From: Fontisphaera persica
GTDB lineage: Bacteria > Verrucomicrobiota > Verrucomicrobiia > Limisphaerales > Fontisphaeraceae
Assembly (NCBI RefSeq): GCF_024832785.1
Contig: NZ_CP116615.1
Location: 372,001-436,000 of the forward strand
Direction: 5' to 3'
DNA: 64,000 nucleotides
Shown piece after piece: positions 1 through 64,000 of the stretch. The translations under genes were made by a program, and so were the position numbers. The number at the start of each line of letters is the position of its first letter. The first letter of the stretch is position 1. The notes under the pieces were generated by a model. That model saw only the letters and a list, made by a program, of their open reading frames with translations. It did no database searches and was not told the origin of the DNA.

Positions 1-434
1 TTGTGGAGGGCTTGGGCGAATTCCGTGCAAACGAATTTGCCGGGTTGAAAGGTGGCGTAGTTCACCGGGTTGGTGCGGAGAAAAAGCACCAGTTGGCGCA
101 GGCTGACGTTGGTGGCGCCGGGATGATTGCGCAACTCCACAGGCTGCCCCGAGGAATTGCGCAAGGGAATGATGCGCACAATAAACTCGGTGTTGGTGGC
201 GGCAGGTTCCGCCGTCGAAAATGGTGCGGAGATGAGGGGGGCCACCAAGTTGACCTTCCAGGTCATTATTGCCACCCAAGCAAGAAGTGGGAGGGCAATC
301 GCCCGGGACGGGATGCAACGACACTGGCGGTGCAACTTCAACACGCGCAAAAGGTAACGCAAACAGGAGAACTTAACAACTTCGCGGCGCTTTCGCGGGC
401 GCCTTACGGCCCATGCCGGGAGGGTATGCTCCAT
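1..434 (-). CDS. Exported protein, N-terminal part only (runs off the left edge); possible transglutaminase-like cysteine domain
   Basis: An open frame of 144 codons starts at the ATG complementary to 432-434 and is still open at the window edge, so the C-terminus is missing. The N-terminus is long and basic (RRPRKRRE near residues 11-18) and is followed by a hydrophobic stretch around residues 48-60, giving a signal peptide or single membrane anchor. After it comes a beta-rich segment (about residues 75-120) and, at the edge, the motif FVCTEFAQALH. A Cys-Thr-Asp/Glu-Phe-Ala motif ending in a His is typical of the first half of transglutaminase-like cysteine domains in exported bacterial proteins, but the His/Asp half lies outside the window, so this is inference. 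It reads in the same direction as the sigma-factor operon to its right, 36 bp downstream of it, and may be cotranscribed. Confidence 0.55.
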   Translation of the reverse strand, partial: MEHTLPAWAVRRPRKRREVVKFSCLRYLLRVLKLHRQCRCIPSRAIALPLLAWVAIMTWKVNLVAPLISAPFSTAEPAATNTEFIVRIIPLRNSSGQPVELRNHPGATNVSLRQLVLFLRTNPVNYATFQPGKFVCTEFAQALH

Positions 435-470
435 GGTTTGAGATGATGAGCATCAAACACCGCCAGGGGA

Positions 471-905
471 TTATTTGGGGGTGGTGGAGGCGGTGTTGGT
501 GGCAGGGGATAAATTAAAAGTTTTTTGGAATTTTTCCGTGCGGCGGGCGTTGAGATTGGAAAGCACGAGAGCCTGGTCGGGGGTGAGTAGCGCTTCCACC
601 TCGGCATTAAAGCGGCGGTGCAAGGCGCCGAAGCGTTTGAAGGTATCATTGCGCAGGGCCATGACTTCGGGCTGGTAGCGGTCGGCTATGGCTCTGACTT
701 TTTCGGTCTGCTCCGGCGTAAGTTTGAGATGATGCTGCAAGTCACGGGTGGTGCGGCGATTCCAGCCTTCCATGCTCAGCCCGCGGACTACGGCTTTGCC
801 GACGGCGGAGGCGGTCAGGACGCCGCCACAGACCAGCCCGGCCAGAAAGAGGCCTGCCATGAGCAGCAGGATTTTCCAGTATTTGAATGGATTGGGCAGT
901 TTCAT
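471..905 (-). CDS. Spy/CpxP-like periplasmic protein (CnrX-type heavy-metal sensor candidate)
   Basis: 144 residues. A hydrophobic N-terminal segment (about residues 11-32) anchors or exports the protein. The mature part is almost entirely charged helix with the pattern LTPEQTEKVRAIADRY (about 62-77) and a later LTPDQA segment, the paired LTxxQ repeats of Spy/CpxP/CnrX-type proteins. Members bind misfolded envelope proteins or metal ions in the periplasm. The ATG at 905 overlaps the TGA of the gene before it (ATGA, 902-905), which fixes the start and implies translational coupling. Together with the ECF sigma factor and the small membrane protein upstream it forms the gene order seen in metal- or envelope-stress systems such as CnrYXH. 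The role as stress sensor is inferred from context; a chaperone role is equally possible. Confidence 0.7.
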   Translation of the reverse strand: MKLPNPFKYWKILLLMAGLFLAGLVCGGVLTASAVGKAVVRGLSMEGWNRRTTRDLQHHLKLTPEQTEKVRAIADRYQPEVMALRNDTFKRFGALHRRFNAEVEALLTPDQALVLSNLNARRTEKFQKTFNLSPATNTASTTPK

Positions 906-1195
906 AGGTCGGCAACCACTTCCAGCCAGGGGGCGGAGCCGGACAAGGCGGTCCAAGTGTCGTCCCAAGGCAGGTAGCTCAGCACCAAGGCCGCCGTCAT
1001 GACCAGGACGGCACTCAGAAGGACCCGCCGGCCCATCCAGGCCATGATTTCGACGGTGGCAGCTTCCTCGGCTTGTTCTGCCTGCCAACGATGGATGATG
1101 CGGTCCACCCGCCCCCAGGGAGGTTCCAGTGCGGGGTTGGGGGCTTGCCGGGCAGCCTGGGTTAATTGCCGCCAAAGTTTATCGGGGGACTTCAT
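902..1195 (-). CDS. Small single-pass membrane protein, probable anti-sigma factor
   Basis: 97 residues. The N-terminal 50 residues are cytoplasmic-type, amphipathic and rich in Arg, Glu and Ala (LWRQLTQAARQA, IIHRWQAEQAEE). A membrane helix follows (about residues 57-75, LLSAVLVMTAALVLSYL) and then a short outside tail. Short anti-sigma factors of the CnrY type have this plan: a sigma-binding N-terminal helix pair and one membrane span. No zinc-binding HxxxCxxC motif is visible, so it is not a ZAS-type anti-sigma factor. It lies 7 bp after the ECF sigma gene and overlaps the Spy/CpxP-like gene by 4 bp, which is the main support for the role. Function is inferred from position and architecture. 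Confidence 0.6.
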   Translation of the reverse strand: MKSPDKLWRQLTQAARQAPNPALEPPWGRVDRIIHRWQAEQAEEAATVEIMAWMGRRVLLSAVLVMTAALVLSYLPWDDTWTALSGSAPWLEVVADL

Positions 1196-1202
1196 GGTGA
1201 CT

Positions 1203-1778
1203 TTATTGCATCAATCTCGCCAGTTGCTTCCGTAGTTTGCGGCGCGCCCGGAAGGCGCGCACTTTAATCATAGCTTCTGACCAGCCGGTGAGTTGGCTGA
1301 TTTCCGCGACGCTCCGCTCTTCCATGTCCAACCAGACCAGAATCAAGCGGTCTTCCGGCGCCAAAGTTTCCAACAGTTTTTCCACCAGGTCCCGTGCGGC
1401 CACCGCATGCGCCACGGGCGGCTCGTCGGTGTGCAGGGCGGTGGTCAGGGCTTGGGCTTCGTCTTCGCTGAGATCCGCCCACCGCACTTCAGGGCGGACG
1501 CGCAGGGCGCGCAGGGCATTGCGGCAGGTGTTCACCGCCACGCGAGCCACCCAGTGTTCCAACGGCATTTGCCCGCGGTATTGATGCAGGCGGTTGAAGA
1601 CCTTGGCAAAGATTTCCTGGGCCAGGTCTTCTTCCTGCAACCGTGGGGACAGGTGCGCCCGGACAATTTTCATGACCAGCGGATGCAAAAACTCAACCAG
1701 TTGGCGCGCTGCCTGTTCATCACGCCTGCGGACGCCTGCCAGACAGGCCGCGACATCAAACCCTTGCGTGTGGTCCAT
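1203..1778 (-). CDS. ECF-family RNA polymerase sigma factor
   Basis: 191 residues. Region 2 spans about residues 20-95 and includes EEDLAQEIFAKVF, the core-binding and -10-recognition segment of sigma-70 family proteins. Region 4 spans about 130-185, with a helix-turn-helix around SVAEISQLTGWSEAMIKVRAFRARRKL, where the SEAMIKVRAFRAR part is the usual -35 recognition helix. There is no region 1 or 3, as expected for extracytoplasmic-function sigma factors. It is the first gene of a three-gene operon with a candidate anti-sigma factor and a periplasmic Spy/CpxP-like protein, so it probably drives an envelope or metal-stress regulon and its own operon. The start ATG is complementary to 1776-1778. 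Confidence 0.92.
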   Translation of the reverse strand: MDHTQGFDVAACLAGVRRRDEQAARQLVEFLHPLVMKIVRAHLSPRLQEEDLAQEIFAKVFNRLHQYRGQMPLEHWVARVAVNTCRNALRALRVRPEVRWADLSEDEAQALTTALHTDEPPVAHAVAARDLVEKLLETLAPEDRLILVWLDMEERSVAEISQLTGWSEAMIKVRAFRARRKLRKQLARLMQ

Positions 1779-1874
1779 AGCGGCGCGGCGACTGGCTCAT
1801 GTCCGAATTAAGTGACACGGTAGGCGGCAGCATGGTTACGGCTGAGGCGCAAAAAATCAAGCGGGATGAGAAAT

Positions 1875-1903
1875 TTGACAGGCAGACAGGGGACGGCTAA
1901 GTT
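1875..1903 (+). promoter_or_regulatory. Promoter of the feo operon
   Basis: A consensus -35 TTGACA (1875-1880), a 17-bp spacer and -10 TAAGTT (1898-1903). The -10 is embedded in a CTAAGTT half-site (1897-1903) that recurs in the operator just downstream, so a bound repressor would cover both the -10 and the start of transcription (near 1910). Confidence 0.7.
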
Positions 1904-1913
1904 AACTGGCAGT

Positions 1914-1937
1914 AAAACTTAGATATGTCTAAGTTTT
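1914..1937. promoter_or_regulatory. Perfect palindromic operator, probable DtxR-family (iron or manganese) binding site
   Basis: Ten-base arms AAAACTTAGA and TCTAAGTTTT are separated by TATG, a perfect 24-bp inverted repeat. Size, A+T-rich flanks and the TTAG/CTAA core resemble operators of DtxR/MntR/IdeR proteins. It covers about +5 to +28 of the feo transcript and sits in front of a gene encoding a DtxR-type protein, which suggests autorepression when metal is abundant. A third half-site lies over the -10 at 1897-1903. Confidence 0.7.
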
Positions 1938-1966
1938 GCTCGGCGCGGTTTAACCGAGGTTTATTT

Positions 1967-2995
1967 ATGTGGATTTACATTGCGGGTTGCCTGGGAATCG
2001 GCCTGCTCGCGGCAGCAATGCTGGTGGTCTGGCCGCGGGCTGGGTTGCTGGCGCGCTGGAAGGCGGCTCGTTTGTTTGCCCGGCGCTGCCAGCGGGAGGA
2101 TGCCCTGAAACATTTGCTGCATCAGGAGGCCAACGGGCGTCCGGTGAGCCTGGAGAGCCTGGCGGGGGCAGTGCAATTGAAAACCGACGCAGCGGCGGAT
2201 TTGATGGAGGATTTGGAGGCGCGCGGGTTGACGCGGTTGGAGGACGGGCATTTTCAACTCACCCCCCCGGGGCGCGAGCTGGCTGCACACGTGGTGCGGG
2301 CGCATCGGTTGTGGGAGAGTTACCTGGCGGACCAAACCGGGGTGGGGGAGCGCGAATGGCATGCGCAGGCGGAGCAGCAGGAGCATTTGTTGACCCCGGA
2401 AGAAACCGAAGCCTTGGCGGCGCGCTTGGGGCATCCGCGGTTGGACCCGCACGGTGACGTTATTCCCGAGTCTGGCGAGCCATTGCCGGCCGATGTCAGC
2501 CAGTCCCTCAATACCGCGCCCCTTAACACACCCCTGGTAATCACCCATTTGGAGGATGAGCCGGTGAAGGTGTACGACCAGCTTGCGGCGATGGGGCTGG
2601 GGCCGGGGGTCAATGTTTCAATCACCGAACGTCTGCCGCATCAGGTGAAAATCTGTGCCCAGGGTGTGCAGCATGTTCTGGCGCCGTTGCAGGCGCAGAA
2701 CGTGGGGGTGGAGGTGGCTGCGGAGGTGGTACGGCCGCCGCAGGCCGAGCGGTTTCTTTCATCCCTGGACCTGGGACAAAAGGCAGTGGTGTTGGGCCTT
2801 TCGCCTGCCTGCCGGGGGCCGGAGCGGCGGCGGCTGCTGGATTTGGGATTTGTGCCGGGCACGGAGGTCAGGGTGGCCATGAAAAGTCCCCTGGGGGATC
2901 CGGTGGCATATGAAGTGCGCGGCACCACCGTGGCGTTGCGGCAGGACCAGGCACGGTACATCCGCATCGCCGAACCCGTTGCTTTGGCGGCATGA
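1967..2995 (+). CDS. Membrane-anchored DtxR-type metal-dependent regulator fused to FeoA domains
   Basis: 342 residues from the ATG at 1967, chosen because GAGG at 1956-1959 is correctly spaced and because an in-frame ATG at 1925 lies inside the operator palindrome. Order of parts: a membrane helix (about 2-23, IAGCLGIGLLAAAMLVVW), a basic linker, a winged-helix (about 43-100), a DtxR dimerisation/metal-binding region (about 101-168, with HVVRAHRLWESYL, EHLLTPEE and DPHGDVIP), an SH3/FeoA-like domain (about 187-255) and a second FeoA domain (about 267-336, LGFVPGTEVRV). DtxR proteins repress iron or manganese genes when metal-loaded; FeoA domains partner FeoB. It overlaps the FeoB GTPase gene by 4 bp. 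The membrane anchor on a DNA-binding regulator is unusual. Metal identity is inferred from the feo context. Confidence 0.85.
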   Translation: MWIYIAGCLGIGLLAAAMLVVWPRAGLLARWKAARLFARRCQREDALKHLLHQEANGRPVSLESLAGAVQLKTDAAADLMEDLEARGLTRLEDGHFQLTPPGRELAAHVVRAHRLWESYLADQTGVGEREWHAQAEQQEHLLTPEETEALAARLGHPRLDPHGDVIPESGEPLPADVSQSLNTAPLNTPLVITHLEDEPVKVYDQLAAMGLGPGVNVSITERLPHQVKICAQGVQHVLAPLQAQNVGVEVAAEVVRPPQAERFLSSLDLGQKAVVLGLSPACRGPERRRLLDLGFVPGTEVRVAMKSPLGDPVAYEVRGTTVALRQDQARYIRIAEPVALAA

Positions 2996-3840
2996 AAACC
3001 CCGGTGCCCACAGCTTCTGCGTCTCCCGGCCCCTGCGCGGATTGCACGGTGTACCGTGCCGCGCGGCTGAAAAAATTGGGGTTGCGGGTGGACCGATGGG
3101 ATTACGTGGTGGCCCTGGCCGGCAATCCCAACACCGGCAAAAGCACGGTGTTTAACGCCTTGACTGGCCTGCGGCAGCACACGGGCAACTGGCCGGGCAA
3201 GACGGTGGCCCGGGCGGAAGGGGGATTTGAGTATGGCGGCAAACGCTTCAAGCTGGTGGATTTACCGGGCACCTATAGTTTGCTTTCCACCAGCGTGGAT
3301 GAAGAAATTGCGCGTAATTTTCTCCTTTTCGGCCAGCCCGAGGTGACGGTGGTGGTGGCCGATGCCACGCGGTTGGAGCGCAATTTGAATTTAACTCTTC
3401 AGGTGCTGGAAATCACACCACGGGTGGTGTTGTGCCTGAACTTGATGGATGAAGCCCGGCGCTATGGTTTGGAGGTGGATGCGCGGCAACTGGCACGCGA
3501 CTTGGGCATCCCGGTGGTGCCAGCGGCGGCGCGGCAGGGAGAAGGGTTGCCAGAACTGCTGGAAACGATTCATGGGGTGGCGACGGGCCAGATACTTTGC
3601 CGGCCCCAACGGGTGGCGCAGGAGCCGCCGGCCTTGCGAGAGGCGTTGCAGGATTTGGTGGGGCGGTTGAGGCGGCTTTATCCCCGTTTACCCAACCATC
3701 GGTGGGTGGCCATGCGGTTGCTGGCAGGGGATGACCGCATTTTACAGGCGGTGCAGAGCGGGGAAATTGCCCAACTGGCGGAAGCGGCGGCCAACGGAGG
3801 CGAGGTGGGATTGACGCGTCCAGAGCCGGTGAAAGCTTGA
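2992..3840 (+). CDS. feoB: FeoB GTPase half (stand-alone G protein of a split ferrous-iron transporter)
   Basis: 282 residues. All G motifs are visible: G1 GNPNTGKST (44-52), G2 Thr71 in GNWPGKT, G3 DLPG (90-93) and G4 NLMD (150-153). This is the N-terminal cytosolic domain of FeoB, but the chain ends after a helical segment and has no membrane spans. The membrane part is the next gene. An N-terminal extension carries a CxxC pair (Cys15, Cys18) that could bind metal or be redox-active. The ATG overlaps the stop of the regulator gene (ATGA), and its own stop overlaps the permease start, so the three proteins should be made in fixed ratio. Not a frameshift: both halves have sensible ends and a clean start/stop overlap. 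Confidence 0.9.
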
Positions 3841-5282
3841 TGAACACCAGCAGCATCCATGGTCCCGAAGTGGCGGCGCTGTTGCGCGCCGCGCAGGACC
3901 ATCGTGCCCGGGTGGGGGGAGACCCGCACGAGCTCATAGTGGAAACTCTGTATCAACATGCGGCCTGGGTGGCGGGCCGGGCGGTCCAACGGAGGGCAGA
4001 CGCGGCGGCCAAGGCGACATTGGAGCAAAAAATAGACCGTATTGTCACCAGTCGGCGGTGGGGTTTCCCTTTGATGTTATTGATGTTGACGGGGGTGTTT
4101 TGGCTGACCATCAGCGGAGCCAATGTGCCGAGCGGATTGCTCTCCGCCTGGTTGGTGGATGCAGGTCATCCCTGGCTGCGGCAGGTCTTCACGGGACTGG
4201 GGGCGCCCTGGTGGTTGACGGGATTGGTGGTGGATGGCATGTACTTGGCCACCGCGTGGGTCATCAGTGTGATGCTGCCGCCCATGGCCATCTTTTTTCC
4301 GCTGTTCACGTTGTTGGAGGATTTTGGGTACCTGCCGCGGGTGGCTTTTAATCTCGACCGGTTGTTCCGAAGCGCGGGGGCGCATGGCAAACAGGCCATG
4401 AGCATGATGATGGGGTTTGGGTGTAATGCCGCGGGAGTGATTGCGACGCGCATCATAGACAGTCCCCGGGAGCGGCTGCTGGCAATTTTGACAAATAATT
4501 TTTCGCTCTGCAACGGGCGCTGGCCCACGCAGATTTTAATGGCCACGATTTTTGTGGGGGCGCTGGCGCCGCCGGCCATGCGGGGTTTGGTGGCGGCCCT
4601 GGCGGTAAGCACGGTGGCGGTGTTGGGCATTGGGTTAAGCCTGGTGGTTTCGTGGGCGCTTTCGCGGTCGTTATTGCGGGGGGAGGTCTCCACCTTCAGC
4701 CTGGAACTGCCGCCGTATCGGCCGCCGCGGATTTTACGGACGCTTTACACCTCGCTGATAGACCGGACGGCCTTTGTTTTATGGCGGGCGGTGGTGTTTG
4801 CGTTGCCGGCCGGGGCGGTGATTTGGCTTAGTGCCAACCTTAAAATCGGCGAGGTGAGCCTGGTGGAATACCTGATACACGCGCTGGACCCGGTGGGCTT
4901 GCTCATGGGCTTGAATGGTGTGATTTTGGTGGCCTATATCATCGCCATTCCGGCCAATGAAATCATCATCCCCACGATTTTAATGCTGACGGTGCTGGTA
5001 ACGGGCGAAGTCAGCGCGGGGCAGGGGGCGGGGGTGATGTTTGAGCCGGGGTCGGAGCACGCGGTGAAAGAGTTGCTGGTGAAGGGGGGATGGACGGCTT
5101 TAACCGGCATCAATTTGATGCTGTTCAGCCTGCTGCACAATCCGTGCAGCACCACCATTTACACGATTTACAAGGAAACGGGCAGCGTGCGGTGGACGGC
5201 CGTGGCCACGCTGCTGCCGCTGGCTTTGGGATTTGGGGTCACCTTCCTGGTGGCCACGTTGTGGCGGATGTGGGCAGGGTAG
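3840..5282 (+). CDS. feoB: FeoB membrane half (ferrous iron permease of the split transporter)
   Basis: 480 residues from the ATG at 3840, which shares its A with the upstream TGA (TGATG); GGTG about 7 nt before it can serve as ribosome-binding site. After a cytoplasmic helical segment of about 75 residues come roughly eight to ten membrane helices. Two FeoB gate motifs are present: GFGCNAAGV followed by [14 protein letters not shown], and near the C-terminus [19 protein letters not shown]. The Cys residues in these motifs line the iron path in FeoB. It has no GTPase domain of its own and must work with the preceding protein. In place of the usual CNARLPV-type motif it has CNGRWPT, a mild divergence. 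Third gene of the feo operon. Confidence 0.92.
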
Positions 5283-5318
5283 GGCACGGCAACCACTCCA
5301 TGGCTGGTAATGGGCCAT

Positions 5319-6377
5319 TTATGGGCGGCGCTTGAGCATTTTGGGCGAGTTCAAGGTGATTATGCGGGGGTCTTGCATGAGTTCCCGCCCGTTGAGGTTG
5401 CCGACAACATTGTAGAATCCTTCATCGCTCCAGAAATTAAATCCGGCCAGTTCCGGATATTTAGTTTCCAATTGTTTGAGCACGTCCAGGCAGTCGCGGG
5501 GGGGTTCGTTTTTTCCGCGGATGCCCAACTCGGCCCACCAGATGACTTTGCCGGCCTTTCTCTTTTTTTCGACGGCCCAATCGTATTCGTCAAAGACCAG
5601 GCCGCGGCCGTAGGCGGATTTGCCCAGGATGTCCACGTAGGCATCGCCGGGGTAATATTCCTGAAGCGCGCCGTTGCGTTGGGTGGTGTGGTAAGCCCAG
5701 AGCACGTTGTTCACGCCTTTGGCGGTCAGGTAATCATGAATGAGGCGGTATAATTGAATGGCCCTGGCTGGGCCTTCTTTGGCGTGCCATTTATTGCGGT
5801 CATCGGATTCCACCAAGGGCGTGTAAATTACGGTGATGCCCTGTTTTTTCAGCCAGAGCAAGTTGGCCGCCATGCGGTCCATTTGCCGGTAAAAATGAGT
5901 TTTAACGGGGTTGGTGCCGGCTGCGAAAATGGGCGCAATTTGCACCGGCTCATTCCAGCGTCCGCCGCAGGGATTGGCCCAAAACGTATAAACACCCACC
6001 AGGAGGCCGCGGTCCCACATTTGTTTCACGCCTTCATTCCATTGGGCATCGGTAAAAGGATTGTCATCCAGGTCATACGTGAGACATCCGAAAGCGGGCA
6101 GAATGCCGGTGTGTTGCTGCACTTTTTTGAGCCAGTTGGAGGGGTGTTCCATATTGGGATTTTCACCGTGCACCCAGGTGCCCATCTGGCCAAAGAGATA
6201 GGAGCCATGGCCAAGCCCTTTGAAGTATTGCAGGATTTGCTGGCGGTTTTGGGCCTGGGAAGGAAGAACCATTACCAGCAGCATGAAACAGGCGAATACT
6301 GGCAGAACACGGCCGGTGGCGGGGGTGAAACGGCGCCTGGTTTTTTGGGGATGAAACTGCATTTGGGTGATGGGCAT
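5319..6377 (-). CDS. Exported glycoside hydrolase, family 26-like (beta-mannanase type)
   Basis: 352 residues. A signal peptide ends near residue 42 (hydrophobic FACFMLLVMVLPSQAQ). The body is a TIM-barrel-like sequence with GH26 landmarks: FGQMGTWVHG near 62-71, GVYTFWANP near 128-136, the acid/base candidate Glu190 in YTPLVESDD and the nucleophile candidate Glu283 in IWWAELGIRG. GH26 enzymes cleave beta-mannan and related beta-glycans outside the cytoplasm. The segment around Glu190 is less canonical than the usual RPLHEMNG, so substrate is uncertain. Last gene of a minus-strand run after a hydroxyacid dehydrogenase (48-bp gap), and convergent with feoB. The start at 6377 has an AAGG a few bases upstream; a second in-frame ATG at 6362 is possible. 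Confidence 0.8.
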   Translation of the reverse strand: MPITQMQFHPQKTRRRFTPATGRVLPVFACFMLLVMVLPSQAQNRQQILQYFKGLGHGSYLFGQMGTWVHGENPNMEHPSNWLKKVQQHTGILPAFGCLTYDLDDNPFTDAQWNEGVKQMWDRGLLVGVYTFWANPCGGRWNEPVQIAPIFAAGTNPVKTHFYRQMDRMAANLLWLKKQGITVIYTPLVESDDRNKWHAKEGPARAIQLYRLIHDYLTAKGVNNVLWAYHTTQRNGALQEYYPGDAYVDILGKSAYGRGLVFDEYDWAVEKKRKAGKVIWWAELGIRGKNEPPRDCLDVLKQLETKYPELAGFNFWSDEGFYNVVGNLNGRELMQDPRIITLNSPKMLKRRP

Positions 6378-6425
6378 GGCCTTCTAATAGCCGCATGGCC
6401 TGATGAGGACAAGCCTGTGGCTGAT

Positions 6426-7385
6426 TCAATTTACCACATTCTGCGGTTGGCCATTAAGGAAGGCGCGGAGATTGTCCACGGAGACGCGCAAAAGCCGCTC
6501 GCGGGCGGCGCGAGTGGCCCAGGCGTGGTGCGGGGTGATGATGCAGCGTGGCGCCTGGAGCAGGGGATGGTCCGGGGGCGGGGGTTCCTGGCTCAGCACG
6601 TCCACGGCGGCACCCGCGATGCGCCCCTCGTGCAGGGCTTTGGCCAGGTCAGCCTCCACAATCAAGGCGCCTCGGGCGGTGTTGATGAGATAGGCGGAAG
6701 GTTTCATCCAGGCCAGGCGCTCGGCATTAAGAAGCCCGCGGGTTTCGGCGGTCAGGGGACAGTGGAGGGAGACGACGTCGCTGGTGCAGAGCAGGGATTC
6801 CAGGTCCACGATTTGCACCTGGTCAAAAGTTTCGCTGCCGCGGGCCGCGTTTTTACGGCAAGCCAGAACGCGCATGCCCAGCGCGAGGGCGACTTGTGCC
6901 ACCGAGCGGGCAATGCGGCCAAACCCCACCAGACCCAGCGTCAATCCCCGCAGTTCCACCAGGGGGTACAGCCAGTAGGAGAAATCGGGTGAACGGCACC
7001 AATCGCCCGCCTGGACGCTGCGGGCGTGCGCGCCGACGTGGTTGGTCAGTTCCAGAAGCAGGGCGAAGACCGCTTGGGTGACGGCGGGAGTGCTGTAATC
7101 GGGAACGTTGCAAACGGTGATGCCCTGGCGGCGCGCGGCCGCCACGTCCACAACATCATAGCCGGTGGCCAGCACGCCAATGTAACGAGCACGGGGCAGG
7201 GCGGCGAGGGTCTCCGCCCGCAGGGGTGTTTTGTTGGTGAAAAGAATCTCGGCGTTCTGAGCGCGTTCGAGGATTAAGGGCGGCGGCGTGCGGTCAAAGA
7301 CTTGCAGCTCGCCCAAGGCCTCCAGCCCGGCCCAGGACAAGTCTCCGGGGTTGGCGGCGAAACCATCCAGCACGACAATTTTCAC
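6426..7385 (-). CDS. D-2-hydroxyacid dehydrogenase (glycerate/hydroxypyruvate reductase type)
   Basis: 319 residues, normal length for the family. The NAD-binding Rossmann motif is GLVGFGRIAR in the second half of the chain. Catalytic residues are recognisable: Arg in NTARGALI, Glu in the VDVLSQEPP region and His in ITPHHAWAT. Members reduce 2-keto acids such as hydroxypyruvate, glyoxylate or phosphohydroxypyruvate, or oxidise the D-hydroxyacid. There is no ACT or extra C-terminal domain, so it is not a SerA-length phosphoglycerate dehydrogenase. It lies 30 bp downstream of the TPR membrane protein and 48 bp before the GH26-like gene. The substrate cannot be told from sequence; hydroxypyruvate/glycerate is the likeliest. 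Confidence 0.9.
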   Translation of the reverse strand: MKIVVLDGFAANPGDLSWAGLEALGELQVFDRTPPPLILERAQNAEILFTNKTPLRAETLAALPRARYIGVLATGYDVVDVAAARRQGITVCNVPDYSTPAVTQAVFALLLELTNHVGAHARSVQAGDWCRSPDFSYWLYPLVELRGLTLGLVGFGRIARSVAQVALALGMRVLACRKNAARGSETFDQVQIVDLESLLCTSDVVSLHCPLTAETRGLLNAERLAWMKPSAYLINTARGALIVEADLAKALHEGRIAGAAVDVLSQEPPPPDHPLLQAPRCIITPHHAWATRAARERLLRVSVDNLRAFLNGQPQNVVN

Positions 7386-7415
7386 GGCGGCGAAGCGGGG
7401 CTTGAAAAAGGGGGA

Positions 7416-8105
7416 TTATTTTTTGGGACGGAAACCCGGCGGCAGGGCGGGGCCTTTGGGTTCTTCCGGTTGGGGAGCGGGCTCTTCTGGCGCAGGTTCT
7501 GCGGGAGTTTCGGGCGTGGGTTGCGGTTCCGGCCAGCCGAGTTTTTCGCGGGCCTTTTTAGCCGCCGCCGTCTGGCTGTACTCGGTGGCGATGCGCTCGA
7601 GCAGGGCAGTGGCTTTGGCGGGCTGATTCAACTTGTGATAAAGATTGCAGAGGTGGATGGCGCGGAGTCCCCAGCGTTCCGGGTGAATGGGTTTCTTCAA
7701 AACTTCCTCGTATTCCAAGGCCGCGGCCAGGTAGTTGCCCAGGTTGGTTTCATAGATTTCTGCGATGCGGAGGGCGACATGGATTTCGCGGGGATGTTTT
7801 TCCAGGTAGGCACGGAAGAGGCGGATGGCTTCGAGGTAATCACCCTGCCGCCAGACGGCTTCGGCCTGCTCGTATTCCTGGTCCTTCTGGCCTTCGCCGT
7901 CATCATTGTACATGAAGTCCACGGCGCGGTCGGCAAAGAAGCGGCTGAAATCGCGGGCCACCAACAGGGCCAGGGCCACGATGGAGAAGAAGCAGAGGGC
8001 GCCGTTGGTGCCCATGCTTTCGCGAGCCGTGGCCGCGGCCAGTCCGAAGAGCACGGCACTGGCAATCAAGCCCCCATACGCCACAATGCGCAACCAACCA
8101 TGCAT
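7416..8105 (-). CDS. Membrane protein with tetratricopeptide repeats
   Basis: 229 residues from the ATG complementary to 8103-8105, preferred over one 24 nt upstream because an AGGAAGG lies 7 nt before it. Two membrane helices (about residues 5-27 and 36-54, joined by a short loop) are followed by TPR-like helices: AVWRQGDYLEAIRLFRAYLEKHP, then a repeat with AALEYEEVLKKP and a third with QPAKATALLERI. The C-terminus is a Pro/Glu-rich tail (PETPAEPAPEEPAPQPEEP). TPR proteins scaffold other proteins; the partner is unknown. It is downstream of obg by 82 bp and upstream of the dehydrogenase in the same direction. No enzymatic motif is seen. Confidence 0.75.
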   Translation of the reverse strand: MHGWLRIVAYGGLIASAVLFGLAAATARESMGTNGALCFFSIVALALLVARDFSRFFADRAVDFMYNDDGEGQKDQEYEQAEAVWRQGDYLEAIRLFRAYLEKHPREIHVALRIAEIYETNLGNYLAAALEYEEVLKKPIHPERWGLRAIHLCNLYHKLNQPAKATALLERIATEYSQTAAAKKAREKLGWPEPQPTPETPAEPAPEEPAPQPEEPKGPALPPGFRPKK

Positions 8106-8187
8106 GATACGGCCTTCCTCTTTATGCAAAATCCGGCGGTGATGCCAGCCTTTTCACGGACCGCCCCGCCTGGCGCGCCCGGGCGGT

Positions 8188-9357
8188 TCAGGCGGTGGTT
8201 TCCACGGCCTGCCGGAGGGCGCGTTTGAAAACTTCCAGACCATCACCGAAAGCCGCCGAAATCGTCAAGACCGGCACCCGCCGCACCTGCCGCTTAAATT
8301 GTTTCAGGAGGCCGGCGGCCGCGGGTTCGTCCATTTTGTTGGCCACCACCAGGCGGGTGCGTTCCAGAAGGGAGGGGTCGAATAATTCGAGTTCCACCAG
8401 CAGCGTGTGGTAATCCTCCCAAGGGAGGCGGCCGTCGGTGCCGGCCATGTCCAGCAGCAGGACCAGCACTTTGCAGCGCTGGAGGTGCCGCAGAAAAGCG
8501 TGCCCCAAGCCCACGTTGCGATGCGCGCCGGCGATGAGGCCCGGCACGTCGCAAACGGTTAACCGGTGGAAATCCTCGTACTCCACAATGCCCACCTGGG
8601 GGGTCAGGGTGGTGAAGGGGTACGGTGCAATTTTGGGACGGGCCTTGGAGATGGCGGAGAGCAGGGTGGACTTGCCGGCATTGGGATAACCCACCAGTCC
8701 CACATCGGCCATGATGCGCAACTCCAGTAAAAATTCGCCTTCTTCGCCCGGCTCACCAGGTTGGGCAAACCGGGGGGTCTGCCGGGTGGAGGTGGCAAAG
8801 GCGCGATTGCCCAGGCCGCCCCGGCCGCCGCGGCACAGGACAAAGCGCTGGCCGTGTTGGGTGAGGTCGGCGATAAGCTCGCCTTTCTGGGGGTCGCTGG
8901 TTTGGGGTTCGGGTGATTCCTCTTCGGCGGCCAGGTCAATTTCCAGGGCGGCTTCCCCACGAGAGACACGGATAACTGGGCGATGTTGCAGCGAGCTGGC
9001 AAGAATGGGCTTGTCCGTGGGAGGCGTTAATTCGGGTTCTTTTGCGGGCTGGTCGGGGCGGGGCAGCCGCCAGACGAGGGTGCCGCAGGGGACTTTGACA
9101 ATCAGGTCTTTGCCGGAGGCACCGTCCATGCCCTTGCCCATGCCATGCTGGCCGTTTTGGGCGATGAGGCGGGGCTGATAATATTGGGCGATGAGGTTGT
9201 TCAGATCATGGTCGGCCTCGAGAATGACCGAGCCGCCGCGCCCGCCGTTGCCGCCGCTGGGGCCGCCTTTGGGGCGGTAGGCTTCGCGGTGAAAGGCCAC
9301 ACAACCGCGCCCGCCGTGGCCACCGCGCGCGTAAACCTTGATTTCGTCAATAAACAT
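8188..9357 (-). CDS. obgE: Obg family GTPase (ribosome assembly)
   Basis: 389 residues from the ATG at 9357, the classical Obg N-terminus (MFIDEIKVYARGG). A longer reading from 9402 is rejected because it would run through an intrinsic terminator. The glycine-rich Obg fold (about 1-215) is followed by a G domain with GYPNAGKST (223-231), DVPGLI and NKMD. The Obg fold carries an unusual insertion of roughly 60 residues (about 98-160, Pro/Glu-rich in part) between the CGTLVW and GELIADLTQHGQ strands, and the protein ends soon after the G domain without the C-terminal OCT domain. Obg binds the 50S subunit late in assembly; following rplU and rpmA is the usual gene order. Confidence 0.95.
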   Translation of the reverse strand: MFIDEIKVYARGGHGGRGCVAFHREAYRPKGGPSGGNGGRGGSVILEADHDLNNLIAQYYQPRLIAQNGQHGMGKGMDGASGKDLIVKVPCGTLVWRLPRPDQPAKEPELTPPTDKPILASSLQHRPVIRVSRGEAALEIDLAAEEESPEPQTSDPQKGELIADLTQHGQRFVLCRGGRGGLGNRAFATSTRQTPRFAQPGEPGEEGEFLLELRIMADVGLVGYPNAGKSTLLSAISKARPKIAPYPFTTLTPQVGIVEYEDFHRLTVCDVPGLIAGAHRNVGLGHAFLRHLQRCKVLVLLLDMAGTDGRLPWEDYHTLLVELELFDPSLLERTRLVVANKMDEPAAAGLLKQFKRQVRRVPVLTISAAFGDGLEVFKRALRQAVETTA

Positions 9358-9363
9358 GCCGGC

Positions 9364-9393
9364 CAAAGAAAAAGGCGAGGCGGTTGCCTCGCC
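9364..9393 (-). terminator. Intrinsic terminator between rpmA and obg
   Basis: On the minus strand a perfect 8-bp stem GGCGAGGC / GCCTCGCC with an AACC loop (9374-9393) is followed at once by TTTTTCTTT. It lies 20 bp after the rpmA stop and only 7 nt before the obg ATG, so obg must be reached by read-through or by a very short separate transcript. Confidence 0.88.
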
Positions 9394-9413
9394 TTGGCTC
9401 ATGTGGGTAAAAA

Positions 9414-9686
9414 CTAGTTGGCGCCGGCGGTGGCGGCTTCTGCCACCGGTTCCACATTGACGCGGCGGCTGTTTTTGTCGAATTTGACGCGGCCGTCCAC
9501 CAGCGCGTAAAGGGTCCAATCGCGGCCGATGCCCACGTTCTGGCCGGCGATGAACTTGGTGCCGCGCTGCCGGACGAGGATGCTGCCGGCGGAGACCAGC
9601 TCGCCGCCGAAGCGTTTGACACCGAGCCGTTTGCTGACGCTGTCGCGTCCATTGCGAACGCTGCCTTGACCTTTCTTGTGTGCCAT
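9414..9686 (-). CDS. rpmA: Ribosomal protein bL27
   Basis: 90 residues, normal length. The N-terminus [16 protein letters not shown] followed by [11 protein letters not shown] and [12 protein letters not shown] is the unmistakable bL27 pattern. The protein sits at the peptidyl-transferase centre of the 50S subunit. The N-terminus has no Firmicutes-type cleavable extension before AHKKG. It lies 20 bp after rplU in the canonical rplU-rpmA-obg order, and a strong intrinsic terminator follows. The C-terminal tail is Ala-rich and variable, as usual. Confidence 0.98.
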
Positions 9687-9706
9687 AGACGAAGGGGGTT
9701 AAAGAG

Positions 9707-10018
9707 TTAAACGTTGATGGCGTTAATCTTGACCACGGTCAGGGCCTGGCGGTGACCAATGGTTTTGTGGTAGCCCTTGCGCCGTTTCATTTTGAAAGTG
9801 AGCTTTTTCTCCCCGCGCTTGTGGGCCACCACCTCGGCGCTGACACTGGCGTTGGCGACGGTGGGGTTGCCCACTTTGACGGCGCCATCTTGATTGACCA
9901 GCAACACGCGATCAAAGACAAAGGGCTGCCCCGCGGGCACGGGCAGTTTTTCCACTTCCAGAGTGTCTCCCGGGGCCACGCGATATTGCTTGCTTCCGGT
10001 TTCTAATACAGCGTACAT
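9707..10018 (-). CDS. rplU: Ribosomal protein bL21
   Basis: 103 residues, normal length. It begins MYAVLETGSKQYRVAPGD and ends with the basic KRRKGYHKTIGHRQ segment, both diagnostic of bL21, a 23S-rRNA-binding protein of the large subunit. First gene of the rplU-rpmA operon. A good promoter is present 38 bp upstream and the ATG is preceded by AAGG at a 7-nt spacing, so this gene has a conventional leader and ribosome-binding site. Confidence 0.98.
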   Translation of the reverse strand: MYAVLETGSKQYRVAPGDTLEVEKLPVPAGQPFVFDRVLLVNQDGAVKVGNPTVANASVSAEVVAHKRGEKKLTFKMKRRKGYHKTIGHRQALTVVKINAINV

Positions 10019-10055
10019 AAATTAACCTTGTTCCCTCATCCAAAAAGGGACGGCG

Positions 10056-10084
10056 ATATGACCAAAAAACCGCCATCCTGTCAA
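10056..10084 (-). promoter_or_regulatory. Promoter of rplU-rpmA
   Basis: On the minus strand: -35 TTGACA (complement of 10079-10084), 17-bp spacer, -10 TCATAT (complement of 10056-10061). The rplU start at 10018 follows with a leader of about 30 nt that contains a Shine-Dalgarno sequence. Confidence 0.65.
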
Positions 10085-10130
10085 CGGACAATTTGGACTA
10101 TTTTTTTGGGGTTCGCAACCCGGAAAGAGT

Positions 10131-10159
10131 TTGACACGCCGGGCGGCGGGTTTTAGCTT
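10131..10159 (+). promoter_or_regulatory. Promoter for the Ala/Pro-rich protein (and perhaps trxA)
   Basis: -35 TTGACA (10131-10136), 17-bp spacer, -10 TAGCTT (10154-10159). The next start codon is at 10183, giving a leader of about 17 nt. It is divergent from the rplU promoter. Confidence 0.55.
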
Positions 10160-10182
10160 GCGGAAAAGACTGTTAAGATTTT

Positions 10183-10701
10183 ATGGCTGACGAAACCGGC
10201 ACACCTGAAGGTGCTCCGCCCAAACCGGCGGAAGCCAAGGTTCAACCCAAAAAAGAGACGGTGCGCATTGCGCTGCCGCCCAAACCGACGGCCTCCCCCA
10301 CCATCAAACTGCCCACCTTGCCCGCTTCGGGCGCGCCTGCCGCCGCTCCGCCGCCGGCGGCTCCGGCGGGAGCTGCGCCACCGCCGGCCAGTGCCGCTCC
10401 CGCGCCCGCTGCGGCGGCCGCGCCTGCGGCGCGTCCTGCGACGGCGGCTCCCGGCGCCAAGCTGTCTTCCACCGCGGCTCCTGCTGCCAAGCCAGCCGCT
10501 CCCGCTACTGCCGCCAAACCGGGTACCACCGCGGCTCCAGCCAAGGCAGCGGCCCCTAAACCACCCGCCACGGTGGGGGTTTTCGACAAGGTCCTGGCCA
10601 TTGTGGCTTTTGTAATTTCAGGAGCGGCTTTAGGGACGTTGTTGTTCCTGATGAACCTCCTGGAGAAAACCCAGGGAATGCTGGATGAGATTCCCAAATA
10701 A
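10183..10701 (+). CDS. Ala/Pro-rich protein with a C-terminal membrane helix (unknown function)
   Basis: 172 residues. The first 130 residues are low-complexity, made of Ala, Pro, Lys and Thr (repeated AAP and PAA patterns), with no recognisable domain and probably disordered. A single strong membrane helix follows (about 139-162, VLAIVAFVISGAALGTLLFLMNLL) and then a short tail. There is no N-terminal signal, so it would be tail-anchored with the long disordered part in the cytoplasm. It has its own promoter, and trxA follows after 80 bp in the same direction. Verrucomicrobial genomes contain similar short anchored low-complexity proteins, but I cannot assign a function. Confidence 0.7.
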   Translation: MADETGTPEGAPPKPAEAKVQPKKETVRIALPPKPTASPTIKLPTLPASGAPAAAPPPAAPAGAAPPPASAAPAPAAAAAPAARPATAAPGAKLSSTAAPAAKPAAPATAAKPGTTAAPAKAAAPKPPATVGVFDKVLAIVAFVISGAALGTLLFLMNLLEKTQGMLDEIPK

Positions 10702-10781
10702 ACCGGCGCGGCGCCTCCATTTAATTACCAGGCTGTGCCGGAGCATTGCCGGGAAAAACCAATCTTGAACGAGGAATTGCC

Positions 10782-11114
10782 ATGGCAGGAGCCAATCTTA
10801 TTACATTGACCAGCGAGAATTTTGAACGCGAGGTAATGCAGTCGTCGGTGCCCGTGCTGGTGGATTTTTGGGCGGAATGGTGCGGGCCGTGCATGCGGCT
10901 GGCGCCGGTTCTGGAGGAGCTGGCGACTGAATATGCCGGGCGTCTGAAAATTGGGAAGGTGGACGTTGACCGGCACGGCGAGCTGGCGGCCCCCTACAAA
11001 GTCATGAGCATTCCCAACCTGGTGTTTTTCAAGGGGGGCAAGCCGGTGCAACAGGTGGTGGGATACAAGTCCAAAGCGGAATTGAAACCCATCATTGACG
11101 GCATTGTGTCCTGA
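10782..11114 (+). CDS. trxA: Thioredoxin
   Basis: 110 residues from the ATG at 10782, chosen for GAGG 7 nt upstream and the usual thioredoxin N-terminus. The redox motif is FWAEWCGPC (about residues 26-34) and the fold continues with IGKVDVDRH and FFKGGKPV. The cis-proline loop reads SIPNL rather than the common SIPTL, a small substitution beside the active site. It reduces protein disulfides in the cytoplasm. The gspF-like gene follows 18 bp later, so the two may be cotranscribed. Confidence 0.95.
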   Translation: MAGANLITLTSENFEREVMQSSVPVLVDFWAEWCGPCMRLAPVLEELATEYAGRLKIGKVDVDRHGELAAPYKVMSIPNLVFFKGGKPVQQVVGYKSKAELKPIIDGIVS

Positions 11115-11132
11115 GTTTCAGGGCACCGGTCC

Positions 11133-12125
11133 ATGCCCCTTGCCACTCCCGGCCGGTTGCAGCAGCAGGCGGAAGTTTATCGCCAACTGGGCAATTTAAT
11201 TCAGGCGGGGGTGCCCATATTGCAGGGGATTCGCCTGTTGCGCCAAAGTCCGCCGGCAGCTTGGGCTTCCCGGCTGGCCGGGCAATGTCTGGCGGCCTTG
11301 GAGGAGGGTACCACCCTGACCGAGGCTTTCCATCGGGTGCATCCCCCACTGCCTGAGTTTGATTTGGCGCTGATTGAGGCCGGGGAGCAGGGGGGACGGC
11401 TGGTGGAGGTGTTGCGGCTGCTGGCCAGTCATTACGAGTTGCAAGCGCAAATTGCGCGGCAAACTTTGTCGGATTTATTATACCCCGTTTTTCTGCTGCA
11501 TTTTGCGGTGTTCATCTTTCCGTTGCCGAATTTGGTTGTTACCGGCAACGTCGCGGGGTTCCTTCTGCAGACCGGCGGGCTGTTGGTGCCTTTGTATCTG
11601 TTGTTGGGGCTTTTATGGTATGCCTTCCGCCCCACCCATTCAGAAACCTGGCGGGCGCGCATGGAGCGCTGGATGGAATGGGTGCCGGTGCTGGGCAAGG
11701 CGCGCCGCAAACTGGTGCTGGCCCGGCTGACGGCCGCGTTACAGGCCTTAATCAACGCTGGCGTGCCCATTTTCCGGGCGTGGGAGCTGGCTGCCGCGGC
11801 CAGCGGTTCGCCCGCCATACGCCGGGCGGTGGGCCAGTGGCCGCCCCTGCTGGCGGCGGGGCAGACCCCGGCGGAGCTGGTCAAGGCGAGCGGCTGTTTT
11901 CCCACCATGTTTGCCAATCTCTATGCCAGCGGGGAGGTCAGCGGACGCCTGGATGAAGAGCTGCGGCATCTGCAGTTTTTGTACTCTGAGGAGGGACAAC
12001 ACGAAATGCGTTTGTTTTGGTCCTGGGTTCCCAAAATCACTTATTTGATTATCGCGTTGGCCATTGCGTACAAAATCATTACCTCTTACCTGGGTTATTT
12101 TTCCGGGGTTTTCAAAGAGATGTAG
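11133..12125 (+). CDS. GspF/PilC-family inner-membrane protein (type II secretion/type IV pilus type)
   Basis: 330 residues, about 70 shorter than usual GspF/PilC. Two T2SSF domains are visible: the first at about 10-125 (YRQLGNLIQAGVPILQGIRLL, ALIEAGEQGGRLVEVL) and the second at about 190-315 (LTAALQALINAGVPIFRAWEL, NLYASGEVSGRLDEELRHL). Three membrane helices lie near 117-137, 143-167 and 300-322. It lacks the N-terminal cytoplasmic segment of typical GspF. Members form the inner-membrane platform with the assembly ATPase. No other secretion gene is adjacent, so this looks like an orphan platform protein; a full-length paralogue is at 62624-63841. Confidence 0.85.
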   Translation: MPLATPGRLQQQAEVYRQLGNLIQAGVPILQGIRLLRQSPPAAWASRLAGQCLAALEEGTTLTEAFHRVHPPLPEFDLALIEAGEQGGRLVEVLRLLASHYELQAQIARQTLSDLLYPVFLLHFAVFIFPLPNLVVTGNVAGFLLQTGGLLVPLYLLLGLLWYAFRPTHSETWRARMERWMEWVPVLGKARRKLVLARLTAALQALINAGVPIFRAWELAAAASGSPAIRRAVGQWPPLLAAGQTPAELVKASGCFPTMFANLYASGEVSGRLDEELRHLQFLYSEEGQHEMRLFWSWVPKITYLIIALAIAYKIITSYLGYFSGVFKEM

Positions 12126-12235
12126 GGGCGTCGGCCGGGAGACCGCCATGGCGCGTCTGGCAGTTATCAGGGAGGCAAGGCTCACCTCAGGCAGGTCCAG
12201 CCGCGCTCCAGCCCAAGTTGGCCGATGACCTTGAT

Positions 12236-12265
12236 TTGACAGGGAGGGAGGCCCTTCATTAAGGT
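12236..12265 (+). promoter_or_regulatory. Promoter of the phosphodiester glycosidase gene (probably leaderless)
   Basis: -35 TTGACA (12236-12241), 18-bp spacer, -10 TAAGGT (12260-12265). The ATG at 12275 begins 9 nt after the -10, so transcription should start within about 3 nt of the start codon. No Shine-Dalgarno sequence is visible between. Confidence 0.5.
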
Positions 12266-12274
12266 TAGCTGGTC

Positions 12275-13054
12275 ATGATATCCCACAGGCGCACGAGGTA
12301 TTGGTGCTGGGTGCTGGCTGGCTGCGGGTGGCTGGCGCTGGCAGGGGCATTGGCGGCTGCCCGCGCGGAGCGGGTGCAATTTCTGGACAAGGAGTTCGTT
12401 TGTTACTGGGTGGACTGGCGGACGGACCAACTGGGGTTGTACTGGAAGGACAGGAACGACAAACCGCTGGCCACGTTTTCCCGCCTGCGCGAGCATGTGC
12501 GGCCGGCAGAATTAAAATTCGCCATCAACGCCGGTATCTTTTCCCGCGATTTGACTCCCTTGGGTCTGCACGTGGAAGGCGGGCGGCAGTTGCGGCCGCT
12601 GAATCTCAAGTCACTGGAAGGCGGCCAGTTTAATTTTTACCTGAAACCCAACGGCGTGTTTTATCTGCACGCCACCGGGCCGCGCGTGGTGGCAACGGAG
12701 GTTTTCCGAGAATTGACCCCGCAAGTTCATCTGGCCTGCCAGTCCGGGCCATTATTGCTGAACAATGGGGTGTTTCATCCGGAGTTTCGACCGGCGTCAA
12801 CCAATTTTTTTCTGCGCAGCGGGGTGGGGGTGAGCCGGAAAGGGGAGATTGTTTTTGCCCTGTCTTTGCACCGGCTGCGGTTTTATGACTTTGCGCGGTT
12901 GTTCAAGGAGAAGTTGGAATGTGACGAGGCCTTGTACCTGGATGGTGAGATTTGCGCGGTTTATTTGCCGGAACTGGGCTTCAAAGAGGATGCCCGGAGT
13001 CAGTTTGCCGCGATGTTCGCGGTGACCGTGCCTGCGGAAAGGCGGGCGGAATGA
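12275..13054 (+). CDS. Exported phosphodiester glycosidase-family protein (NAGPA/DUF2233, YigE-like)
   Basis: 259 residues. An N-terminal signal segment (about 10-30, VLAGCGWLALAGALAAARA) precedes one NAGPA/DUF2233 domain. Landmarks are AINAGIFSRDLTPLGLHVEGG, NFYLKPNGVFYLH, ACQSGPLLLNNG, GVGVSRKGEIVFALS and ALYLDGEICAVYLPELG. The family includes the enzyme that uncovers GlcNAc phosphodiesters on mannose, and bacterial YigE-type proteins that may act on phosphodiester-linked sugars of envelope polymers. It has its own promoter just after the GspF-like gene, and a CotH-family kinase follows in the same direction 60 bp on. Exact substrate unknown. Confidence 0.85.
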   Translation: MISHRRTRYWCWVLAGCGWLALAGALAAARAERVQFLDKEFVCYWVDWRTDQLGLYWKDRNDKPLATFSRLREHVRPAELKFAINAGIFSRDLTPLGLHVEGGRQLRPLNLKSLEGGQFNFYLKPNGVFYLHATGPRVVATEVFRELTPQVHLACQSGPLLLNNGVFHPEFRPASTNFFLRSGVGVSRKGEIVFALSLHRLRFYDFARLFKEKLECDEALYLDGEICAVYLPELGFKEDARSQFAAMFAVTVPAERRAE

Positions 13055-13114
13055 CGCCCCGGCAGGGAAAGGGAGTGAATACCCACCTGCCGCGGGGGCA
13101 TCCAACACTATGAC

Positions 13115-14359
13115 ATGCGTGTATTACTCGTCTGGGTTGCCTGCCTGACAGCGATTTGGGCCTCGGCTCAGCCGGCCCCGCCGCCGCGGCCGGCTTGGGA
13201 GTGGGGGAGCTTCACGCCCCATTTGCCAGTCCTTTTTCTTCAGGCCACCAACCCGCTGTCGCGCGAAACGCCGGTGCCGGCCACGTTGCGGCTGGTCTAT
13301 CCCCCGGGCAGCCGGCAGACCCTGACCAACACGCTGGCGTTGCAACTGCGGTATCATGGCGCCACTTCGCTGGGATTTCCCAAAAAATCTTTCCGGCTCA
13401 GCTTGTCCAATGCTGTTCCCTTGCTGGGCATGAGCAAAAGAACGGGATGGATTTTGAATGCGGCCTACATAGACCGCTCCCTCATGCGGCACAAATTGTC
13501 TTATGATTTATTTCGTTCATTTTCCGAGCCGGGAGCGCCACGCCATGCCGCCGACAGCCGGTTTGTGGAGGTCTATTGGAATCAGCGGTATCATGGCGTG
13601 TATCTGTTGATGGAGCGGGTGGACCGGCAACTGCTGGGGCTGCGGCCGTTTCACTCCAACGATTTCAGTCATTCTGTCATGTATAAAGCGGAGGATCATG
13701 CGGCCAATTTTGGACAGGCCGGGAGGGCCGGTTTTGAGCAACGGGAGCCGGACCCCGAGCGCAAGGCATACTGGCGTCCGCTGGAGCTCTTCACGCGCTT
13801 TACCAGCAGCAGCAGTGCGGAGGAGTTTTGGCATGCGGAGAAGGGCATTGAGCACCGGCTGGATTTGGGCAATGCCATGGATTTCCATATTCTGGTGCAG
13901 GTCACGGCCAACAGTGACGGAATCACCAAGAATTTCATCCTGGCGCGGGATGGTCAGGAAAGCGGCCCGCAAACCAACAAGTTCTTTTTTGTGCCGTGGG
14001 ACTACGATGGAACGTTTGGCCGCAATTGGAACGCCACGCCCTATCCGCACAACGTCTGGCTGAGCAATCCCTTGTTTGACCGTTTGATGCAAAATGCGGA
14101 TTACCGGCGGCGCTTTGCGGCCCGCTGGCGGCAGTTGCGGCAGAAGCCGTTGGCGGAAGCGGCCTTGGTGCGCATGATAGAAGACAACGTCCGGACGCTG
14201 GGCGAAGCGGCGCAGCGGAATGTGCAGCGCTGGCCCACGGACCGCGGCGGGTACCCGGACCGGCTAACCTTTGAGCAGGATGTGGAGCAGATGAAGGTGT
14301 GGGTGGCGCGGCGGTTGCAGTGGCTGGATCAGGAGATTGCCCGGCGCGAGCGGCCGTAG
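13115..14359 (+). CDS. Exported CotH-family protein kinase-like protein
   Basis: 414 residues. A signal peptide ends near residue 19 (ASAQPAPPP follows). CotH landmarks appear in order: RYHGATSLGFPKKSFRL near 79-95, GWILNAAYIDRSLMRHKLSYDL near 110-131, VEVYWNQRYHGVYLLMERVDR near 150-170, VMYKAED, NSDGITKNF and FVPWDYDGTFGRN near 291-303. CotH is an atypical kinase that phosphorylates spore-coat proteins in Bacillus; exported homologues are common in non-sporulating verrucomicrobia, where targets are unknown. The FPKK lysine and PWDYDG aspartates correspond to the nucleotide and metal-binding residues. It ends 7 bp before the convergent phospholipase D-like gene. Confidence 0.85.
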   Translation: MRVLLVWVACLTAIWASAQPAPPPRPAWEWGSFTPHLPVLFLQATNPLSRETPVPATLRLVYPPGSRQTLTNTLALQLRYHGATSLGFPKKSFRLSLSNAVPLLGMSKRTGWILNAAYIDRSLMRHKLSYDLFRSFSEPGAPRHAADSRFVEVYWNQRYHGVYLLMERVDRQLLGLRPFHSNDFSHSVMYKAEDHAANFGQAGRAGFEQREPDPERKAYWRPLELFTRFTSSSSAEEFWHAEKGIEHRLDLGNAMDFHILVQVTANSDGITKNFILARDGQESGPQTNKFFFVPWDYDGTFGRNWNATPYPHNVWLSNPLFDRLMQNADYRRRFAARWRQLRQKPLAEAALVRMIEDNVRTLGEAAQRNVQRWPTDRGGYPDRLTFEQDVEQMKVWVARRLQWLDQEIARRERP

Positions 14360-14366
14360 GGCCGGT

Positions 14367-15626
14367 CTAGTAGCGTTCGGAGAAGAGCGAGGACCAGAAT
14401 TCGCGCAGATGGGCGCAGGGGCCGCGGCGGCGCACTTCTTCGAGGGTGATTTCGCGGGATTGCTCCATGTCTTTGGCCAGGGCCTGCTCCAGTTCCGCGG
14501 CAAATTGATAATCGTAAATCATCACGTTGGCCTCGGCGTTCTTCTTGAACGAGCGCGCATTGAGGTTGATGCTGCCGATGGTGGCCCAAACGCTGTCCAC
14601 CACCATGGCTTTGCTGTGCAGCATGGTGGGCTGGTATTCGTAGATTTTAACGCCGCCTTTGATGAGATCGGACTGGTAGAAACGGGAGGCGTTGCGGAGC
14701 ATGGTAAAGTCGGTATTGGCGCCGGGGGTGATGATGCGTACGTCCACCCCGCGGCGGGCGGCCGCTTTGAGGGCGGAGCGGATTTGGGCATCGGGCACGA
14801 AATAGGCATTGGCGATCCAGATGCGGCGGCGGGCGGCTTGCAGGGCCATGTACACCATGAGCTTGCTCAAGGAGGCCTGGTCATGGCGGGTGCTGCTGAT
14901 GGCCTGAGCCAGTTGTTCCCCCGCCGGTAATAGGGGAGGGAAATGGCGGTCTCCGTGCAGGACCTCACCGGTGGTGTGCAGCCAGTCTTCCAGAAAGATG
15001 CTTTGCATTTGCGCCACCACTGGGCCTTCCACGCGGACGGTTAATTCCCGCCATTCTTGGGGATTGCGGGCGTTGCCGAGCCAGCGGTCATCGAAGCAAA
15101 AGCCCCCGCAGTAGCCAATGCGCCCGTCCACAATCACCAGTTTGCGATGGGTGCGGTCTTCAATGTGGTAAAGGGCGTAGAGGCGGATGGGCTTGTAATG
15201 GCGGTAGCGCACGCCGGCGGTTTTCAGACGGGATTCCAGGAGGGGGGCGCGGGCGCCCCAGGCGTCCACCAGCACCCGCACTTCCACGCCGGCCTGGGCG
15301 CGTTCGCACAAAATGTCCACCAGCTCCTGGGAGAGGCGGCCGTCATCGAAGATGTACGTTTCGATGTTGATGCTCTGGCGGGCGGCCCGCAAGGCCGCAA
15401 ACATATTGGCCCAAAGGGCATCCCCATTTTCCAGCAGGGTGGCCTGATTGCCGCCCTTGATGCCGGTGCGCAACGCCTGCAGGGAGCGGAGAAACTGGGG
15501 GTCTTCCGCGCCGTAGTCCGGCTGGTAGGAATAGCGGGTGCGCTTGGAGGTGGGGCTTAGGCAGCCGGCGCCCACTCCCAACAGCAGGAAAAGCAAGGCA
15601 GCGGCAGTGACCCAGCGCAAGCGCAT
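14367..15626 (-). CDS. Phospholipase D-like/cardiolipin synthase-type lipoprotein
   Basis: 419 residues. The N-terminus has a hydrophobic core and a possible lipobox ending at Cys22 (GVGAGC), so the protein is probably exported and lipid-anchored. Two HKD motifs are complete: HRKLVIVD in the first half and HSKAMVVD in the second, followed by GSINLN. Spacing and sequence match cardiolipin synthases (Cls), which join two phosphatidylglycerols, but those usually have two N-terminal membrane helices; a single lipid anchor makes an extracytoplasmic phospholipase or phosphodiesterase equally likely. Convergent with the CotH gene and 58 bp downstream of the DUF1080 gene on the same strand. Confidence 0.85.
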   Translation of the reverse strand: MRLRWVTAAALLFLLLGVGAGCLSPTSKRTRYSYQPDYGAEDPQFLRSLQALRTGIKGGNQATLLENGDALWANMFAALRAARQSINIETYIFDDGRLSQELVDILCERAQAGVEVRVLVDAWGARAPLLESRLKTAGVRYRHYKPIRLYALYHIEDRTHRKLVIVDGRIGYCGGFCFDDRWLGNARNPQEWRELTVRVEGPVVAQMQSIFLEDWLHTTGEVLHGDRHFPPLLPAGEQLAQAISSTRHDQASLSKLMVYMALQAARRRIWIANAYFVPDAQIRSALKAAARRGVDVRIITPGANTDFTMLRNASRFYQSDLIKGGVKIYEYQPTMLHSKAMVVDSVWATIGSINLNARSFKKNAEANVMIYDYQFAAELEQALAKDMEQSREITLEEVRRRGPCAHLREFWSSLFSERY

Positions 15627-15684
15627 GGCAGAAAACGGCGGCGGACAGGTGGTTTCCCGTGCCGCCGCCGTGCAGATTCAGACC

Positions 15685-16305
15685 TTAATCCAGCCGCTTG
15701 ACGCGAATGTTTTTGAAACGCACCACGCTTTTGGGGTCATGAGCCTGGAGGGCAAAGGTGCCTTCATCCAGTTTGCGCGTGAAATCATTGCCCGGTTTTT
15801 TGTCGGGCGGCTCGGTGTAGTCCACCACCACCTTGTCATTGATTTTCACAATGACGCGGTTGCCCTGGACAAGGATGGTTTGGGTCCACCATTCCTTGTC
15901 TTTGGCGGCGGTTTCGCGCACATTCACCACATCGTACAGACTGCCGGTGCGCTTCCAGTCGCTGTGGCTGTTGTTGACCTGGCATTCAAAGCCGTACTTG
16001 GGCCAGCCGGTGGGTTGGTAGCGGGTGTGGAAATAAATGCCGCCATTGGCGCCCGGCTCGGTCATGACGTCCACGCGCAACTCAAAATTTTTGAAGGGTT
16101 TGGGGTCGCCCACATAGAACAGATGGCAACGGTCTCCGCGGGTGACCAGCGCGCCGTCCTCAATTTTCCAGGTGTTGGTGTTTTCGGTGGCCATCCGCCA
16201 GCCGTTGAAGGTTTTGCCGTCAAACAACGCCACAAAACCCGGTTCCACTCCTGCGGCGGAGGCGAGCACCGCCGAGGCCAACAAACTCAGCAAGCAGTTT
16301 TTCAT
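15685..16305 (-). CDS. Exported DUF1080 (3-keto-disaccharide hydrolase-like) protein
   Basis: 206 residues from the ATG complementary to 16303-16305. A short signal peptide (LLSLLASAVLASAAG) precedes the concanavalin-like DUF1080 fold: FVALFDGKTFNGW near 24-36, WKIEDGALV, FKNFELRVDV, GGIYFHTRY, YGFECQVNN and the C-terminal FKNIRVKRL. The family is very abundant in planctomycetes and verrucomicrobia, and some members hydrolyse 3-keto-glycosides made by Gfo/Idh/MocA oxidoreductases. Single-domain form. The nearest Gfo/Idh/MocA gene in this window is at 34894, not adjacent. Confidence 0.88.
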   Translation of the reverse strand: MKNCLLSLLASAVLASAAGVEPGFVALFDGKTFNGWRMATENTNTWKIEDGALVTRGDRCHLFYVGDPKPFKNFELRVDVMTEPGANGGIYFHTRYQPTGWPKYGFECQVNNSHSDWKRTGSLYDVVNVRETAAKDKEWWTQTILVQGNRVIVKINDKVVVDYTEPPDKKPGNDFTRKLDEGTFALQAHDPKSVVRFKNIRVKRLD

Positions 16306-16413
16306 GGCGGGCAAGGGTGCCTCAAACCGGCTGCACCTGCAAGCCAGAAGAAAACCCCCGTGCTGCATTTGCCGTTGAGCGTGCCGTTGGGAATGTGGCA
16401 TGTTACCGGCGCG

Positions 16414-16734
16414 ATGAACGAAGCCATTGAACGTCATCGGGCCAGAGTGGCCCAGTTTCCCGACCATGAGCTGCCGCGCTTCAGCCTGGGCAAGGCGCTT
16501 TTTGACGCGGGTGAGTATGCCGAGGCGAAGGAGCACTTTCAGGTGGCGTTGAAGCTCAAACCCGACTGGATGGCGGTGCAAATTTTGCTGGCGCGCTGCG
16601 AGTTGATGCTGGGCAATCGCGAGGCGGCCCGCCAGGCATTGGAGCGGGCGCGGGTGCTGGCGGAACAGCAAAATCATGCGGGGCCCAAGGCGGAGGTGGA
16701 GCAATTACTGGAGGATTTGGAGCGGCAGGATTGA
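16414..16734 (+). CDS. Small tetratricopeptide-repeat protein
   Basis: 106 residues, three helical-hairpin repeats and little else. The best repeats are PRFSLGKALFDAGEYAEAKEH and VQILLARCELMLGNREAARQA, with the TPR consensus Gly/Ala and Tyr/Ala positions. No signal peptide or membrane helix, so cytoplasmic. An in-frame ATG 21 nt upstream would add seven residues. Divergent from the DUF1080 gene (108 bp between starts) and 15 bp upstream of the sulfatase gene, with which it may be cotranscribed. It probably acts as an adaptor; partner unknown. Confidence 0.75.
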   Translation: MNEAIERHRARVAQFPDHELPRFSLGKALFDAGEYAEAKEHFQVALKLKPDWMAVQILLARCELMLGNREAARQALERARVLAEQQNHAGPKAEVEQLLEDLERQD

Positions 16735-16749
16735 AAAAGCGGGAATCCC

Positions 16750-18054
16750 ATGGCGCCACGTTATTTATTATACCTGGGAAAATGCAGCCTGGTGGCCATG
16801 CTCCTGCAGTGGTGGCCGCTGGCCGCGGCACCAGCGCCCAACCTGGTGATGATTGTTTCCGATGACCACGCGTGGACGGATTACGGCTTCATGGGCCATC
16901 CGTATTTGCGCACGCCACATTTGGACCGTTTGGCGCGGGAAAGCCTGGTGTTTACGCGCGCCTATGTGCCTGCCAGTTTATGTTGTCCCAGTCTGGCCTC
17001 CCTGATTACAGGACGCTATCCGCATCAGCACAAGATTACCAGCAATGACCCGCCGCTGCCGCCGGGCATGACGCCGGCGCAGTTTTATAAAACCCCGGCA
17101 TTTCAGGAGGGACGCGAAGTCATGAACCGGCACCTGGAAAGCGTGCCCACACTGCCCCGGCTGTTGAAGGAGCGGGGGTACTGGTGTTTGCAAACTGGCA
17201 AGTGGTGGCAGGGGGATTACACGCGGGGAGGATTCACCCACGGCATGACCCGGGGCGGGCGGCATGGCGATGAAGGATTGGACATTGGGCGCAAGACGAT
17301 GCAACCCATCTATGATTTCATAGCCCGGGCCCGGGCCGAACAGCGGCCCTTCATGGTGTGGTACGCCCCGATGATGCCGCACGATCCGCATACACCCCCG
17401 GAGCGATTGTTGGAGCATTACCGGCCGCTGACGCCCTCCCTGCATGTGGCGCGTTACTGGGCCATGGTGGAATGGTTTGATGAGACGGTGGGGGAGTTGT
17501 TGCAATACTTGGACGCGCAACGGCTGGCGACCAATACCCTCGTGGTTTATCTGGCCGACAATGGCTGGATTCAGAGCGAGGATAATCCACGCTATGCGCC
17601 CAAATCCAAACAATCCCCCTATGACGGCGGGTTGCGCACGCCGCTGATGTTACGATGGCCGGGGAGAATAAGGCCGGCGTTGCGCCCCACACCGGTGTCG
17701 TCGGTGGATGTTTTGCCCACGCTGGTCAAGCTCATGCAATTGCCGCGGATGACGGACTTACCGGGTGTTGATTTGTTGGACGAGCGGGCGGTGAGACGCA
17801 GACCGGCCATTTTTGGGGAGTGCCACACGCACAACGCGGTGGACTTGCACCAGCCCGCCTCGAGCCTGCGCTGGCGCTGGGTGGTGGCGGGGGATTGGAA
17901 ATTAATAGTTCCCCATCCGGCCAATGAACCGGAGGGGTCGCTGGAACTTTACCATCTGGGGCGAGATTCTCGGGAACAGCAAAATCTCGCCTCCCGTGAG
18001 CCGCGGCGGGTGGCTCGTTTGCAGGCCATGTTGGATGCGTGGTGGCGGCCTTGA
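16750..18054 (+). CDS. Exported sulfatase-family protein with an atypical C-C-P-S-L signature
   Basis: 434 residues. A signal peptide ends near residue 28. Alkaline-phosphatase-superfamily landmarks follow: NLVMIVSDDHAWTDYG (31-46, metal-binding Asp39), the formylglycine region SLCCPSLASLITGRYPH (77-93), FMVWYAPMMPHDPH and VVYLADNGW, then YDGGLRTPLMLRWPG. Sulfatases need the signature C-x-[PA]-S-R to make formylglycine; here Cys78 is followed by C, P, S and then Leu82 instead of Arg. Other metal-binding positions look intact. It probably acts on sulfated polysaccharides outside the cytoplasm, or on phosphoesters if the cysteine is not converted. It is convergent with clpS, 13 bp away. Confidence 0.88.
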   Translation: MAPRYLLYLGKCSLVAMLLQWWPLAAAPAPNLVMIVSDDHAWTDYGFMGHPYLRTPHLDRLARESLVFTRAYVPASLCCPSLASLITGRYPHQHKITSNDPPLPPGMTPAQFYKTPAFQEGREVMNRHLESVPTLPRLLKERGYWCLQTGKWWQGDYTRGGFTHGMTRGGRHGDEGLDIGRKTMQPIYDFIARARAEQRPFMVWYAPMMPHDPHTPPERLLEHYRPLTPSLHVARYWAMVEWFDETVGELLQYLDAQRLATNTLVVYLADNGWIQSEDNPRYAPKSKQSPYDGGLRTPLMLRWPGRIRPALRPTPVSSVDVLPTLVKLMQLPRMTDLPGVDLLDERAVRRRPAIFGECHTHNAVDLHQPASSLRWRWVVAGDWKLIVPHPANEPEGSLELYHLGRDSREQQNLASREPRRVARLQAMLDAWWRP

Positions 18055-18067
18055 GCAGGAATGCCTC

Positions 18068-18382
18068 TCAGGCTGGCTCGTCCTTTTCCAGGGTGGCGTG
18101 GAGGCTGTAGCTATGGAGCTGGTGAACGTAATGTTCGGCTTTCTCCAAGGTGTCGCGCACGAGCACACTTTTGCCCTGCGTATGCACTTGGAGCATGTGG
18201 TGTTCGGCCTTCTGGCGGGGCCAGCCGAAAACCCGCATGAAGACATGCGTCACATAACTCATCAGGTTGACCGGGTCATTCCAGCACACCACCAGGTAAC
18301 CCGGTTCCAGCGCGTCTTTAGACTGGCTTTCCGTCGTTTCTCCCACATCCGGGAGAGTCAAAGGTTCCATCGTTTCGGGCAT
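18068..18382 (-). CDS. clpS: ATP-dependent Clp protease adaptor ClpS
   Basis: 104 residues from the ATG at 18382, with GGGGTGG 7 nt upstream. After a flexible acidic N-terminus of about 30 residues comes the ClpS core: VVCWNDPVNLMSYVTHVF, KAEHHMLQVHTQGKSVLV and a C-terminal YSLHATLEKDE. ClpS hands N-degron substrates to ClpA or ClpC for ClpP. The NDPVNLMSYVTxVF wording is closer to the actinobacterial type (which has DDPVNLMSYV) than to the proteobacterial NDDYTPM type. No clp gene is adjacent. Convergent with the sulfatase gene. Confidence 0.92.
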   Translation of the reverse strand: MPETMEPLTLPDVGETTESQSKDALEPGYLVVCWNDPVNLMSYVTHVFMRVFGWPRQKAEHHMLQVHTQGKSVLVRDTLEKAEHYVHQLHSYSLHATLEKDEPA

Positions 18383-18398
18383 AAGCAATCCACCCCTA

Positions 18399-18428
18399 AT
18401 AATTACCTTGTTTGCAGGCTGGTTACAA
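18399..18428 (-). promoter_or_regulatory. Possible clpS promoter
   Basis: On the minus strand: -35 TTGTAA (complement of 18423-18428), 18-bp spacer, -10 AATTAT (complement of 18399-18404), then a short leader with a GGGGTGG ribosome-binding site before the ATG at 18382. Confidence 0.4.
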
Positions 18429-18642
18429 GCGGGGGGCTGCTGACAGCGTTAACGGGGGCGGTGAACTCCAGAATCTTCAAGCCGGTCTGTCCCGGTAAAA
18501 CCAGCCGTCCGGAGTATCGTTCAATGGCGGTATGAGAGGTGGAGCCGGGGCGAGGCCGAAGTCGCCACCGGAGGGTTAGGGGAGCAAGGCTGCGGGGTCC
18601 GAAAACAGACTGCAGGCGTTAAGGGGATTGGTATTCGCAATT

Positions 18643-18671
18643 TTGAGAGCGGCGAGCGATTTGCTTTGCAT
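18643..18671 (+). promoter_or_regulatory. Promoter of the HAD gene (probably leaderless)
   Basis: -35 TTGAGA (18643-18648), 17-bp spacer, -10 TTGCAT (18666-18671), then 6 nt to the ATG at 18678. No Shine-Dalgarno sequence. The rest of the 295-bp gap between clpS and this gene holds nothing I can name. Confidence 0.4.
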
Positions 18672-18677
18672 TCAAGC

Positions 18678-19226
18678 ATGATAAAGCCTGCCATTTTTTT
18701 AGAGCGCGACGGAATACTCAACCGGCCGCGGGTGGAAGGGGGCAAAGCGGTCCCGCCCACGGCGTTGAAGGAGTTTGAGATTTGCGTGGAAGTGCTGCCC
18801 TTGTTGCGTCGTTTGAAGGAGCAGGGGTTTCTGTTGATTGCCACCACCAACCAGCCGGGGATAAGCCGGGGTTATTTGTCCCGCTTTGAACTGGACCGGA
18901 TGCATGCCTTGGTGCGGCAGATATTTCCCTTGGATGATTTGTTTTTCTGTCCGCACGATGAAATGGATCATTGCCCCTGCCGCAAGCCACGTCCGGGACT
19001 GCTGATTGAAGCGGCTTATAAGTGGCACATAGACCTGCCGCATTCCTTTGTCATCAGCGACAAGTGGCAGGATGCCGAGGCGGCCCGGTGGGCGGGTTGT
19101 ACGTCGGTCATGATTCGGAGCGCCTCCAATGGCGCGGGCCATCATGATTGTGTGGTGCCGGACTTCCGGGCGGCGGTGGAGAAAGTCCTTTATTTGCACA
19201 GCATGAATTATTCGATTGAGGACTAA
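18678..19226 (+). CDS. HAD-IIIA (histidinol-phosphatase/GmhB-like) protein with altered nucleophile position
   Basis: 182 residues. Matches the D-glycero-D-manno-heptose-1,7-bisphosphate 7-phosphatase/histidinol-phosphatase group: motif I FLERDGILN (7-15), motif II TTNQPGISRG, a zinc loop CPHDEMDHCPCRKPRPG and motif IV ISDKWQDAEAARWAG. In active HAD phosphatases motif I begins with the nucleophilic Asp (DxDG[TV]); here that position is Glu9 and the following general acid Asp11 is kept. This may slow or change catalysis, or the protein may be a pseudo-enzyme. The zinc loop and the motif-III lysine (RKPRPG) are intact. Stand-alone gene, 71 bp upstream of an acyl-CoA ligase. Confidence 0.82.
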   Translation: MIKPAIFLERDGILNRPRVEGGKAVPPTALKEFEICVEVLPLLRRLKEQGFLLIATTNQPGISRGYLSRFELDRMHALVRQIFPLDDLFFCPHDEMDHCPCRKPRPGLLIEAAYKWHIDLPHSFVISDKWQDAEAARWAGCTSVMIRSASNGAGHHDCVVPDFRAAVEKVLYLHSMNYSIED

Positions 19227-19297
19227 AGGAGGGCCGGGGGGCAGGGAGGCAAGGGCAGGGTTGCAGGTTGGGCTGTCTGATGCTAATAACATGGCCA

Positions 19298-20776
19298 ATG
19301 AACCTTGCAACCCAATGGGCCACGGCCGCCGGGCGTGAACCACAGAAGGCAGCGTTATTTTGGGGGGATGCCACTTTTACCCACGCCCAACTGTACCATC
19401 AATCCCGCTGGCTGGCGGCAGAACTGGAGCGGTTGGGGGTGCGGCCGGGGGACCGGGTGGGGTTGTGGCTTAAAAATTGTCCGGAATTTGTGCCGGCCTT
19501 GTTCGGGATTTTCATGGCCAACGCGGCGGCCGTTCCCATCAACAATTTTCTCAAGCCCGAGGAGGTGGCTTTCATCCTGGAGGATGCCGGCATCCGGCAT
19601 CTGATTACGGATGCTTCGCTGGCGGAGCCGTCCCAAAAACTGGTGGAGAAACACCCCGGTTTGGTGGTTTGGATGGTGGAAAAAATGCCGGCCATGCCGG
19701 GGGATTTGTCGGATATCCCTCCTTCAGGTTGTGTCCGGGAGGAGAAGGATTTGGCGGTCTTGATTTACACCTCGGGCACGACGGGGCGGCCCAAGGGAGC
19801 CATGCTGACCCATGGCAATTTGCTGCATAACATTCGGAGCTGCCAGCAGATGTTGGAGAGCACGCTGGGAGACCGTTTTGTGCTGTTGCTGCCCATGTTT
19901 CACAGCTTCATGCTGACGGTGTGCGTGTTGCTGCCCTTGTGCACGGGGGCCTCGATTGTGCTCATCAAATCCATTCATCCCGCGAAAAACATCATCCTCG
20001 AGATATTGCGGCATCAGGGCACCATTTTGCCGGCGGTGCCGTCGTTTTTCCGGCTGTTTGCGCAGGCGGAGCTGCCGCCGCAACTGCCGTTGCGGCTGTG
20101 CATCAGCGGCGGGGCGGCGCTGCCGGTGGAAATTTTGCGTGAATTCAACCGCAAATTTCCGTTGCCGTTGCTCGAAGGTTATGGCCTGAGCGAGACCAGT
20201 CCGGTGGCAAGCCTGAATCCCATCCGCGGGCCGTGGAAGGAAGGCAGCATTGGCGTGCCGATTCCGGACGTGGAATTGAGTGTGCAGGATGATCAGGGTC
20301 GCTTTCTGCCACCGCGGGAGATTGGCGAGATTTGCATCCGCGGGGGCAACGTCATGGCGGGCTACTGGAACCAGCCGGAGGCCACCGCGGCGGTCATGCG
20401 GGACGGCTGGCTGTTGACAGGCGATGTGGGTTACCGCGATGAAGACGGCTATTTTTACATCACGGACCGCAAGAAGGACATGTTGATTGTCAACGGCATC
20501 AATGTGTATCCCCGCGAGATTGAGGAATTGATTTATCAATACCCCGGCATCCGCGAGGCGGCGGTCATCGGCGTGCCGGATGCCCGCCGTGGTGAGCAAC
20601 CTGTAGCGTTTGTGTCCTTGAATGAAGGAGCGGCATTTGACGAGTATGCCCTCTTGCGTTTTTTGCGCGAGCGCATGGCACATTACAAGGTGCCCAGGAA
20701 AGTGACGGTGCTGCCGGCCTTGCCGCGCAACGCCACCGGTAAAATCCTCAAGACCGAGCTGCGCAAGATGGCCTGA
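19298..20776 (+). CDS. Acyl-CoA synthetase (AMP-forming, fatty-acid type)
   Basis: 492 residues from the ATG at 19298, which starts right at the conserved N-terminal MNLATQWATAA. Motifs of the ANL superfamily are complete: P-loop IYTSGTTGRPKGAMLTHGN, A5 GYGLSETSPVA, A7 LLTGDVGYRDEDGYFYITDR, A8 KKDMLIVNGINVYPREIE and the A10 lysine in PRNATGKILK. It activates a carboxylic acid with ATP and transfers it to CoA; overall wording fits medium- or long-chain fatty acids, but chain length cannot be read from sequence. No membrane spans. Upstream gap is 71 bp after the HAD gene; a small possible gene and lpd follow. Confidence 0.92.
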   Translation: MNLATQWATAAGREPQKAALFWGDATFTHAQLYHQSRWLAAELERLGVRPGDRVGLWLKNCPEFVPALFGIFMANAAAVPINNFLKPEEVAFILEDAGIRHLITDASLAEPSQKLVEKHPGLVVWMVEKMPAMPGDLSDIPPSGCVREEKDLAVLIYTSGTTGRPKGAMLTHGNLLHNIRSCQQMLESTLGDRFVLLLPMFHSFMLTVCVLLPLCTGASIVLIKSIHPAKNIILEILRHQGTILPAVPSFFRLFAQAELPPQLPLRLCISGGAALPVEILREFNRKFPLPLLEGYGLSETSPVASLNPIRGPWKEGSIGVPIPDVELSVQDDQGRFLPPREIGEICIRGGNVMAGYWNQPEATAAVMRDGWLLTGDVGYRDEDGYFYITDRKKDMLIVNGINVYPREIEELIYQYPGIREAAVIGVPDARRGEQPVAFVSLNEGAAFDEYALLRFLRERMAHYKVPRKVTVLPALPRNATGKILKTELRKMA

Positions 20777-20858
20777 TTTAACCGAGATGGCACGTGGATT
20801 GGGCGGACGGGAAGGGGTTTTGCGGAGGGAAGGCCCGCAGGAAAAAGTCCGGCTTGTT

Positions 20859-20886
20859 TTGACAGGCGACCTGCCTTGCGTACGCT
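20859..20886 (+). promoter_or_regulatory. Possible promoter in the gap before lpd
   Basis: -35 TTGACA (20859-20864), 16-bp spacer, -10 TACGCT (20881-20886). It could serve the small reading frame at 20901 or lpd. Its sequence (GACAGGC...GCCTTG...CTCTCC) resembles the promoter region before the GH140 gene near 57800. Confidence 0.45.
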
Positions 20887-20900
20887 CTCCCTCTAAAATC

Positions 20901-21113
20901 ATGGGTGAGCCGTCGCAGTGGGCTTGCCCCGGTTTGATAGACACCCGGGGGCGGGTGGTGTCGGGCGGGCCGGCGCGGGTGGGCACCTGGTGGCGCAAGA
21001 GGGTGCCGGGCTGGATGTCGCCGAGTTTATCATTGCTCCGGAGGGGAGCCACTCGGTTTGGAGATACTTATCCGCCGGCGCCACGCGCCTTTTACCGGTT
21101 GCGCGTGTCTTGA
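20901..21113 (+). CDS. Possible small protein of unknown function, or a gene remnant
   Basis: 70 codons from an ATG 14 nt after a promoter-like element. Codon third positions are mostly G or C, as in neighbouring genes, but the product is basic and Gly/Arg/Trp-rich with no recognisable domain. It ends PRAFYRLRVS, which resembles the FYRLRV-type C-terminus common on large exported verrucomicrobial proteins, while the overlapping frame contains SVWRYLSAG, a phrase also seen in such proteins. It could therefore be the scar of a deleted larger gene. The rest of the gap 20777-21200 holds no other gene I can support. Confidence 0.25.
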   Translation: MGEPSQWACPGLIDTRGRVVSGGPARVGTWWRKRVPGWMSPSLSLLRRGATRFGDTYPPAPRAFYRLRVS

Positions 21114-21200
21114 GCGAGGCGAACGGCCGCCGCTGGGGACTGTGCGCCGTGGGGGGGATAACTCTTGGTCATCCCCCAAGCATGGGATATAGTTGGGTCC

Positions 21201-22586
21201 GTGGAAACCAGAGCGTTTGATTTGGTGGTGATTGGAGCGGGACCGGGCGGCTATGTGGCGGCCATCCGCGCCGCCCAGCTTGGCCTGCAAACGGCGTGTG
21301 TGGACAAAGAGGCGGTTCTGGGCGGCACCTGCCTGCGCATTGGCTGCATCCCCAGCAAAGTCTTGCTGGAATCCAGCGCCCGCTATCAGGAAGCCCTCAC
21401 CGGCCTGGCCCAGCATGGAGTGCGGGTGAATGGAGTGAGCCTCGATTTGCCTGCCGTGCTCCAGCGGAAAGACCAGGTGGTGCGCGCCTTGACCAAAGGC
21501 ATTGAGGGGTTGTTTCGGAAAAATAAAATCACGCACTTTCAAGGCACGGCTTCCTTTTTGTCGCCCCACGAAATTGAAGTCCGCGGCCAGGACAATGTGC
21601 GTCTGCAGGCGAAACATTTTATCATCGCCACGGGCAGTGTTTCCGCGCCATTGCCCGGGGTGGAATTGGACGGCGAGCGCATTGTGACCAGCACGGAAGC
21701 GCTCTCCTTTGCGGAAGTGCCGCGGCGACTGGTGGTCATTGGCGCCGGTTTCATTGGTCTGGAGCTCAGTTGTGTCTGGCAGCGGTTCGGCGCCCAAGTC
21801 ACTGTCTTGGAATATCTCAACCGCATTCTGCCGGGGACGGATGAGGAAATAGCCCAGGAGGCGCAAAAAATATTCACGCGGCAGGGACTGAAATTTCATC
21901 TCAACACGCGGGTGACCTCCGCACGGAGGGTGGGCGGCCATTGCGTGGTGGAGCGTGAGGGTGCTGAGCCATTGGAATGTGATTATGTGTTGCTTGCGGT
22001 GGGCCGGGTGCCGCATACGGCTGGTTTGGGATTGGAGCGGCTGGGAATTGCGCTGGAACGAGGACGCATTCCCGTCAATGAGCGTTTTGCCACCGCCGTG
22101 CCGGGCGTGTACGCCATTGGCGATGTCATTCATGGCCCCATGCTGGCGCACAAGGCCGAGGAGGAGGGCATCGCTTGTGTGGAGGGCATAGTCCGGGGAC
22201 ATGGGCATGTGGATTACGACTTGATTCCCGGAGTGGTGTACACCCATCCGGAAATTGCCGCCGTGGGTAAAACGGAGGCACAATTAAAAGAACGGGGCAT
22301 TCCTTATCGCAAAGGGATTTTTCCACTATTGGCCAGCGGCCGCGCCCGCACGCTCGGCGAAACGGAGGGCAAAATCAAAGTGCTGGCACATGCCGAAACT
22401 GATCGCTTGCTGGGCGTCCACCTGATTGCGCCCCATGCCGGGGAAATGATTGGGGAAGCGGCGGCGGCCATGGCGTTTGGGGCCAGCGCGGAAGATTTGG
22501 CGCGGGTATGCCATGCCCACCCCACCTTGTCCGAGGCGCTCAAAGAGGCGGCCCTGGCCGTGGACGGCCGCGCCATTCATATTTGA
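21201..22586 (+). CDS. lpdA: Dihydrolipoyl dehydrogenase (E3)
   Basis: 461 residues, taking the GTG at 21201 as start because it leads directly into the FAD-binding N-terminus DLVVIGAGPGGYVAAI; no in-frame ATG is near. The redox disulfide is GGTCLRIGCIPSK (about 40-52). The NAD-binding motif is VVIGAGFIGLELSCVW, the second FAD motif is VYAIGDVIHGPMLAHKAEEEG, and the C-terminal interface has the active-site His in HAHPTLSEALKEAAL. E3 reoxidises dihydrolipoamide of 2-oxoacid dehydrogenase and glycine-cleavage complexes. No E1 or E2 gene is next to it here, so it is either shared between complexes or orphaned from its cluster. Confidence 0.93.
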   Translation: METRAFDLVVIGAGPGGYVAAIRAAQLGLQTACVDKEAVLGGTCLRIGCIPSKVLLESSARYQEALTGLAQHGVRVNGVSLDLPAVLQRKDQVVRALTKGIEGLFRKNKITHFQGTASFLSPHEIEVRGQDNVRLQAKHFIIATGSVSAPLPGVELDGERIVTSTEALSFAEVPRRLVVIGAGFIGLELSCVWQRFGAQVTVLEYLNRILPGTDEEIAQEAQKIFTRQGLKFHLNTRVTSARRVGGHCVVEREGAEPLECDYVLLAVGRVPHTAGLGLERLGIALERGRIPVNERFATAVPGVYAIGDVIHGPMLAHKAEEEGIACVEGIVRGHGHVDYDLIPGVVYTHPEIAAVGKTEAQLKERGIPYRKGIFPLLASGRARTLGETEGKIKVLAHAETDRLLGVHLIAPHAGEMIGEAAAAMAFGASAEDLARVCHAHPTLSEALKEAALAVDGRAIHI

Positions 22587-22611
22587 TATCAGCCGGTGCC
22601 CGCGTTATATA
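22583..22611 (+). promoter_or_regulatory. Promoter of the GH39-like gene (leaderless)
   Basis: -35 TTGATA (22583-22588, overlapping the lpd stop codon), 17-bp spacer, -10 TATATA (22606-22611; TATAAG two bases later is an alternative). The ATG at 22619 begins 7 nt after the -10, so it should coincide with the transcription start. Confidence 0.6.
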
Positions 22612-22618
22612 AGGGCGC

Positions 22619-25354
22619 ATGAACTCCTCGCCCTGGACCAGAGGCTGCTGGTGCTTTTTGTGGGTTATTTGGGCTTCAGCCTTTTTTGCCTGTGCGCAAA
22701 CCGGCTCCAATTTGGTGATCAACGGTTCTTTTGAACTGGATGCGAATGGAGACGGGGTGCCGGATGACTGGCAGCCGGCCGGTGACCGTGAAACACGCCA
22801 GGAATTGGGCCGGGAACCCCTGCCTGAAGGAGGGTATTGCGGCCGCCTCATCTGCACGTTCATGGGCAAAGATTCTCCGAGCGCGCATGCCATGATTTGC
22901 CAGGTGGGCCGGGTCGCCATGCAGCGGGGCCAATGGTATCGCCTCAGCTTCCGTGCCCGAGCCGAGGGAATCCTCAAGGGCGTATCGGTGGCCTTGAACA
23001 ATACGCGGGTCTGGAAAGGTGTGGGGCTGGATTTCGGTTTTTACGCCACGGCCCAGTGGCAGCGGTATGAGTTCGTGTTTGAGGCCACCGACAACCTGCC
23101 TGCCGAGAGCAGCCGCCTGCAATTTTGGTTCAAATCCACGGGCACACTCTGGCTGGATGACGTGGAGCTGGTGGCCATTCCGGGAGGCCGCCAATGGCAT
23201 CCCCAGTGGAGCGCTGAGGGGGTGGTGAATCTGGTTCCCAATGGCGCGTTCGAGTGCGGCGCCGCCCATTGGGGCAGTTACAACAATGAGCCGGGCGGAT
23301 GGGGCAATCAATTATATCAGTTGGTGGGGACTTGGCAGCCGGTGGGGGGAGCGGATGGCGGAGGGTGTTTGCAAATTAAGTGGGACCCGGAAACCGCCCC
23401 CGTCTTCTACTTTGACTATTTCCAGGCCGTGCGCCGTCCGGTCCGCCGGATGCTCGCCGCCAATTTGGGATGGTTGAAGGTAACCCCTGGTGAGCCTATG
23501 CAGTTCTCCGTGGAGATGCGCTCCGAGCCGGCGGGCATCCCCGCCACATTGACAATCGTGCAGGCGGAAGGACCCACGCGACAGCAAACGGTGCGCCTGA
23601 CGCCACAATGGCAGCGTTATGCCCTGAATTTTCAGCCTGACCGGCCGTTTGTGTTTGTGGCGGCTGGGCCGGATTTCCTATCATCCACCGGCCCTGCGGG
23701 CACAGTCTGGGTGGACCGCGTGGCGCTGCAACGCCAAAGCGATTCAGGTTCTTTCCAGCCGCGAACGCCGCTGGAGACTTCTCTGGAGACACCGGTGGTC
23801 GGCAACATTTTCACCAATCCAGCCGCCGGGCTGACGCTTATTCTGCGCGGGGCGGCTCATGGGCAAAATCCCAGGCGGGTGGGGGGACGCTTGTTAATCA
23901 CCGATTTTTTTGACCGGGTGGTGTATGAGCAAAATCTGGAAATCCAGTTCACGCAACAGGTGTCACCCCAGATACATCGCGGGACGGTGACCTTGAAGGG
24001 GCTATTGCCCAACCGGCTGGGTTTCTATCGGGTGACGTGGGCTGCGGCGGGTGGGACGAATACCCTCCGTTGTGCGCTTGTTGAACCGGTGACGCCGCAG
24101 GCGGAGGGCGCCATTGGCATGAATCATGCCTACCCGTGGGATTTTTTGGTGCATTTGGCGCATCTGGCGGGCATCCGGTGGTGGCGGGACTGGTCGGCCA
24201 AGTGGCATGAAGTGGAAAAAGCGCCGGGTCAGTGGAATTTTGCAGCGGCCGATGAACAAATCGAACGGGTGTTGCGCCTGGGCGGCGAGCCGCTGGTGCT
24301 GCTGCCCTTTCCATCCTCCTGGTGGTCCTCCCGCTGGGCGGCGTCCACCAACAACCTTCCCCACGCGCAGGACTATGAAAGCCAGCGCCGTTTTGTAGCT
24401 CAGGCTCCGCAGCGATGGGAGGACTTTGGCACTTACGCCGCAGCGGTGGCGCGGCATTACGGGGGGCGGGTCCGGGCTTACCACATTCTGAATGAACCCA
24501 TTTATACGAGTTACGCCCTGCCGCGCGCCGATGGTCATTCCATGGCGGATTATTTGCAGGCGGTGGAGACGGCTCACCGTGCCATCCGGGCGGTGGATAA
24601 AAAGGTGAAGATTGTGGGGGGGATTGGCACCGGCCCCGACGCCGGTTTGACTTTGGAATTTGTCGAGAAGGGCGGATTGCGGCATGTGGATATTCTGGAT
24701 TTGCATCAATATGACCCCCCGGCGCCCGCGGAAAATCTGGAAGCATCCTATGTCACCTTGGAAAATTTGATGGCCCGCCACGGCGGTCCCAAGCCGGTGT
24801 GGATTACGGAATACGGATGTTATGCGGACGATGACCCCGCCTGCATTCCCCCGCGCACCGGCGATGCGGCCATGACGCGCTCGCGCTGGCCGAGCGAGCA
24901 GGCGGCAGCCGAGCACCTGGTGAAATTCACCGCCATCACCTTTGCCCACGGCGCGCGCAAAATCTTTTTGCATGCGGGCAGTTCCGCGCAAATCAACGGC
25001 CCCAATGAAGGCGGCATCTTTTTTGAATATGGCGGCCAACCCCGCAAGATGTATGCTGCTGCCGCCGTCTTGAATCGGTTGTTGGGCACACCGGAGGATT
25101 ATCTGGGAGCCGTCACTCAGGGGACGGGGCGTCTTTATCTTTTTCGCAAAGGCAGGCAAAGCGTGGGCATTGCCTGGAGCGCCAAACCCATCGCCCTGGA
25201 CCTGTCCAGGGGAATTCGGGTCTGGGACATCATGGGCAACCCGGTGAGGGAGGGACAATTCACGCTTGCGGATTCGCCGGTTTATTTTAGCGAGTCCAGT
25301 CCCGACGCCCGCGGATTGCGCCGCCTCTTTGAAGCGCGGACGGCCCGGCCGTGA
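22619..25354 (+). CDS. Large exported glycoside hydrolase, GH39-like (clan A) with N-terminal carbohydrate-binding modules
   Basis: 911 residues. A signal peptide (about 1-27) is followed by two galactose-binding-like modules, each opening with the phrase N-L-V-x-N-G-[SA]-F-E: about 31-195 (LVINGSFELDANGDGVPDDW) and about 205-375 (LVPNGAFECGAAHWG). A beta-sandwich linker (about 395-490) precedes the TIM barrel (about 500-850). The acid/base candidate is Glu626 in YHILNEPIYTSY and the nucleophile candidate Glu731 in VWITEYGC, the clan-A spacing. GH39 enzymes include beta-xylosidases and iduronidases; the substrate here is open. It directly follows lpd with its own promoter and ends 5 bp before a convergent AMP-ligase gene. 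Confidence 0.82.
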   Translation: MNSSPWTRGCWCFLWVIWASAFFACAQTGSNLVINGSFELDANGDGVPDDWQPAGDRETRQELGREPLPEGGYCGRLICTFMGKDSPSAHAMICQVGRVAMQRGQWYRLSFRARAEGILKGVSVALNNTRVWKGVGLDFGFYATAQWQRYEFVFEATDNLPAESSRLQFWFKSTGTLWLDDVELVAIPGGRQWHPQWSAEGVVNLVPNGAFECGAAHWGSYNNEPGGWGNQLYQLVGTWQPVGGADGGGCLQIKWDPETAPVFYFDYFQAVRRPVRRMLAANLGWLKVTPGEPMQFSVEMRSEPAGIPATLTIVQAEGPTRQQTVRLTPQWQRYALNFQPDRPFVFVAAGPDFLSSTGPAGTVWVDRVALQRQSDSGSFQPRTPLETSLETPVVGNIFTNPAAGLTLILRGAAHGQNPRRVGGRLLITDFFDRVVYEQNLEIQFTQQVSPQIHRGTVTLKGLLPNRLGFYRVTWAAAGGTNTLRCALVEPVTPQAEGAIGMNHAYPWDFLVHLAHLAGIRWWRDWSAKWHEVEKAPGQWNFAAADEQIERVLRLGGEPLVLLPFPSSWWSSRWAASTNNLPHAQDYESQRRFVAQAPQRWEDFGTYAAAVARHYGGRVRAYHILNEPIYTSYALPRADGHSMADYLQAVETAHRAIRAVDKKVKIVGGIGTGPDAGLTLEFVEKGGLRHVDILDLHQYDPPAPAENLEASYVTLENLMARHGGPKPVWITEYGCYADDDPACIPPRTGDAAMTRSRWPSEQAAAEHLVKFTAITFAHGARKIFLHAGSSAQINGPNEGGIFFEYGGQPRKMYAAAAVLNRLLGTPEDYLGAVTQGTGRLYLFRKGRQSVGIAWSAKPIALDLSRGIRVWDIMGNPVREGQFTLADSPVYFSESSPDARGLRRLFEARTARP

Positions 25355-25359
25355 AGTTG

Positions 25360-26652
25360 TCAGCCCGGCGCGGCGGTTTTGTGCGCCGCCTGATATCGCG
25401 CTGACCATTGGGCGCGTGAGATTTTGCCCCGTTCATTGGGCGAAAGCTCCTCCGTCAACCACCAGTGTTTGGGCCATTGCCAAGGAGGCAATTGATTTTG
25501 GGTGTATTGCCGCACGGCGCCCAGCACTTGCGGCGCGCTCAAGACCACGGCGGCAACGATGGCTTCCCCGCGGTGCCCGGCGTGGTCCGGCACGCCAAAA
25601 ACCACACATTCCCGCACTTCCGGATGGTTGCGCAGCACTTGCTCAATGGCATCTGGCGCCACTTTGCGCCCAGCCACGTTGATTTGGTCGCTGGCTCGTC
25701 CCCGTAAAAAGAGCAGGCCCTCCCGCATTTCTCCAAGGTCGCGCGTGCGAAAAACGCCGCCGGCCAAGGTCGGGTCTGGTTCCGGCCAATATCCCATTCC
25801 GACATTGGGGCCTTGTACTTCCACGCAGCCTTCCGGATTGAGGCTCACCTGGACTCCCGGCATGACCCTGCCGGCGAGCTGGGCGTGCTGGCGCGGTTCG
25901 CTGGTGGGGTCATACGCGATGCCGCCGCATTCGGTGGAGCCATAGAAATTGTGCACTTTCAACCCGTGCCGCTCAAAGATTTGTTGTTCCAACGCCAGCG
26001 GCAGGGGCGCGCCGGCGCTGATGGCCACTCGAATGTTGGGAGGAATAACCGTGGCCTCCAACCAGGTGCGCCAAAGAGCAGGCACGGAAGGCAAAACCAA
26101 ATCCGGCCACAGGGAGCTGGCGGCGCGGAGTTGTTCTGGCAGACCGCCTCCGGCCAGAATTAACGGCATGCCCTGCAGCACCAGTAAGAGCACCAGACTG
26201 GAGAAACCGTAGGAATGGGCCAGGGAAATCGCGGCCAGATTGGCCCATGCGGGGCACAGATGCATGCCTTGCATGATGTGGCTGGCATCGGCACAAAGTT
26301 GCTCGGCGGAAAACGCCACCAGCCGCGGCGCTCCCGTGGTGGCACTGGTGACTTTGAGGTGGGCGCATTGCGCGGGTAAGGGGCCGGCAAACGCCAGTCC
26401 GAGGTCCCGGTCCAGGGGGCAGGTGACCAGGCCATGACGCCATCCGCGCAACAGTTCCAGGATAAAATCCGCCCCGTTGCCTCTGGGATGGCAAATGCCA
26501 TGGTCGGCCGCGGGCGGGGGTGTTTCTGAGTCACGGGCCAGTTGGGCAAAGGTCCAGCGCCGCCCACCGGGCACATCCCAGAGAGCCAGCGAGTCGGCGT
26601 GGTGCGAGGCTGTGTGCCGCCAAAGCTCGTACAGTTGCCGGGTTGCAGACAC
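25360..26652 (-). CDS. Compact AMP-forming acyl/aryl-CoA ligase-like enzyme
   Basis: 430 residues, 60-120 shorter than most family members. Recognisable ANL motifs: VTSATTGAPRLVAFS in place of the P-loop TSGTTGxPK, FYGSTECGGIAYDP, GVFRTRDLGEMREGLLFLRGR, QINVAGRKVAPDAIEQVL and the A10 lysine in LSPNERGKISR. The P-loop Gly-to-Ala and Lys-to-Arg changes are conservative. The shortness comes from the N-terminal subdomain. Size resembles O-succinylbenzoate-CoA ligases (MenE) and aryl-activating enzymes, but no menaquinone gene is nearby. It lies 47 bp downstream of the hybrid histidine kinase on the same strand, and so may share its transcript. Substrate unknown. Confidence 0.82.
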   Translation of the reverse strand: MSATRQLYELWRHTASHHADSLALWDVPGGRRWTFAQLARDSETPPPAADHGICHPRGNGADFILELLRGWRHGLVTCPLDRDLGLAFAGPLPAQCAHLKVTSATTGAPRLVAFSAEQLCADASHIMQGMHLCPAWANLAAISLAHSYGFSSLVLLLVLQGMPLILAGGGLPEQLRAASSLWPDLVLPSVPALWRTWLEATVIPPNIRVAISAGAPLPLALEQQIFERHGLKVHNFYGSTECGGIAYDPTSEPRQHAQLAGRVMPGVQVSLNPEGCVEVQGPNVGMGYWPEPDPTLAGGVFRTRDLGEMREGLLFLRGRASDQINVAGRKVAPDAIEQVLRNHPEVRECVVFGVPDHAGHRGEAIVAAVVLSAPQVLGAVRQYTQNQLPPWQWPKHWWLTEELSPNERGKISRAQWSARYQAAHKTAAPG

Positions 26653-26699
26653 CGGCGTTTTAGTTAACGCAGGAAAAGAGGGGCGGCAAGCCGCAAGTG

Positions 26700-29075
26700 T
26701 CAGGAAGTGGCGGAAGGGGGCGGCGTGGTGGGGCGGGTTGCAGCGTAGGCATCCAGCACGGTGCGCAGCACCTGAGCCAGTTGCATGGGAGTATAGGGCT
26801 TCTGCAGAAAATGATGCCGGTGAAAGCCTGGCGTGGATTCCAGGAGCATCTGGCTGTTGAAATAACCGCTGGTGAAGAGGATGGGCAGATTGGGCCGTTG
26901 CTCCCGCAATTTTTGGGCGAGGGCCAGCCCATTAATGCCCCCGGGCATGACCATGTCCAGCAGGGCACCGTCAATTTGTTGATGGTGTTTGGCCCACAGG
27001 GCCAACGCCTCAGGGCCGTTGGCGGCAAGGATGACCCGGTAACCGTGCAAATTCAGAATATCCCCGGCCAACTGCCGCACAACGGCCTCATCCTCCACAA
27101 CGAGGATGGTTTCTTTGCCATACGGCGCTGTGGGTAATCCCGGCGGGGTTGCCGCTTTCGGCGGTTTGGCGGCCGCCGGGGATTGCAGCGTGGGCAGATA
27201 AATCAGAAAGCAGGTGCCTTCGCCCACCTGGCTGCGCAACTCGATCCATCCCTGGTGTTGTTCGACGATGCTGCGGACGGTGGCCAGTCCCAGGCCGGTG
27301 CCCATGCCCAGTTCTTTGGTGGTAAAGAAAGGTTCAAAGACTCGCTGATGCAGGTCGGGCGGGATGCCGCAACCGGTGTCTTTGACCACCAGGCGAACAT
27401 AGGGCGCCGGTGGTTGCTGGCCGGGCGGAGCCTCGGGGGGGGAGGCGGCCGCCACGCTGTCGGTGGCAATCGTGAGGCGTCCTCCATGCGGCATGGCGTC
27501 GCGGGCATTGACGGCCAGGTTGAAGATGACCTGCTCCAGCATCCCCACGTCTGCCATGATCATGGGCAGGGACGGGGCGGGATGAATTTCCAGGGTCACG
27601 TCCTCGCCGATGATGCGGCGCAGCATTTTGGTCACCTGCGCCAGCACATCATTGAGCTGAACGGGCGACGGTTGGAAGGCCTGCTTGCGGCTGAAGGCCA
27701 GAAGCTGGCGGGTGAGATTGCTGGCGCGGTCGGTGGCCTCGGCAATCTCATGCACGGACGCCTGCGCCTGGGGGGGAAGACCTGGCAGGCTGGCCAGCAT
27801 CTCGGTGTGCCCCTTCATCACCGTCAGCAAATTATTAAAGTCATGCGCCACGCCGCCGGCAAGCGCGCCGATGCCTTCCATTTTGGCCGACTGGCGCAAT
27901 TGCGCCTCCAAAGTCTTGCGGGCGGTAATGTCCACATCAATAAACAGCCAGCACGCCTCCAGCCCGACTTGCAGCGGCTCAACCGAGGTCAGCACATCCA
28001 CCACGGCGCCGGTCTTGGTGCGCAACTGCAGCTCCATGTTGGTCACCGAGCCATGGCGCTGCAGGGTCATCATGAGCTGTTCACGCTGGGCGGGATTCAC
28101 CCATAGCCGCAATTCCGAGGCGGAACGCCCGATCAATTCCTCCCGGGTGTAGCCCATCAGCTTGACATAACTGTCATTCACCTCGATGAAGCGCCCGTCA
28201 TTTTGCGCGCAAATGCCAATGGCCATGGGGTTGGCGCGGAAAATGCGCTGGAAGCGCTCCCGGGCGTGGCGCAGCTCGGTTTCCAGACGTTTGCGGGCAG
28301 TGATGTCTTGTTGAATGGCGATGAAGTGGGTGATGCGGCCGCGGGCGTCGCGGATGGGGGTGACCCGTTGCTCCTGCGTGTAGAAACTGCCGTCTTTGCG
28401 GCGGTTGACAATTTCACCCGTCCAGGTTTTGCCGGCCAGAATGGTGTCCCAGTAACGCTGGAAAAAGTAACGGTCATGCCGTCCGCTGTTGAGCAGGCGC
28501 GGATTTTTTCCCAGCACTTCCTCCAGGGTATAACCGGTTTCCTCGGTGAACGCGCGATTGACAAAAATAATCGCCCCGGCGGCGTTGGTGATGACGACGG
28601 GATGCGGCAGCACATGCAAGGCGGCGGTTTGCAGGCGGGTGAGCAGGTGCAAATCATCCTGCGGGGCCAGCGGAAAGACCAGCGCCGCGCCTCCCACCAG
28701 CACGCCCTGGGCATCGGTGACGGGACTGAGAAAGAACTCGCACGCGATTGGTGCGCCATCGGCCCGCAGCAATCGCCAGGTCACCGCCTGGTGCCGGGAC
28801 GGTCCCGCCTGCCAGGCAGAGCATATCTCCGGCCATTGCCGCCAATCTTCCGGCGCGACAAGCCGGGACATGGCCTGTCCGGGGAGGGCGTTTTCGGCTT
28901 GTCCTGCCAGCAGGGCGAAGGCTGGATTGGCCGCAACGCATTGCCCTTCCAGCGACCAGTGAATGATGCCGGCTTTGGAATGTTCAAACAGCGCACAGCA
29001 CGCCGCCTCCGTTTGCAGCAATGCACGTGTAGCCTGATGCCACGGAGCCCACGATGATGGCTTTCCGGTGCCCAT
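26700..29075 (-). CDS. PAS-domain hybrid histidine kinase with C-terminal receiver
   Basis: 791 residues, no membrane helix, so a soluble cytoplasmic sensor. Three PAS domains: about 25-137, 148-262 (YTLEEVLGKNPRLLNSG, then a PAC segment IQQDITARK) and 275-388 (DVDITARK). The dimerisation/phosphoacceptor domain has His411 in GGVAHDFNNLL; the ATPase domain has NLAVNARDAM, DTGCGIPPD and GTGLGLATV (about 515-630). After a Pro/Ala linker the receiver domain (about 655-780) carries the phosphoacceptor Asp707 in LLDMVMPGG. This HDFNN type usually passes phosphate within the protein or to a separate regulator. No output regulator is adjacent. An acyl/aryl-CoA ligase gene follows. Confidence 0.93.
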   Translation of the reverse strand: MGTGKPSSWAPWHQATRALLQTEAACCALFEHSKAGIIHWSLEGQCVAANPAFALLAGQAENALPGQAMSRLVAPEDWRQWPEICSAWQAGPSRHQAVTWRLLRADGAPIACEFFLSPVTDAQGVLVGGAALVFPLAPQDDLHLLTRLQTAALHVLPHPVVITNAAGAIIFVNRAFTEETGYTLEEVLGKNPRLLNSGRHDRYFFQRYWDTILAGKTWTGEIVNRRKDGSFYTQEQRVTPIRDARGRITHFIAIQQDITARKRLETELRHARERFQRIFRANPMAIGICAQNDGRFIEVNDSYVKLMGYTREELIGRSASELRLWVNPAQREQLMMTLQRHGSVTNMELQLRTKTGAVVDVLTSVEPLQVGLEACWLFIDVDITARKTLEAQLRQSAKMEGIGALAGGVAHDFNNLLTVMKGHTEMLASLPGLPPQAQASVHEIAEATDRASNLTRQLLAFSRKQAFQPSPVQLNDVLAQVTKMLRRIIGEDVTLEIHPAPSLPMIMADVGMLEQVIFNLAVNARDAMPHGGRLTIATDSVAAASPPEAPPGQQPPAPYVRLVVKDTGCGIPPDLHQRVFEPFFTTKELGMGTGLGLATVRSIVEQHQGWIELRSQVGEGTCFLIYLPTLQSPAAAKPPKAATPPGLPTAPYGKETILVVEDEAVVRQLAGDILNLHGYRVILAANGPEALALWAKHHQQIDGALLDMVMPGGINGLALAQKLREQRPNLPILFTSGYFNSQMLLESTPGFHRHHFLQKPYTPMQLAQVLRTVLDAYAATRPTTPPPSATS

Positions 29076-29421
29076 TAAATTTTTCCGGGATCGCGTCCCT
29101 GCAAAAACTCAGCCGCCTTTTCGCTCCTTACTCTACTTCGGCCTCTGGGTTTCTCTCCAATACGGAGAGCGCGCAGAGCGCGACGTCAACCTTGTTGCGG
29201 GATACGATTACTACTTGTGGCGGCATTGACAAGTCTGAATACATTTTGCTGCATCGGTATTTGTCCGACAAAGGGCCTCCCTTATTTCATGGATTGACTG
29301 CGAGCAGCCAGGAGCGCGCGGCACGCCACCTCCCGCTGGAGTTGGGTACGGCGCCATCCGCCGCCGGCGCAGTCGCTTTTTCTGGTTTTCTTTTGCGCCG
29401 CGGTCATTTTAGTGTTGGGTC
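29076..29421. other. Divergent intergenic region without a supported gene
   Basis: 346 bp between the histidine kinase (minus) and the LarA-like gene (plus), more A+T-rich than its surroundings around 29080-29280. A short reading frame crosses it but its product shows no domain and its codon use is unlike the neighbours. It presumably holds both promoters; a TTGTCA/TAATCG pair on the minus strand near 29200-29230 is a weak candidate for the kinase. Confidence 0.5.
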
Positions 29422-30705
29422 ATGAGTTTGTTTGCACAATGCGCGCCGCCTTCGCGCCAGGTGAAGACCGCCGAGGTCAGTGACGTGGTGGCTCGTGCCA
29501 TGCCTCAGGCGGATTATCGCGGCCAACGGCTGTTGTTAATCATTCCCGACCACACCCGCACCGCGCCGGTGGGGTTGATGTTCAAGACCCTGCATGCCCA
29601 CCTGGCGCCGGTAGTGAAATCCCTCGACGTTCTCGTCGCCCTCGGGACGCATGTGGCCATGACCGAGGAAGCCATTTGCGAGCGCCTGGAAATCAGCCTG
29701 GCGGAAAGGCGTGACCGCTACGGTCAGGTGCGGTTTTACAATCACGAGTGGGATAATCCGTCGGCCTTGCGCCAGGTGGGCACGCTTTCGGCCGAGGAAA
29801 TCAGCCAGTTGACTCAGGGCCTTTTTGCCATGGAGGTGCCGGTGGAGGTCAACAAATTAGTTTTTGAATATGACCAGGTGGTGATTGTGGGGCCAGTTTT
29901 CCCGCATGAAGTGGTGGGCTTTTCCGGCGGCAACAAGTACCTGTTCCCCGGCGTGGCTGGCCCGCAAATCTTGAACTTCTTCCACTGGCTTGGCGCCGTG
30001 GTCACCAACCCGATGATCATCGGCAATCAGTGGACGCCCGTGCGCCAGGTGGTGGACAAGGCCGGCGCGCTGGTCAACGTGCCGAAAATTTGTTTCTGCC
30101 TGGTGGTCGAGGGACACGCGCTGGCGGGCCTGTACGCCGGCACGCCGGAAGGAGCCTGGGCGGCGGCGGTGGAATTATCCCGGCAATTGCACATCACTTA
30201 CAAAGACCATCCCTATCACACCATCCTGTCGTGCGCGCCCAAGATGTACGACGAGCTATGGACGGGCGGCAAATGCATGTACAAGCTCGAGCCGGTGCTG
30301 GCGGACGGCGGCGAATTGATTATTTATGCGCCGCACATTACGGAGATTTCGCTCACCCATGGGCGGGTGATTCGGGAAGTGGGCTATCATTGCCGCGACT
30401 ATTTCCTCAAGCAGTGGGAGCGCTTCAAGCATTACCCTTGGGGTGTGCTGGCGCACTCCACGCATGTGCGGGGCATTGGCACGTTTGAAAATGGCGTCGA
30501 ACGCTGCCGGGCCCAGGTCACCCTGGCCACCGGCATCCCGGAGGACGTTTGTCGTAAAATCAATCTGGGTTATCGCGACCCGCGCAGCATCCAGCCGGAG
30601 GCTTTCGCCAACCGTGAGGACGAGGGCGTGCTGCTGGTGCCCAAGGCAGGCGAAATGCTTTTCCAGCTCAAACATCCGCCCGTCTGGGCGGGCGGCAGGG
30701 CATGA
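29422..30705 (+). CDS. LarA-like lactate racemase family protein (nickel-pincer enzyme family)
   Basis: 427 residues, family length. LarA active-site positions are recognisable: PDHTRT near 42-47, His77 in VALGTHVAM, His162 in FPHEVVGFSGGNKYLFPG, Lys172 in the same motif (the lysine that bonds the nickel-pincer nucleotide) and His188 in LNFFHWLG. Lactate racemase and its relatives interconvert D- and L-2-hydroxyacids with a nickel-pincer cofactor made by LarB, LarC and LarE. None of those genes is in the window. It is the first gene of a run of five closely spaced plus-strand genes (TatD follows after 19 bp). The substrate may be a 2-hydroxyacid other than lactate. Confidence 0.85.
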   Translation: MSLFAQCAPPSRQVKTAEVSDVVARAMPQADYRGQRLLLIIPDHTRTAPVGLMFKTLHAHLAPVVKSLDVLVALGTHVAMTEEAICERLEISLAERRDRYGQVRFYNHEWDNPSALRQVGTLSAEEISQLTQGLFAMEVPVEVNKLVFEYDQVVIVGPVFPHEVVGFSGGNKYLFPGVAGPQILNFFHWLGAVVTNPMIIGNQWTPVRQVVDKAGALVNVPKICFCLVVEGHALAGLYAGTPEGAWAAAVELSRQLHITYKDHPYHTILSCAPKMYDELWTGGKCMYKLEPVLADGGELIIYAPHITEISLTHGRVIREVGYHCRDYFLKQWERFKHYPWGVLAHSTHVRGIGTFENGVERCRAQVTLATGIPEDVCRKINLGYRDPRSIQPEAFANREDEGVLLVPKAGEMLFQLKHPPVWAGGRA

Positions 30706-30724
30706 GGCCGCTTGAAGGAATGGT

Positions 30725-31549
30725 ATGCCGATTTTTTACGACACCCACGCCCACCTGGACGACGGCAGTTTCCGGCGGGATTTGCCTGAAGTGCTGCAAC
30801 GCGCGGGGGGAGCAGGCATTGAGCGCATCATTACCATAGGAGTGGATGAGGAGAGCAGCCGCGCGGCGGTGAAACTGGCCGAGGCGCATCCCCAAGTTTA
30901 TGCCGCCGTGGGCTGGCATCCCAATCATGCGGCAGAAGCGCCGGCGGAAGTGCGGCCGGTTTTGCGCGAGCTGGCGCAGCACCCCAAAGTGGTCGCCATC
31001 GGCGAAATTGGCCTGGATTACAAATACCTCCCCAGCTTGCAGGGCGGGACGCCCGAAGACGATGCGCGGCACAAGGAGCGGCAGGCGCAATTATTCGCCC
31101 AGCAAATGGAACTGGCGGTTGAACTGGGGTTGCCCATCGTGGTGCACCAGCGGTTTTCGATGGCAGACATCCTGGCTCAGATGCAGCCGTTCGTGGGGCG
31201 GTTGCGGGCGGTGTTTCATTGCTTTTCCGAAGCGCCGGAGCTGGTGAAGCGGATTTTGGACATGAACTGCCTGGTCAGCTACACGGGCATCCTGACCTAT
31301 AAAAATGGCCAGAATGTCCGGGAATCCCTGGCTGCTGCGCCGCTGGGTTCTTTCATGCTGGAGACGGATTGCCCTTACATGACCCCGGAGCCGTGGCGCA
31401 AGTCGGCGCGGCGATGCGAGCCGGCGTTTGTGGCGGACATTGCAGCCGTGGCGGCACAGGTCAAAGGCTGTTCCCTGGCGGAACTTTCCGCGGCTACCTG
31501 CGCGGCGGCCTGCCGCTTCTTTCACAAAATGCCGGCTCCCGAGGCTTAA
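30725..31549 (+). CDS. TatD-family metal-dependent hydrolase (DNase-type)
   Basis: 274 residues, slightly longer than typical TatD. Metal ligands of the amidohydrolase fold: DTHAHLD (6-12), the glutamate in AIGEIGLDYKY, the histidine in VVHQRFS, FHCFSEAPELVKRILD and the late ETDCPYMTPEPWRK. TatD proteins are 3'-5' exonucleases or related hydrolases acting in DNA repair. Second gene in the larA-like/tatD/lptF run, with LptF/G starting 17 bp after its stop. The segment LPSLQGGTPEDDARHKERQAQ between the Glu and the His is a little longer than usual. Confidence 0.9.
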   Translation: MPIFYDTHAHLDDGSFRRDLPEVLQRAGGAGIERIITIGVDEESSRAAVKLAEAHPQVYAAVGWHPNHAAEAPAEVRPVLRELAQHPKVVAIGEIGLDYKYLPSLQGGTPEDDARHKERQAQLFAQQMELAVELGLPIVVHQRFSMADILAQMQPFVGRLRAVFHCFSEAPELVKRILDMNCLVSYTGILTYKNGQNVRESLAAAPLGSFMLETDCPYMTPEPWRKSARRCEPAFVADIAAVAAQVKGCSLAELSAATCAAACRFFHKMPAPEA

Positions 31550-31566
31550 CCTGTCGCGGTCCCGCC

Positions 31567-32706
31567 GTGAGAACGTTGCACCAATACCTCGTGCGCCAGA
31601 CCCTCGCCACCGTGGTGATGACGGTGGGGGTGTTCACCGGCATTTTGCTGCTGGGCAATGTGCTGCGAGAGGTCACCCTGCTGTTGTTGAACGAGCAGGT
31701 GCGCGCTGTGACGGTGTTCAAAGCGCTGGGGTTGCTGGTGCCTTATGTACTGGTGTTTGCCCTGCCCATGGGCCTGCTCACCGCCATGCTGCTGACCTTT
31801 GGCCGGTTGAGCGCCGAGCAGGAGCTGAATGCCATGCGGGGCGGCGGGGTTTCCGTGGTGTCGCTGGTGACGCCGGTGTTGTTGATGGCGGTGGGCTTTA
31901 GCTGTCTGAGCGGTTTTATCAACCTCTACCTGGCGCCGAGCTGCCGCATGGCGTACAAAGACATGCTGGCCGAGTTGCGGCAGGTGCGTCCAGCCACGGT
32001 GCTGACCGCCGGCCGGTTCGTCAAAGACATTCCCGGTTACATCATCTACGTCAGCAAGGTGACCGACGCCCAGATGCACGATGTGCTTATTTCCAAAGTG
32101 GACAAGGAAGGGGAGGTCACCACCATCCTGCAGGCGGCCAGGGGGGTGGTGGAGCCAGGGCCGGAGACCAATCAGTTTGTGTTGCGATTGTTTGAGGCCC
32201 GCGGTTCCACTCTGGAAAAAGGCGTGTTGCAGGCCATGCCTTTTTATGCCGGCGAGGCCGAGTTCATCCTCGACCTGCCCAAACAACGTGCCCGCTCGAT
32301 CAAGCTGAATGAGATGACGTTTTTTGATTTGCTGGAGGAGCGCCGCCGCGTGGAGCAACTGATGGGCGGCGCCCTGGGCCTGGAGGCCAGACTTTTGCCC
32401 GCTGGCGCGCGGGACAAAGTCCTCGCGCCCTTGAAGGTGCAGCTTCACCATCAAGTGGCCTTCTCCTTTGCCTGCCTGGGATTCACGCTGATTGGCATTC
32501 CGTTGGGCATTCGCAGCCATCGCAAGGAAACCAGCGTGGGCGTGGCGGTGGCCCTGGTGCTGGTGCTGGTTTATTACAGCTTCTTCATTTTGGCCGACGC
32601 CCTGGCCACCAGGGCGCAATGGCATCCCTGGCTGTTCTGCTGGATTCCCAATTTTCTGTTCCAGGGCATGGGCATGTGGCTGCTGTGGCGGGTCAACCGG
32701 CAGTGA
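31567..32706 (+). CDS. LptF/LptG-family permease (YjgP/YjgQ, lipopolysaccharide export)
   Basis: 379 residues from the GTG at 31567, which opens on the conserved VRTLHQYLVRQTLAT; no in-frame ATG fits. Three membrane helices lie in the first 120 residues (TVVMTVGVFTGILLLGN, LLVPYVLVFALPMGLLTAML, VSLVTPVLLMAVGFSCL), then a periplasmic beta domain (about 130-255), then three more helices at the C-terminus. The motif FGRLSAEQELNAMRGGGVS is typical of the coupling region. LptF and LptG form the transmembrane part of the LPS exporter with LptB. Only one copy is here, so the partner must be elsewhere. Third gene of the run. Confidence 0.88.
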   Translation: MRTLHQYLVRQTLATVVMTVGVFTGILLLGNVLREVTLLLLNEQVRAVTVFKALGLLVPYVLVFALPMGLLTAMLLTFGRLSAEQELNAMRGGGVSVVSLVTPVLLMAVGFSCLSGFINLYLAPSCRMAYKDMLAELRQVRPATVLTAGRFVKDIPGYIIYVSKVTDAQMHDVLISKVDKEGEVTTILQAARGVVEPGPETNQFVLRLFEARGSTLEKGVLQAMPFYAGEAEFILDLPKQRARSIKLNEMTFFDLLEERRRVEQLMGGALGLEARLLPAGARDKVLAPLKVQLHHQVAFSFACLGFTLIGIPLGIRSHRKETSVGVAVALVLVLVYYSFFILADALATRAQWHPWLFCWIPNFLFQGMGMWLLWRVNRQ

Positions 32707-32715
32707 AATCTCCCT

Positions 32716-33345
32716 ATGATCACGCCGTTAAAACTCCCGTTTTTATTGGAGCACTTTGCCGTGGCGGTCTCCGCCATCAGCGGGGTGCTGGCGGCGCGGG
32801 GCAAGCGGGTGGATTTGTTTGGGGTGCTGGTTCTGGCGGTGGTGACGGCTTTTGGCGGGGGCACGGTGCGGGATGTGTTGCTGGGGGATCAACCGATTTT
32901 CTGGGTGCGCCAGCCGGCCTATTTGTACAACGCCGTGCTGACGGCCCTGGTCATGTTTCTGGTGGTGCGCTACCAGGATTTGTCGGGCCGGGGCCTGCTG
33001 GTCGCCGATGCTTTCGCGCTGGCGTTGTTTTCCATTGTGGGGGCGCACAAGGCGCTTCTGTTCAACACGCCGCCGCTGGCGGCCACGGCCATGGGGGTGG
33101 TGACCGGGGTGGCGGGAGGCATGTTGCGCGATGTCCTGCTCATGGAAATCCCCCTGGTTTTCCGTCGGCAAATCCACTTTTACGCCACGGCCTCTCTGGC
33201 GGGAGCGGGACTGTTTGTGGTGTTGGAAGAATGGGTGCCGCACGTATCGCGCAACATGCTGCTGGGGGTCGGCGTTACCCTGGCCCTGCGGCTCTTGAGT
33301 CTTAAATACAAACTTGCCCTGCCGGAGATGCCCGAACGCAAGTAA
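32716..33345 (+). CDS. Trimeric intracellular cation (TRIC)-type channel family protein (YicG/UPF0126)
   Basis: 209 residues, seven membrane helices. The two internally repeated halves carry the hallmark TAFGGGTVRDVLLGDQPIFW near residues 48-67 and TGVAGGMLRDVLLMEIPLVF near 131-150, the GGGxxRDxLL repeats of bacterial TRIC channels. These form homotrimeric cation channels in the inner membrane. Starts 9 bp after the LptF/G stop, with the lytic transglycosylase 17 bp downstream, so it is probably translated from the same transcript. No soluble domain. Confidence 0.9.
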   Translation: MITPLKLPFLLEHFAVAVSAISGVLAARGKRVDLFGVLVLAVVTAFGGGTVRDVLLGDQPIFWVRQPAYLYNAVLTALVMFLVVRYQDLSGRGLLVADAFALALFSIVGAHKALLFNTPPLAATAMGVVTGVAGGMLRDVLLMEIPLVFRRQIHFYATASLAGAGLFVVLEEWVPHVSRNMLLGVGVTLALRLLSLKYKLALPEMPERK

Positions 33346-33362
33346 CCCGCCACGGGCCCTCA

Positions 33363-33977
33363 GTGAATGAGCGTGCGTTTTCCTTACACTCGTGTCAGGC
33401 TCATGCCGTGCGTTTAACCCGCTGGCAAAAATGGCTCTTGGTGATTGTAGCCCTGGGCGGCTTGCTTTGGCTGTTTGACCGTTGGCGGTTGTGGCAGGAA
33501 AACGCGCACGACAAAACCATCGCCGCCGCCGCGCGGAAATACGGTGTGGATCCCGCCCTGATCAAGGCCGTCATCTGGCGCGAAAGCCGGTTCGACCCCA
33601 AGGCTCGCGGCCGCCGGGGGGAAGTCGGCTTGATGCAAATCATGGAGCCTACTGCCCGCGATTGGGCCAAAGCGGAGAATCGCACCCTGGTTTTTCACAC
33701 CGAATTATTCGACCCCCAGAAGAACATCGAGTGTGGCACGTGGTACCTGCGCCGGCTACTGTTACGTTATCCGCAAACCGATAATCCACTGCCTTACGCG
33801 CTGGCGGATTACAATGCCGGCCGCGCCAACGTGCTCAAGTGGCTCAATGGGCCGGCGGCCACCAACAGCGCGGCTTTTGTGCAGGCCATTGGCTTCCCTT
33901 CCACGCGAGCGTATGTCATTGCGGTCATGGAACGCCACGCGCATTATCGCAAAACGTGGCGTCCCCCCAAATCCTGA
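33363..33977 (+). CDS. Membrane-anchored lytic transglycosylase (SLT domain)
   Basis: 204 residues from the GTG at 33363 (a GTG at 33408 is an alternative that leaves only the anchor). A membrane helix (about 22-40) is followed by the lysozyme-like SLT domain: YGVDPALIKAVIWRESRFDPKA with catalytic Glu74, GRRGEVGLMQIMEPTARDWA and YALADYNAGRANVLKW. It cuts peptidoglycan between MurNAc and GlcNAc, forming anhydro-MurNAc, from the outer face of the inner membrane. Last gene of the five-gene run, convergent with the HEAT-repeat gene 5 bp away. Confidence 0.9.
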   Translation: MNERAFSLHSCQAHAVRLTRWQKWLLVIVALGGLLWLFDRWRLWQENAHDKTIAAAARKYGVDPALIKAVIWRESRFDPKARGRRGEVGLMQIMEPTARDWAKAENRTLVFHTELFDPQKNIECGTWYLRRLLLRYPQTDNPLPYALADYNAGRANVLKWLNGPAATNSAAFVQAIGFPSTRAYVIAVMERHAHYRKTWRPPKS

Positions 33978-33982
33978 GCCCC

Positions 33983-34852
33983 TCAAAAGGCCACATTCAG
34001 CGCGGTCAGCGCTTTTTCTGCGGCTTCCTTGAGGTGCCGCTCCTTGGGGTCGGTGCGGGTGCGCTGGAAATGTTGATAAATCTTGACGGCCTCGCGGGGC
34101 TTGCCTGTGGCCGCCAATTTTTCGGCCAGCAGGAGGCAGGCATCGGTCATTTTAATTTTCTCGTAGTCATTGGCAGCGTCGGCCATTTTCAGCAGGCGGT
34201 TTGCATCCGATGCCTCGCCGAGCCGGGCCAAAGCCCAGCCTGCGGCCAGCCGCACATCCTGGTCCTGGTGGAACAGGAGCCGCCGAAGCGCTGGTGCGGC
34301 TTCAGCAACTTCCCAGCGTCCCAATGCCTGAATGGCCCCCACCAGGTTTCTGCCAGTGATTTGGGAAAGGCTGCGGGTCAGGGCACGGACGGCGGGCCTG
34401 CCCACAGCCTCGAGGCAGGCCAGCGCGTACAACCCCAGTTCTTCATCGCCTGCGAGTCTGGCCAGGTCGTTCACCTGGGCGGGGCCGGCAATCCATTGCA
34501 ATTCGCGAATGAACAATCCCCGCGTGGCCTTGCTATAATTGGCATCCAACATGGCGCTGGCCAGCAGCCCGGCCAGACGCTCCTTGTGTTTCAACTGTTC
34601 GGGGCGCCCCACATACACCACCAGGCCATGCAGGACGTATTCAGCTTTGTAATTGGCAAAACCCGGGTCCGCCGGGTCCTTCACCAACCCGAGCAATTCC
34701 TTGAGCGCCGGGTCGCCACCACCGAGGATTTTCTGGTAAATCGGCTCGGCTTCACTCCAAGCCGGGCCGGTGAATTTGCTGGGCGTGCCGGGTTTATCCA
34801 CTTCCGGCATTTGCTCGACCAGTGCTTTGATGTCCAAGGTATTGTCTGCCAT
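33983..34852 (-). CDS. HEAT-repeat protein
   Basis: 289 residues from the ATG complementary to 34850-34852, preceded by GGAGG. All-helical, with HEAT-like repeats in the middle: ELQWIAGPAQVNDLARLAGDEELGLYA near 155-180, ALGRWEVAEAAPALRRLLFHQDQDVRLAAGWALARLGE near 210-245, and a TPR-like C-terminus (REAVKIYQHFQR). No signal peptide, so cytoplasmic. HEAT proteins are scaffolds. It lies 41 bp downstream of the Gfo/Idh/MocA gene on the same strand. No enzymatic motif. Confidence 0.78.
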   Translation of the reverse strand: MADNTLDIKALVEQMPEVDKPGTPSKFTGPAWSEAEPIYQKILGGGDPALKELLGLVKDPADPGFANYKAEYVLHGLVVYVGRPEQLKHKERLAGLLASAMLDANYSKATRGLFIRELQWIAGPAQVNDLARLAGDEELGLYALACLEAVGRPAVRALTRSLSQITGRNLVGAIQALGRWEVAEAAPALRRLLFHQDQDVRLAAGWALARLGEASDANRLLKMADAANDYEKIKMTDACLLLAEKLAATGKPREAVKIYQHFQRTRTDPKERHLKEAAEKALTALNVAF

Positions 34853-34893
34853 AAAACCTCCGGGCATGGGATGAGGTGGGGTCTGGGTTGAGG

Positions 34894-36126
34894 TTACAGG
34901 TGCCACGGGGGCCGCATGGGCGGATTGACCAGCCGGTTGGCCTCTTCATCGCCAATGATTTCCTCCTTCACGGGGTCAAAGCGGATTTTACGTCCCACGC
35001 GAATGGCAATGTTGGCCAGATGCATGATGCATACTGTGCGATGGGCGGCTTCGGCGTGGCCCCCCGGTTGCTTGCGGGTTTTTACCGCCTCAGTGAAGTC
35101 AATCAGCGGCTCGGGGTCGGGCATTTGTTTGAGTTTTTGCCGGCTCTCCTCGTCCAAATCCTCCAAACGCACCGGCCGCGCTTTGAGCCGGTCATAATCC
35201 GGCCCCCATTCGCCGCTGACCAGGACGATGGTAAAGCCATTGGCATATTTCAGCTCCACCCAGCCCCACATGCCACAGACTTCGGGATGCGCCGGCGGGG
35301 CCAGCGCCTCAATCTCCACCGGCGCGGTATCGTCCACGCCGTAAGTCCAAGTTACGGGGTCCATGGCGTGCTGGCCCATGTCGCCCAGGCCGCCGCCCTC
35401 GTAATCCCAATAACCGCGATGCGTGCCGCCGAAACGGTGGGGATGATAGGGCTTCATGGGCGAGGGGCCGACATACATATCCCAATCCAGCCACTTGGGC
35501 ACGGGTTGGGGTTTGGCATTGACGATGCCGCTCCATTCCTTGACTTTCAGCCCGCCCGCTTTGATGTACACCGCTTTGCATTCCTTGAGCAGGCCGCTTT
35601 TCATGATTTTGCGGGTCAGGACATCGCCCGGATTGCGCGCCGCGGAAAAACGGCCAAAGGTGCCAATCTGAAAGATACGGCCATAGCGTTTGGCGGCGTT
35701 CACCACGGCGCGCCCTTCGGCGATGAAGCGAGTCATCGGTTTTTCGCACATGACATCCTTGCCGGCTTCCATGGCCATGATGGAAATCAAAGCGTGCCAG
35801 TGCGGCGGCGTGGCGATGGCCACCACATCAATATCCTTGCGCTCCAACACGCGGCGAAAATCGGTGTAGTAGCGTTTATTGTCGGCCCGGTCTTTGAAGC
35901 GCACGTCGCACTCGACCAGTTTCACCGCATTCAGCCCCTTGAGGTTGTCAAAGGTGCCGGGGCCGCGCCCGCCGCAGCCAATGAGCGCGCCGCCCACCGT
36001 TTCACTGGGGGGCGGCACACCAGGTTGCCCCAAAACATGGCGGGGGATGATGGTGATGGTCGTCAGACCGGCAACAGCTCCTTTAATGAAATGCCGGCGG
36101 GACGTCCGCAGTGGGATTCTTTTCAT
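34894..36126 (-). CDS. Tat-exported Gfo/Idh/MocA-family oxidoreductase
   Basis: 410 residues. The N-terminus RTSRRHFIKGAVAGL (7-21) is a twin-arginine signal, so the folded protein with cofactor is exported. The NAD(P)-binding segment begins GALIGCGGRGPGTFDNL; the catalytic-region motif MCEKPMTRFIAEGRAVVNAA (EKP) is intact, as is the C-terminal sheet with the GGGLGDMGQHAMD metal/active-site loop. Such exported members in verrucomicrobia and planctomycetes are thought to oxidise sugar C3 positions, giving 3-keto-glycosides that DUF1080 proteins hydrolyse. A DUF1080 gene is in the window but about 18 kb away. Upstream of the HEAT-repeat gene and divergent from the POT transporter. Confidence 0.92.
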   Translation of the reverse strand: MKRIPLRTSRRHFIKGAVAGLTTITIIPRHVLGQPGVPPPSETVGGALIGCGGRGPGTFDNLKGLNAVKLVECDVRFKDRADNKRYYTDFRRVLERKDIDVVAIATPPHWHALISIMAMEAGKDVMCEKPMTRFIAEGRAVVNAAKRYGRIFQIGTFGRFSAARNPGDVLTRKIMKSGLLKECKAVYIKAGGLKVKEWSGIVNAKPQPVPKWLDWDMYVGPSPMKPYHPHRFGGTHRGYWDYEGGGLGDMGQHAMDPVTWTYGVDDTAPVEIEALAPPAHPEVCGMWGWVELKYANGFTIVLVSGEWGPDYDRLKARPVRLEDLDEESRQKLKQMPDPEPLIDFTEAVKTRKQPGGHAEAAHRTVCIMHLANIAIRVGRKIRFDPVKEEIIGDEEANRLVNPPMRPPWHL

Positions 36127-36262
36127 ACCCTGTCATCGTGCCACGCGCCGCCTGGCGTGGCCAGCCCATAATTGGTCCGGTGCCGCCTCCTTGCAGCAAG
36201 GTTGTAGTCTCAGTCTGGTGGACAATCCCGGCGGGTTATGCCACTTTTTCGGCGCGCAACGC

Positions 36263-37813
36263 ATGAGCACCACCGAAAAACCAAGATTAGGCCGCACCTT
36301 CTGGACGCTGAACGTCATTGAAATGTGGGAGCGGCTCGCCTTCTACAACCTGCGAGTCATGGCGCCGATTTACATCATGCAGGCCGATGACCCCGGCGGG
36401 TTGCATCTGACGGCGGCGGACAAGGGCACCATCTATGCCTGGTGGGCGGTGTTTCAATCCATTCTGCCGGTATTCACCGGCGGACTGGCGGATCGGTTTG
36501 GCTACAAGCGCACCCTTACCTTTGCCCTGAGTCTGATGATGGTGGGCTACCTGATGATTGCCTTGCTGCGCGATTTGGGCTTCATCAGTAATTTCTGGGC
36601 GTTGTTTATCAGCATTATGACCCTGGCCACCGGTACCGCCTTTTTCAAGCCCAGCATTCAAGGTTCGCTGGCCAACATCCTGACCCGGGCCAATTCCTCG
36701 GTGGGCTGGGGTATTTTTTACTGGGTGGTCAATGTGGGCGCCTTCATCGGCCACTTTTTACCCTCGCTTTTTCTTGTTTATAGCACGGCCTTTCCCGGGC
36801 CTTTTTATGCCGAGTCTCACTCCAAAGAGGCCTGGCGCAATCTTTTCCTGGCCTCGGCGGTGTTCACCAGTTTCAACCTCATGTTGTTGTTTTTCCTCAA
36901 AGATACGCCTTCCGGCGCCTCAGCCACCGAGTCGCCGCTCTCCGTGCTGGCGCGTACGGTGCGGAACATCTTTGAGCCGCGCCTGCTGGCCTGGATTGCC
37001 ATCATGTCCTGCTTCTGGCTCATGATGTACCAGCTCTGGGATTTGCAGCCCAATTTCATCAGCGACTGGCTCGACAGCCGGCCGGCGGCCGAGCTGCTGC
37101 GGCGCCTGCCCGATTGGGCCTATAATTCCATGGTGGGCGACACCCCCCGGGGGCCGATGGTGCGCCAGCAGGTGCTGCTGAGTTTTAACGCCTTGTTCAT
37201 CATCCTGGGGGTCATTGGCATGGCCTGGCTCACCCGCAAGATGCGCACCCTGGAAGCCATGCTCATTGGTATGTTGATGGCCACGGGCGGCATTGTGCTG
37301 GCCGGCTGGACGATGAACGTCTGGCTCTTGATTGCCGGCATCTTGTTGTTTTCGCTGGGCGAAATGCTCACCGGCCCCAAGAAAAGTGAGTACCTGGGTT
37401 TGATTGCACCGCCGGGCAAGAAGGGATTGTACCTGGGGTATGTGAACATTCCAGTGGGCGTGGGAGTTTATGCCGGCAGCGAGCTGGCAGGGTACGTCTA
37501 TGGTCACTATGGCGAAAAGGCCGTGCTGGCGCTGCGATACCTGGCGGAGAAAACCCCCTGGGGCCAGAGCAAACAGTGGGACGGCTCCATCGCCACCCTG
37601 CAGGAGACGCTTGGGGTGACACGCATGCAAGCCATGGACAAGCTGGTGGAGGTGACAGGCTTGGACCACGTGCAGGCCACCCAGTTGTTGTGGGACACCT
37701 ATTCGCCCCACGCCCACGTGTGGCTGCCCTTTGCCGCGGTTGGCATCGTGGCCGCGGTGGCTTTGTGGATTTTTGGCCGCATGGCCAGGAAATGGCAGGA
37801 CATGAATGCGTGA
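36263..37813 (+). CDS. Proton-dependent oligopeptide transporter (POT/PTR2, MFS)
   Basis: 516 residues from the ATG at 36263. Twelve or more membrane helices. The POT signature at the first helix is EMWERLAFYNLR (ExxERFxYY in classical members), followed by GGLADRFGYKRTLTFALS and the PTR2 loop TGTAFFKPSIQGSLANIL. Proton-coupled uptake of di- and tripeptides is the usual role. The YY of the signature is only partly kept (FY), so substrate range may differ. A cytoplasmic loop near 430-475 carries an extra helical segment (QETLGVTRMQAMDKLVEVTG) not common in the family. It is convergent with the DUF2851 gene, 3 bp away. Confidence 0.9.
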   Translation: MSTTEKPRLGRTFWTLNVIEMWERLAFYNLRVMAPIYIMQADDPGGLHLTAADKGTIYAWWAVFQSILPVFTGGLADRFGYKRTLTFALSLMMVGYLMIALLRDLGFISNFWALFISIMTLATGTAFFKPSIQGSLANILTRANSSVGWGIFYWVVNVGAFIGHFLPSLFLVYSTAFPGPFYAESHSKEAWRNLFLASAVFTSFNLMLLFFLKDTPSGASATESPLSVLARTVRNIFEPRLLAWIAIMSCFWLMMYQLWDLQPNFISDWLDSRPAAELLRRLPDWAYNSMVGDTPRGPMVRQQVLLSFNALFIILGVIGMAWLTRKMRTLEAMLIGMLMATGGIVLAGWTMNVWLLIAGILLFSLGEMLTGPKKSEYLGLIAPPGKKGLYLGYVNIPVGVGVYAGSELAGYVYGHYGEKAVLALRYLAEKTPWGQSKQWDGSIATLQETLGVTRMQAMDKLVEVTGLDHVQATQLLWDTYSPHAHVWLPFAAVGIVAAVALWIFGRMARKWQDMNA

Positions 37814-37816
37814 GAC

Positions 37817-39295
37817 TCAAATGTTGCGGGGGGCGGACGAGTCAGGGTGACGGCTCCCAAATTGCCGCACCAAGTCGGGAAAGAGGCACGGCTCGCACAG
37901 CGCATTGGCCTGGTCACAACAATCTCGCACAATTTGCAACAACCCCTGTTGTGCTGCCGCGGTTTTCAAGCAGGTGGCCCGGCTGCCGCCCAGCAGCCGT
38001 TGGCGGGCCAGCTTTAACACCGCGTTGTCCTGCCCTGCCGGCCAGCTTAAAAAACGTTGCTCGACGCGGCGGAGGCGCGAGCGGTCCCGGCACTCGAGGG
38101 CTTGCGCGTAGAACCAGGGCAGGAGGGCATTCACCGCCAAATCGGTGGCGCGTTCCTCGCCCAGCATCGGTTGCCGGCGGGGCAGCCGCGGAGAGTGGAG
38201 GCTCCAGTGCCAGTCCCAGAAGTCATCTTGTGCAGCCACCCCCTGAATCAGGGATGAAGTGAGCGCTGAAGCCGGCCAGTCCGTGTCAAACCATTGTTTG
38301 ACTTGTTCTGTCCAGCGCGGCGCGGCCAGCCATTGGCCGGCCAGGGCCAGGCGGCGTTGGGGGTGATTGGCGGGGCGCAATCCGCCCAGCCGCCAGAGCG
38401 TGCGCGGCATGAGACAATCGGCAAAAGCATCACGTTCACGCCACCACCAGTCCCAGAGTTGCCGGGCATGCGCGGCGTTGCCGGCGCGGCCGTCCATGTC
38501 CGCGGGCAACAACCCGCTGACGCCCAATAACCGCGCCTGGCAGTGCAGGGCGTTGGAGCTGCCCGCCTGCAGGCGCTCCCGCATTTCGCCGAGGTTTTGC
38601 ATCGGCCAGGTGTTGTGCTTGTAGCCCAGGGCGCGGAACACCCCCTCCCACAAAGCCTGCTCCCACCCGGCTACGCGCGCGCGATGCAGCAGTTGCAGGG
38701 CTTTGCCATGCAGCCGTACCAGCGCCGCCTGATGCAGCAGCTCGTCCCGCTGGGTTGCTGAAAGTTCCCGCCACGCGGCGGCGCAACGCCCGGCTTGTTC
38801 CGGTGGCAATTCCGGGGCGGCATCCGCCCCTATCCACGCCGCCAAAACCTCCAGCGGCGCCTCCAGGTAATCCTTCAGTGCCAGCGCAGGCAGGGCAGGG
38901 GAGGCCTGCGCAGGATTTTCCCAAAGGACATGCAGGACGACTTGCGCATAAGCCGGGTTGCGATCATGGCCGTGCTGGCGCCATCCGGCGGCTTGCACAT
39001 CAATTTCCACATCACCCTGCCGGGGCAGGTCATTATCCAGTTGCAGCACGGCCTGGCGAAAATCCGGGCCGGGCTCCCGATTGCAAAATCCTGGATGAAG
39101 CACGCGCAATTTGCGCCCATCCAGCAGTCGCAGACGCTCGCGCTGCAGCCGTTGATGCTGCCAAATCCACTGTAACCAGCGTTCTGGCGGGGCTGCCGTG
39201 GCCGTTTCACGCAGCGCGGGCGGCGCCAGTGATTCGCGCCACTGCGCATAAAAAAGGGAGGCCGGCGGCTCCGCCATGTCGCGGGGGTCATTCAT
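37817..39295 (-). CDS. DUF2851 family protein, last gene of the ribose operon
   Basis: 492 residues from the ATG at 39295, which overlaps the ribokinase stop by 8 bp. DUF2851 landmarks: LFYAQWRESL near 14-23, LLDGRKLRVLHPGFCNREPGPDFRQAVLQLD (about 57-87), GDVEIDVQAAGWRQHGHDRNPAYAQVVLHVLWE (about 94-126) and GVFRALGYKHN. The conserved His/Asp cluster (GHDRN, VVLHVL, DVEID) suggests a metal-dependent enzyme, but no member I know of has a defined role. No signal peptide or membrane helix. The overlap with the ribokinase gene means it is almost certainly cotranslated with the ribose operon, which is the only functional clue here. Confidence 0.8.
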   Translation of the reverse strand: MNDPRDMAEPPASLFYAQWRESLAPPALRETATAAPPERWLQWIWQHQRLQRERLRLLDGRKLRVLHPGFCNREPGPDFRQAVLQLDNDLPRQGDVEIDVQAAGWRQHGHDRNPAYAQVVLHVLWENPAQASPALPALALKDYLEAPLEVLAAWIGADAAPELPPEQAGRCAAAWRELSATQRDELLHQAALVRLHGKALQLLHRARVAGWEQALWEGVFRALGYKHNTWPMQNLGEMRERLQAGSSNALHCQARLLGVSGLLPADMDGRAGNAAHARQLWDWWWRERDAFADCLMPRTLWRLGGLRPANHPQRRLALAGQWLAAPRWTEQVKQWFDTDWPASALTSSLIQGVAAQDDFWDWHWSLHSPRLPRRQPMLGEERATDLAVNALLPWFYAQALECRDRSRLRRVEQRFLSWPAGQDNAVLKLARQRLLGGSRATCLKTAAAQQGLLQIVRDCCDQANALCEPCLFPDLVRQFGSRHPDSSAPRNI

Positions 39296-40235
39296 CCGCG
39301 TGTTGCCGCAAAAAGCGTTCGATTTCCTCCCGATAAGGCGCCGAAGGCTGTGCGCCCAGCCGGGTGACCGAAAGGGCGGCGGCTGCTTGCGCAAAACGGA
39401 CTGCCGGCAACAAGGCCTGTCCTTCGGCCAAGGCCACGGCCAGCGCCCCATTAAAGACATCCCCGGCGGCCGTGGTATCCACCGCCCGGACTTTGAAGCC
39501 GGGCACATGCGCCGACTCGGCCCCGCTGGCCACCCAGACGCCACGCGCTCCCAAGGTCACCAACACGCTTTCCACTCCGCGCTGGCGTAGCCGCAAGGCC
39601 GCTTTTGCCGCGGCCCGGGGTGAGTCCACCTTGACACCTGTCAAGATTTCAGCCTCCGTTTCATTGGGGGTCAGAAGATGGATTTGCCGCAAAAGGGATT
39701 CCGGCAAGGGTTGGGCGGGCGCGGGGTTGAGAATCATCATGGCGCCGGCTTTTCTGGCCTGACGCACCGTTGCCTGTACCGCAGCCAGCGGCACCTCCAA
39801 TTGCGCCAGAACCACACGAGCTTTTTGAATGGCAGGCACGGCGGCAGCCACATCGTGGCGGCTCAGCCGGCGGTTGGCGCCCGGCGCCACCACAATGCTG
39901 TTTTCGCCGTCGGCGGCGACAGCAATCAAGGCCACACCGGAAGGCTCCTGGGCATCGCGGACCAGCCAGCGGGTCTCCACACCATCCGCCTTGAAACCTT
40001 GCAGCGCCTGGTCACCAAACCAGTCCCGTCCCAACCGGCAAACAAAAGCCACCCGGCCGCCGGCGCGCGCCGCGGCTACGGCCTGGTTGGCGCCCTTGCC
40101 TCCGGCGGCCAGCGTGAAGCGGCCGCCCAGGAGCGTTTCCCCGGGGCGCGGAATCCGCGGGGTTTGCACCACCATGTCCGTATTGGAGCTGCCCACCACG
40201 ACAATGCGGGGCGGGGGAACGGTTTTGGTTTTCAT
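39288..40235 (-). CDS. rbsK: Ribokinase (PfkB family)
   Basis: 315 residues. The PfkB pattern is complete: VVGSSNTDMVVQTPRIPRPGE near 12-32, the substrate loop FTLAAGGKGANQAVAAARAGG near 41-61, VTLGARGVWV and the C-terminal signature VDTTAAGDVFNGALAVAL with the catalytic Asp. The GGKGANQAV segment is the ribokinase form rather than the fructokinase one. It phosphorylates D-ribose to ribose-5-phosphate with ATP. Fifth gene of the operon, 18 bp after the permease gene and overlapping DUF2851 by 8 bp. Confidence 0.93.
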   Translation of the reverse strand: MKTKTVPPPRIVVVGSSNTDMVVQTPRIPRPGETLLGGRFTLAAGGKGANQAVAAARAGGRVAFVCRLGRDWFGDQALQGFKADGVETRWLVRDAQEPSGVALIAVAADGENSIVVAPGANRRLSRHDVAAAVPAIQKARVVLAQLEVPLAAVQATVRQARKAGAMMILNPAPAQPLPESLLRQIHLLTPNETEAEILTGVKVDSPRAAAKAALRLRQRGVESVLVTLGARGVWVASGAESAHVPGFKVRAVDTTAAGDVFNGALAVALAEGQALLPAVRFAQAAAALSVTRLGAQPSAPYREEIERFLRQHADE

Positions 40236-40253
40236 GCGAATCCAAAAATCCTG

Positions 40254-41237
40254 CTAAGCGCCTCGGCGCTGCGTGGCTCGGTGCCGGTACTGGTCAAAAA
40301 TGACCGCCAAAACGATGACCGCGCCGGTGACCAGGCGTTTCATTTCGTCGCGCGCACCTTCCGCGGAAAGGCCGGCATTGAGCACTGCAATGATGAGCAC
40401 ACCGAAAAAGGTGCTGACCACCGAACCACGGCCGCCCATCAAGCTCGTGCCGCCAATGACGGCTGCGGCAATGGCTTGCAGCTCAAAACCGACCCCAGCG
40501 TTGGGGTTGGCCGATTGGAAGCGCGAGGTGTCAATGATGGCGGCCAGCGCCACCAGCAGGCCGCTCAACACAAACACCGCCAGCTTGATGGGCCGGGGAT
40601 CAATGCCACTCAATCGCACGGCTTCCTGGTTGGTGCCAATGGCAATCATGTAACGTCCAAACACCGTGCGCGTGAGCGCCAGTTGCGCCAGCACCACCAC
40701 CAAAAACGCCAGCCAGAAGGGGACGGACAACCCCAAAAAGGTGGTGCCGGCAATGCCTTCGATGGCCGAGCCAATATACTGGGTCTGGCTTCGGGTGATG
40801 GCATGCGCGCCACCGCGCGCCATTTCCAACATGCCCAGGGTGACAATAAAACTGGGTAGTTTCCAGGCCAGCGACACCAGGCCGTTGAAGGCACCGCACA
40901 GCACGCCGCCTAAAAGACCCGCTCCCACCGCCAGCGGCGCCGGCCAGCCCCATTGGGTCATGGCCACCCCCACCACGGCCCCGCAAAAACCCAGCACGGA
41001 ACCGACGGACAAATCAATTTCTGCAATAATCAACACATAGGTCATCCCCACCGCCACCAGTAAAATGGAGGGAATTTGATTGGCGATGGCCACAAAATTG
41101 GTGTGGCTCAAAAAATGTTCCGTCCTCAAGCTGAACACCACCACCAATGCAAGCAAAGCCCCCGCCAGCCCGCCATATTCGGCCAGATACTTGAGCCAGG
41201 CCGGGCGTGAGTCGGGGCGTTGAATTTCATTTGCCAT
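40254..41237 (-). CDS. rbsC: Ribose-type ABC transporter permease
   Basis: 327 residues, about nine membrane helices. It matches RbsC/AraH permeases: LLVAVGMTYVLIIAEIDLSVGSVLGF (about 55-80), the EAR-like coupling region ALTRTVFGRYMIAIGTNQEAVRLSGID and VIGGTSLMGGRGSVVSTFFGVL near 275-295. It forms the membrane channel of a sugar importer with RbsA and RbsB. The gene overlaps rbsA by 11 bp and is followed by ribokinase after 18 bp. Ribose is inferred from the neighbouring kinase; related pentoses are possible. Confidence 0.9.
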   Translation of the reverse strand: MANEIQRPDSRPAWLKYLAEYGGLAGALLALVVVFSLRTEHFLSHTNFVAIANQIPSILLVAVGMTYVLIIAEIDLSVGSVLGFCGAVVGVAMTQWGWPAPLAVGAGLLGGVLCGAFNGLVSLAWKLPSFIVTLGMLEMARGGAHAITRSQTQYIGSAIEGIAGTTFLGLSVPFWLAFLVVVLAQLALTRTVFGRYMIAIGTNQEAVRLSGIDPRPIKLAVFVLSGLLVALAAIIDTSRFQSANPNAGVGFELQAIAAAVIGGTSLMGGRGSVVSTFFGVLIIAVLNAGLSAEGARDEMKRLVTGAVIVLAVIFDQYRHRATQRRGA

Positions 41238-42792
41238 AAGCTGGTTGCGTCTCGCGCGGACTTAAATAACCACTTAAAGCCGCGTTCATTAAAGCGTCTT
41301 CGCTCCACTGACCGCGCATAAATTCTCCCGCAATCCGACCGGCGGACATGACCAGGATGCGGTCGGACAGCATCATCAATTCGCGCAAGTCCGAAGAAAC
41401 CACCAGCAGCGCCTTGCCCTGGCCGGCAAGTTGCTGGAGCCACTGGTAAATCTCAAAGCGCGCTCCCACATCAATCCCGCGGGTGGGCTCATCAAACATC
41501 AATATCTGGCAATCCCGCATCAGCCAGCGGGCCAGCACCACTTTTTGCTGGTTGCCGCCGCTCAGTTCGGCCACCGGCTGTTCCTCACTCTGGCATCGCA
41601 CCTGCAACGCGGAGAGCCAATGCTGCGTGGGGCCTTTTTCCAATCCCGGCCACAGCCAGCCCCCCCGGGCCAGACGGGCGAGCGTGGCCAGGGTGATATT
41701 GCAGCGAATGGGCAGGGGCAGTAGCAACCCCTGCTCTTTGCGGTCTTCAGTCAACAGGGCCAATCCCTGCCGCACCGCGTCGGCGGGCGAGGCAATGCGC
41801 GCCGGAGCCGCGCTGCCATGCAGATAGATGGCGCCGTGCTCGGGCCGGTCCGCGCCAAAAATCGCCCGTAAAGTTTCCGTGCGGCCGGAGCCTACCAACC
41901 CGGCCATGCCGACGATTTCGCCCTCCCGCACTGCAAAGCTGACGTCGCGCACGAGAGCCCCGCGTTGCAAGCGCTCCACCTTCAAGGCGATATTGCCCGG
42001 TGTGTGGCGCGGCCGCTCCGGCAGCGTGGCCAAATCACGGCCCACCATGTTGCGCACAATGTCATCCATGCTCAGCTCTGTCACCGGCCACGTGCCCACC
42101 CGCCGTCCGTCCCGCAAGATGGTAATGCGGTCTGCCAGCCGCCGGATTTCCTCCAGCCGGTGGGAGATGTAGAGAATGGTGGTCCCCTGCTGTTTTAATT
42201 GGCGCAACTGGTCAAAGAGACGCTCAATTTCCGGGTCGGTAAGGGGAGCGGTGGGTTCATCCAGGATTAATAGCGAGCATTGCTGGGCCAGCCCCGCCGC
42301 GATTTCCACCATTTGCTGGCGGCCAATACCCAGCGCGGACACGGGCGTCCAGGGCGACAGCTCACTCAACCCCACCCGCGCCAGCGCTGCCTTGGTCATG
42401 GCCTCCAGTTGTTTGCGGCGAATCCAACCGGCCTGGTGGGGCAAATCCTCCAGAAAAATATTCTCCGCAATGGACAGCGTGCGAATGAGGTTCAGTTCCT
42501 GCAAGACCATCCGCACTCCGCGCTGCTCGGCCTCACGTTTGCGACGCGGGGCGTAGGTTGTCCCCAGCAATTCCATGACGCCACCGGTGGGCTGCAGCAA
42601 TCCCGCCAGGATGCGTGAAAGCGTGCTTTTGCCGGCGCCGTTTTCGCCGACCAATGCGTGGATCTCTCCCCGCCGCAGTTCCAGGTCCACGCCGTGTAAC
42701 ACACGCACCGGCCCAAAATCCATGGTCAACCCCTGCGCCCTGAGCAACGGCGTTTCACTATTTCCACGCGGCGCTGTCGGCGGTTGGGACAT
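41227..42792 (-). CDS. rbsA: Ribose-type ABC transporter, double ATP-binding subunit
   Basis: 521 residues with two ATPase domains, as in RbsA/MglA. The first (about 12-245) has Walker A GENGAGKST, Walker B LLILDEPTAPLTDPE and the H-loop SHRLEEIRRL. The second (about 265-505) has a degenerate Walker A GLVGSGRTE, the signature LSGGNQQKVVLARWL and Walker B ILMFDEPTRGIDVG. The degenerate second site is typical of this family. It powers sugar import together with the permease, whose gene overlaps by 11 bp. The substrate-binding protein gene lies 30 bp upstream. Confidence 0.93.
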   Translation of the reverse strand: MSQPPTAPRGNSETPLLRAQGLTMDFGPVRVLHGVDLELRRGEIHALVGENGAGKSTLSRILAGLLQPTGGVMELLGTTYAPRRKREAEQRGVRMVLQELNLIRTLSIAENIFLEDLPHQAGWIRRKQLEAMTKAALARVGLSELSPWTPVSALGIGRQQMVEIAAGLAQQCSLLILDEPTAPLTDPEIERLFDQLRQLKQQGTTILYISHRLEEIRRLADRITILRDGRRVGTWPVTELSMDDIVRNMVGRDLATLPERPRHTPGNIALKVERLQRGALVRDVSFAVREGEIVGMAGLVGSGRTETLRAIFGADRPEHGAIYLHGSAAPARIASPADAVRQGLALLTEDRKEQGLLLPLPIRCNITLATLARLARGGWLWPGLEKGPTQHWLSALQVRCQSEEQPVAELSGGNQQKVVLARWLMRDCQILMFDEPTRGIDVGARFEIYQWLQQLAGQGKALLVVSSDLRELMMLSDRILVMSAGRIAGEFMRGQWSEDALMNAALSGYLSPRETQPAYGK

Positions 42793-42822
42793 GCGCGGAG
42801 CTGGTGGTGGTTCGCGCGCGCG

Positions 42823-43803
42823 CTACTTGAGTGAGGCCGCTGTGATTAAATCCACCGGCGTTTCCCGGTCAGCCGGTGCGGCCTGCGTTTTGATCATCTC
42901 CAGGGCGTATTCAATGCCGTACACCGCCAACTGATCGGCGTGTTGGTCAGCCGTGGCCAGCACCCGCCCCTCCTTGAGCAACTGCCGCACCGCGGCGATG
43001 TTGTCATAGCCCACCACCCGGATGCGGTCGAGCTTGCCGGCGTCGCGCAAGGCCGCCACCACCCCCAGCGCCATGCTGTCATTGGCGCACAAAAAGGCTT
43101 TCAGATTGGGATATTCATTGATGATGGCCGAGGCCACCTTGTTGGCTTTGTCCGTCTCCCAATAGCCGCTTTGGGAGCTGACGATTTTCATGCCGGCGGC
43201 TTTCATTGCGTCCTCAAAACCTAATTTTCGCTGGATGGCGTTGAAGGCATTGGGCGCACCCTCGATGATAGCCACTTCATCGCCGGGCTTGAGTTGTTTG
43301 GCCAGGTATTCCCCGACCATGCGGGCGCCTTTGCGATTGTCCGGTCCCACAAACGGAAACTTCACCCCGCTTTGCGCCAGCACGCTTTCGTCAAACTTGT
43401 TGTCAATATTGACCACCCGGATGCCGGCCCGCTGGGCCTTCTTGCACACGGGCACCAGCGCCTTGGAATCCGCCGGGGCGATAACGATGGCATCCACCCG
43501 TTGTGCAATCATCTGCTCCACCAAATCAATTTGCCGGCCCACGTCCAATTCGTCCTTGATGCCATTGGCCAGCAAATCATAACGGTCGGCATTGGCTTTT
43601 TGATGCGCCTTGGCCCCGTTTTCCATGGTCAAAAAGAACTCGTTGGCCAAGGATTTCATCACCAAAGCGATGCGGGGTTTGCGGGGGGCGTCGGAGGAGG
43701 ATTGCCGGCATCCCAGCGGTCCCAGGCACAGTGCGGCCACGGCCAGGCAGAGCAACACGGCGGCCGTGGCCGTCCGCCGCCGGTTCAACAGGATAGTGCG
43801 CAT
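42823..43803 (-). CDS. rbsB: Ribose-type substrate-binding lipoprotein
   Basis: 326 residues. The N-terminus is basic then hydrophobic and ends with a lipobox (LGPLGC, Cys32), so the binding protein is lipid-anchored rather than free in the periplasm. The periplasmic-binding fold follows: RIALVMKSLANEFFLTMENGA, IDLVEQMIAQRVDAIVIAPADSKAL, NIDNKFD, FLCANDSMALGVVAALRDAG and VVGYDN. These are the hinge and ligand-loop phrases of the RbsB/LacI-like group. It sits between the exported ADP-ribosylglycohydrolase-family protein (26 bp upstream) and rbsA (30 bp downstream), so its natural ligand is probably the product of that hydrolase. Confidence 0.92.
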   Translation of the reverse strand: MRTILLNRRRTATAAVLLCLAVAALCLGPLGCRQSSSDAPRKPRIALVMKSLANEFFLTMENGAKAHQKANADRYDLLANGIKDELDVGRQIDLVEQMIAQRVDAIVIAPADSKALVPVCKKAQRAGIRVVNIDNKFDESVLAQSGVKFPFVGPDNRKGARMVGEYLAKQLKPGDEVAIIEGAPNAFNAIQRKLGFEDAMKAAGMKIVSSQSGYWETDKANKVASAIINEYPNLKAFLCANDSMALGVVAALRDAGKLDRIRVVGYDNIAAVRQLLKEGRVLATADQHADQLAVYGIEYALEMIKTQAAPADRETPVDLITAASLK

Positions 43804-43829
43804 AGTTTACAAGAGAAGGGAGGATGGGG

Positions 43830-45374
43830 TTATTGATAAATCACCGCTTCGCGGATGGCGATGCGCCGCCCCTTGGAGCGGCTGTCCGCGGTGCCGTTGG
43901 GGACGAGGGTCAGCGTGTGCGGGCCGGGTTTCAGGCCGTAGATTTGCCACAGCACATTGTCATGGGTGTTGGGCACAATAAAGGCATCGAGCGGCAGCTT
44001 TTGTTTTTTACCGTCCACATAAACATCCGCCCGCGCTCCCTGCTCATTCGACACGCCCAGCACCGCCACGGCCACCCCTTCAAATTTAAGGACGGTGGAC
44101 ATTCCCACTCCTTCGGCCACCTTCAGGTTTTTTTCCGTGGTCCAGGGCCCGATCCATTCCCAGGCTTTGTCAGCAACGGCCACGCGGCGCACCGGCTTGC
44201 CGGGACTCCATTGCTCCAGCCGCGGCGCCATGGGTTTTTGCAGCTTCACGGTGACCTCGGTGTCGCTGACCTTGCCGCCGGTGGCGCGGATGATTTGCAG
44301 CGCCCGCTTTTCGGTGGAGGCCACAATTTCTTTGAACGAATAATCGGTGTAGTCGAACTTCTTATTTTCCAGGCTCGGCATCTCCTCCTTGAATTTTGCG
44401 GGAATGGCGGCATAGCCCAGCATCACGCCCAGCACGCCGGCGGCGCTGGAGGGATTGCAATCGCTGTCCTGGCCGCAGCGGGTGGAAATTTCCATGGTTT
44501 TTTCAAAATCGCCGTTGCCATAAAGCAGGCCCATGGCGATGTAGGCCCCGTTTAATTTGGCATCTATATTGAAGCTGGTCATCGCTCCATCAGGGCAGGG
44601 GTCGTCCTTGTCCCATTTGTCTTGCACCAGTTGCCAGACTTTCCGCCAGTCATTGGGATAAAGCGCATGCCAGTCGAGCACGTCCTTTATGAGTTGCCCA
44701 TACTCGCTTTTGGCCGGGATGCAGGCGTATCCCGCCTCCACCACCTTGCGGGGGTTGTTTTCAAAGTACGCCACGGCATACATCCCGCACACGAACATCC
44801 CGCCATAAAGGCCGTCGCCATAGTTCATCACCCGCCCCACGCGGTCGCAGTACTTGTTGGATTCCCGCGGCAAACCGGGGCACATCAGGCCGATGAAGTC
44901 CGCTTCGATTTGGAAATCAATGTCATTGGCATGAAAATTGTAGCGCGGATGCCCTGACCACGGCGCGTCAATCCCCTGGTTCAAGACCCGCCGCGCGCCG
45001 GCATTGGCATGCCAGAGATGATATTTGGAATCGCGGAAGGCCCGGCCGTAATCCCGGCTGGTGGCCTGCAGGCCGATATCATCCATGACTTTGGCGAAGG
45101 TCATTTCCACATACAAGTCATCCTGGTGGATGGTGTTTTCCAGCATGCCCTGTTTCCAAACCAGCTCGCTTTCCAAAATCTTGCCTTGTGAGCGAAATTC
45201 CGTGGGCGCGCCGTACGCCACCCCAATCATCTGGCCGGCCCAGCCGCCGCGGATTTTGTCCAATAGCGCGGCCCGGCTCAGGGTGCGAATGTCCTGCGCG
45301 GGGGCTGCCGCGGCGGCCCAGTAGCCCAGGAGAATGGCCGCCAGTGCGATTTGCAGTGGAGAAGTGATATTCAT
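43830..45374 (-). CDS. Exported ADP-ribosylglycohydrolase-family protein with a C-terminal beta-sandwich
   Basis: 514 residues. A signal peptide (about 1-26, ending AAAAAPAQ) exports it. The helical ARH domain (about 35-385) keeps the metal-site aspartates in altered wording: HQDDLYVEMTF near 83-93, where cytosolic members have TDDT, and CGQDSDCNPSSAAGVLGVMLGY near 305-326 (GxDxDxxA in the family). A C-terminal beta-sandwich (about 390-514) ends with ADVYVDGKKQKLPLDAF and TLTLVPNG, like carbohydrate-binding modules. ARH enzymes hydrolyse N- or O-glycosidic bonds of ADP-ribose. As first gene of an operon with a ribose importer and ribokinase, it probably frees ribose or a ribosyl compound outside the cytoplasm. 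Confidence 0.85.
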   Translation of the reverse strand: MNITSPLQIALAAILLGYWAAAAAPAQDIRTLSRAALLDKIRGGWAGQMIGVAYGAPTEFRSQGKILESELVWKQGMLENTIHQDDLYVEMTFAKVMDDIGLQATSRDYGRAFRDSKYHLWHANAGARRVLNQGIDAPWSGHPRYNFHANDIDFQIEADFIGLMCPGLPRESNKYCDRVGRVMNYGDGLYGGMFVCGMYAVAYFENNPRKVVEAGYACIPAKSEYGQLIKDVLDWHALYPNDWRKVWQLVQDKWDKDDPCPDGAMTSFNIDAKLNGAYIAMGLLYGNGDFEKTMEISTRCGQDSDCNPSSAAGVLGVMLGYAAIPAKFKEEMPSLENKKFDYTDYSFKEIVASTEKRALQIIRATGGKVSDTEVTVKLQKPMAPRLEQWSPGKPVRRVAVADKAWEWIGPWTTEKNLKVAEGVGMSTVLKFEGVAVAVLGVSNEQGARADVYVDGKKQKLPLDAFIVPNTHDNVLWQIYGLKPGPHTLTLVPNGTADSRSKGRRIAIREAVIYQ

Positions 45375-45379
45375 GGCGT

Positions 45380-45393
45380 ATGTTTGAAAACAT
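45380..45393. promoter_or_regulatory. Palindrome in the leader of the ribose operon
   Basis: ATGTTT and AAACAT flank a 2-bp centre, a perfect 14-bp inverted repeat 5 nt upstream of the first start codon of the operon. Position suits an operator or a small translation-control element. No regulator gene is adjacent. Confidence 0.35.
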
Positions 45394-45533
45394 TTCTAAC
45401 CTGGCTCCCCCTATTCGGCACATTAAACAGGTGCACGCGAGGGGAGGCTTCACTGCATGGGTAAGCCATTCCCTGCGGCGGCTCAAGCAAATTTTGGATT
45501 TTCGCTCCGCCTTTCATCGCGTAGGCTGGCGCC

Positions 45534-46214
45534 ATGTTTGCACCGGATGCTTTGTTTGATTTGAGCCAGACGGAACATGCGGAGGTTTTCGCGGGTTGCC
45601 GGCATGCTTGGGAAGCCTTGGCGCGGCTGGCTGATTACCTTCGGGACCGTGTTCAACCTGTGTTGAAGAACCGCTGTGAAGGCGTGGCTTACATTGGTGA
45701 CCGGGTCTTTATCGGAGAGGGCACCCTGGTGGAGGACGGCGCAATGATTAAAGGCCCGGCCATCATCGGGCGCAACTGCCAGATTCGGCACAACGCCTAC
45801 ATTCGTGAAAACGTCATCATCGGCGATGGCTGCGTGGTGGGCAATTCCTGCGAGTTGAAAAACGCCCTCCTTTTCAACCATTGCGAGGTGCCCCATTTTA
45901 ATTACGTGGGGGACTCCATTCTGGGGTACAAGGCCCATCTGGGGGCGGGGGTCATTTTGTCCAACCTCAAACTGGTGCCCGGCAACGTCACCGTGGCATG
46001 GGAGGGCCAGGTGTTGGATACCGGCCTGCGAAAATTCGGCGCCTTGATAGGAGACCGCGCCCAGATTGGTTGTAATTCAGTCCTGAACCCCGGCAGTATC
46101 ATTGGCCGGGACTCTGTGATTTATCCCTGCACGAATTGGCGCGGTGTCCTGCCCGCCGGAGCCTTGGCCAAAAACAAGGCTCCCCAGGAAATCGTCCTGC
46201 GGGAAAAACGTTGA
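45534..46214 (+). CDS. Left-handed beta-helix (hexapeptide) protein, GlmU-like acyltransferase or sugar-nucleotide domain
   Basis: 226 residues. After a helical N-terminus of about 45 residues the chain is a string of hexapeptide turns (YIGDRVFIGEGTLVEDGAMIKGPAIIGRNCQIRHNAYIRENVIIGDGCVVG, about 52-102), then a break with a HxxxxHF-like loop (FNHCEVPHFNYVGDSILG) and further turns to about 205. This matches the C-terminal acetyltransferase half of GlmU and stand-alone homologues, without the pyrophosphorylase half. The histidine in the FNHCEVPHFNYVGDS loop corresponds to the catalytic base of GlmU. A TAGGCT element 6 nt before the ATG could be a -10 for a leaderless mRNA, though its -35 is poor. 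Divergent from the ribose operon. Confidence 0.8.
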   Translation: MFAPDALFDLSQTEHAEVFAGCRHAWEALARLADYLRDRVQPVLKNRCEGVAYIGDRVFIGEGTLVEDGAMIKGPAIIGRNCQIRHNAYIRENVIIGDGCVVGNSCELKNALLFNHCEVPHFNYVGDSILGYKAHLGAGVILSNLKLVPGNVTVAWEGQVLDTGLRKFGALIGDRAQIGCNSVLNPGSIIGRDSVIYPCTNWRGVLPAGALAKNKAPQEIVLREKR

Positions 46215-46281
46215 ACCTTGGATTGCCAGCGTCTGCCCAACCCCTCTGGGGCGCCCTGAGTGACAAAGCCGGGGGCCTGCC

Positions 46282-46800
46282 TCACCGCAGCGATTGCCAG
46301 AGGACTTCGAGCGTAAACAACAAAGCGATTAAACCGGTAACAGCCGCCTTGCCCAGGGCCCCCGCCAACAACCCCATCGCCGCTCCCAGCCCGGCGCGCC
46401 ATGCCTCATTTTTGGGGCGGCCGGTAGCCCGCTCCAGCAACACTGCTCCCAGCAAAGGACCCACGAATAATCCCAGAAAACTTCCCACCGCCCCTAAAAA
46501 GAATCCCCCTCCCACCCCTGCTAATAAACCCGCCAACGCGCCAAACATGCCCCAGCGGCTGGCTCCCATTTTTTTGGCGCCTGCTACAGCGGCCACGTAA
46601 TCCAGGGCCATGGCCATACCGGCGAGCAGGACAAACACCGCGAATACCCACCAGCGCACGCTGGCATCGCCAAAGTACAGCTTGTGCGCCAGCACGGCCG
46701 CGATTGCCAGCGGCGTGCCGGGCAAACCCGGCAACATGCAACCCACCACCGCCACTCCCATCACAGCCAGGGCCAGCAGCAAGCCAATGATTTGCTCCAT
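46282..46800 (-). CDS. DUF456 family membrane protein
   Basis: 172 residues from the ATG complementary to 46798-46800 (a GTG two codons earlier is possible). Hydrophobic throughout, about five membrane helices. The DUF456 pattern is seen in LPGLPGTPLAIAAVLAHKL near 23-41, the mid-chain DYVAAVAGAKKMGASRWGMFGALAGLLAG and GGGFFLGAVGSFLGLFVGPLLGAVLLER, a repeated-glycine segment typical of the family. Function unknown. It is convergent with the beta-helix gene and divergent from the dihaem protein. Confidence 0.88.
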   Translation of the reverse strand: MEQIIGLLLALAVMGVAVVGCMLPGLPGTPLAIAAVLAHKLYFGDASVRWWVFAVFVLLAGMAMALDYVAAVAGAKKMGASRWGMFGALAGLLAGVGGGFFLGAVGSFLGLFVGPLLGAVLLERATGRPKNEAWRAGLGAAMGLLAGALGKAAVTGLIALLFTLEVLWQSLR

Positions 46801-46879
46801 GCTCACTTCTTCAGTGTATGCTGCATGCAGGCAGGGGGCAATTTCAAACCGGGCAGGGGAATTTTCTTTTTATTCTAAT

Positions 46880-49501
46880 ATGAGAAGCCGAAAATACGTC
46901 CATTATAGAGTCATGAGGTCTGCATGGTGGTGGACTTGGATGGTTCTGCTGCTGCTGGCCCTGCCGCTGGTAGCGGCCGGGCCGGTACAGCGATTTTATG
47001 TAAAACATCCTCGCTGGGTGGAAACCATGGTTGCCACACGCGAGCGGCTGGCTGAAGCCCCTCTATCCGAACCCGAGCGCCGCCAGGCCAGCCATGCCCT
47101 CTGGTTGCAAATCGAGCGTGATTTCCCCGTGGAATGGGATTGGACGTTGCAGGATGCGGGGGTGGATTTTGCCTTTTGGTTTGCGCGGCGTGACCTGAGT
47201 GCCGAGCCCGCGATGGTGGAGCGGGTGCTGGCCGAACTTGGTGCGGGGGGGCAGACATTGCAGAAAGAACTGGCGCGCCTCCGGGCGCGGCGTGAGGCTC
47301 CACTGGCGGAGTGGCTTTCTCTATATCACCGTGCCGCCGAGGCCCGGCGTGCCTTGCGCCTGCAAACTGTGTTGCGTGAATCTCCCGCCATTCTCTTTAC
47401 CCGCCGCCGTACCATTCGCCCGTCTTTTTTTGCTTATACCGAGGGACAGTCCGATGCCCAGCATGAACGGCATTTTTTACCGGGCGCTGCCTTGGGAGTG
47501 TTGGAGATGCATGGCCTTTACGGACGTGTTCGCACCCTCCTGGAGGACCCCCGGGGTGTAATCCGTGACCCCGAAGTGTCCTACGACGGCCGAAAAATCC
47601 TGTTCGCATGGAAAAAGCATTTGAATGAGGATGATTATCATCTCTACGAAATGACCCTGCCGGAGGGCCAAATCCGGCAGCTTACCTTTGGCTTGGGTTG
47701 CGCGGATTATGAGCCGGCTTACCTGCCCAATGGCGACATCATTTTTGCCTCCACCCGTTGTGTGCAAACGGTGGATTGTTTCTGGACGGAAGTCAGCAAT
47801 CTCTACACCTGCAATGCGGACGGGCAGTTCATTCGCCGGCTGGGGGTGGACCAGGTGCACACCGTCTTTCCTACCGTGACCGAAGACGGCCGGGTGTTGT
47901 ACACCCGTTGGGATTACAATGACCGCGGCCAGGTTTTCCCGCAGGCGTTGTTTCAAATGAATCCCGACGGTACGGGGCAAACCGAGTTTTACGGCAATAA
48001 TTCCTGGTTTCCCACCACCATTGCCCATGCCCGCCAAGTCCCCGGCACGCAAAAAGTGCTCGCCATTCTTTGCGGCCATCACTCGCCCCAAACCGGCAAA
48101 CTGGCCATCATTGACCCGGCACGCGGCCGCCAGGAGAACACCGGGGTGACGCTGATTGCACCGGAGCGGGAAACCAAGGCTGAGCGGATTGATGCCTACG
48201 GCCAGGAAGGGGAGCTCTTTCAGTACCCCTATCCCTTGAATGAGCATGAATACCTGGTGAGTTATGCCCCCTTGGGATGGGCCCATGACCACGGCCGCGG
48301 CGACGCGCACTTCAGTCTATATTATATGGACCGCGCCGGCCGCCGCGAATGGCTGGCGGGTGACCCGAAATGTGCCTTGCAACACCCCGTGCCATTGCGG
48401 CCCCGGCCTCGCCCGCTGGTGCGTCCTGCGCTGGTGGATTATCGGAAAACCAACGCGGTATTTTATCTTCAGGATGTGTACCTGGGGCCGGGGCTGGCTG
48501 GTGTGCCGCGCGGCACCATCCAGCAGTTGCGCGTGGTGGCCTTGGAATTTCGCGCGGCTGGCATCGGCAACAACGGCAGCGGCGGCCCGGGCGGCGGGGC
48601 GCTCATCAGCACACCCATTGCCATCGGCAACGGCAGTTGGGACGTCAAGCGGGTGTTGGGCCATGCCCGTGTGTACCCTGATGGTTCAGCCGCTTTCCAG
48701 GTGCCCGCGCGCACGCCGGTTTATTTTCAGGCGCTCGATGCCAACGGCCATGCTGTGCAAACCATGCGCAGTTGGTCCACCTTGCAGCCCGGTGAAATTG
48801 CCTCCTGCGCGGGGTGCCACGAGCATAAAAACAGCGCGCCGCCGGTGACGCGCCCCACGCTGGCCCAGCGGGCCGGCCCGCAGGAACTCGAGCCTTTTTA
48901 CGGGCCGCCGCGCGGTTTTAGTTTTCAACGCGAAATTCAACCCATTCTCGACCGCCATTGTGTGAGCTGTCACCACCGGCGCGAGGAGATGATGCCCGGC
49001 GCCCGCTGGCTGGAAGGCCGGGGCACTTACCGGGCGGCGGGCAGCACCGATACCAATGCCTTCAGTCTGCTGGGCCTGCCGGTGACCGATACTTTTGCCC
49101 GGCGGCAGTGGAGCGAGGCTTATTTGAACCTGACCCAGAGCATTCGGGACCGGGTTGAGGGCCAGCCCGGCCCCTACCGCGGCCAGCCAGAGGGGAAAAT
49201 CGTTAAGTGGATTTCGTCGCAATCGGTTCCTTCGATGTTGCCGCCCTATTTTGCCGGGGCCTCGCGCAGCCAGCTTATTACCCTGTTGAGAAAAGGGCAT
49301 TACCACGTGCAATTGAACCGCGAAGAGATGGACAAACTGGCCTGCTGGATTGATTTGCTGGTGCCTTTTGCCGGCGATTACTACGAAGCCAATGCCTGGA
49401 CCCCGCAGGAAAAAGCCAAGTACGACCATTATCTGGAAAAGCGCCGCCGACTTGAAGCAGAGGAGCGAGAAACACTGATTCGTTGGTTGACAAAGCGCTG
49501 A
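46880..49501 (+). CDS. Exported dihaem protein related to hydrazine synthase alpha (HzsA-like; beta-propeller plus c-type haem sites)
   Basis: 873 residues; the ATG at 46913 is an equally good start that leaves the same signal peptide. After the signal a helical region (about 40-165) leads into a beta-propeller with WD40/TolB-like strands (for example DPEVSYDGRKILFAWKKH, ADYEPAYLPNGDIIFASTR, VFPTVTEDGRVLYTRWDYND). The C-terminal part has two c-type haem motifs, CAGCH (643-647) and CVSCH (694-698), and a long helical tail. This is the layout of the widespread HzsA-like proteins of planctomycetes and verrucomicrobia. True hydrazine synthase needs partner subunits absent here, so an electron-transfer or oxidative role at the periplasm is likelier. 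Confidence 0.8.
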   Translation: MRSRKYVHYRVMRSAWWWTWMVLLLLALPLVAAGPVQRFYVKHPRWVETMVATRERLAEAPLSEPERRQASHALWLQIERDFPVEWDWTLQDAGVDFAFWFARRDLSAEPAMVERVLAELGAGGQTLQKELARLRARREAPLAEWLSLYHRAAEARRALRLQTVLRESPAILFTRRRTIRPSFFAYTEGQSDAQHERHFLPGAALGVLEMHGLYGRVRTLLEDPRGVIRDPEVSYDGRKILFAWKKHLNEDDYHLYEMTLPEGQIRQLTFGLGCADYEPAYLPNGDIIFASTRCVQTVDCFWTEVSNLYTCNADGQFIRRLGVDQVHTVFPTVTEDGRVLYTRWDYNDRGQVFPQALFQMNPDGTGQTEFYGNNSWFPTTIAHARQVPGTQKVLAILCGHHSPQTGKLAIIDPARGRQENTGVTLIAPERETKAERIDAYGQEGELFQYPYPLNEHEYLVSYAPLGWAHDHGRGDAHFSLYYMDRAGRREWLAGDPKCALQHPVPLRPRPRPLVRPALVDYRKTNAVFYLQDVYLGPGLAGVPRGTIQQLRVVALEFRAAGIGNNGSGGPGGGALISTPIAIGNGSWDVKRVLGHARVYPDGSAAFQVPARTPVYFQALDANGHAVQTMRSWSTLQPGEIASCAGCHEHKNSAPPVTRPTLAQRAGPQELEPFYGPPRGFSFQREIQPILDRHCVSCHHRREEMMPGARWLEGRGTYRAAGSTDTNAFSLLGLPVTDTFARRQWSEAYLNLTQSIRDRVEGQPGPYRGQPEGKIVKWISSQSVPSMLPPYFAGASRSQLITLLRKGHYHVQLNREEMDKLACWIDLLVPFAGDYYEANAWTPQEKAKYDHYLEKRRRLEAEERETLIRWLTKR

Positions 49502-49555
49502 ATCCAGCCTCCCTTCTGGGCCCCCATGCTTGGAAATGAGGCGGCTTCTTGAGGC

Positions 49556-49585
49556 TTGTCACAAAGCGGCCAACGTGGTTAAAGT
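49556..49585 (+). promoter_or_regulatory. Promoter upstream of the pseudopilin pair
   Basis: -35 TTGTCA (49556-49561), 18-bp spacer, -10 TAAAGT (49580-49585). An ATG at 49592 begins 6 nt later. The pseudopilin genes start about 190 nt downstream and could be served by the same transcript. Confidence 0.4.
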
Positions 49586-49591
49586 ACGCTC

Positions 49592-49696
49592 ATGGAGTAC
49601 TTCATGGGAAAGCCAATGAGCATGTGCCATGAAGGGGGCGCACGTTCTGTTTCAAGCATGGTGTTTGGCAACTTTGTTGGCCTGGGCGGCAAGTAG
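49592..49696 (+). CDS. Possible 34-residue leader peptide upstream of the pseudopilins
   Basis: A 34-codon frame (MEYFMGKPMSMCHEGG...) starts 6 nt after a promoter-like -10, so it would be the first thing translated from the transcript. Within it, CTTCATGG (49600-49607) and CCATGAAG (49627-49634) are perfect inverted repeats with a 19-nt loop. Four Met codons in the first eleven is odd for an ordinary small protein. It could be a regulatory leader, or chance. The remaining DNA to 49780 shows no gene. Confidence 0.22.
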   Translation: MEYFMGKPMSMCHEGGARSVSSMVFGNFVGLGGK

Positions 49697-49780
49697 GGGA
49701 AAAGTCCCTGGGAGGAGGGGCAGTATGGCCAGGTGAGGTGGGAGAACGTTTGACCTGCACGGATAAGGAGCGCGCAAGCG

Positions 49781-50383
49781 ATGAAAACCCAAGCCCAACA
49801 AACCATTGGCTGGCTGAGGGTAAAGGCATTCACCCGAAGTGAACTGGTGCTGGTGGTGACTACCACAGTTTTTTTGCTGGCGACCATGGCGATGGCTGGG
49901 CGACAGGCATGGCGGGAATCCAAACGCACCGTTTGTGGCAACCATTTGCGGGTAATTAGTCAGGGCTTTCTCCAGTTTTCCAGCCAAGATGGTCGTTTGC
50001 CGCAGGCAGCCCGCATCCACCAGCCCAAACCGTTGGATTGGATTTATTGGCAGCTTGATCGAGAGTTCGAGAGCAGCGCTCTTGCGCCGTTTTGTCCGGA
50101 CTGGCGGTTGGAGCGATTGCAGTGTCCCTTGGATACTCGGTGGGCGGATCGCTCCTACCTGGCCACTTATACCATGAATGGTTACACGGAGCGCGCCATG
50201 GTGCGGGACATGGGACCGCCCGGGAAAATATTGGTGGCCGAGCAAGAGCGGCCCAATGATGGTTGCTGGGGGCCAGGTTTGGGGGAGGAACCGTTGACGC
50301 GCCGCCATCAAGGGCGGGCCGGTGTGGCCTTTGCGGATGGTCATGTTCAGTTCATCAGAACCTACGTTAAGGAGGAACGATGA
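49781..50383 (+). CDS. Pseudopilin-like protein of the H-x9-DG (DUF1559-like) type, copy 1
   Basis: 200 residues. The N-terminus has a prepilin-type motif AFTRSEL (16-22) followed by a hydrophobic helix (VLVVTTTVFLLATMAMAG), with the usual fifth-position Glu present. The globular part shares with copy 2 a CPLDTR box, YTMNGYTER, GKILVAEQERPNDGCWGPG and the C-terminal H-x9-DG motif (H-QGRAGVAFA-DG). These proteins are abundant in planctomycetes and verrucomicrobia and are thought to be exported by a type II/IV-pilus-like route. AAGGAG is present but about 10 nt before the ATG. Its stop overlaps copy 2 by 4 bp. Function unknown. Confidence 0.82.
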   Translation: MKTQAQQTIGWLRVKAFTRSELVLVVTTTVFLLATMAMAGRQAWRESKRTVCGNHLRVISQGFLQFSSQDGRLPQAARIHQPKPLDWIYWQLDREFESSALAPFCPDWRLERLQCPLDTRWADRSYLATYTMNGYTERAMVRDMGPPGKILVAEQERPNDGCWGPGLGEEPLTRRHQGRAGVAFADGHVQFIRTYVKEER

Positions 50384-50988
50384 TTCGCCATGCGACAAAC
50401 CGTGCATTCACACGGGTGGAATTATTGTGCGTGTTGGTGATGGCTTTGTTGGCTGGGGGCTGGCTGACTTGGGCAGGATGGCACTGGCGAGAGTGTCGCA
50501 AACAATCCCGCCGGGCGGCTTGTGTGGCGCAGATGAAAGAATTGGGACAGGCGTTTCTTATGTGCGCGCAGACTGAGGAACGGCTGCCACGTTCCGCCGG
50601 CAAAAGCCGGATGGCGACGAATGACTGGATTTTCTGGCAAACCAACCGGCCGTTGCAGGAGAGTGTTATGTCGCGTTATCACCCGGATTTCTCCCCACCA
50701 CTTTTGCGCTGTCCCATGGATTTTGAGGCCGAGCGACGGGTGTATGCCTACAGTTACACCATGAATGAGCATTTAAGTCAGCGCCGCCTGTTCCGCGAAG
50801 GGCCGCGCGGTATTATTATGCTGGCGGAGGAAGTGGCACCCAACGATGGTTCGTGGGCGCCCGGCAATCCAGCCGACCAGCTTGCTGGCCGGCACGATGG
50901 CATGGCCAACGTGGTGTTTGGGGATGGACATGTAGAACAGACACCACCTCGGGATGCCACGGGACCTTCCTTGCCGTTGCCGAAGTGA
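50380..50988 (+). CDS. Pseudopilin-like protein of the H-x9-DG type, copy 2
   Basis: 202 residues; its ATG overlaps the TGA of copy 1 (ATGA at 50380-50383), so the two are translationally coupled. Prepilin motif AFTRVEL (9-15), then LCVLVMALLAGGWLTWAGW. The body parallels copy 1: CPMDFEAERRVYAYSYTMNE, RGIIMLAEEVAPNDGSWAPG and H-DGMANVVFG-DG at the C-terminus. Copies 1 and 2 are clearly paralogues from a tandem duplication but are now quite divergent, so the pair may form a heteromer. They are followed after 49 bp by a convergent alpha/beta hydrolase gene. Confidence 0.82.
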   Translation: MIRHATNRAFTRVELLCVLVMALLAGGWLTWAGWHWRECRKQSRRAACVAQMKELGQAFLMCAQTEERLPRSAGKSRMATNDWIFWQTNRPLQESVMSRYHPDFSPPLLRCPMDFEAERRVYAYSYTMNEHLSQRRLFREGPRGIIMLAEEVAPNDGSWAPGNPADQLAGRHDGMANVVFGDGHVEQTPPRDATGPSLPLPK

Positions 50989-51037
50989 AATTGAGTTGTT
51001 GCGGTAAAGCAGGCCAGGGCGTTGCGCGTCTCTTGGA

Positions 51038-52402
51038 CTAATCGGCGGTCGGCAAGGCAATGGTAATTTCCGCGCTAAATACCAGGCGCGGGTCTCCGCG
51101 TTCCTGCAAGGTTTGCGCCAAGGTTTCCAGTGTGCGGGGCACCACGCCGTGGAATAATCTGCGCGAGCGTTGTTGGACCGTCACAGGAGCATCGAGATTC
51201 AGCATGGCGTCATTCAGCCTAATCAAGAGGCGACCCACGTCTTTCACTTGGAGGATATCAATAATATTTTCCTGGCGTTGCACGTGGACTTCCTGATTCA
51301 CCCTGGCTGTGCCTGCCGGCAGCGCCAGCCAGTAAAATTGTTCATGGGTCACATCATCCTGCCGCCAGACAACCCGCTGGGGCCACGGCTGGCGGTGGAA
51401 TTGCTCCATCCACGGAATGGCCTGCCGATCCGCCAAATCCATCCAATGCCCCTTGCCGGCGTGCAACACCACTTTATGCACGTAACCCTCGGGGTCGGCC
51501 TGATGAAGCGCCGCCAGTTTGCGCCCCCATTCTTCCGCCACTTGATTGCGTTTATAGGCTGCATCCAGCGCGCCCACTTGCAAAATAAATGGGAGATTGC
51601 GCAGCCCCAGGGGGGAGGCCTCGTTGGGATGGCCGGCCATCATGGCCGCGGCGGCAAAACGGTCCGCCATGCGCGGGGCCACCTGATAGACGCCGTCGCC
51701 GCCCGCCGAGTACCCCATGAGATAAATGCGATCCGGATTCACCGGTCCCAGCACGATGAGGTTCTCAATGAGCCGCACTAAAAAACGATCCATGTGGGCC
51801 TGGTGCCACAAGTCCCAGGTGTCCGTGGGCGCTCGCGGGGCCAGATAAATGCCTTCTTTGGGCGCGTAAGCCTGAGCCAGGCGGATTTGGTTTTTCCATT
51901 GCGAATCGTTGACGGCCGGGGGCGCGCCACCGCCACCGTGCATGGCAATGAACAGGCTGCGGCCACCCGGCGGGGGCGGATTGGTGGGGCCAAAGCTCAC
52001 CATTTCAAACCGCATTTTCAGGCCGTTCAATTCAAGGACTTTGGCCTCCATCTCCGCCGCCCGTGTGGCGCGAATCCAAGCCGCGTGATCTTCCCATAAC
52101 AGGCTTTGTGCCCGTTGCGCATCCGGTCGGGTCAAGGGCGTGCGGCCAAAGGTCGCCTGGGCCAGAGCGGGACGTTTTTCGCGGGGCTGGCGCAGCCACT
52201 CTTCCAATTGCCGCACAGCCTTGGCGGAGGCGGAGATGTCGGCGGCCTGGGCCATGGCGATGATGCCTCCCAGGAGCCAGACCCCCAGCAGACACCGTCC
52301 CGTGGTGAAAAAGATATGCAATGCTCCTTCGGCAAGACGCCGGGGAATCAGTATGGGATATTGGCAAAAGCCGCGAGAGGACAGCGGGTGACAGGGGGGC
52401 AT
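51038..52402 (-). CDS. Exported alpha/beta hydrolase (PHB-depolymerase/esterase-like)
   Basis: 454 residues. A hydrophobic segment (about 36-53) ends AQAAD, giving a signal peptide after an unusually long N-terminal region; the true start may be a later GTG or TTG. The catalytic part begins SLFIAMHGGGGAPPAVND (the oxyanion region, about 148-165), with the nucleophile Ser in YLMGYSAGGDGVYQ and the late His in HAGKGHWMDL. This is the arrangement of polyhydroxybutyrate-depolymerase-like and feruloyl-esterase-like enzymes. The C-terminal 110 residues form a beta-rich domain of unknown type. It starts 17 bp after polX on the same strand. Substrate unknown. Confidence 0.82.
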   Translation of the reverse strand: MPPCHPLSSRGFCQYPILIPRRLAEGALHIFFTTGRCLLGVWLLGGIIAMAQAADISASAKAVRQLEEWLRQPREKRPALAQATFGRTPLTRPDAQRAQSLLWEDHAAWIRATRAAEMEAKVLELNGLKMRFEMVSFGPTNPPPPGGRSLFIAMHGGGGAPPAVNDSQWKNQIRLAQAYAPKEGIYLAPRAPTDTWDLWHQAHMDRFLVRLIENLIVLGPVNPDRIYLMGYSAGGDGVYQVAPRMADRFAAAAMMAGHPNEASPLGLRNLPFILQVGALDAAYKRNQVAEEWGRKLAALHQADPEGYVHKVVLHAGKGHWMDLADRQAIPWMEQFHRQPWPQRVVWRQDDVTHEQFYWLALPAGTARVNQEVHVQRQENIIDILQVKDVGRLLIRLNDAMLNLDAPVTVQQRSRRLFHGVVPRTLETLAQTLQERGDPRLVFSAEITIALPTAD

Positions 52403-52419
52403 AAACTACGGGTCAGCGG

Positions 52420-54177
52420 TTACCGGGCGCGTTTACCTTCTTGCAAAGCCCTGAGCAGTTGGGGGAGGGGGAGGGTGTTCACCACATCCGCTTTTTCCAG
52501 CCAGCCTTTGCGTGCGACCTGCGCCCCCAGGCGCAAATAGCCGGCATGCTCGTGGCGGTGGGCATCAGGGTTGATGACACATTTGACCCCCTTGGCCTTG
52601 GCGAGCGGCCACCAACGCCAGTCCATGTCCAACCGATAGGGGTTGGCATTCAATTCAATCCATGTGCCGGTTTCGGCACAGGCGTCAATGACCGCCTCCA
52701 GGTTGACCTTGTAAGCTTCGCGCTCCAAAAGCAACCGGCCGGTGGGATGGCCCAACATGTGCACCCAGCGGTTTTGCGCGGCGGCGATAAGGCGTTTGGT
52801 GTTCTCGGCTTCATTCTGGCTGAAGCCTTGATGGATGCTGGCCACCACCACGTCCAGCTCCGCCAGCAGGTCATCGGGAAAATCCAATTTGCCGCCAGCC
52901 AGAATGTCCACTTCCGTGCCGGTCAGCAGGCGCACTTCCATGCCTTCGTCGGCCAGGTGCCGGTTGACTTCCGCAATCGCCTTGATTTGCTCGCGCACCT
53001 TGTCTGGCTCCAAACCGTGTGCCTGGAAAGAAGCGCGGGAATGATCGGTAATGGCCCAGTAGCCAAAGCCCCATTCTTCGGCCTGATGCGCGATTTCCCG
53101 CAAGGTATGCTGGCCATCGCTCCAATTGGAGTGATTATGCAGCGAGCCGCGCAAATCCGTCCATTCGAGCAGGCGGGGCAGGGGACCTTTTTCGGCCGCG
53201 GCAAATTCACCGCGGTCTTCGCGCAATTCGGGGGGAATGTAGGCCAGCTCCAGCGCGGCGAAAATCTCCTCTTCCGTACGGCAATCCAAACGCAGCGCCG
53301 GATCGCGGGTCTCTTCCTGCGAGCGGAATAATCCATACTCGTTGAGGCGCAAACCACGCTGGATGGCGCGCTGCCGCATGACAATGTTGTGCTCCTTGCT
53401 GCCCGTGAAATAGGCCAGCGCAAAGGGATATTCGGCGTCACTGACCACCCGCAAATCGGCCTGCAGTCCCCCTTCCAGCACTACACTGGCCTTGGTTTCC
53501 CCCTTGGCCTGCACGGTCAGGATGCCGGGCAATCGCGTGAAGAAATCTATGACTTCAGCAGGTTTTTTGGAGGAGGCCAGAAAATCCACATCGCCAATGA
53601 CCTCTTTCCACCGCCGCAAACTGCCAGCCGTGCTGCAGCGAATAACCTCTGGATGCTGGCGCAGAGCCTCGAGGATGGGTTCGGCGGCGGCCAGCGCCAC
53701 ATCCAGCCGATGGCGCGAGGCATATTGGCGGCGAAAGGCGATGCCCTCCAAGATTTTGGCCTGCGTTTTCTCGCCAAAACCATCCAGCGTTGCCACCTTG
53801 CCTGCCTGGCAGGCCGCCTCCAGTTTGGCGACGTCATCCACCCCCAGTTTTTCGTACAAGGCCTTGATTTTCTTTGGCCCCAGGCCGGGGATGGTCATCA
53901 GCTCCCGCAAACCCGGCGGAATAGAGGCTTTCAGCTCTTCGTAGTAGGGCAACTGGCCGGTGGTCACCAGCAGGGTGATTTTTTCCTGCAACGCCTCCCC
54001 GATGCCTTTGATGCTCCCCAAGCGCTCTTCCGCCACCACTTTTTCCAGTGGCTCCTCCAAGGCCAGCAATGCGCGCGCCGCGTTGGCATAGGCGCGCGCC
54101 TTGAAGGGGTTTTCGCCCTTCAGCTCCAGCAGCACGCTGATATCCTGCAAAATCTCGGCAACCTGTTGTTTATCCAT
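52420..54177 (-). CDS. polX: Family X DNA polymerase with PHP phosphoesterase domain (PolX)
   Basis: 585 residues from the ATG at 54177. N-terminal helix-hairpin-helix region (about 1-150, with SIKGIGEAL and TIPGLGPKKIKAL), then the polymerase domain with GSLRRWKEVIGDVDFL carrying the paired metal-binding Asp and DLRVV the third, then a PHP domain (about 340-570) beginning GSLHNHSNWSDGQHTL and continuing with WAITDHS, ASIHQGFS and NPDAHRHE. The PHP ligands give 3'-5' exonuclease or phosphatase activity. Bacterial PolX fills short gaps in base-excision repair. It is followed by the hydrolase gene (17 bp) and lies 11 bp after the AI-2E-type permease gene. Confidence 0.95.
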   Translation of the reverse strand: MDKQQVAEILQDISVLLELKGENPFKARAYANAARALLALEEPLEKVVAEERLGSIKGIGEALQEKITLLVTTGQLPYYEELKASIPPGLRELMTIPGLGPKKIKALYEKLGVDDVAKLEAACQAGKVATLDGFGEKTQAKILEGIAFRRQYASRHRLDVALAAAEPILEALRQHPEVIRCSTAGSLRRWKEVIGDVDFLASSKKPAEVIDFFTRLPGILTVQAKGETKASVVLEGGLQADLRVVSDAEYPFALAYFTGSKEHNIVMRQRAIQRGLRLNEYGLFRSQEETRDPALRLDCRTEEEIFAALELAYIPPELREDRGEFAAAEKGPLPRLLEWTDLRGSLHNHSNWSDGQHTLREIAHQAEEWGFGYWAITDHSRASFQAHGLEPDKVREQIKAIAEVNRHLADEGMEVRLLTGTEVDILAGGKLDFPDDLLAELDVVVASIHQGFSQNEAENTKRLIAAAQNRWVHMLGHPTGRLLLEREAYKVNLEAVIDACAETGTWIELNANPYRLDMDWRWWPLAKAKGVKCVINPDAHRHEHAGYLRLGAQVARKGWLEKADVVNTLPLPQLLRALQEGKRAR

Positions 54178-54188
54178 AAGGGACTGGC

Positions 54189-55331
54189 TCAGGCTGAGGA
54201 CGCCGAAACCGGCGCGGCGGTGGCGGCTTTTTGCCGCTTCCAAACATATCGGGCCAGCATGGCGCGCAGGGCGGCGGCCAGCGGGATGGCCAGCAGCCCG
54301 CCCATCACCCCGCCCATGAGGGTGGTGCCCGTCAAAATGGCCACAATGACCAGCACTGGATGCAGCCCCACACGGTCCCCGATAATCTTGGGTGAGATGA
54401 AAAGACTTTCGATGATTTGTGCCGCCGCAAAGATGGCCAGTAACAGGGCTGGATGCCACCAGTCACCAAATTGCACCACCGCAATGATGACGGCCAGCCC
54501 CACACTGATCATGTAACCTAGGTAAGGGATGATGCCCAGGATGGCCGCCAGCGCACCCAGCAGCAGCGCATAGTTCAAGCCGAGCGCCATATAACCCACC
54601 GTCAGCATGGCGCCCATGCAGAGGGCCACGAGTACTTGCCCGCGGAAAAAGGCCACCAGGCAATCATTGAACGCTCGCAGCACATAAACCACTTCTTCTT
54701 TGAGGCGCGATTCTGCGATGGGCAGGTAATGCTCCCAGCGCGCCACGATCTGATTTTTCTCCAACAAAAAGTAGAATAAATACACCGGCGCCAGGGCCAG
54801 CCCCGCCAGAAATCCCAGCCACCCGGCGGCTTTGGCCACTTGTTGCAACAGCCAGGTGGTAACTGCGGGGAGGGTTTCCTTCACCCGGCTTTCCAATTCC
54901 GTATCCCACAGCGCCTGCAATTTCACGCCGGCGGCGGTGTTCTTCAGCATTTCATCCAGGCGCAGACGGAATTTTTCGATGGTGGCCGGCAGCGTATCCA
55001 CCAAATGCATGATCTCATAGACAAGTTGGGGGATCACAGTCGCCAGAAGAATGAGCACCAGCATCACTGCCAGAAAAAACACCAGGAGAATGGCGCGGGT
55101 GCGGGGGATGTTGAGTTTTCGCTCCAGCGCGGTGACCACCGGGTCCAGCAGGCAGGCCAGAATGGCGGCCAAGGCCAGCGGCAGCAGCACATGGGATAAC
55201 ATTGCCACCACCCCCGCCGCTTGCACGATGATGAAATACCATACCCCCAGCGCCAGCCCGCCCAGCAAAGCCGTCAGGCTGACCCAGAAAACCCGTGCCA
55301 GGCCAGGCGGCATGGTTTCAGGGCTTTTCAT
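54189..55331 (-). CDS. AI-2E (PerM/YdbM) family permease
   Basis: 380 residues, eight or so membrane helices. Family pattern: VLLPLALAAILACLLDPVVTALERKLNIPRTRAILLVFF near 45-85, a long amphipathic stretch (about 105-175), FFRGQVLVALCMGAMLTVGYMALGLNYALLLGALAAILGIIPYLG (about 225-270) and ESLFISPKIIGDRVGLHPVLVI near 303-325. Members are exporters or antiporters for small organic anions or ions; the AI-2 name is historical. Its ATG overlaps the proC stop (55328-55331), and polX follows 11 bp later, so this is the middle of a proC-permease-polX run. Confidence 0.92.
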   Translation of the reverse strand: MKSPETMPPGLARVFWVSLTALLGGLALGVWYFIIVQAAGVVAMLSHVLLPLALAAILACLLDPVVTALERKLNIPRTRAILLVFFLAVMLVLILLATVIPQLVYEIMHLVDTLPATIEKFRLRLDEMLKNTAAGVKLQALWDTELESRVKETLPAVTTWLLQQVAKAAGWLGFLAGLALAPVYLFYFLLEKNQIVARWEHYLPIAESRLKEEVVYVLRAFNDCLVAFFRGQVLVALCMGAMLTVGYMALGLNYALLLGALAAILGIIPYLGYMISVGLAVIIAVVQFGDWWHPALLLAIFAAAQIIESLFISPKIIGDRVGLHPVLVIVAILTGTTLMGGVMGGLLAIPLAAALRAMLARYVWKRQKAATAAPVSASSA

Positions 55332-56143
55332 TTATTTCCCAACAGGCGGCTTTTATCAGTGGCGGCTCGGACTGCGGCAATAAAAGCCGCGCGGACGCCG
55401 GCCTTTTCCAGTTCGTGCAATCCTTCGATGGTGGTGCCGCCGGGACTGGTGACCTGGTCTTTCAAGACCCCCGGATGTTGGCCCGTTTCCATGACCATGC
55501 GCGCCGCGCCCAAGACGGTCTGCGCGGCCAAACGGGTGGCCACTTCCCGCGGCAACCCCGCGGCCACGCCCCCGTCACTCAACGCTTCTATGACCATATA
55601 AACATAGGCCGGGCCGCTGCCGCTCAGACCGGTGACCGCATCCAGCAACGGCTCCGGCACCTGGCACGCAAAGCCCAGAGCGGCCAGCAGATTTTGCACC
55701 AGCTCCCCATCGGCAACCGTGGCGTGAGCGCCCAGCGCATAGGCGCTGGCGGCCGCGCCGACAATGGCCGGTGTGTTGGGCATGACGCGCACGACTCGTG
55801 TTCCCTCCGGCACCACGGCCTGCAAGCGCGCCAGCGGCACACCAGCCGCAATTGAAACCACCAGATGCCGCCGACTCAACTGGGGGGCTATTTCCTGCAA
55901 CACGCCGGCCACTTGCGCCGGTTTCACCGCAACAAAAAGAACCTCGGCAGCGTCGGCCACCGCGGCATTGGATTCCATCGCCCGCCCGCCCGCTTCGCGC
56001 ACAAAACTGGCCAGGGCGGCGGGTGACACATCGCTGGCGCTGATGGCGTCCGATTCCACCAGTCCAGCGCGCACAAAACCGCGTGCCAGAGCAGTAGCCA
56101 TCTTGCCGGCGCCGACGAAACCCACTTTCAAATTGGCAATCAT
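55328..56143 (-). CDS. proC: Pyrroline-5-carboxylate reductase
   Basis: 271 residues, normal length. N-terminal NADPH site VGFVGAGKMATALARGFV (8-25), LFVAVKPAQVAGVL near 70-83, RVMPNTPAIVGAA near 119-131 and the dimer/active-site segment VTGLSGSGPAYVYMVIEALSDGGVAAGLPREVA with the conserved GSGPAY. It reduces pyrroline-5-carboxylate to proline in the last step of proline synthesis. The gene is first in a minus-strand run and overlaps the permease gene by 4 bp. It is divergent from the PQQ-propeller gene. Confidence 0.95.
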   Translation of the reverse strand: MIANLKVGFVGAGKMATALARGFVRAGLVESDAISASDVSPAALASFVREAGGRAMESNAAVADAAEVLFVAVKPAQVAGVLQEIAPQLSRRHLVVSIAAGVPLARLQAVVPEGTRVVRVMPNTPAIVGAAASAYALGAHATVADGELVQNLLAALGFACQVPEPLLDAVTGLSGSGPAYVYMVIEALSDGGVAAGLPREVATRLAAQTVLGAARMVMETGQHPGVLKDQVTSPGGTTIEGLHELEKAGVRAAFIAAVRAATDKSRLLGNK

Positions 56144-56207
56144 GGATTTTTCTTAGCAGTCCCCCCGTTCCTTGGAAAGCGCAAAGCCACCGCCCGGAAT
56201 CCTGAAA

Positions 56208-56238
56208 TTGAATGACAATAGCCCCGTGCACGTATAAT
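56208..56238 (+). promoter_or_regulatory. Promoter of the PQQ-propeller gene
   Basis: A perfect -10 TATAAT (56233-56238) with -35 TTGAAT (56208-56213) at a 19-bp spacing. The ATG at 56255 follows 16 nt after the -10, so the leader is only about 10 nt. Confidence 0.55.
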
Positions 56239-56254
56239 CTAGGTTGGGTTGAAC

Positions 56255-57643
56255 ATGACAGAACGACCTGCAGCGAAATTCCTGCCCTCCGGCTTGATTG
56301 TGGCCGCCTCCCTGGCCCTGCTTTGGTGGGCCTTTGGCCCCACGGCACCGGTCACCTCCCGTCTGCCGGGTCAGGATGGCAGCGAACAGGCTGCCAAGGC
56401 CGCCGCGGCCAAATGGGAGGGCAAACTCATTCCCGGCGCCGGCCAGCCGGCGGACATTCCCGGCTCTTGGCCGCGTTTTCGCGGACCCAATTGGGACAAT
56501 ATCTGCACTGACCCCACTCCCCTGGCCCGAAGCTGGCCGGAAAATGGTCCCCCCCTGCTTTGGAAAATTGATGTGGGCGAAGGCTTTGCTGCCGCGGCCA
56601 TCTGGAATGGGCGCGTGTACGTCATGGATTACGACCGGGCCAGCGAATCCGATGCCCTGCGCTGCCTCTCGCTGACCGATGGCCGCGAAATCTGGCGTTA
56701 CGCTTACCCGAGCAAAACCAAGCGCGACCATGGCATGAGCCGCACCATTCCGGCCGTCACGGAAAAATACGTGGTGGCCATTGGCCCCAAATGTCAGGTC
56801 ATTTGCGTGGACCCCCTCACCGGCGCATTGAAATGGCAGATGAATCTGCCGCGCGAATTTGGCACAGAAGTGCCCCCCTGGTACGCCGGCCAATGCCCTT
56901 ACGTCGAAAACGACCGCCTCATTTTGGGCACGGGCGGCAGCGCCCTGGTGGTGGCGGTGGACTGCCTCACCGGCCAGATTGTCTGGCGCTCGCCCAATCC
57001 CAATCGCTGGCAGATGACCCATTCCTCCATCGCTCCCTTCACCTTCAACGGCCGCCGGATGTTTGCCTATTGCGCCAGCGGCGGGGTGGCCGTGGTGGCG
57101 GATGGTACGGGCGAAATCCTGTGGGAGACCAATTCCTGGAAAATCACCATTGCCAACATTGCCATGCCGCTGGTCATTGGCGGGGACCGGCTCTTTTTCA
57201 GCGGTGGTTACAACGCGGGGGCCATGATGGTGCAGTTGCGCGAGCAGCAAGGGCGCCTCGTCGGCGAGACCCTTTTCCGTTTGGAGGCCAAGACCTTCGG
57301 CGCCGAGCAACACACCCCCATCCTCTATCAGGACCATATCTTTGGTGTCCGTCCTGATGGCCAGTTGGTCTGCCTGGACCTCAACGGCAAAGTGGTCTGG
57401 CAGAGCGGCGCTGCCAACCGTTTCGGCAAAGGCCCCTATTTCATTGCCCAAGGCATGATTTACCTTCTGGATGACAACGGTACGCTGACTTTGGCCGAAG
57501 CCAGCACTGCGGGCTATAAACCGCTGGCGCGGGCCAAAGTGCTGGACGGCCCCGATGCCTGGGGCCCCCTTGCCATGGTGGCAGGGCGGCTCATCGTGCG
57601 TGACCTCTGGAAAATGGCCTGCCTGGACGTGCGCGCCAAATAG
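56255..57643 (+). CDS. Membrane-anchored PQQ-like beta-propeller protein
   Basis: 462 residues. One N-terminal membrane helix (about 11-27) is followed by the opening GSWPRFRGPNWDNI and then propeller blades with the PQQ/BamB repeat pattern: RCLSLTDGREIWRYAYPS, CVDPLTGALKWQMNLP, AVDCLTGQIVWRSPN, VVADGTGEILWETNS and CLDLNGKVVWQSG. The repeated [D/L]-x-x-T/D-G-x-x-x-W is characteristic. Such proteins are widespread in planctomycetes and verrucomicrobia and either bind PQQ as dehydrogenases or act as BamB-like scaffolds; no Cys-Cys pair or PQQ-ligand Trp is obvious, so scaffold or unknown enzyme. Followed by a 192-bp gap before the GH140 gene. Confidence 0.85.
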   Translation: MTERPAAKFLPSGLIVAASLALLWWAFGPTAPVTSRLPGQDGSEQAAKAAAAKWEGKLIPGAGQPADIPGSWPRFRGPNWDNICTDPTPLARSWPENGPPLLWKIDVGEGFAAAAIWNGRVYVMDYDRASESDALRCLSLTDGREIWRYAYPSKTKRDHGMSRTIPAVTEKYVVAIGPKCQVICVDPLTGALKWQMNLPREFGTEVPPWYAGQCPYVENDRLILGTGGSALVVAVDCLTGQIVWRSPNPNRWQMTHSSIAPFTFNGRRMFAYCASGGVAVVADGTGEILWETNSWKITIANIAMPLVIGGDRLFFSGGYNAGAMMVQLREQQGRLVGETLFRLEAKTFGAEQHTPILYQDHIFGVRPDGQLVCLDLNGKVVWQSGAANRFGKGPYFIAQGMIYLLDDNGTLTLAEASTAGYKPLARAKVLDGPDAWGPLAMVAGRLIVRDLWKMACLDVRAK

Positions 57644-57798
57644 CAAAGCGTTCTTCCCAGCGCTGTGTTGTCTGGTGTCCTCGCTGCGGGCGGGGGAGGG
57701 GGAGTGGCCTGATGCGACGGCAACACCCTGAAGGAAATTACCCTCCTTCTGGGGCAGGGCAGAGGGCCGAAACATTACGCTTTGCCCATACTCAAGAC

Positions 57799-57828
57799 TC
57801 GACAGGCTTTGCCTTGTTTGAGCATTCT
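57799..57828 (+). promoter_or_regulatory. Promoter of the GH140 gene (probably leaderless)
   Basis: -35 TCGACA (57799-57804), 18-bp spacer, -10 CATTCT (57823-57828), then 7 nt to the ATG at 57836. The sequence around the -35 closely resembles the promoter near 20860. Confidence 0.4.
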
Positions 57829-57835
57829 CTCCGCC

Positions 57836-59272
57836 ATGAAACACGAAACATCCCCAAAGCTGTTGTTTTGGCTCTTGCTCGCAGCTCTGGCCCTGGCCTC
57901 CTACCCGCCTGCACAGGCTGCCTTGCCCAAGTTGAAAGTTAGTGACAACCGCCGTTTTCTGGCCACCGAAGACGGGCGTCCTTTCTTTTACCTTGGCGAT
58001 ACCGCTTGGGAGCTTTTTCACCGGCTCAACCGCGAGGAGGCGGATCGTTACCTCGAGGACCGCGCCAAAAAAGCATTCAATGTGGTCCAAGCTGTGGCTT
58101 TGGCGGAGTTGGACGGTCTGAATGCTCCCAACGCTTATGGCCATCGCCCCTTGGTGAACAACAATCCCTTGCAGCCCGACATCAAAGAGGGCCCCAACAA
58201 CGATTATTGGGACCACGTGGACTATATCATCAACAAGGCCAACAGCCTGGGCATTTATGTTGGCCTCCTGCCTACCTGGGGAGATAAATGGAATAAAAAA
58301 TGGGGTGTGGGCGGCCTGCAATTTACTCCCGATATGGCGGCGGCCTACGGCGAGTGGCTCGGCAAACGCTATCGCGACAAGGGCATCATCTGGATTCTCG
58401 GCGGCGACCGGCCCGTGGAAAACGACGAGCACCGCGGCATCATTCGCGCCATGGCCCGCGGCCTGCGCCAGGGTGACGGCGGCGCGCATCTCATAACCTT
58501 TCATCCGCCCGGCGGCGCGGGCTCTTCCCAATGGTTTCATCAGGAGGACTGGCTGGACTTCAACATGCGCCAAAATGGTCATGCCGTTGATTACACCGGC
58601 CGTTATGACCAAACCCGCGCCGATTATAACCGCACTCCCATCAAGCCGGTGATTGATGGTGAGCCCATTTACGAAGACCACCCCATAAATTTTGCGGCGG
58701 ATAAACAGGGCCATTCCACCGCGGCCGATGTCCGCCGGCCTTTTTACTGGGATGTTTTTTCCGGCGCCTGTGGCCATACCTATGGCCATCATTCCGTCTG
58801 GCAGATGTGGGCCACCCACCACCAGCCCATCAACAATCCCCTCATGCCGTGGCACGAGGCCATCCAGCAACCGGGCGCGGCCCAGATGCAACATGGCAAG
58901 CATCTGATTCTTTCCCGGCCCTATTTTACCCGCATCCCGGATGACGACGTGATTGTGACCGACCGGGTGGCCACCTCGGTGCCCGGGGCCGGCCGCTACC
59001 GTTTTGTGGCCACGCGGGATAGCGCTGGCAGTTACGCCATGGTCTATGCCCCGCTGGGCCGGGCCTTCAAAGTGCGCATGAACAAAATTACCGGCCCCAC
59101 CGTGCGCGCCTGGTGGTTCAATCCCCGCACCGGCGCCGCCCAGCGCATCGGCGAGTTTCCCAGCACCGGCGAACGCACGTTTGTGCCGCCTGACCCGGGC
59201 GAGGTCCTCGACTGGGTGCTGGTGCTGGATGATGCCGCCAAAAATTATCCACCGCCCGGCCAAATCCAATAG
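57836..59272 (+). CDS. Exported GH140-family hydrolase (DUF4038) with C-terminal collagen-binding-like domain
   Basis: 478 residues from the ATG at 57836. Signal peptide to about residue 28. The barrel opens [32 protein letters not shown] (about 31-62) and contains [38 protein letters not shown] (candidate acid region, Asp/Glu) and [14 protein letters not shown] with the candidate nucleophile Glu; the smaller C-terminal domain (about 385-478) carries [21 protein letters not shown], the putative collagen-binding domain. GH140 includes an apiosidase acting on pectic rhamnogalacturonan II. The protease gene starts 1 nt after its stop, so the two form an operon. Confidence 0.85.
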
Positions 59273-59273
59273 C

Positions 59274-60311
59274 ATGGTCTCTGGTTTTGTGAGGTTGGCA
59301 GGGCGTGGCATGGGTCTGGGGGGACCTCTGCTTGCGGCGGTGGCATGCTTAATTTCCCTTGGTCTGCCCGGCCCGCTTTCGGTGGGCGCGGCTTCGCGCG
59401 AAACCCTGTACCAGCGGGCCGTGGGTGCCAGTGTGGAAGTGTTGTTGGATGGTCGTCACAACGGCAGTGGTTTTTTCGTCAACGCCACTGGCACCATCGT
59501 GACCGCCGCCCACCTATTCACCCGCTCCAATGCCGTTGTGGAAGTGCTTTCACCCCGGTTTGGGCGTTTGCCGTGTCTTTTAGTGGCGCGTGACGTGGGC
59601 CACGACGTGGCCCTGCTGCAAACCCAGCCGCCCATGCGTCAGGCCCCCGCTTTGCCGCTGGCCAGCCGCCGGCCCGGCGTGGGTGAGGACTTGATGCAAC
59701 TGGGAGCGCCCATTTTCCGGCAGGCCCTCTGGCAGCCGGGGCGTGTGGCCAAAGACGCTGTTGGGTATGAGTTTTACGGCCCACGGCTGGGGTACGTGGA
59801 AGTCATCTACCTGGCCGCCATGATGCAAGGCGGCACCTCCGGCGGGCCTTGGCTGGATTCCAAGGGACGGGTGGTTGGGGTTCAGTCCGGCTCTCTCTCC
59901 ATGGAAAACCGGCCGATGGGCATGGCCTACCTTGCCCCGGTGGAGGCGGTGCATGCCCTCCTAAAAACCCGGCGGGACGCGGCCACTCCCGATGCGGGCG
60001 TGGGGGTGGACCATCCTTGGGAAATGGACCCCTCCTATATCAAGCAACTGCCAGCCAACTCCACCGGCCTGGTGGTCAGCGTGTTGCGCACCAATGGCCC
60101 CGCCGCCAGGGCCGGACTGAAACTTCGGGACTTCCTCATGACCGTCGGGGAACGCCCCTTGTTTCGCATCCCGGACTTGTTGCAGGAAATCCGCCGCCGG
60201 CAGCCGGGCGACACCCTCCAACTGCGCGCCTGGCGTCCCACTGAAAAAACGAATTTGACCTTCACCTTGACCCTGGATTGCGCGGAAACGGTGGTCTGGC
60301 AGAAACCTTGA
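59274..60311 (+). CDS. Exported trypsin-like serine protease with PDZ domain (HtrA/DegP-like)
   Basis: 345 residues. Signal peptide to about residue 38. The catalytic triad is His80 (TIVTAAHLF), Asp111 (GHDVALLQ) and Ser189 (MMQGGTSGGPW). Threonine precedes the serine instead of the usual GNSGG. A single PDZ domain (about 245-335) has NGPAARAGLKLRDFLMTVGERPLF. HtrA proteases degrade or refold damaged envelope proteins. The start is 1 nt after the GH140 stop (TAGCATG), so they are cotranslated, which is an unusual pairing of a glycoside hydrolase and an envelope protease. Confidence 0.9.
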   Translation: MVSGFVRLAGRGMGLGGPLLAAVACLISLGLPGPLSVGAASRETLYQRAVGASVEVLLDGRHNGSGFFVNATGTIVTAAHLFTRSNAVVEVLSPRFGRLPCLLVARDVGHDVALLQTQPPMRQAPALPLASRRPGVGEDLMQLGAPIFRQALWQPGRVAKDAVGYEFYGPRLGYVEVIYLAAMMQGGTSGGPWLDSKGRVVGVQSGSLSMENRPMGMAYLAPVEAVHALLKTRRDAATPDAGVGVDHPWEMDPSYIKQLPANSTGLVVSVLRTNGPAARAGLKLRDFLMTVGERPLFRIPDLLQEIRRRQPGDTLQLRAWRPTEKTNLTFTLTLDCAETVVWQKP

Positions 60312-60392
60312 GACCGGCCGCGCTGCGGATGCAAGTTGCCGAAATGTAACCGTTTTGTTGCTGAGAAATCATTATCAGGCGGTTATATTATC

Positions 60393-60977
60393 ATGGATAT
60401 GACAACAAATTGGCATCCCCCCGGGACGGCGGTGGCAGCTCCGCGGACAAAATGTTGTCACGCGTTGGAATGGGAGCGCATTCTGGTGCCGGTGGATTTC
60501 ACCCCCGCTTCCATAGATGCCCTCAAATACGCCGCTCGCCTGGCTGCCGAGGCGGGTTCCAGCCTGGTGCTCCTGCACGTGCTGGACTACGTGCGCGGGG
60601 TGGATGACCGCAATTTGTTTTACGGTTTGGACGAGGTGGGCGAAATGGCCTCACGGCGCCTTGCGCATCTGGCGGGTCTGCTGGTGCCCCCACAGGTCCC
60701 GGTGCGGGTGCTGGTGCAGCGCGGCAAACCGGCACGCGAAATCCTGGCCACCGCGGTGGCGGTGGATTGCCAGGCCATTGTGCTCAGCCCTCACACGCGC
60801 AGTTGGTTTTACCGCCTCTGGGATGCCGGCGTCACGCGGCGCATTGCGCGCCAGGCGCCTTGTCATGTGTTGATTTTTCAAAGCCCCCACGCGGACAAGA
60901 CCGAGCCTTCCTATTGGGATTACCTGGCCGACCGCATGGTGGAAGCGGGCGCTGAAGTCAAAACTCCCGTGGCCTGA
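60393..60977 (+). CDS. Universal stress protein family
   Basis: 194 residues from the ATG at 60393 (the ATG at 60399 is equally possible and would be nearly leaderless behind TATATT at 60384-60389). The USP fold starts WERILVPVDFTPASIDALKYAARLAAEAGSSLVLLHVLD near 28-66, then GKPAREILATAVAVDCQAIVLSPHTRSWFYRLWDAGVTRRIARQAPCHVLIF. The usual ATP-binding GxxGx(9)G(S/T) loop is degenerate (the HTRSWF-DAGVTRRI region), so nucleotide binding is doubtful. The last 30 residues are a charged tail not found in short USPs. Single gene between the protease and the convergent response regulator. Confidence 0.85.
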   Translation: MDMTTNWHPPGTAVAAPRTKCCHALEWERILVPVDFTPASIDALKYAARLAAEAGSSLVLLHVLDYVRGVDDRNLFYGLDEVGEMASRRLAHLAGLLVPPQVPVRVLVQRGKPAREILATAVAVDCQAIVLSPHTRSWFYRLWDAGVTRRIARQAPCHVLIFQSPHADKTEPSYWDYLADRMVEAGAEVKTPVA

Positions 60978-61045
60978 GAGCGCTGGCCCTCCGGGGCGAA
61001 ATGATGCCCTCCTTAGAATGCAGGGCGGGTGCTATCCCGCGCTGC

Positions 61046-62509
61046 TCAACCTTCTCCTGCCAGTTTGCGGTACAACGTGGCCAGACTGATGCCCAGGATT
61101 TCCGCCGCTTTTTCCTTGTCGCCATTCACCTGGGCGAGCACCCGGTTCAAATAGGCCTGTTCCTGGTCACGCAGGAAATTCTTCAGCGGCACAATGGGCC
61201 GGTCCGCCGCCGGTGTCTCGGCGCCTTTTAAGGGGGGGGCCACCCCCACCGGCGAGGGCGGGAACAGCTCCGGCACGTGGGTGGCAGGCTCGGGCAATTG
61301 CGCCACCTCACCCTTGTCCTGGTCGGCCAGTTGGGGCGGCACCAGGTGCGCCGGCAAATCGCTCACATGGATTATTTCCGTTTCGCTCAGGGCGCAGGCC
61401 CGCTGGATGGCGTTTTCCAGCTCGCGCACGTTGCCCGGCCAGGAATGGCTCATGAGCGTTTCCATGGCCTGGCGCGTCAATTGGAACGGCCGGCCCGAGC
61501 GGGCATGGACTTTGTTGGCCAGGAAATGCGCCACCAGCAGCGGGATATCCTCGCGCCGCTCCCGCAGCGGCGGCAGCACAATCGGGATGACATTCAAACG
61601 GTAATACAAATCCTCCCGGAAGGTGTTTTCCTTGATGCGCTTTTCCAGGGGTTCATTGGTGGCGGCCACCACCCGCACATTGACGTAAATGGGCGTGTTA
61701 TCACCCACCCGCCGCACCTCGCGGTCCTGCAACACCCGCAACAACCGGCTTTGCAGCACTGCCGACATCGAGCCGATTTCATCCAATAAAATGGTGCCGC
61801 CATCCGCCTCCTGAAACAGCCCCTTCTTGTCCGCAATGGCGCCCGTGAACGCGCCCTTGCGGTGCCCGAACAATTCCGACTCCAGCAGGTGCTCCGGCAG
61901 GGCGCTGCAATTGATGGGCACAAAAGGGGCAAACCGCCGCTTGCTGTTGTAGTGCAGCGCCCGGGCCACCAGCTCCTTGCCGGTGCCGCTTTCCCCCAGC
62001 ACCAGCACTGTGCTGTCAGAATCCGCCACCCGCTCAATGGTCTTGAACAGGGCCTTCATGGCGGGCGAGGCGCCGATGATTTGATTGAATTGAATTGCCC
62101 GCTTGAGCTGCTTGCGCAGATAGACATTTTCGCTGATGGCGTCGTTGTACGACAACGCCCGCTGTACCGTCAGCCGCAGCTCCTCCAGTTCAAAGGGTTT
62201 GCGCAGGTAATCGTAGGCCCCCTTTTTCATCGCATCCACCGCCGTCTCGATGCTGCCAAAGCCGGTGATGACAATCACCGTGGCTGGTGGATTCAACGCG
62301 CGGGCCTTCTCCAGTATCTCCAGCCCGTGGGCGCGGGTGCGGTCCAGGTACAGGTCAGTGATGACCAGCTCCGGATTATGTTCCTCCAGTCCCTCCATGG
62401 CCGCGGCGCCGTTGGTGTAGGGGAACACCTCGTGCCCTTCCGAGCGCAACAGCTCGGAAACCATTTGCACCATGGTTATTTCATCATCTACCAGTAAGAC
62501 TTTTGCCAT
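61046..62509 (-). CDS. Sigma-54-dependent response regulator (NtrC family, PilR-like)
   Basis: 487 residues. Receiver domain (1-120) with phosphoacceptor Asp52 in VITDLYLD. AAA+ domain (about 140-370) with Walker A GESGTGKE (172-179), the sigma-54 contact loop GAFTGA (219-224), Walker B GGTILLDEIGSM and RLLRVLQDREVRRVG. After a long Pro-rich linker (about 395-445) the C-terminal Fis-type helix-turn-helix is EQAYLNRVLAQVNGDKEKAAEILGISLATLYRKL. It activates sigma-54 promoters when phosphorylated. It is 114 bp downstream of a pilC/gspF gene on the same strand, which suggests control of the pilus or secretion system; no sensor kinase is in the window edge. Confidence 0.95.
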   Translation of the reverse strand: MAKVLLVDDEITMVQMVSELLRSEGHEVFPYTNGAAAMEGLEEHNPELVITDLYLDRTRAHGLEILEKARALNPPATVIVITGFGSIETAVDAMKKGAYDYLRKPFELEELRLTVQRALSYNDAISENVYLRKQLKRAIQFNQIIGASPAMKALFKTIERVADSDSTVLVLGESGTGKELVARALHYNSKRRFAPFVPINCSALPEHLLESELFGHRKGAFTGAIADKKGLFQEADGGTILLDEIGSMSAVLQSRLLRVLQDREVRRVGDNTPIYVNVRVVAATNEPLEKRIKENTFREDLYYRLNVIPIVLPPLRERREDIPLLVAHFLANKVHARSGRPFQLTRQAMETLMSHSWPGNVRELENAIQRACALSETEIIHVSDLPAHLVPPQLADQDKGEVAQLPEPATHVPELFPPSPVGVAPPLKGAETPAADRPIVPLKNFLRDQEQAYLNRVLAQVNGDKEKAAEILGISLATLYRKLAGEG

Positions 62510-62623
62510 GGAACCAGTTCACCCTTCCGCCGTACACCACGCCGTCCGGGGCGGGTTGGTGGCGGTTCGCCATCTGCTGCGGGCCGCCGGAGTGGCGAGC
62601 GGGGCGGCCCTGCCTGCCGCGGC

Positions 62624-63841
62624 TTACCGCGGCGGATTGATGATGTCGCTCATCTTGAAGATGGGCAGGAACATGCAGATGGCAATGCCGCCCACCGTCA
62701 CCCCAAGGAATACAATCAACAGCGGCTCAATCAGCGACGTCAATCCGGAGAGCGTGTTTTCCACTTCCTCGTCCAGGAAATTCGCAATGCGCTCCAGCAT
62801 GCTGTCCACCTTGCCGGTTTGCTCGCCGGCGGTCATCATGCGGATAATCATCGAAGGAAACAAATCCGGCCGCTTGGCAAACGCGCTGGACATGCTCTCG
62901 CCTTTTTCAATGTCCGCCGCCGCCGTGCGGATGGCCTTTTCCATTCCCACATGGCCCACGGTGTTGGCCACAATATTCAGCACTTCCAGAATGGGAACAC
63001 CGCTGCGTATCAAGGAGGCCAGCGTTCGCGTGAAACGGCTCAGGCAAATCTTGTGTCCAATCACCCCGAAAATCGGCAGCCGGATGCGTATCCTATCCCA
63101 AAACTCACGTCCCGGCTTGGTCTTGATGTACGCCAGCCAGCCCCACACCACCGCAATGACCACCCCCAGCAGCGTCAACCCAAAAGGCCCGCGCAATTTG
63201 TGGCTCAAATCAATCAGGAATTGCGTCGGCCCCGGCAGCTTCGCGCCAAAGCCGGCGTAAATCTCGCCGAACACCGGCACTACTTTGACCAGCAGGAAGA
63301 TGGTGATGCCAATGGCAATGGTGGTAACCGCCGCCGGGTACATCATCGCCGACTTCACCTTCTTGCGCAGCCGGGCGGTGTTTTCCAGGTACGTCGCGGT
63401 GCGCGCCAGAATCTCCGCCAGCAAACCGCCCCGCTCACCCGCTCCCACCATGCACACATACAGGCGGTTGAACACCTTGGGATGCTTGGCCAGCGCCTCG
63501 CTAAAACTGTCGCCCGCCTCCACGCGCGCCGTCACGTCCTTGATGACGTCGCGCATGAGCTTGTTCTGCGTCTGCTCCGCCAGCGCCTGCAGCGACTGCA
63601 CAATCGCCAGGCCCGCGTCAATCATCGTCGCCAACTGCCGCGTGAACACCACCAAATCCTGCAAGCTCACACTGCCGCCGGCGGCCTTGCCTTTCTTGAC
63701 CGCCTTCTCCTGGATGTCCACCACCAGGAGGTTGCGATTCAACAGCGCGGCCACCGCCGCTTCCTTGGTTGAGGCGTCCACGGTGCCCTTGGTTTCCTTT
63801 TGTGTCGCCGGATCGCGCGCAACGTAGGTGAATGCTGGCAT
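62624..63841 (-). CDS. pilC: Type IV pilus/type II secretion inner-membrane platform protein (PilC/GspF)
   Basis: 405 residues, full length, from the ATG at 63841. N-terminal domain MPAFTYVARDPATQKETKGTVDASTKEAAVAALL, then two T2SSF domains: VVFTRQLATMIDAGLAIVQSLQALAEQ with MVGAGERGGLLAEIL, and RFTRTLASLIRSGVPILEVLNIV with MMTAGEQTGKVDSMLERIA. Membrane helices near 170-190, 215-235 and 377-398. It is the polytopic platform that couples the assembly ATPase to pilin polymerisation. Compared with the shorter homologue at 11133-12125 it has the complete N-terminal segment. Other pil genes, if present, must lie to the right of the window. Confidence 0.94.
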   Translation of the reverse strand: MPAFTYVARDPATQKETKGTVDASTKEAAVAALLNRNLLVVDIQEKAVKKGKAAGGSVSLQDLVVFTRQLATMIDAGLAIVQSLQALAEQTQNKLMRDVIKDVTARVEAGDSFSEALAKHPKVFNRLYVCMVGAGERGGLLAEILARTATYLENTARLRKKVKSAMMYPAAVTTIAIGITIFLLVKVVPVFGEIYAGFGAKLPGPTQFLIDLSHKLRGPFGLTLLGVVIAVVWGWLAYIKTKPGREFWDRIRIRLPIFGVIGHKICLSRFTRTLASLIRSGVPILEVLNIVANTVGHVGMEKAIRTAAADIEKGESMSSAFAKRPDLFPSMIIRMMTAGEQTGKVDSMLERIANFLDEEVENTLSGLTSLIEPLLIVFLGVTVGGIAICMFLPIFKMSDIINPPR

Positions 63842-63862
63842 AATGATGCTATTTCGAACTAA

Positions 63863-63891
63863 TACATAACTTAAGGCCCCTCGCTTGGCAA
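63863..63891 (-). promoter_or_regulatory. Promoter directly upstream of pilC
   Basis: On the minus strand: -35 TTGCCA (complement of 63886-63891), 17-bp spacer, -10 TATGTA (complement of 63863-63868). The pilC ATG at 63841 follows with a leader of about 14 nt. The last 100 bp of the window beyond it show no gene. Confidence 0.5.
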
Positions 63892-64000
63892 GCCTTTCGT
63901 TTGCAAAATTGAGAAGCCATCTCGCCCCGGCTTTCATGCCCCAACGTTGTGTCAAACCTTGACTGGCGCGCCATCCCAATCTGGTGAGCGGACATCATCC

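Follow-up and report, generated by a model that had tools for sequence, protein, structure and literature searches.

A sulfatase gene with an altered signature

The stretch of DNA analyzed here (the window) comprises 64,000 nucleotides of the Fontisphaera persica contig NZ_CP116615.1 and carries a sulfatase gene whose product scores 169.7 bits against PF00884, the domain of S1 sulfatases (cut-off 25). Its signature reads SLC78-C79-P80-S81-L82-ASLITGRYPH, the C-C-P-S-L part being encoded at 16981-16995, with Leu in the place of the signature Arg. An earlier note on this DNA had singled out this substitution, and the substitution is real. The gene and its relevant residues are given below in window positions, with counts for the family of open reading frames (ORFs) to which the gene belongs.

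16750..18054, + strand: Leu-type sulfatase gene, 434 amino acids, ATG start, PF00884, probable exported protein as judged from a hydrophobic N-terminus
16861..16866, + strand: Asp38-Asp39, calcium ligands, in 149/149 covering family ORFs; role by homology (PMC4014121 Table 2)
16981..16983, + strand: Cys78 (TGT), nucleophile position, in 149/149 covering family ORFs
16993..16995, + strand: Leu82 (CTG) instead of the signature Arg; Leu in 150/150 covering family ORFs, Arg in 71/71 comparison ORFs
17044..17046, + strand: Asn99, at Cys+21, in 151/152 family ORFs
17200..17202, + strand: Lys151, active-site Lys of the G-K-W motif, in 152/152 family ORFs
17206..17208, + strand: Trp153 instead of the active-site His (AtsA His115, SGSH His125), in 152/152 family ORFs
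17380..17391, + strand: His211 (sulfate-binding/acid His) and family-specific His214, in P-H-x-P-H, in 152/152 and 151/152 family ORFs
17557..17562, + strand: Asp270-Asn271, calcium ligands, 152/152 each
17608..17610, + strand: Lys287, sulfate-binding Lys (AtsA Lys375), in 152/152 family ORFs

An opposite-strand ORF overlaps the gene at 16978-17613. The window also contains an ORF of 911 residues at 22619-25354 (+), for which Pfam gives no hit at E 0.001.

According to the earlier note, the active site otherwise looks intact. This description fits Asp38, Asp39, Lys151, His211, Asp270, Asn271, and Lys287, but not the His of the G-K-W-H motif, which is Trp153. An AlphaFold2 model built from an 18-row alignment (m484f8681ba34; mean pLDDT 87.6, pTM 0.88) has 9fo1, an S1_16 enzyme, as its top match (VIA Z 38.5, rmsd 2.9, 373 aligned residues, 30% identity; Foldseek E 6e-29), a rank shared, to within 1 Z, with 7stv and other entries. 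Over residues 26-434, the predicted fold is that of the S1_16 and S1_19 carrageenan sulfatases (9fo1 and 6prm) and of other PF00884 S1 enzymes. The calcium ligands (Asp/Asp/Asp/Asn), the Cys of the nucleophile site, and the equivalents of AtsA Lys113, His211, and Lys375 are common to S1 sulfatases and the Leu family, whereas the signature Arg (AtsA Arg55) and the hydroxyl-binding His (AtsA His115) are missing from the latter; 9fo1 and 6prm have CSPTR and CGPSR, respectively, both with GKWH. The window protein, having the fold, nucleophile, calcium site, and sulfate pocket but lacking the Arg, is a sulfatase variant rather than a proven formylglycine sulfatase.

A discrete family with a paired replacement

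The family was delimited as 152 non-identical ORFs (from 158) with profile scores of at least 330 bits, a few truncated ones included, and a gene delimited differently in two loci may be represented twice among them. For comparison, 77 distinct sulfatase ORFs (from 96) scoring 60-330 bits were taken from the same DNA, 5 to 7 of which miss a given Arg, Lys, or His position. Whole family ORFs reach about 343 bits or more (the lowest, in locus L206, has 343), whereas other sulfatases score 233 or less and none falls between, a gap valid for whole ORFs, with two stop-bearing fragments of genome G287 and a partial match of G242 lying at 214-239 bits. Relatives in named genomes were fetched with six peptide patterns, none of which is the signature motif. 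Given that two columns alone could not produce a gap of about 110 bits and that the patterns exclude the signature, the possibility that the family is an artefact of motif-based selection is rejected. The CCPSL-type variant, which the earlier note had considered might be unique to one sequence, forms a conserved subfamily.

Position 82 is Leu in every family ORF that covers it and in all 103 covering members of a smaller relative set. All six Leu codons occur there (CTC 58, CTG 47, TTG 21, CTT 13, CTA 9, and TTA 2), and since the residue is unchanged in every covering relative despite this variety of codons, a sequencing error or an isolated mutation is ruled out. The whole five-residue motif is covered by 149 of the 152 ORFs (one more covers Leu only, and two cover none of it), reading CCPSL in 98, CRPSL in 33, CSPSL in 9, CRPAL in 4, CRASL in 2, and CNPSL, CGPSL, and CAPSL in one each. 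Pro80 is kept in 147 of 149 and Ser81 in 145 of 149, and the flanking T-G of the signature is also retained. The consensus of the family is C-x-[PA]-[SA]-L plus G-K-[WFYLI]-W, and Arg171, His172, Arg181, and His214 are near-invariant and specific to it. The consensus residue at Cys-13, according to PMC6189696, is Gly, which 67 of 74 comparison ORFs have, whereas 123 of 149 family ORFs have Ser, a further drift away from the usual signature context.

The Leu is invariably accompanied by Trp at the site where the G-K-W-H motif has His. Among the comparison ORFs covering each site, Arg is present in 71/71, Lys in 72/72, and His in 51/70; 6 of the 19 Arg-type ORFs lacking an aligned His have one a residue further on, and 4 of the 70 have Trp there. 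Because the His is absent from these 19 and from phosphonate monoester hydrolase as well, Trp153 alone is not diagnostic: loss of the His by itself is not rare, while loss of the Arg is seen only in the Leu family among the ORFs compared. No intermediate, either Leu with His or Arg inside the family, occurs among the 152 family and 77 comparison ORFs. By parsimony, a single Leu/Arg change suffices over the 141 lettered rows of a 143-row tree, a number that becomes two for Leu when the two gap rows are counted as a third group; the tree was made by a quick search after thinning by identity and length, with the trait columns left in.

The family is under purifying selection and does not consist of decaying genes as a whole. 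The median dN/dS is 0.105 and the maximum 0.217 over 57 close pairs (the usable ones of the 60 most similar taken from 62), few residues of the family are conserved as well as the catalytic ones, and a few single copies have internal stops.

The 206 relatives found by the scan of named genomes were reduced to 80 loci, whose titles are mostly Verrucomicrobiota or Planctomycetota, with one Fimbriimonadaceae. In the window's order, 22 of 58 genomes, F. persica included, contain a relative with an E of 1e-60 or lower; the only other searched genome of the genus has none, so the gene is patchy. With an 18-member profile, at least 55 of 286 genomes of the class match at 388 bits or more and at least 31 of 337 genomes of the phylum match at E 1e-70, both being lower bounds, as the best six and the best five candidates per genome were scored, respectively. 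As many as five family copies occur per genome; in G520, one of them has a stop. One member (L032:1447-3651) is fused to an alpha/beta-hydrolase domain of the BD-FAE esterase type. The family is also carried by metagenome bins under the names of Klebsiella pneumoniae or Akkermansia muciniphila (L057, L044, L047, and L056), which look mislabeled.

Roles of the replaced residues in characterized sulfatases

The Arg at the AtsA Arg55 position is 99% conserved in 4058 aligned sulfatases (PMC5066984), and closely matching conservation of the signature Arg has been reported for 2040 sulfatases of these phyla (PMC6388578). It belongs to the recognition motif CxPxR of the formylglycine-generating enzyme (FGE) (PMC4505483, PMC7279497). 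In human sulfamidase, the free formylglycine hydroxyl is held by Arg74, Lys123, and His125, the last of which deprotonates it, leading to the expulsion of sulfate, and the sulfate is bound by His181 and Arg282 (PMC4014121). The description of choline sulfatase is similar, His104 acting at the same step and Asn75 contacting the sulfate (PMC9063841); by its spacing, Asn99 of the window protein may be the counterpart of this Asn75 (Cys54+21). In the Leu family, two of the three contacts to the hydroxyl that only formylglycine has are thus gone, and the metal and sulfate sites are kept.

Sulfatase folds that work without the modification are on record. Choline sulfatase of Ensifer meliloti, when made in E. 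coli with 0% formylglycine, shows repeated turnover with a kcat of 0.27 per s on choline sulfate, and phosphonate monoester hydrolase (PMH) is likewise active when unmodified, although lack of formylglycine is expected to slow a sulfatase 5- to 2500-fold (PMC6189696). The choline sulfatase precedent is not clean, since another group found formylglycine in the E. coli-made enzyme, whose C54S variant has under 1% activity (PMC9063841). Turnover with a plain Cys is what is proposed here for the Leu family, but choline sulfatase keeps the signature Arg and its described His104 (PMC9063841) and is meant for conversion, whereas in the Leu family both are replaced in the gene; the window protein scores 117.2 bits with the choline sulfatase model TIGR03417, under its curated cut-off of 433.45. 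PMH resembles the family in acting without formylglycine (PMC6189696) and in having an altered hydroxyl-binding set, in BcPMH with His changed to Thr and Lys to Tyr (PMC4014121 Table 2). However, PMH retains the Arg and has lost the Lys, while the Leu family retains the Lys and has lost the Arg, and the window protein, with Leu82, Lys151, and Trp153, does not have the PMH residue set.

A hydrophobic residue for AtsA Arg55 is already known from one paper found, PMC5066984, in which nine sequences with Ile or Leu, from Lentisphaerae and Planctomycetes, i.e., the same or related phyla, are listed only as oddities that 'may be inactive'. These nine are likely members of the Leu family. In the literature searched, supplements aside, nothing was found on how large the family is, on the Trp that accompanies the Leu, on selection on the two residues, or on the members carried by plasmids; among the papers listed as containing the motif by name, none is a sulfatase paper by its title. 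The earlier note had also allowed that the Leu signature might be a known, fully converted one, and no report of this was found in the same literature, again apart from supplements.

Genomic context and candidate substrates

Two relatives with 45-46% identity, both CRPSL plus GKWW, are located on Alteromonadaceae plasmids. In pAlt76 of Alteromonas sp. 76-1, the family gene is preceded on its own strand by GH88 and BNR_4 genes and lies amid genes for alpha-L-rhamnosidases, L-rhamnose mutarotase, and Arg-type sulfatases. This is a published ulvan plasmid, the available text on which does not discuss the Leu-type sulfatase itself. In the Catenovulum adriaticum plasmid, the family gene adjoins an alpha-L-rhamnosidase gene, with a BNR_4 gene nearby. 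Such contexts support a catabolic sulfatase for the two plasmid members, with ulvan oligosaccharides plausibly as the substrate.

In Verrucomicrobiota and Planctomycetota, no conserved operon that names a substrate emerged from neighbor clusters of 101 loci, with annotation of 19 selected neighbors from the 66 close same-strand ones listed. Genes of the ulvan lyase, rhamnosidase, or GH88 type occur neither among the six annotated neighbors of the window gene nor among the 19 selected ones in other loci. A neighbor cluster with a sulfatase-like representative is present in 18 of the 101 loci. The window gene adjoins a PF06439 (3-keto-disaccharide hydrolase) gene at 15685-16704 (-), and PF06439 proteins also accompany family genes in L062 and L303 and, as a weak match, in L079; both sulfatase-like and PF06439 proteins are common in these bacteria. 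Two or three Leu-type sulfatases stand in tandem in L301, L302, and L303, similarly in three genomes of one genus, together with further sulfatases and, nearby, a protein roughly 1190 residues long (with cytochrome c and PF06439 domains in the L303 copy).

Maturases in Leu-bearing genomes

According to the earlier note, the maturation enzyme of this lineage might accept Leu, which made the presence of an FGE gene in the genome a matter of interest. The F. persica genome (one contig, 97% complete) contains seven PF03781 proteins, none of which matches the FGE cysteine-pair pattern, and no FGE gene was found among them. There is no anSME above the cut-off either, the single weak TIGR03942 match (42.3 bits) being in a protein nearest to NirJ1/AhbC-type models, below their cut-offs, and beside a TIGR04053 protein. 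In the same genome, 13 other sulfatases keep the signature Arg, by which a lineage-wide relaxed signature is ruled out; a tolerance of Leu limited to the family is possible. L136 (G000:C1:2140000-2142400) is PF00884-like, lacks the signature Cys, and is apparently a degenerate sulfatase copy, and the four weaker PF00884 matches of this genome (L137-L140) contain no convincing signature-bearing sulfatase ORF.

Across 80 Leu-bearing genomes, at the thresholds used, 39 have a protein in the FGE tier and 14 an anSME-like one, 3 of them having both, and 30, F. persica included, have neither. FGE was scored as present at E 1e-66 or lower, a tier in which 30 of 31 examined proteins (7 plus 23 of 24) match the Cys-pair pattern, compared with 0 of 30 lower-scoring ones; in the exception, L269, Ser stands for the second FGE Cys. 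Of the anSME matches, 13 of 14 exceed the curated cut-off and two have internal stops. The Cys-pair check was carried throughout eight of the 30 genomes with neither, the window's with its 7 PF03781 matches and seven others with 23 (none in G024), and revealed no FGE pair in these eight; the 208-bit match of G476, for example, is outside this set, and six of the 30 genomes are less than 90% complete. The Leu signature therefore does not track one maturase type, another reason why acceptance of Leu by the maturase of the whole lineage is not supported as an explanation.

It should be noted that, where checked, genomes counted as having neither FGE nor anSME possess Arg-type sulfatases, so a maturase of another kind is likely there. 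Genomes of this group (G000, G298, G265, G312, G003, G024, G461, G242, and others) hint at a maturation route of another kind, as in E. coli. Maturase absence as a proof of an unmodified Cys was dropped for this reason, and the survey does not discriminate between an unmodified Cys and formylglycine.

Possible catalytic routes

With both the Arg and the His contact to the formylglycine hydroxyl lost, the simplest reading is that the nucleophile is an unmodified Cys, for which the odds are about even. The Leu family would then be an old subfamily of the formylglycine-sulfatase fold that has given up the half of its active site devoted to formylglycine. Replacement of Arg82 by Leu and of the next active-site His by Trp would have removed the two side chains by which the second gem-diol hydroxyl is held and deprotonated; the calcium site and the sulfate pocket (Asn99, His211, and Lys287) are kept, as is Lys151. 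Cys78, presumably no longer recognized by the maturase, would stay a plain cysteine, and its thiolate would attack the sulfur, with the leaving sugar hydroxyl protonated by His211 or Lys287 and the resulting S-sulfo-cysteine intermediate hydrolyzed by water, much as alkaline phosphatase does with its phosphoserine. Likely substrates would be sulfated algal or other polysaccharides, with ulvan suggested for the two plasmid members by gene context. The parts of this proposal differ in strength: the conserved family with its paired replacement is all but certain, that the protein is a catalytically active hydrolase is predicted with high confidence, a sulfate ester is its probable substrate, and the whole, an active sulfatase working through unmodified Cys78, has about the same chance of being right as of being wrong. 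That the family represents a natural S1-fold sulfatase lineage devoid of any formylglycine, in which sulfate esters are cut by unmodified cysteine, falls somewhat short of even.

The main rival of an unmodified Cys78 is a formylglycine sulfatase made regardless, by an FGE, an anSME, or another maturase that tolerates Leu, with Trp153 and Leu82 only reshaping the pocket; it is possible, and clearly the less favored of the two. Retention of C-x-P-S and of the flanking T-G is in its favor, as the conserved Pro80 and Ser81 might be a sign of a site still read by a maturase, and bacterial FGEs convert some Arg-less tags in vitro. A known maturase type is present in 50 of the 80 Leu-bearing genomes, and the Arg-type sulfatases present, where checked, in the others make a further maturase likely. 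On the other hand, near-universal conservation of the Arg (99% of 4058 sulfatases, PMC5066984) and its place in the FGE motif (PMC4505483, PMC7279497) argue against tolerance, and so does the absence of both the Arg and the His that handle the formylglycine hydroxyl from every covering family ORF.

The earlier note had also entertained a different hydrolase using cysteine, and the joint loss of Arg and His may lean that way as far as the nucleophile is concerned. That Cys78 instead serves the hydrolysis of another ester (phosphate, phosphonate, or phosphodiester), as one more member of the promiscuous AP superfamily, is improbable: near-invariant Arg171, His172, Arg181, and His214 show a remodeled pocket, but the sulfate-pocket residues are kept, one member resides on the published ulvan plasmid among other sulfatases, and the NCBIfam scores are far under the cut-offs (PehA, 63.3 of 900 bits; PhoY, 30 of 1000). 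Least probable is a pseudo-sulfatase that lacks activity or serves for binding only, in line with the suggestion of PMC5066984 for the nine Ile/Leu sequences, an idea compatible with the loss of a residue held essential and with the few copies that have internal stops. Conservation of the catalytic residues, the low median dN/dS, the presence of up to five copies per genome (one with a stop in G520), and the member on a catabolic plasmid all speak against it.

If an unmodified Cys78 is indeed the nucleophile, formylglycine is not universal in the S1-fold sulfatase family. With a conserved family that lacks both the Arg and its partner His, and one of whose members is carried by a published ulvan plasmid, it can be tested whether the modification is dispensable. 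Should the modification prove dispensable, no maturase would be needed for producing such enzymes, and the annotation of Leu-type genes as inactive would be wrong; should residue 78 be formylglycine after all, the maturase rule CxPxR would need widening.

Other sulfatase homologs

Two further kinds of sulfatase homologs were encountered. In four genomes, homologs with D-S-A-S-R, i.e., Asp for the nucleophile Cys, and G-K-W-[AG] share loci with FGE genes (L152, L158, L253, and L262). In addition, an unannotated phage record from human feces (MT835799.1) encodes, at 15967-17190, a sulfatase homolog that is 27% identical to the window protein.
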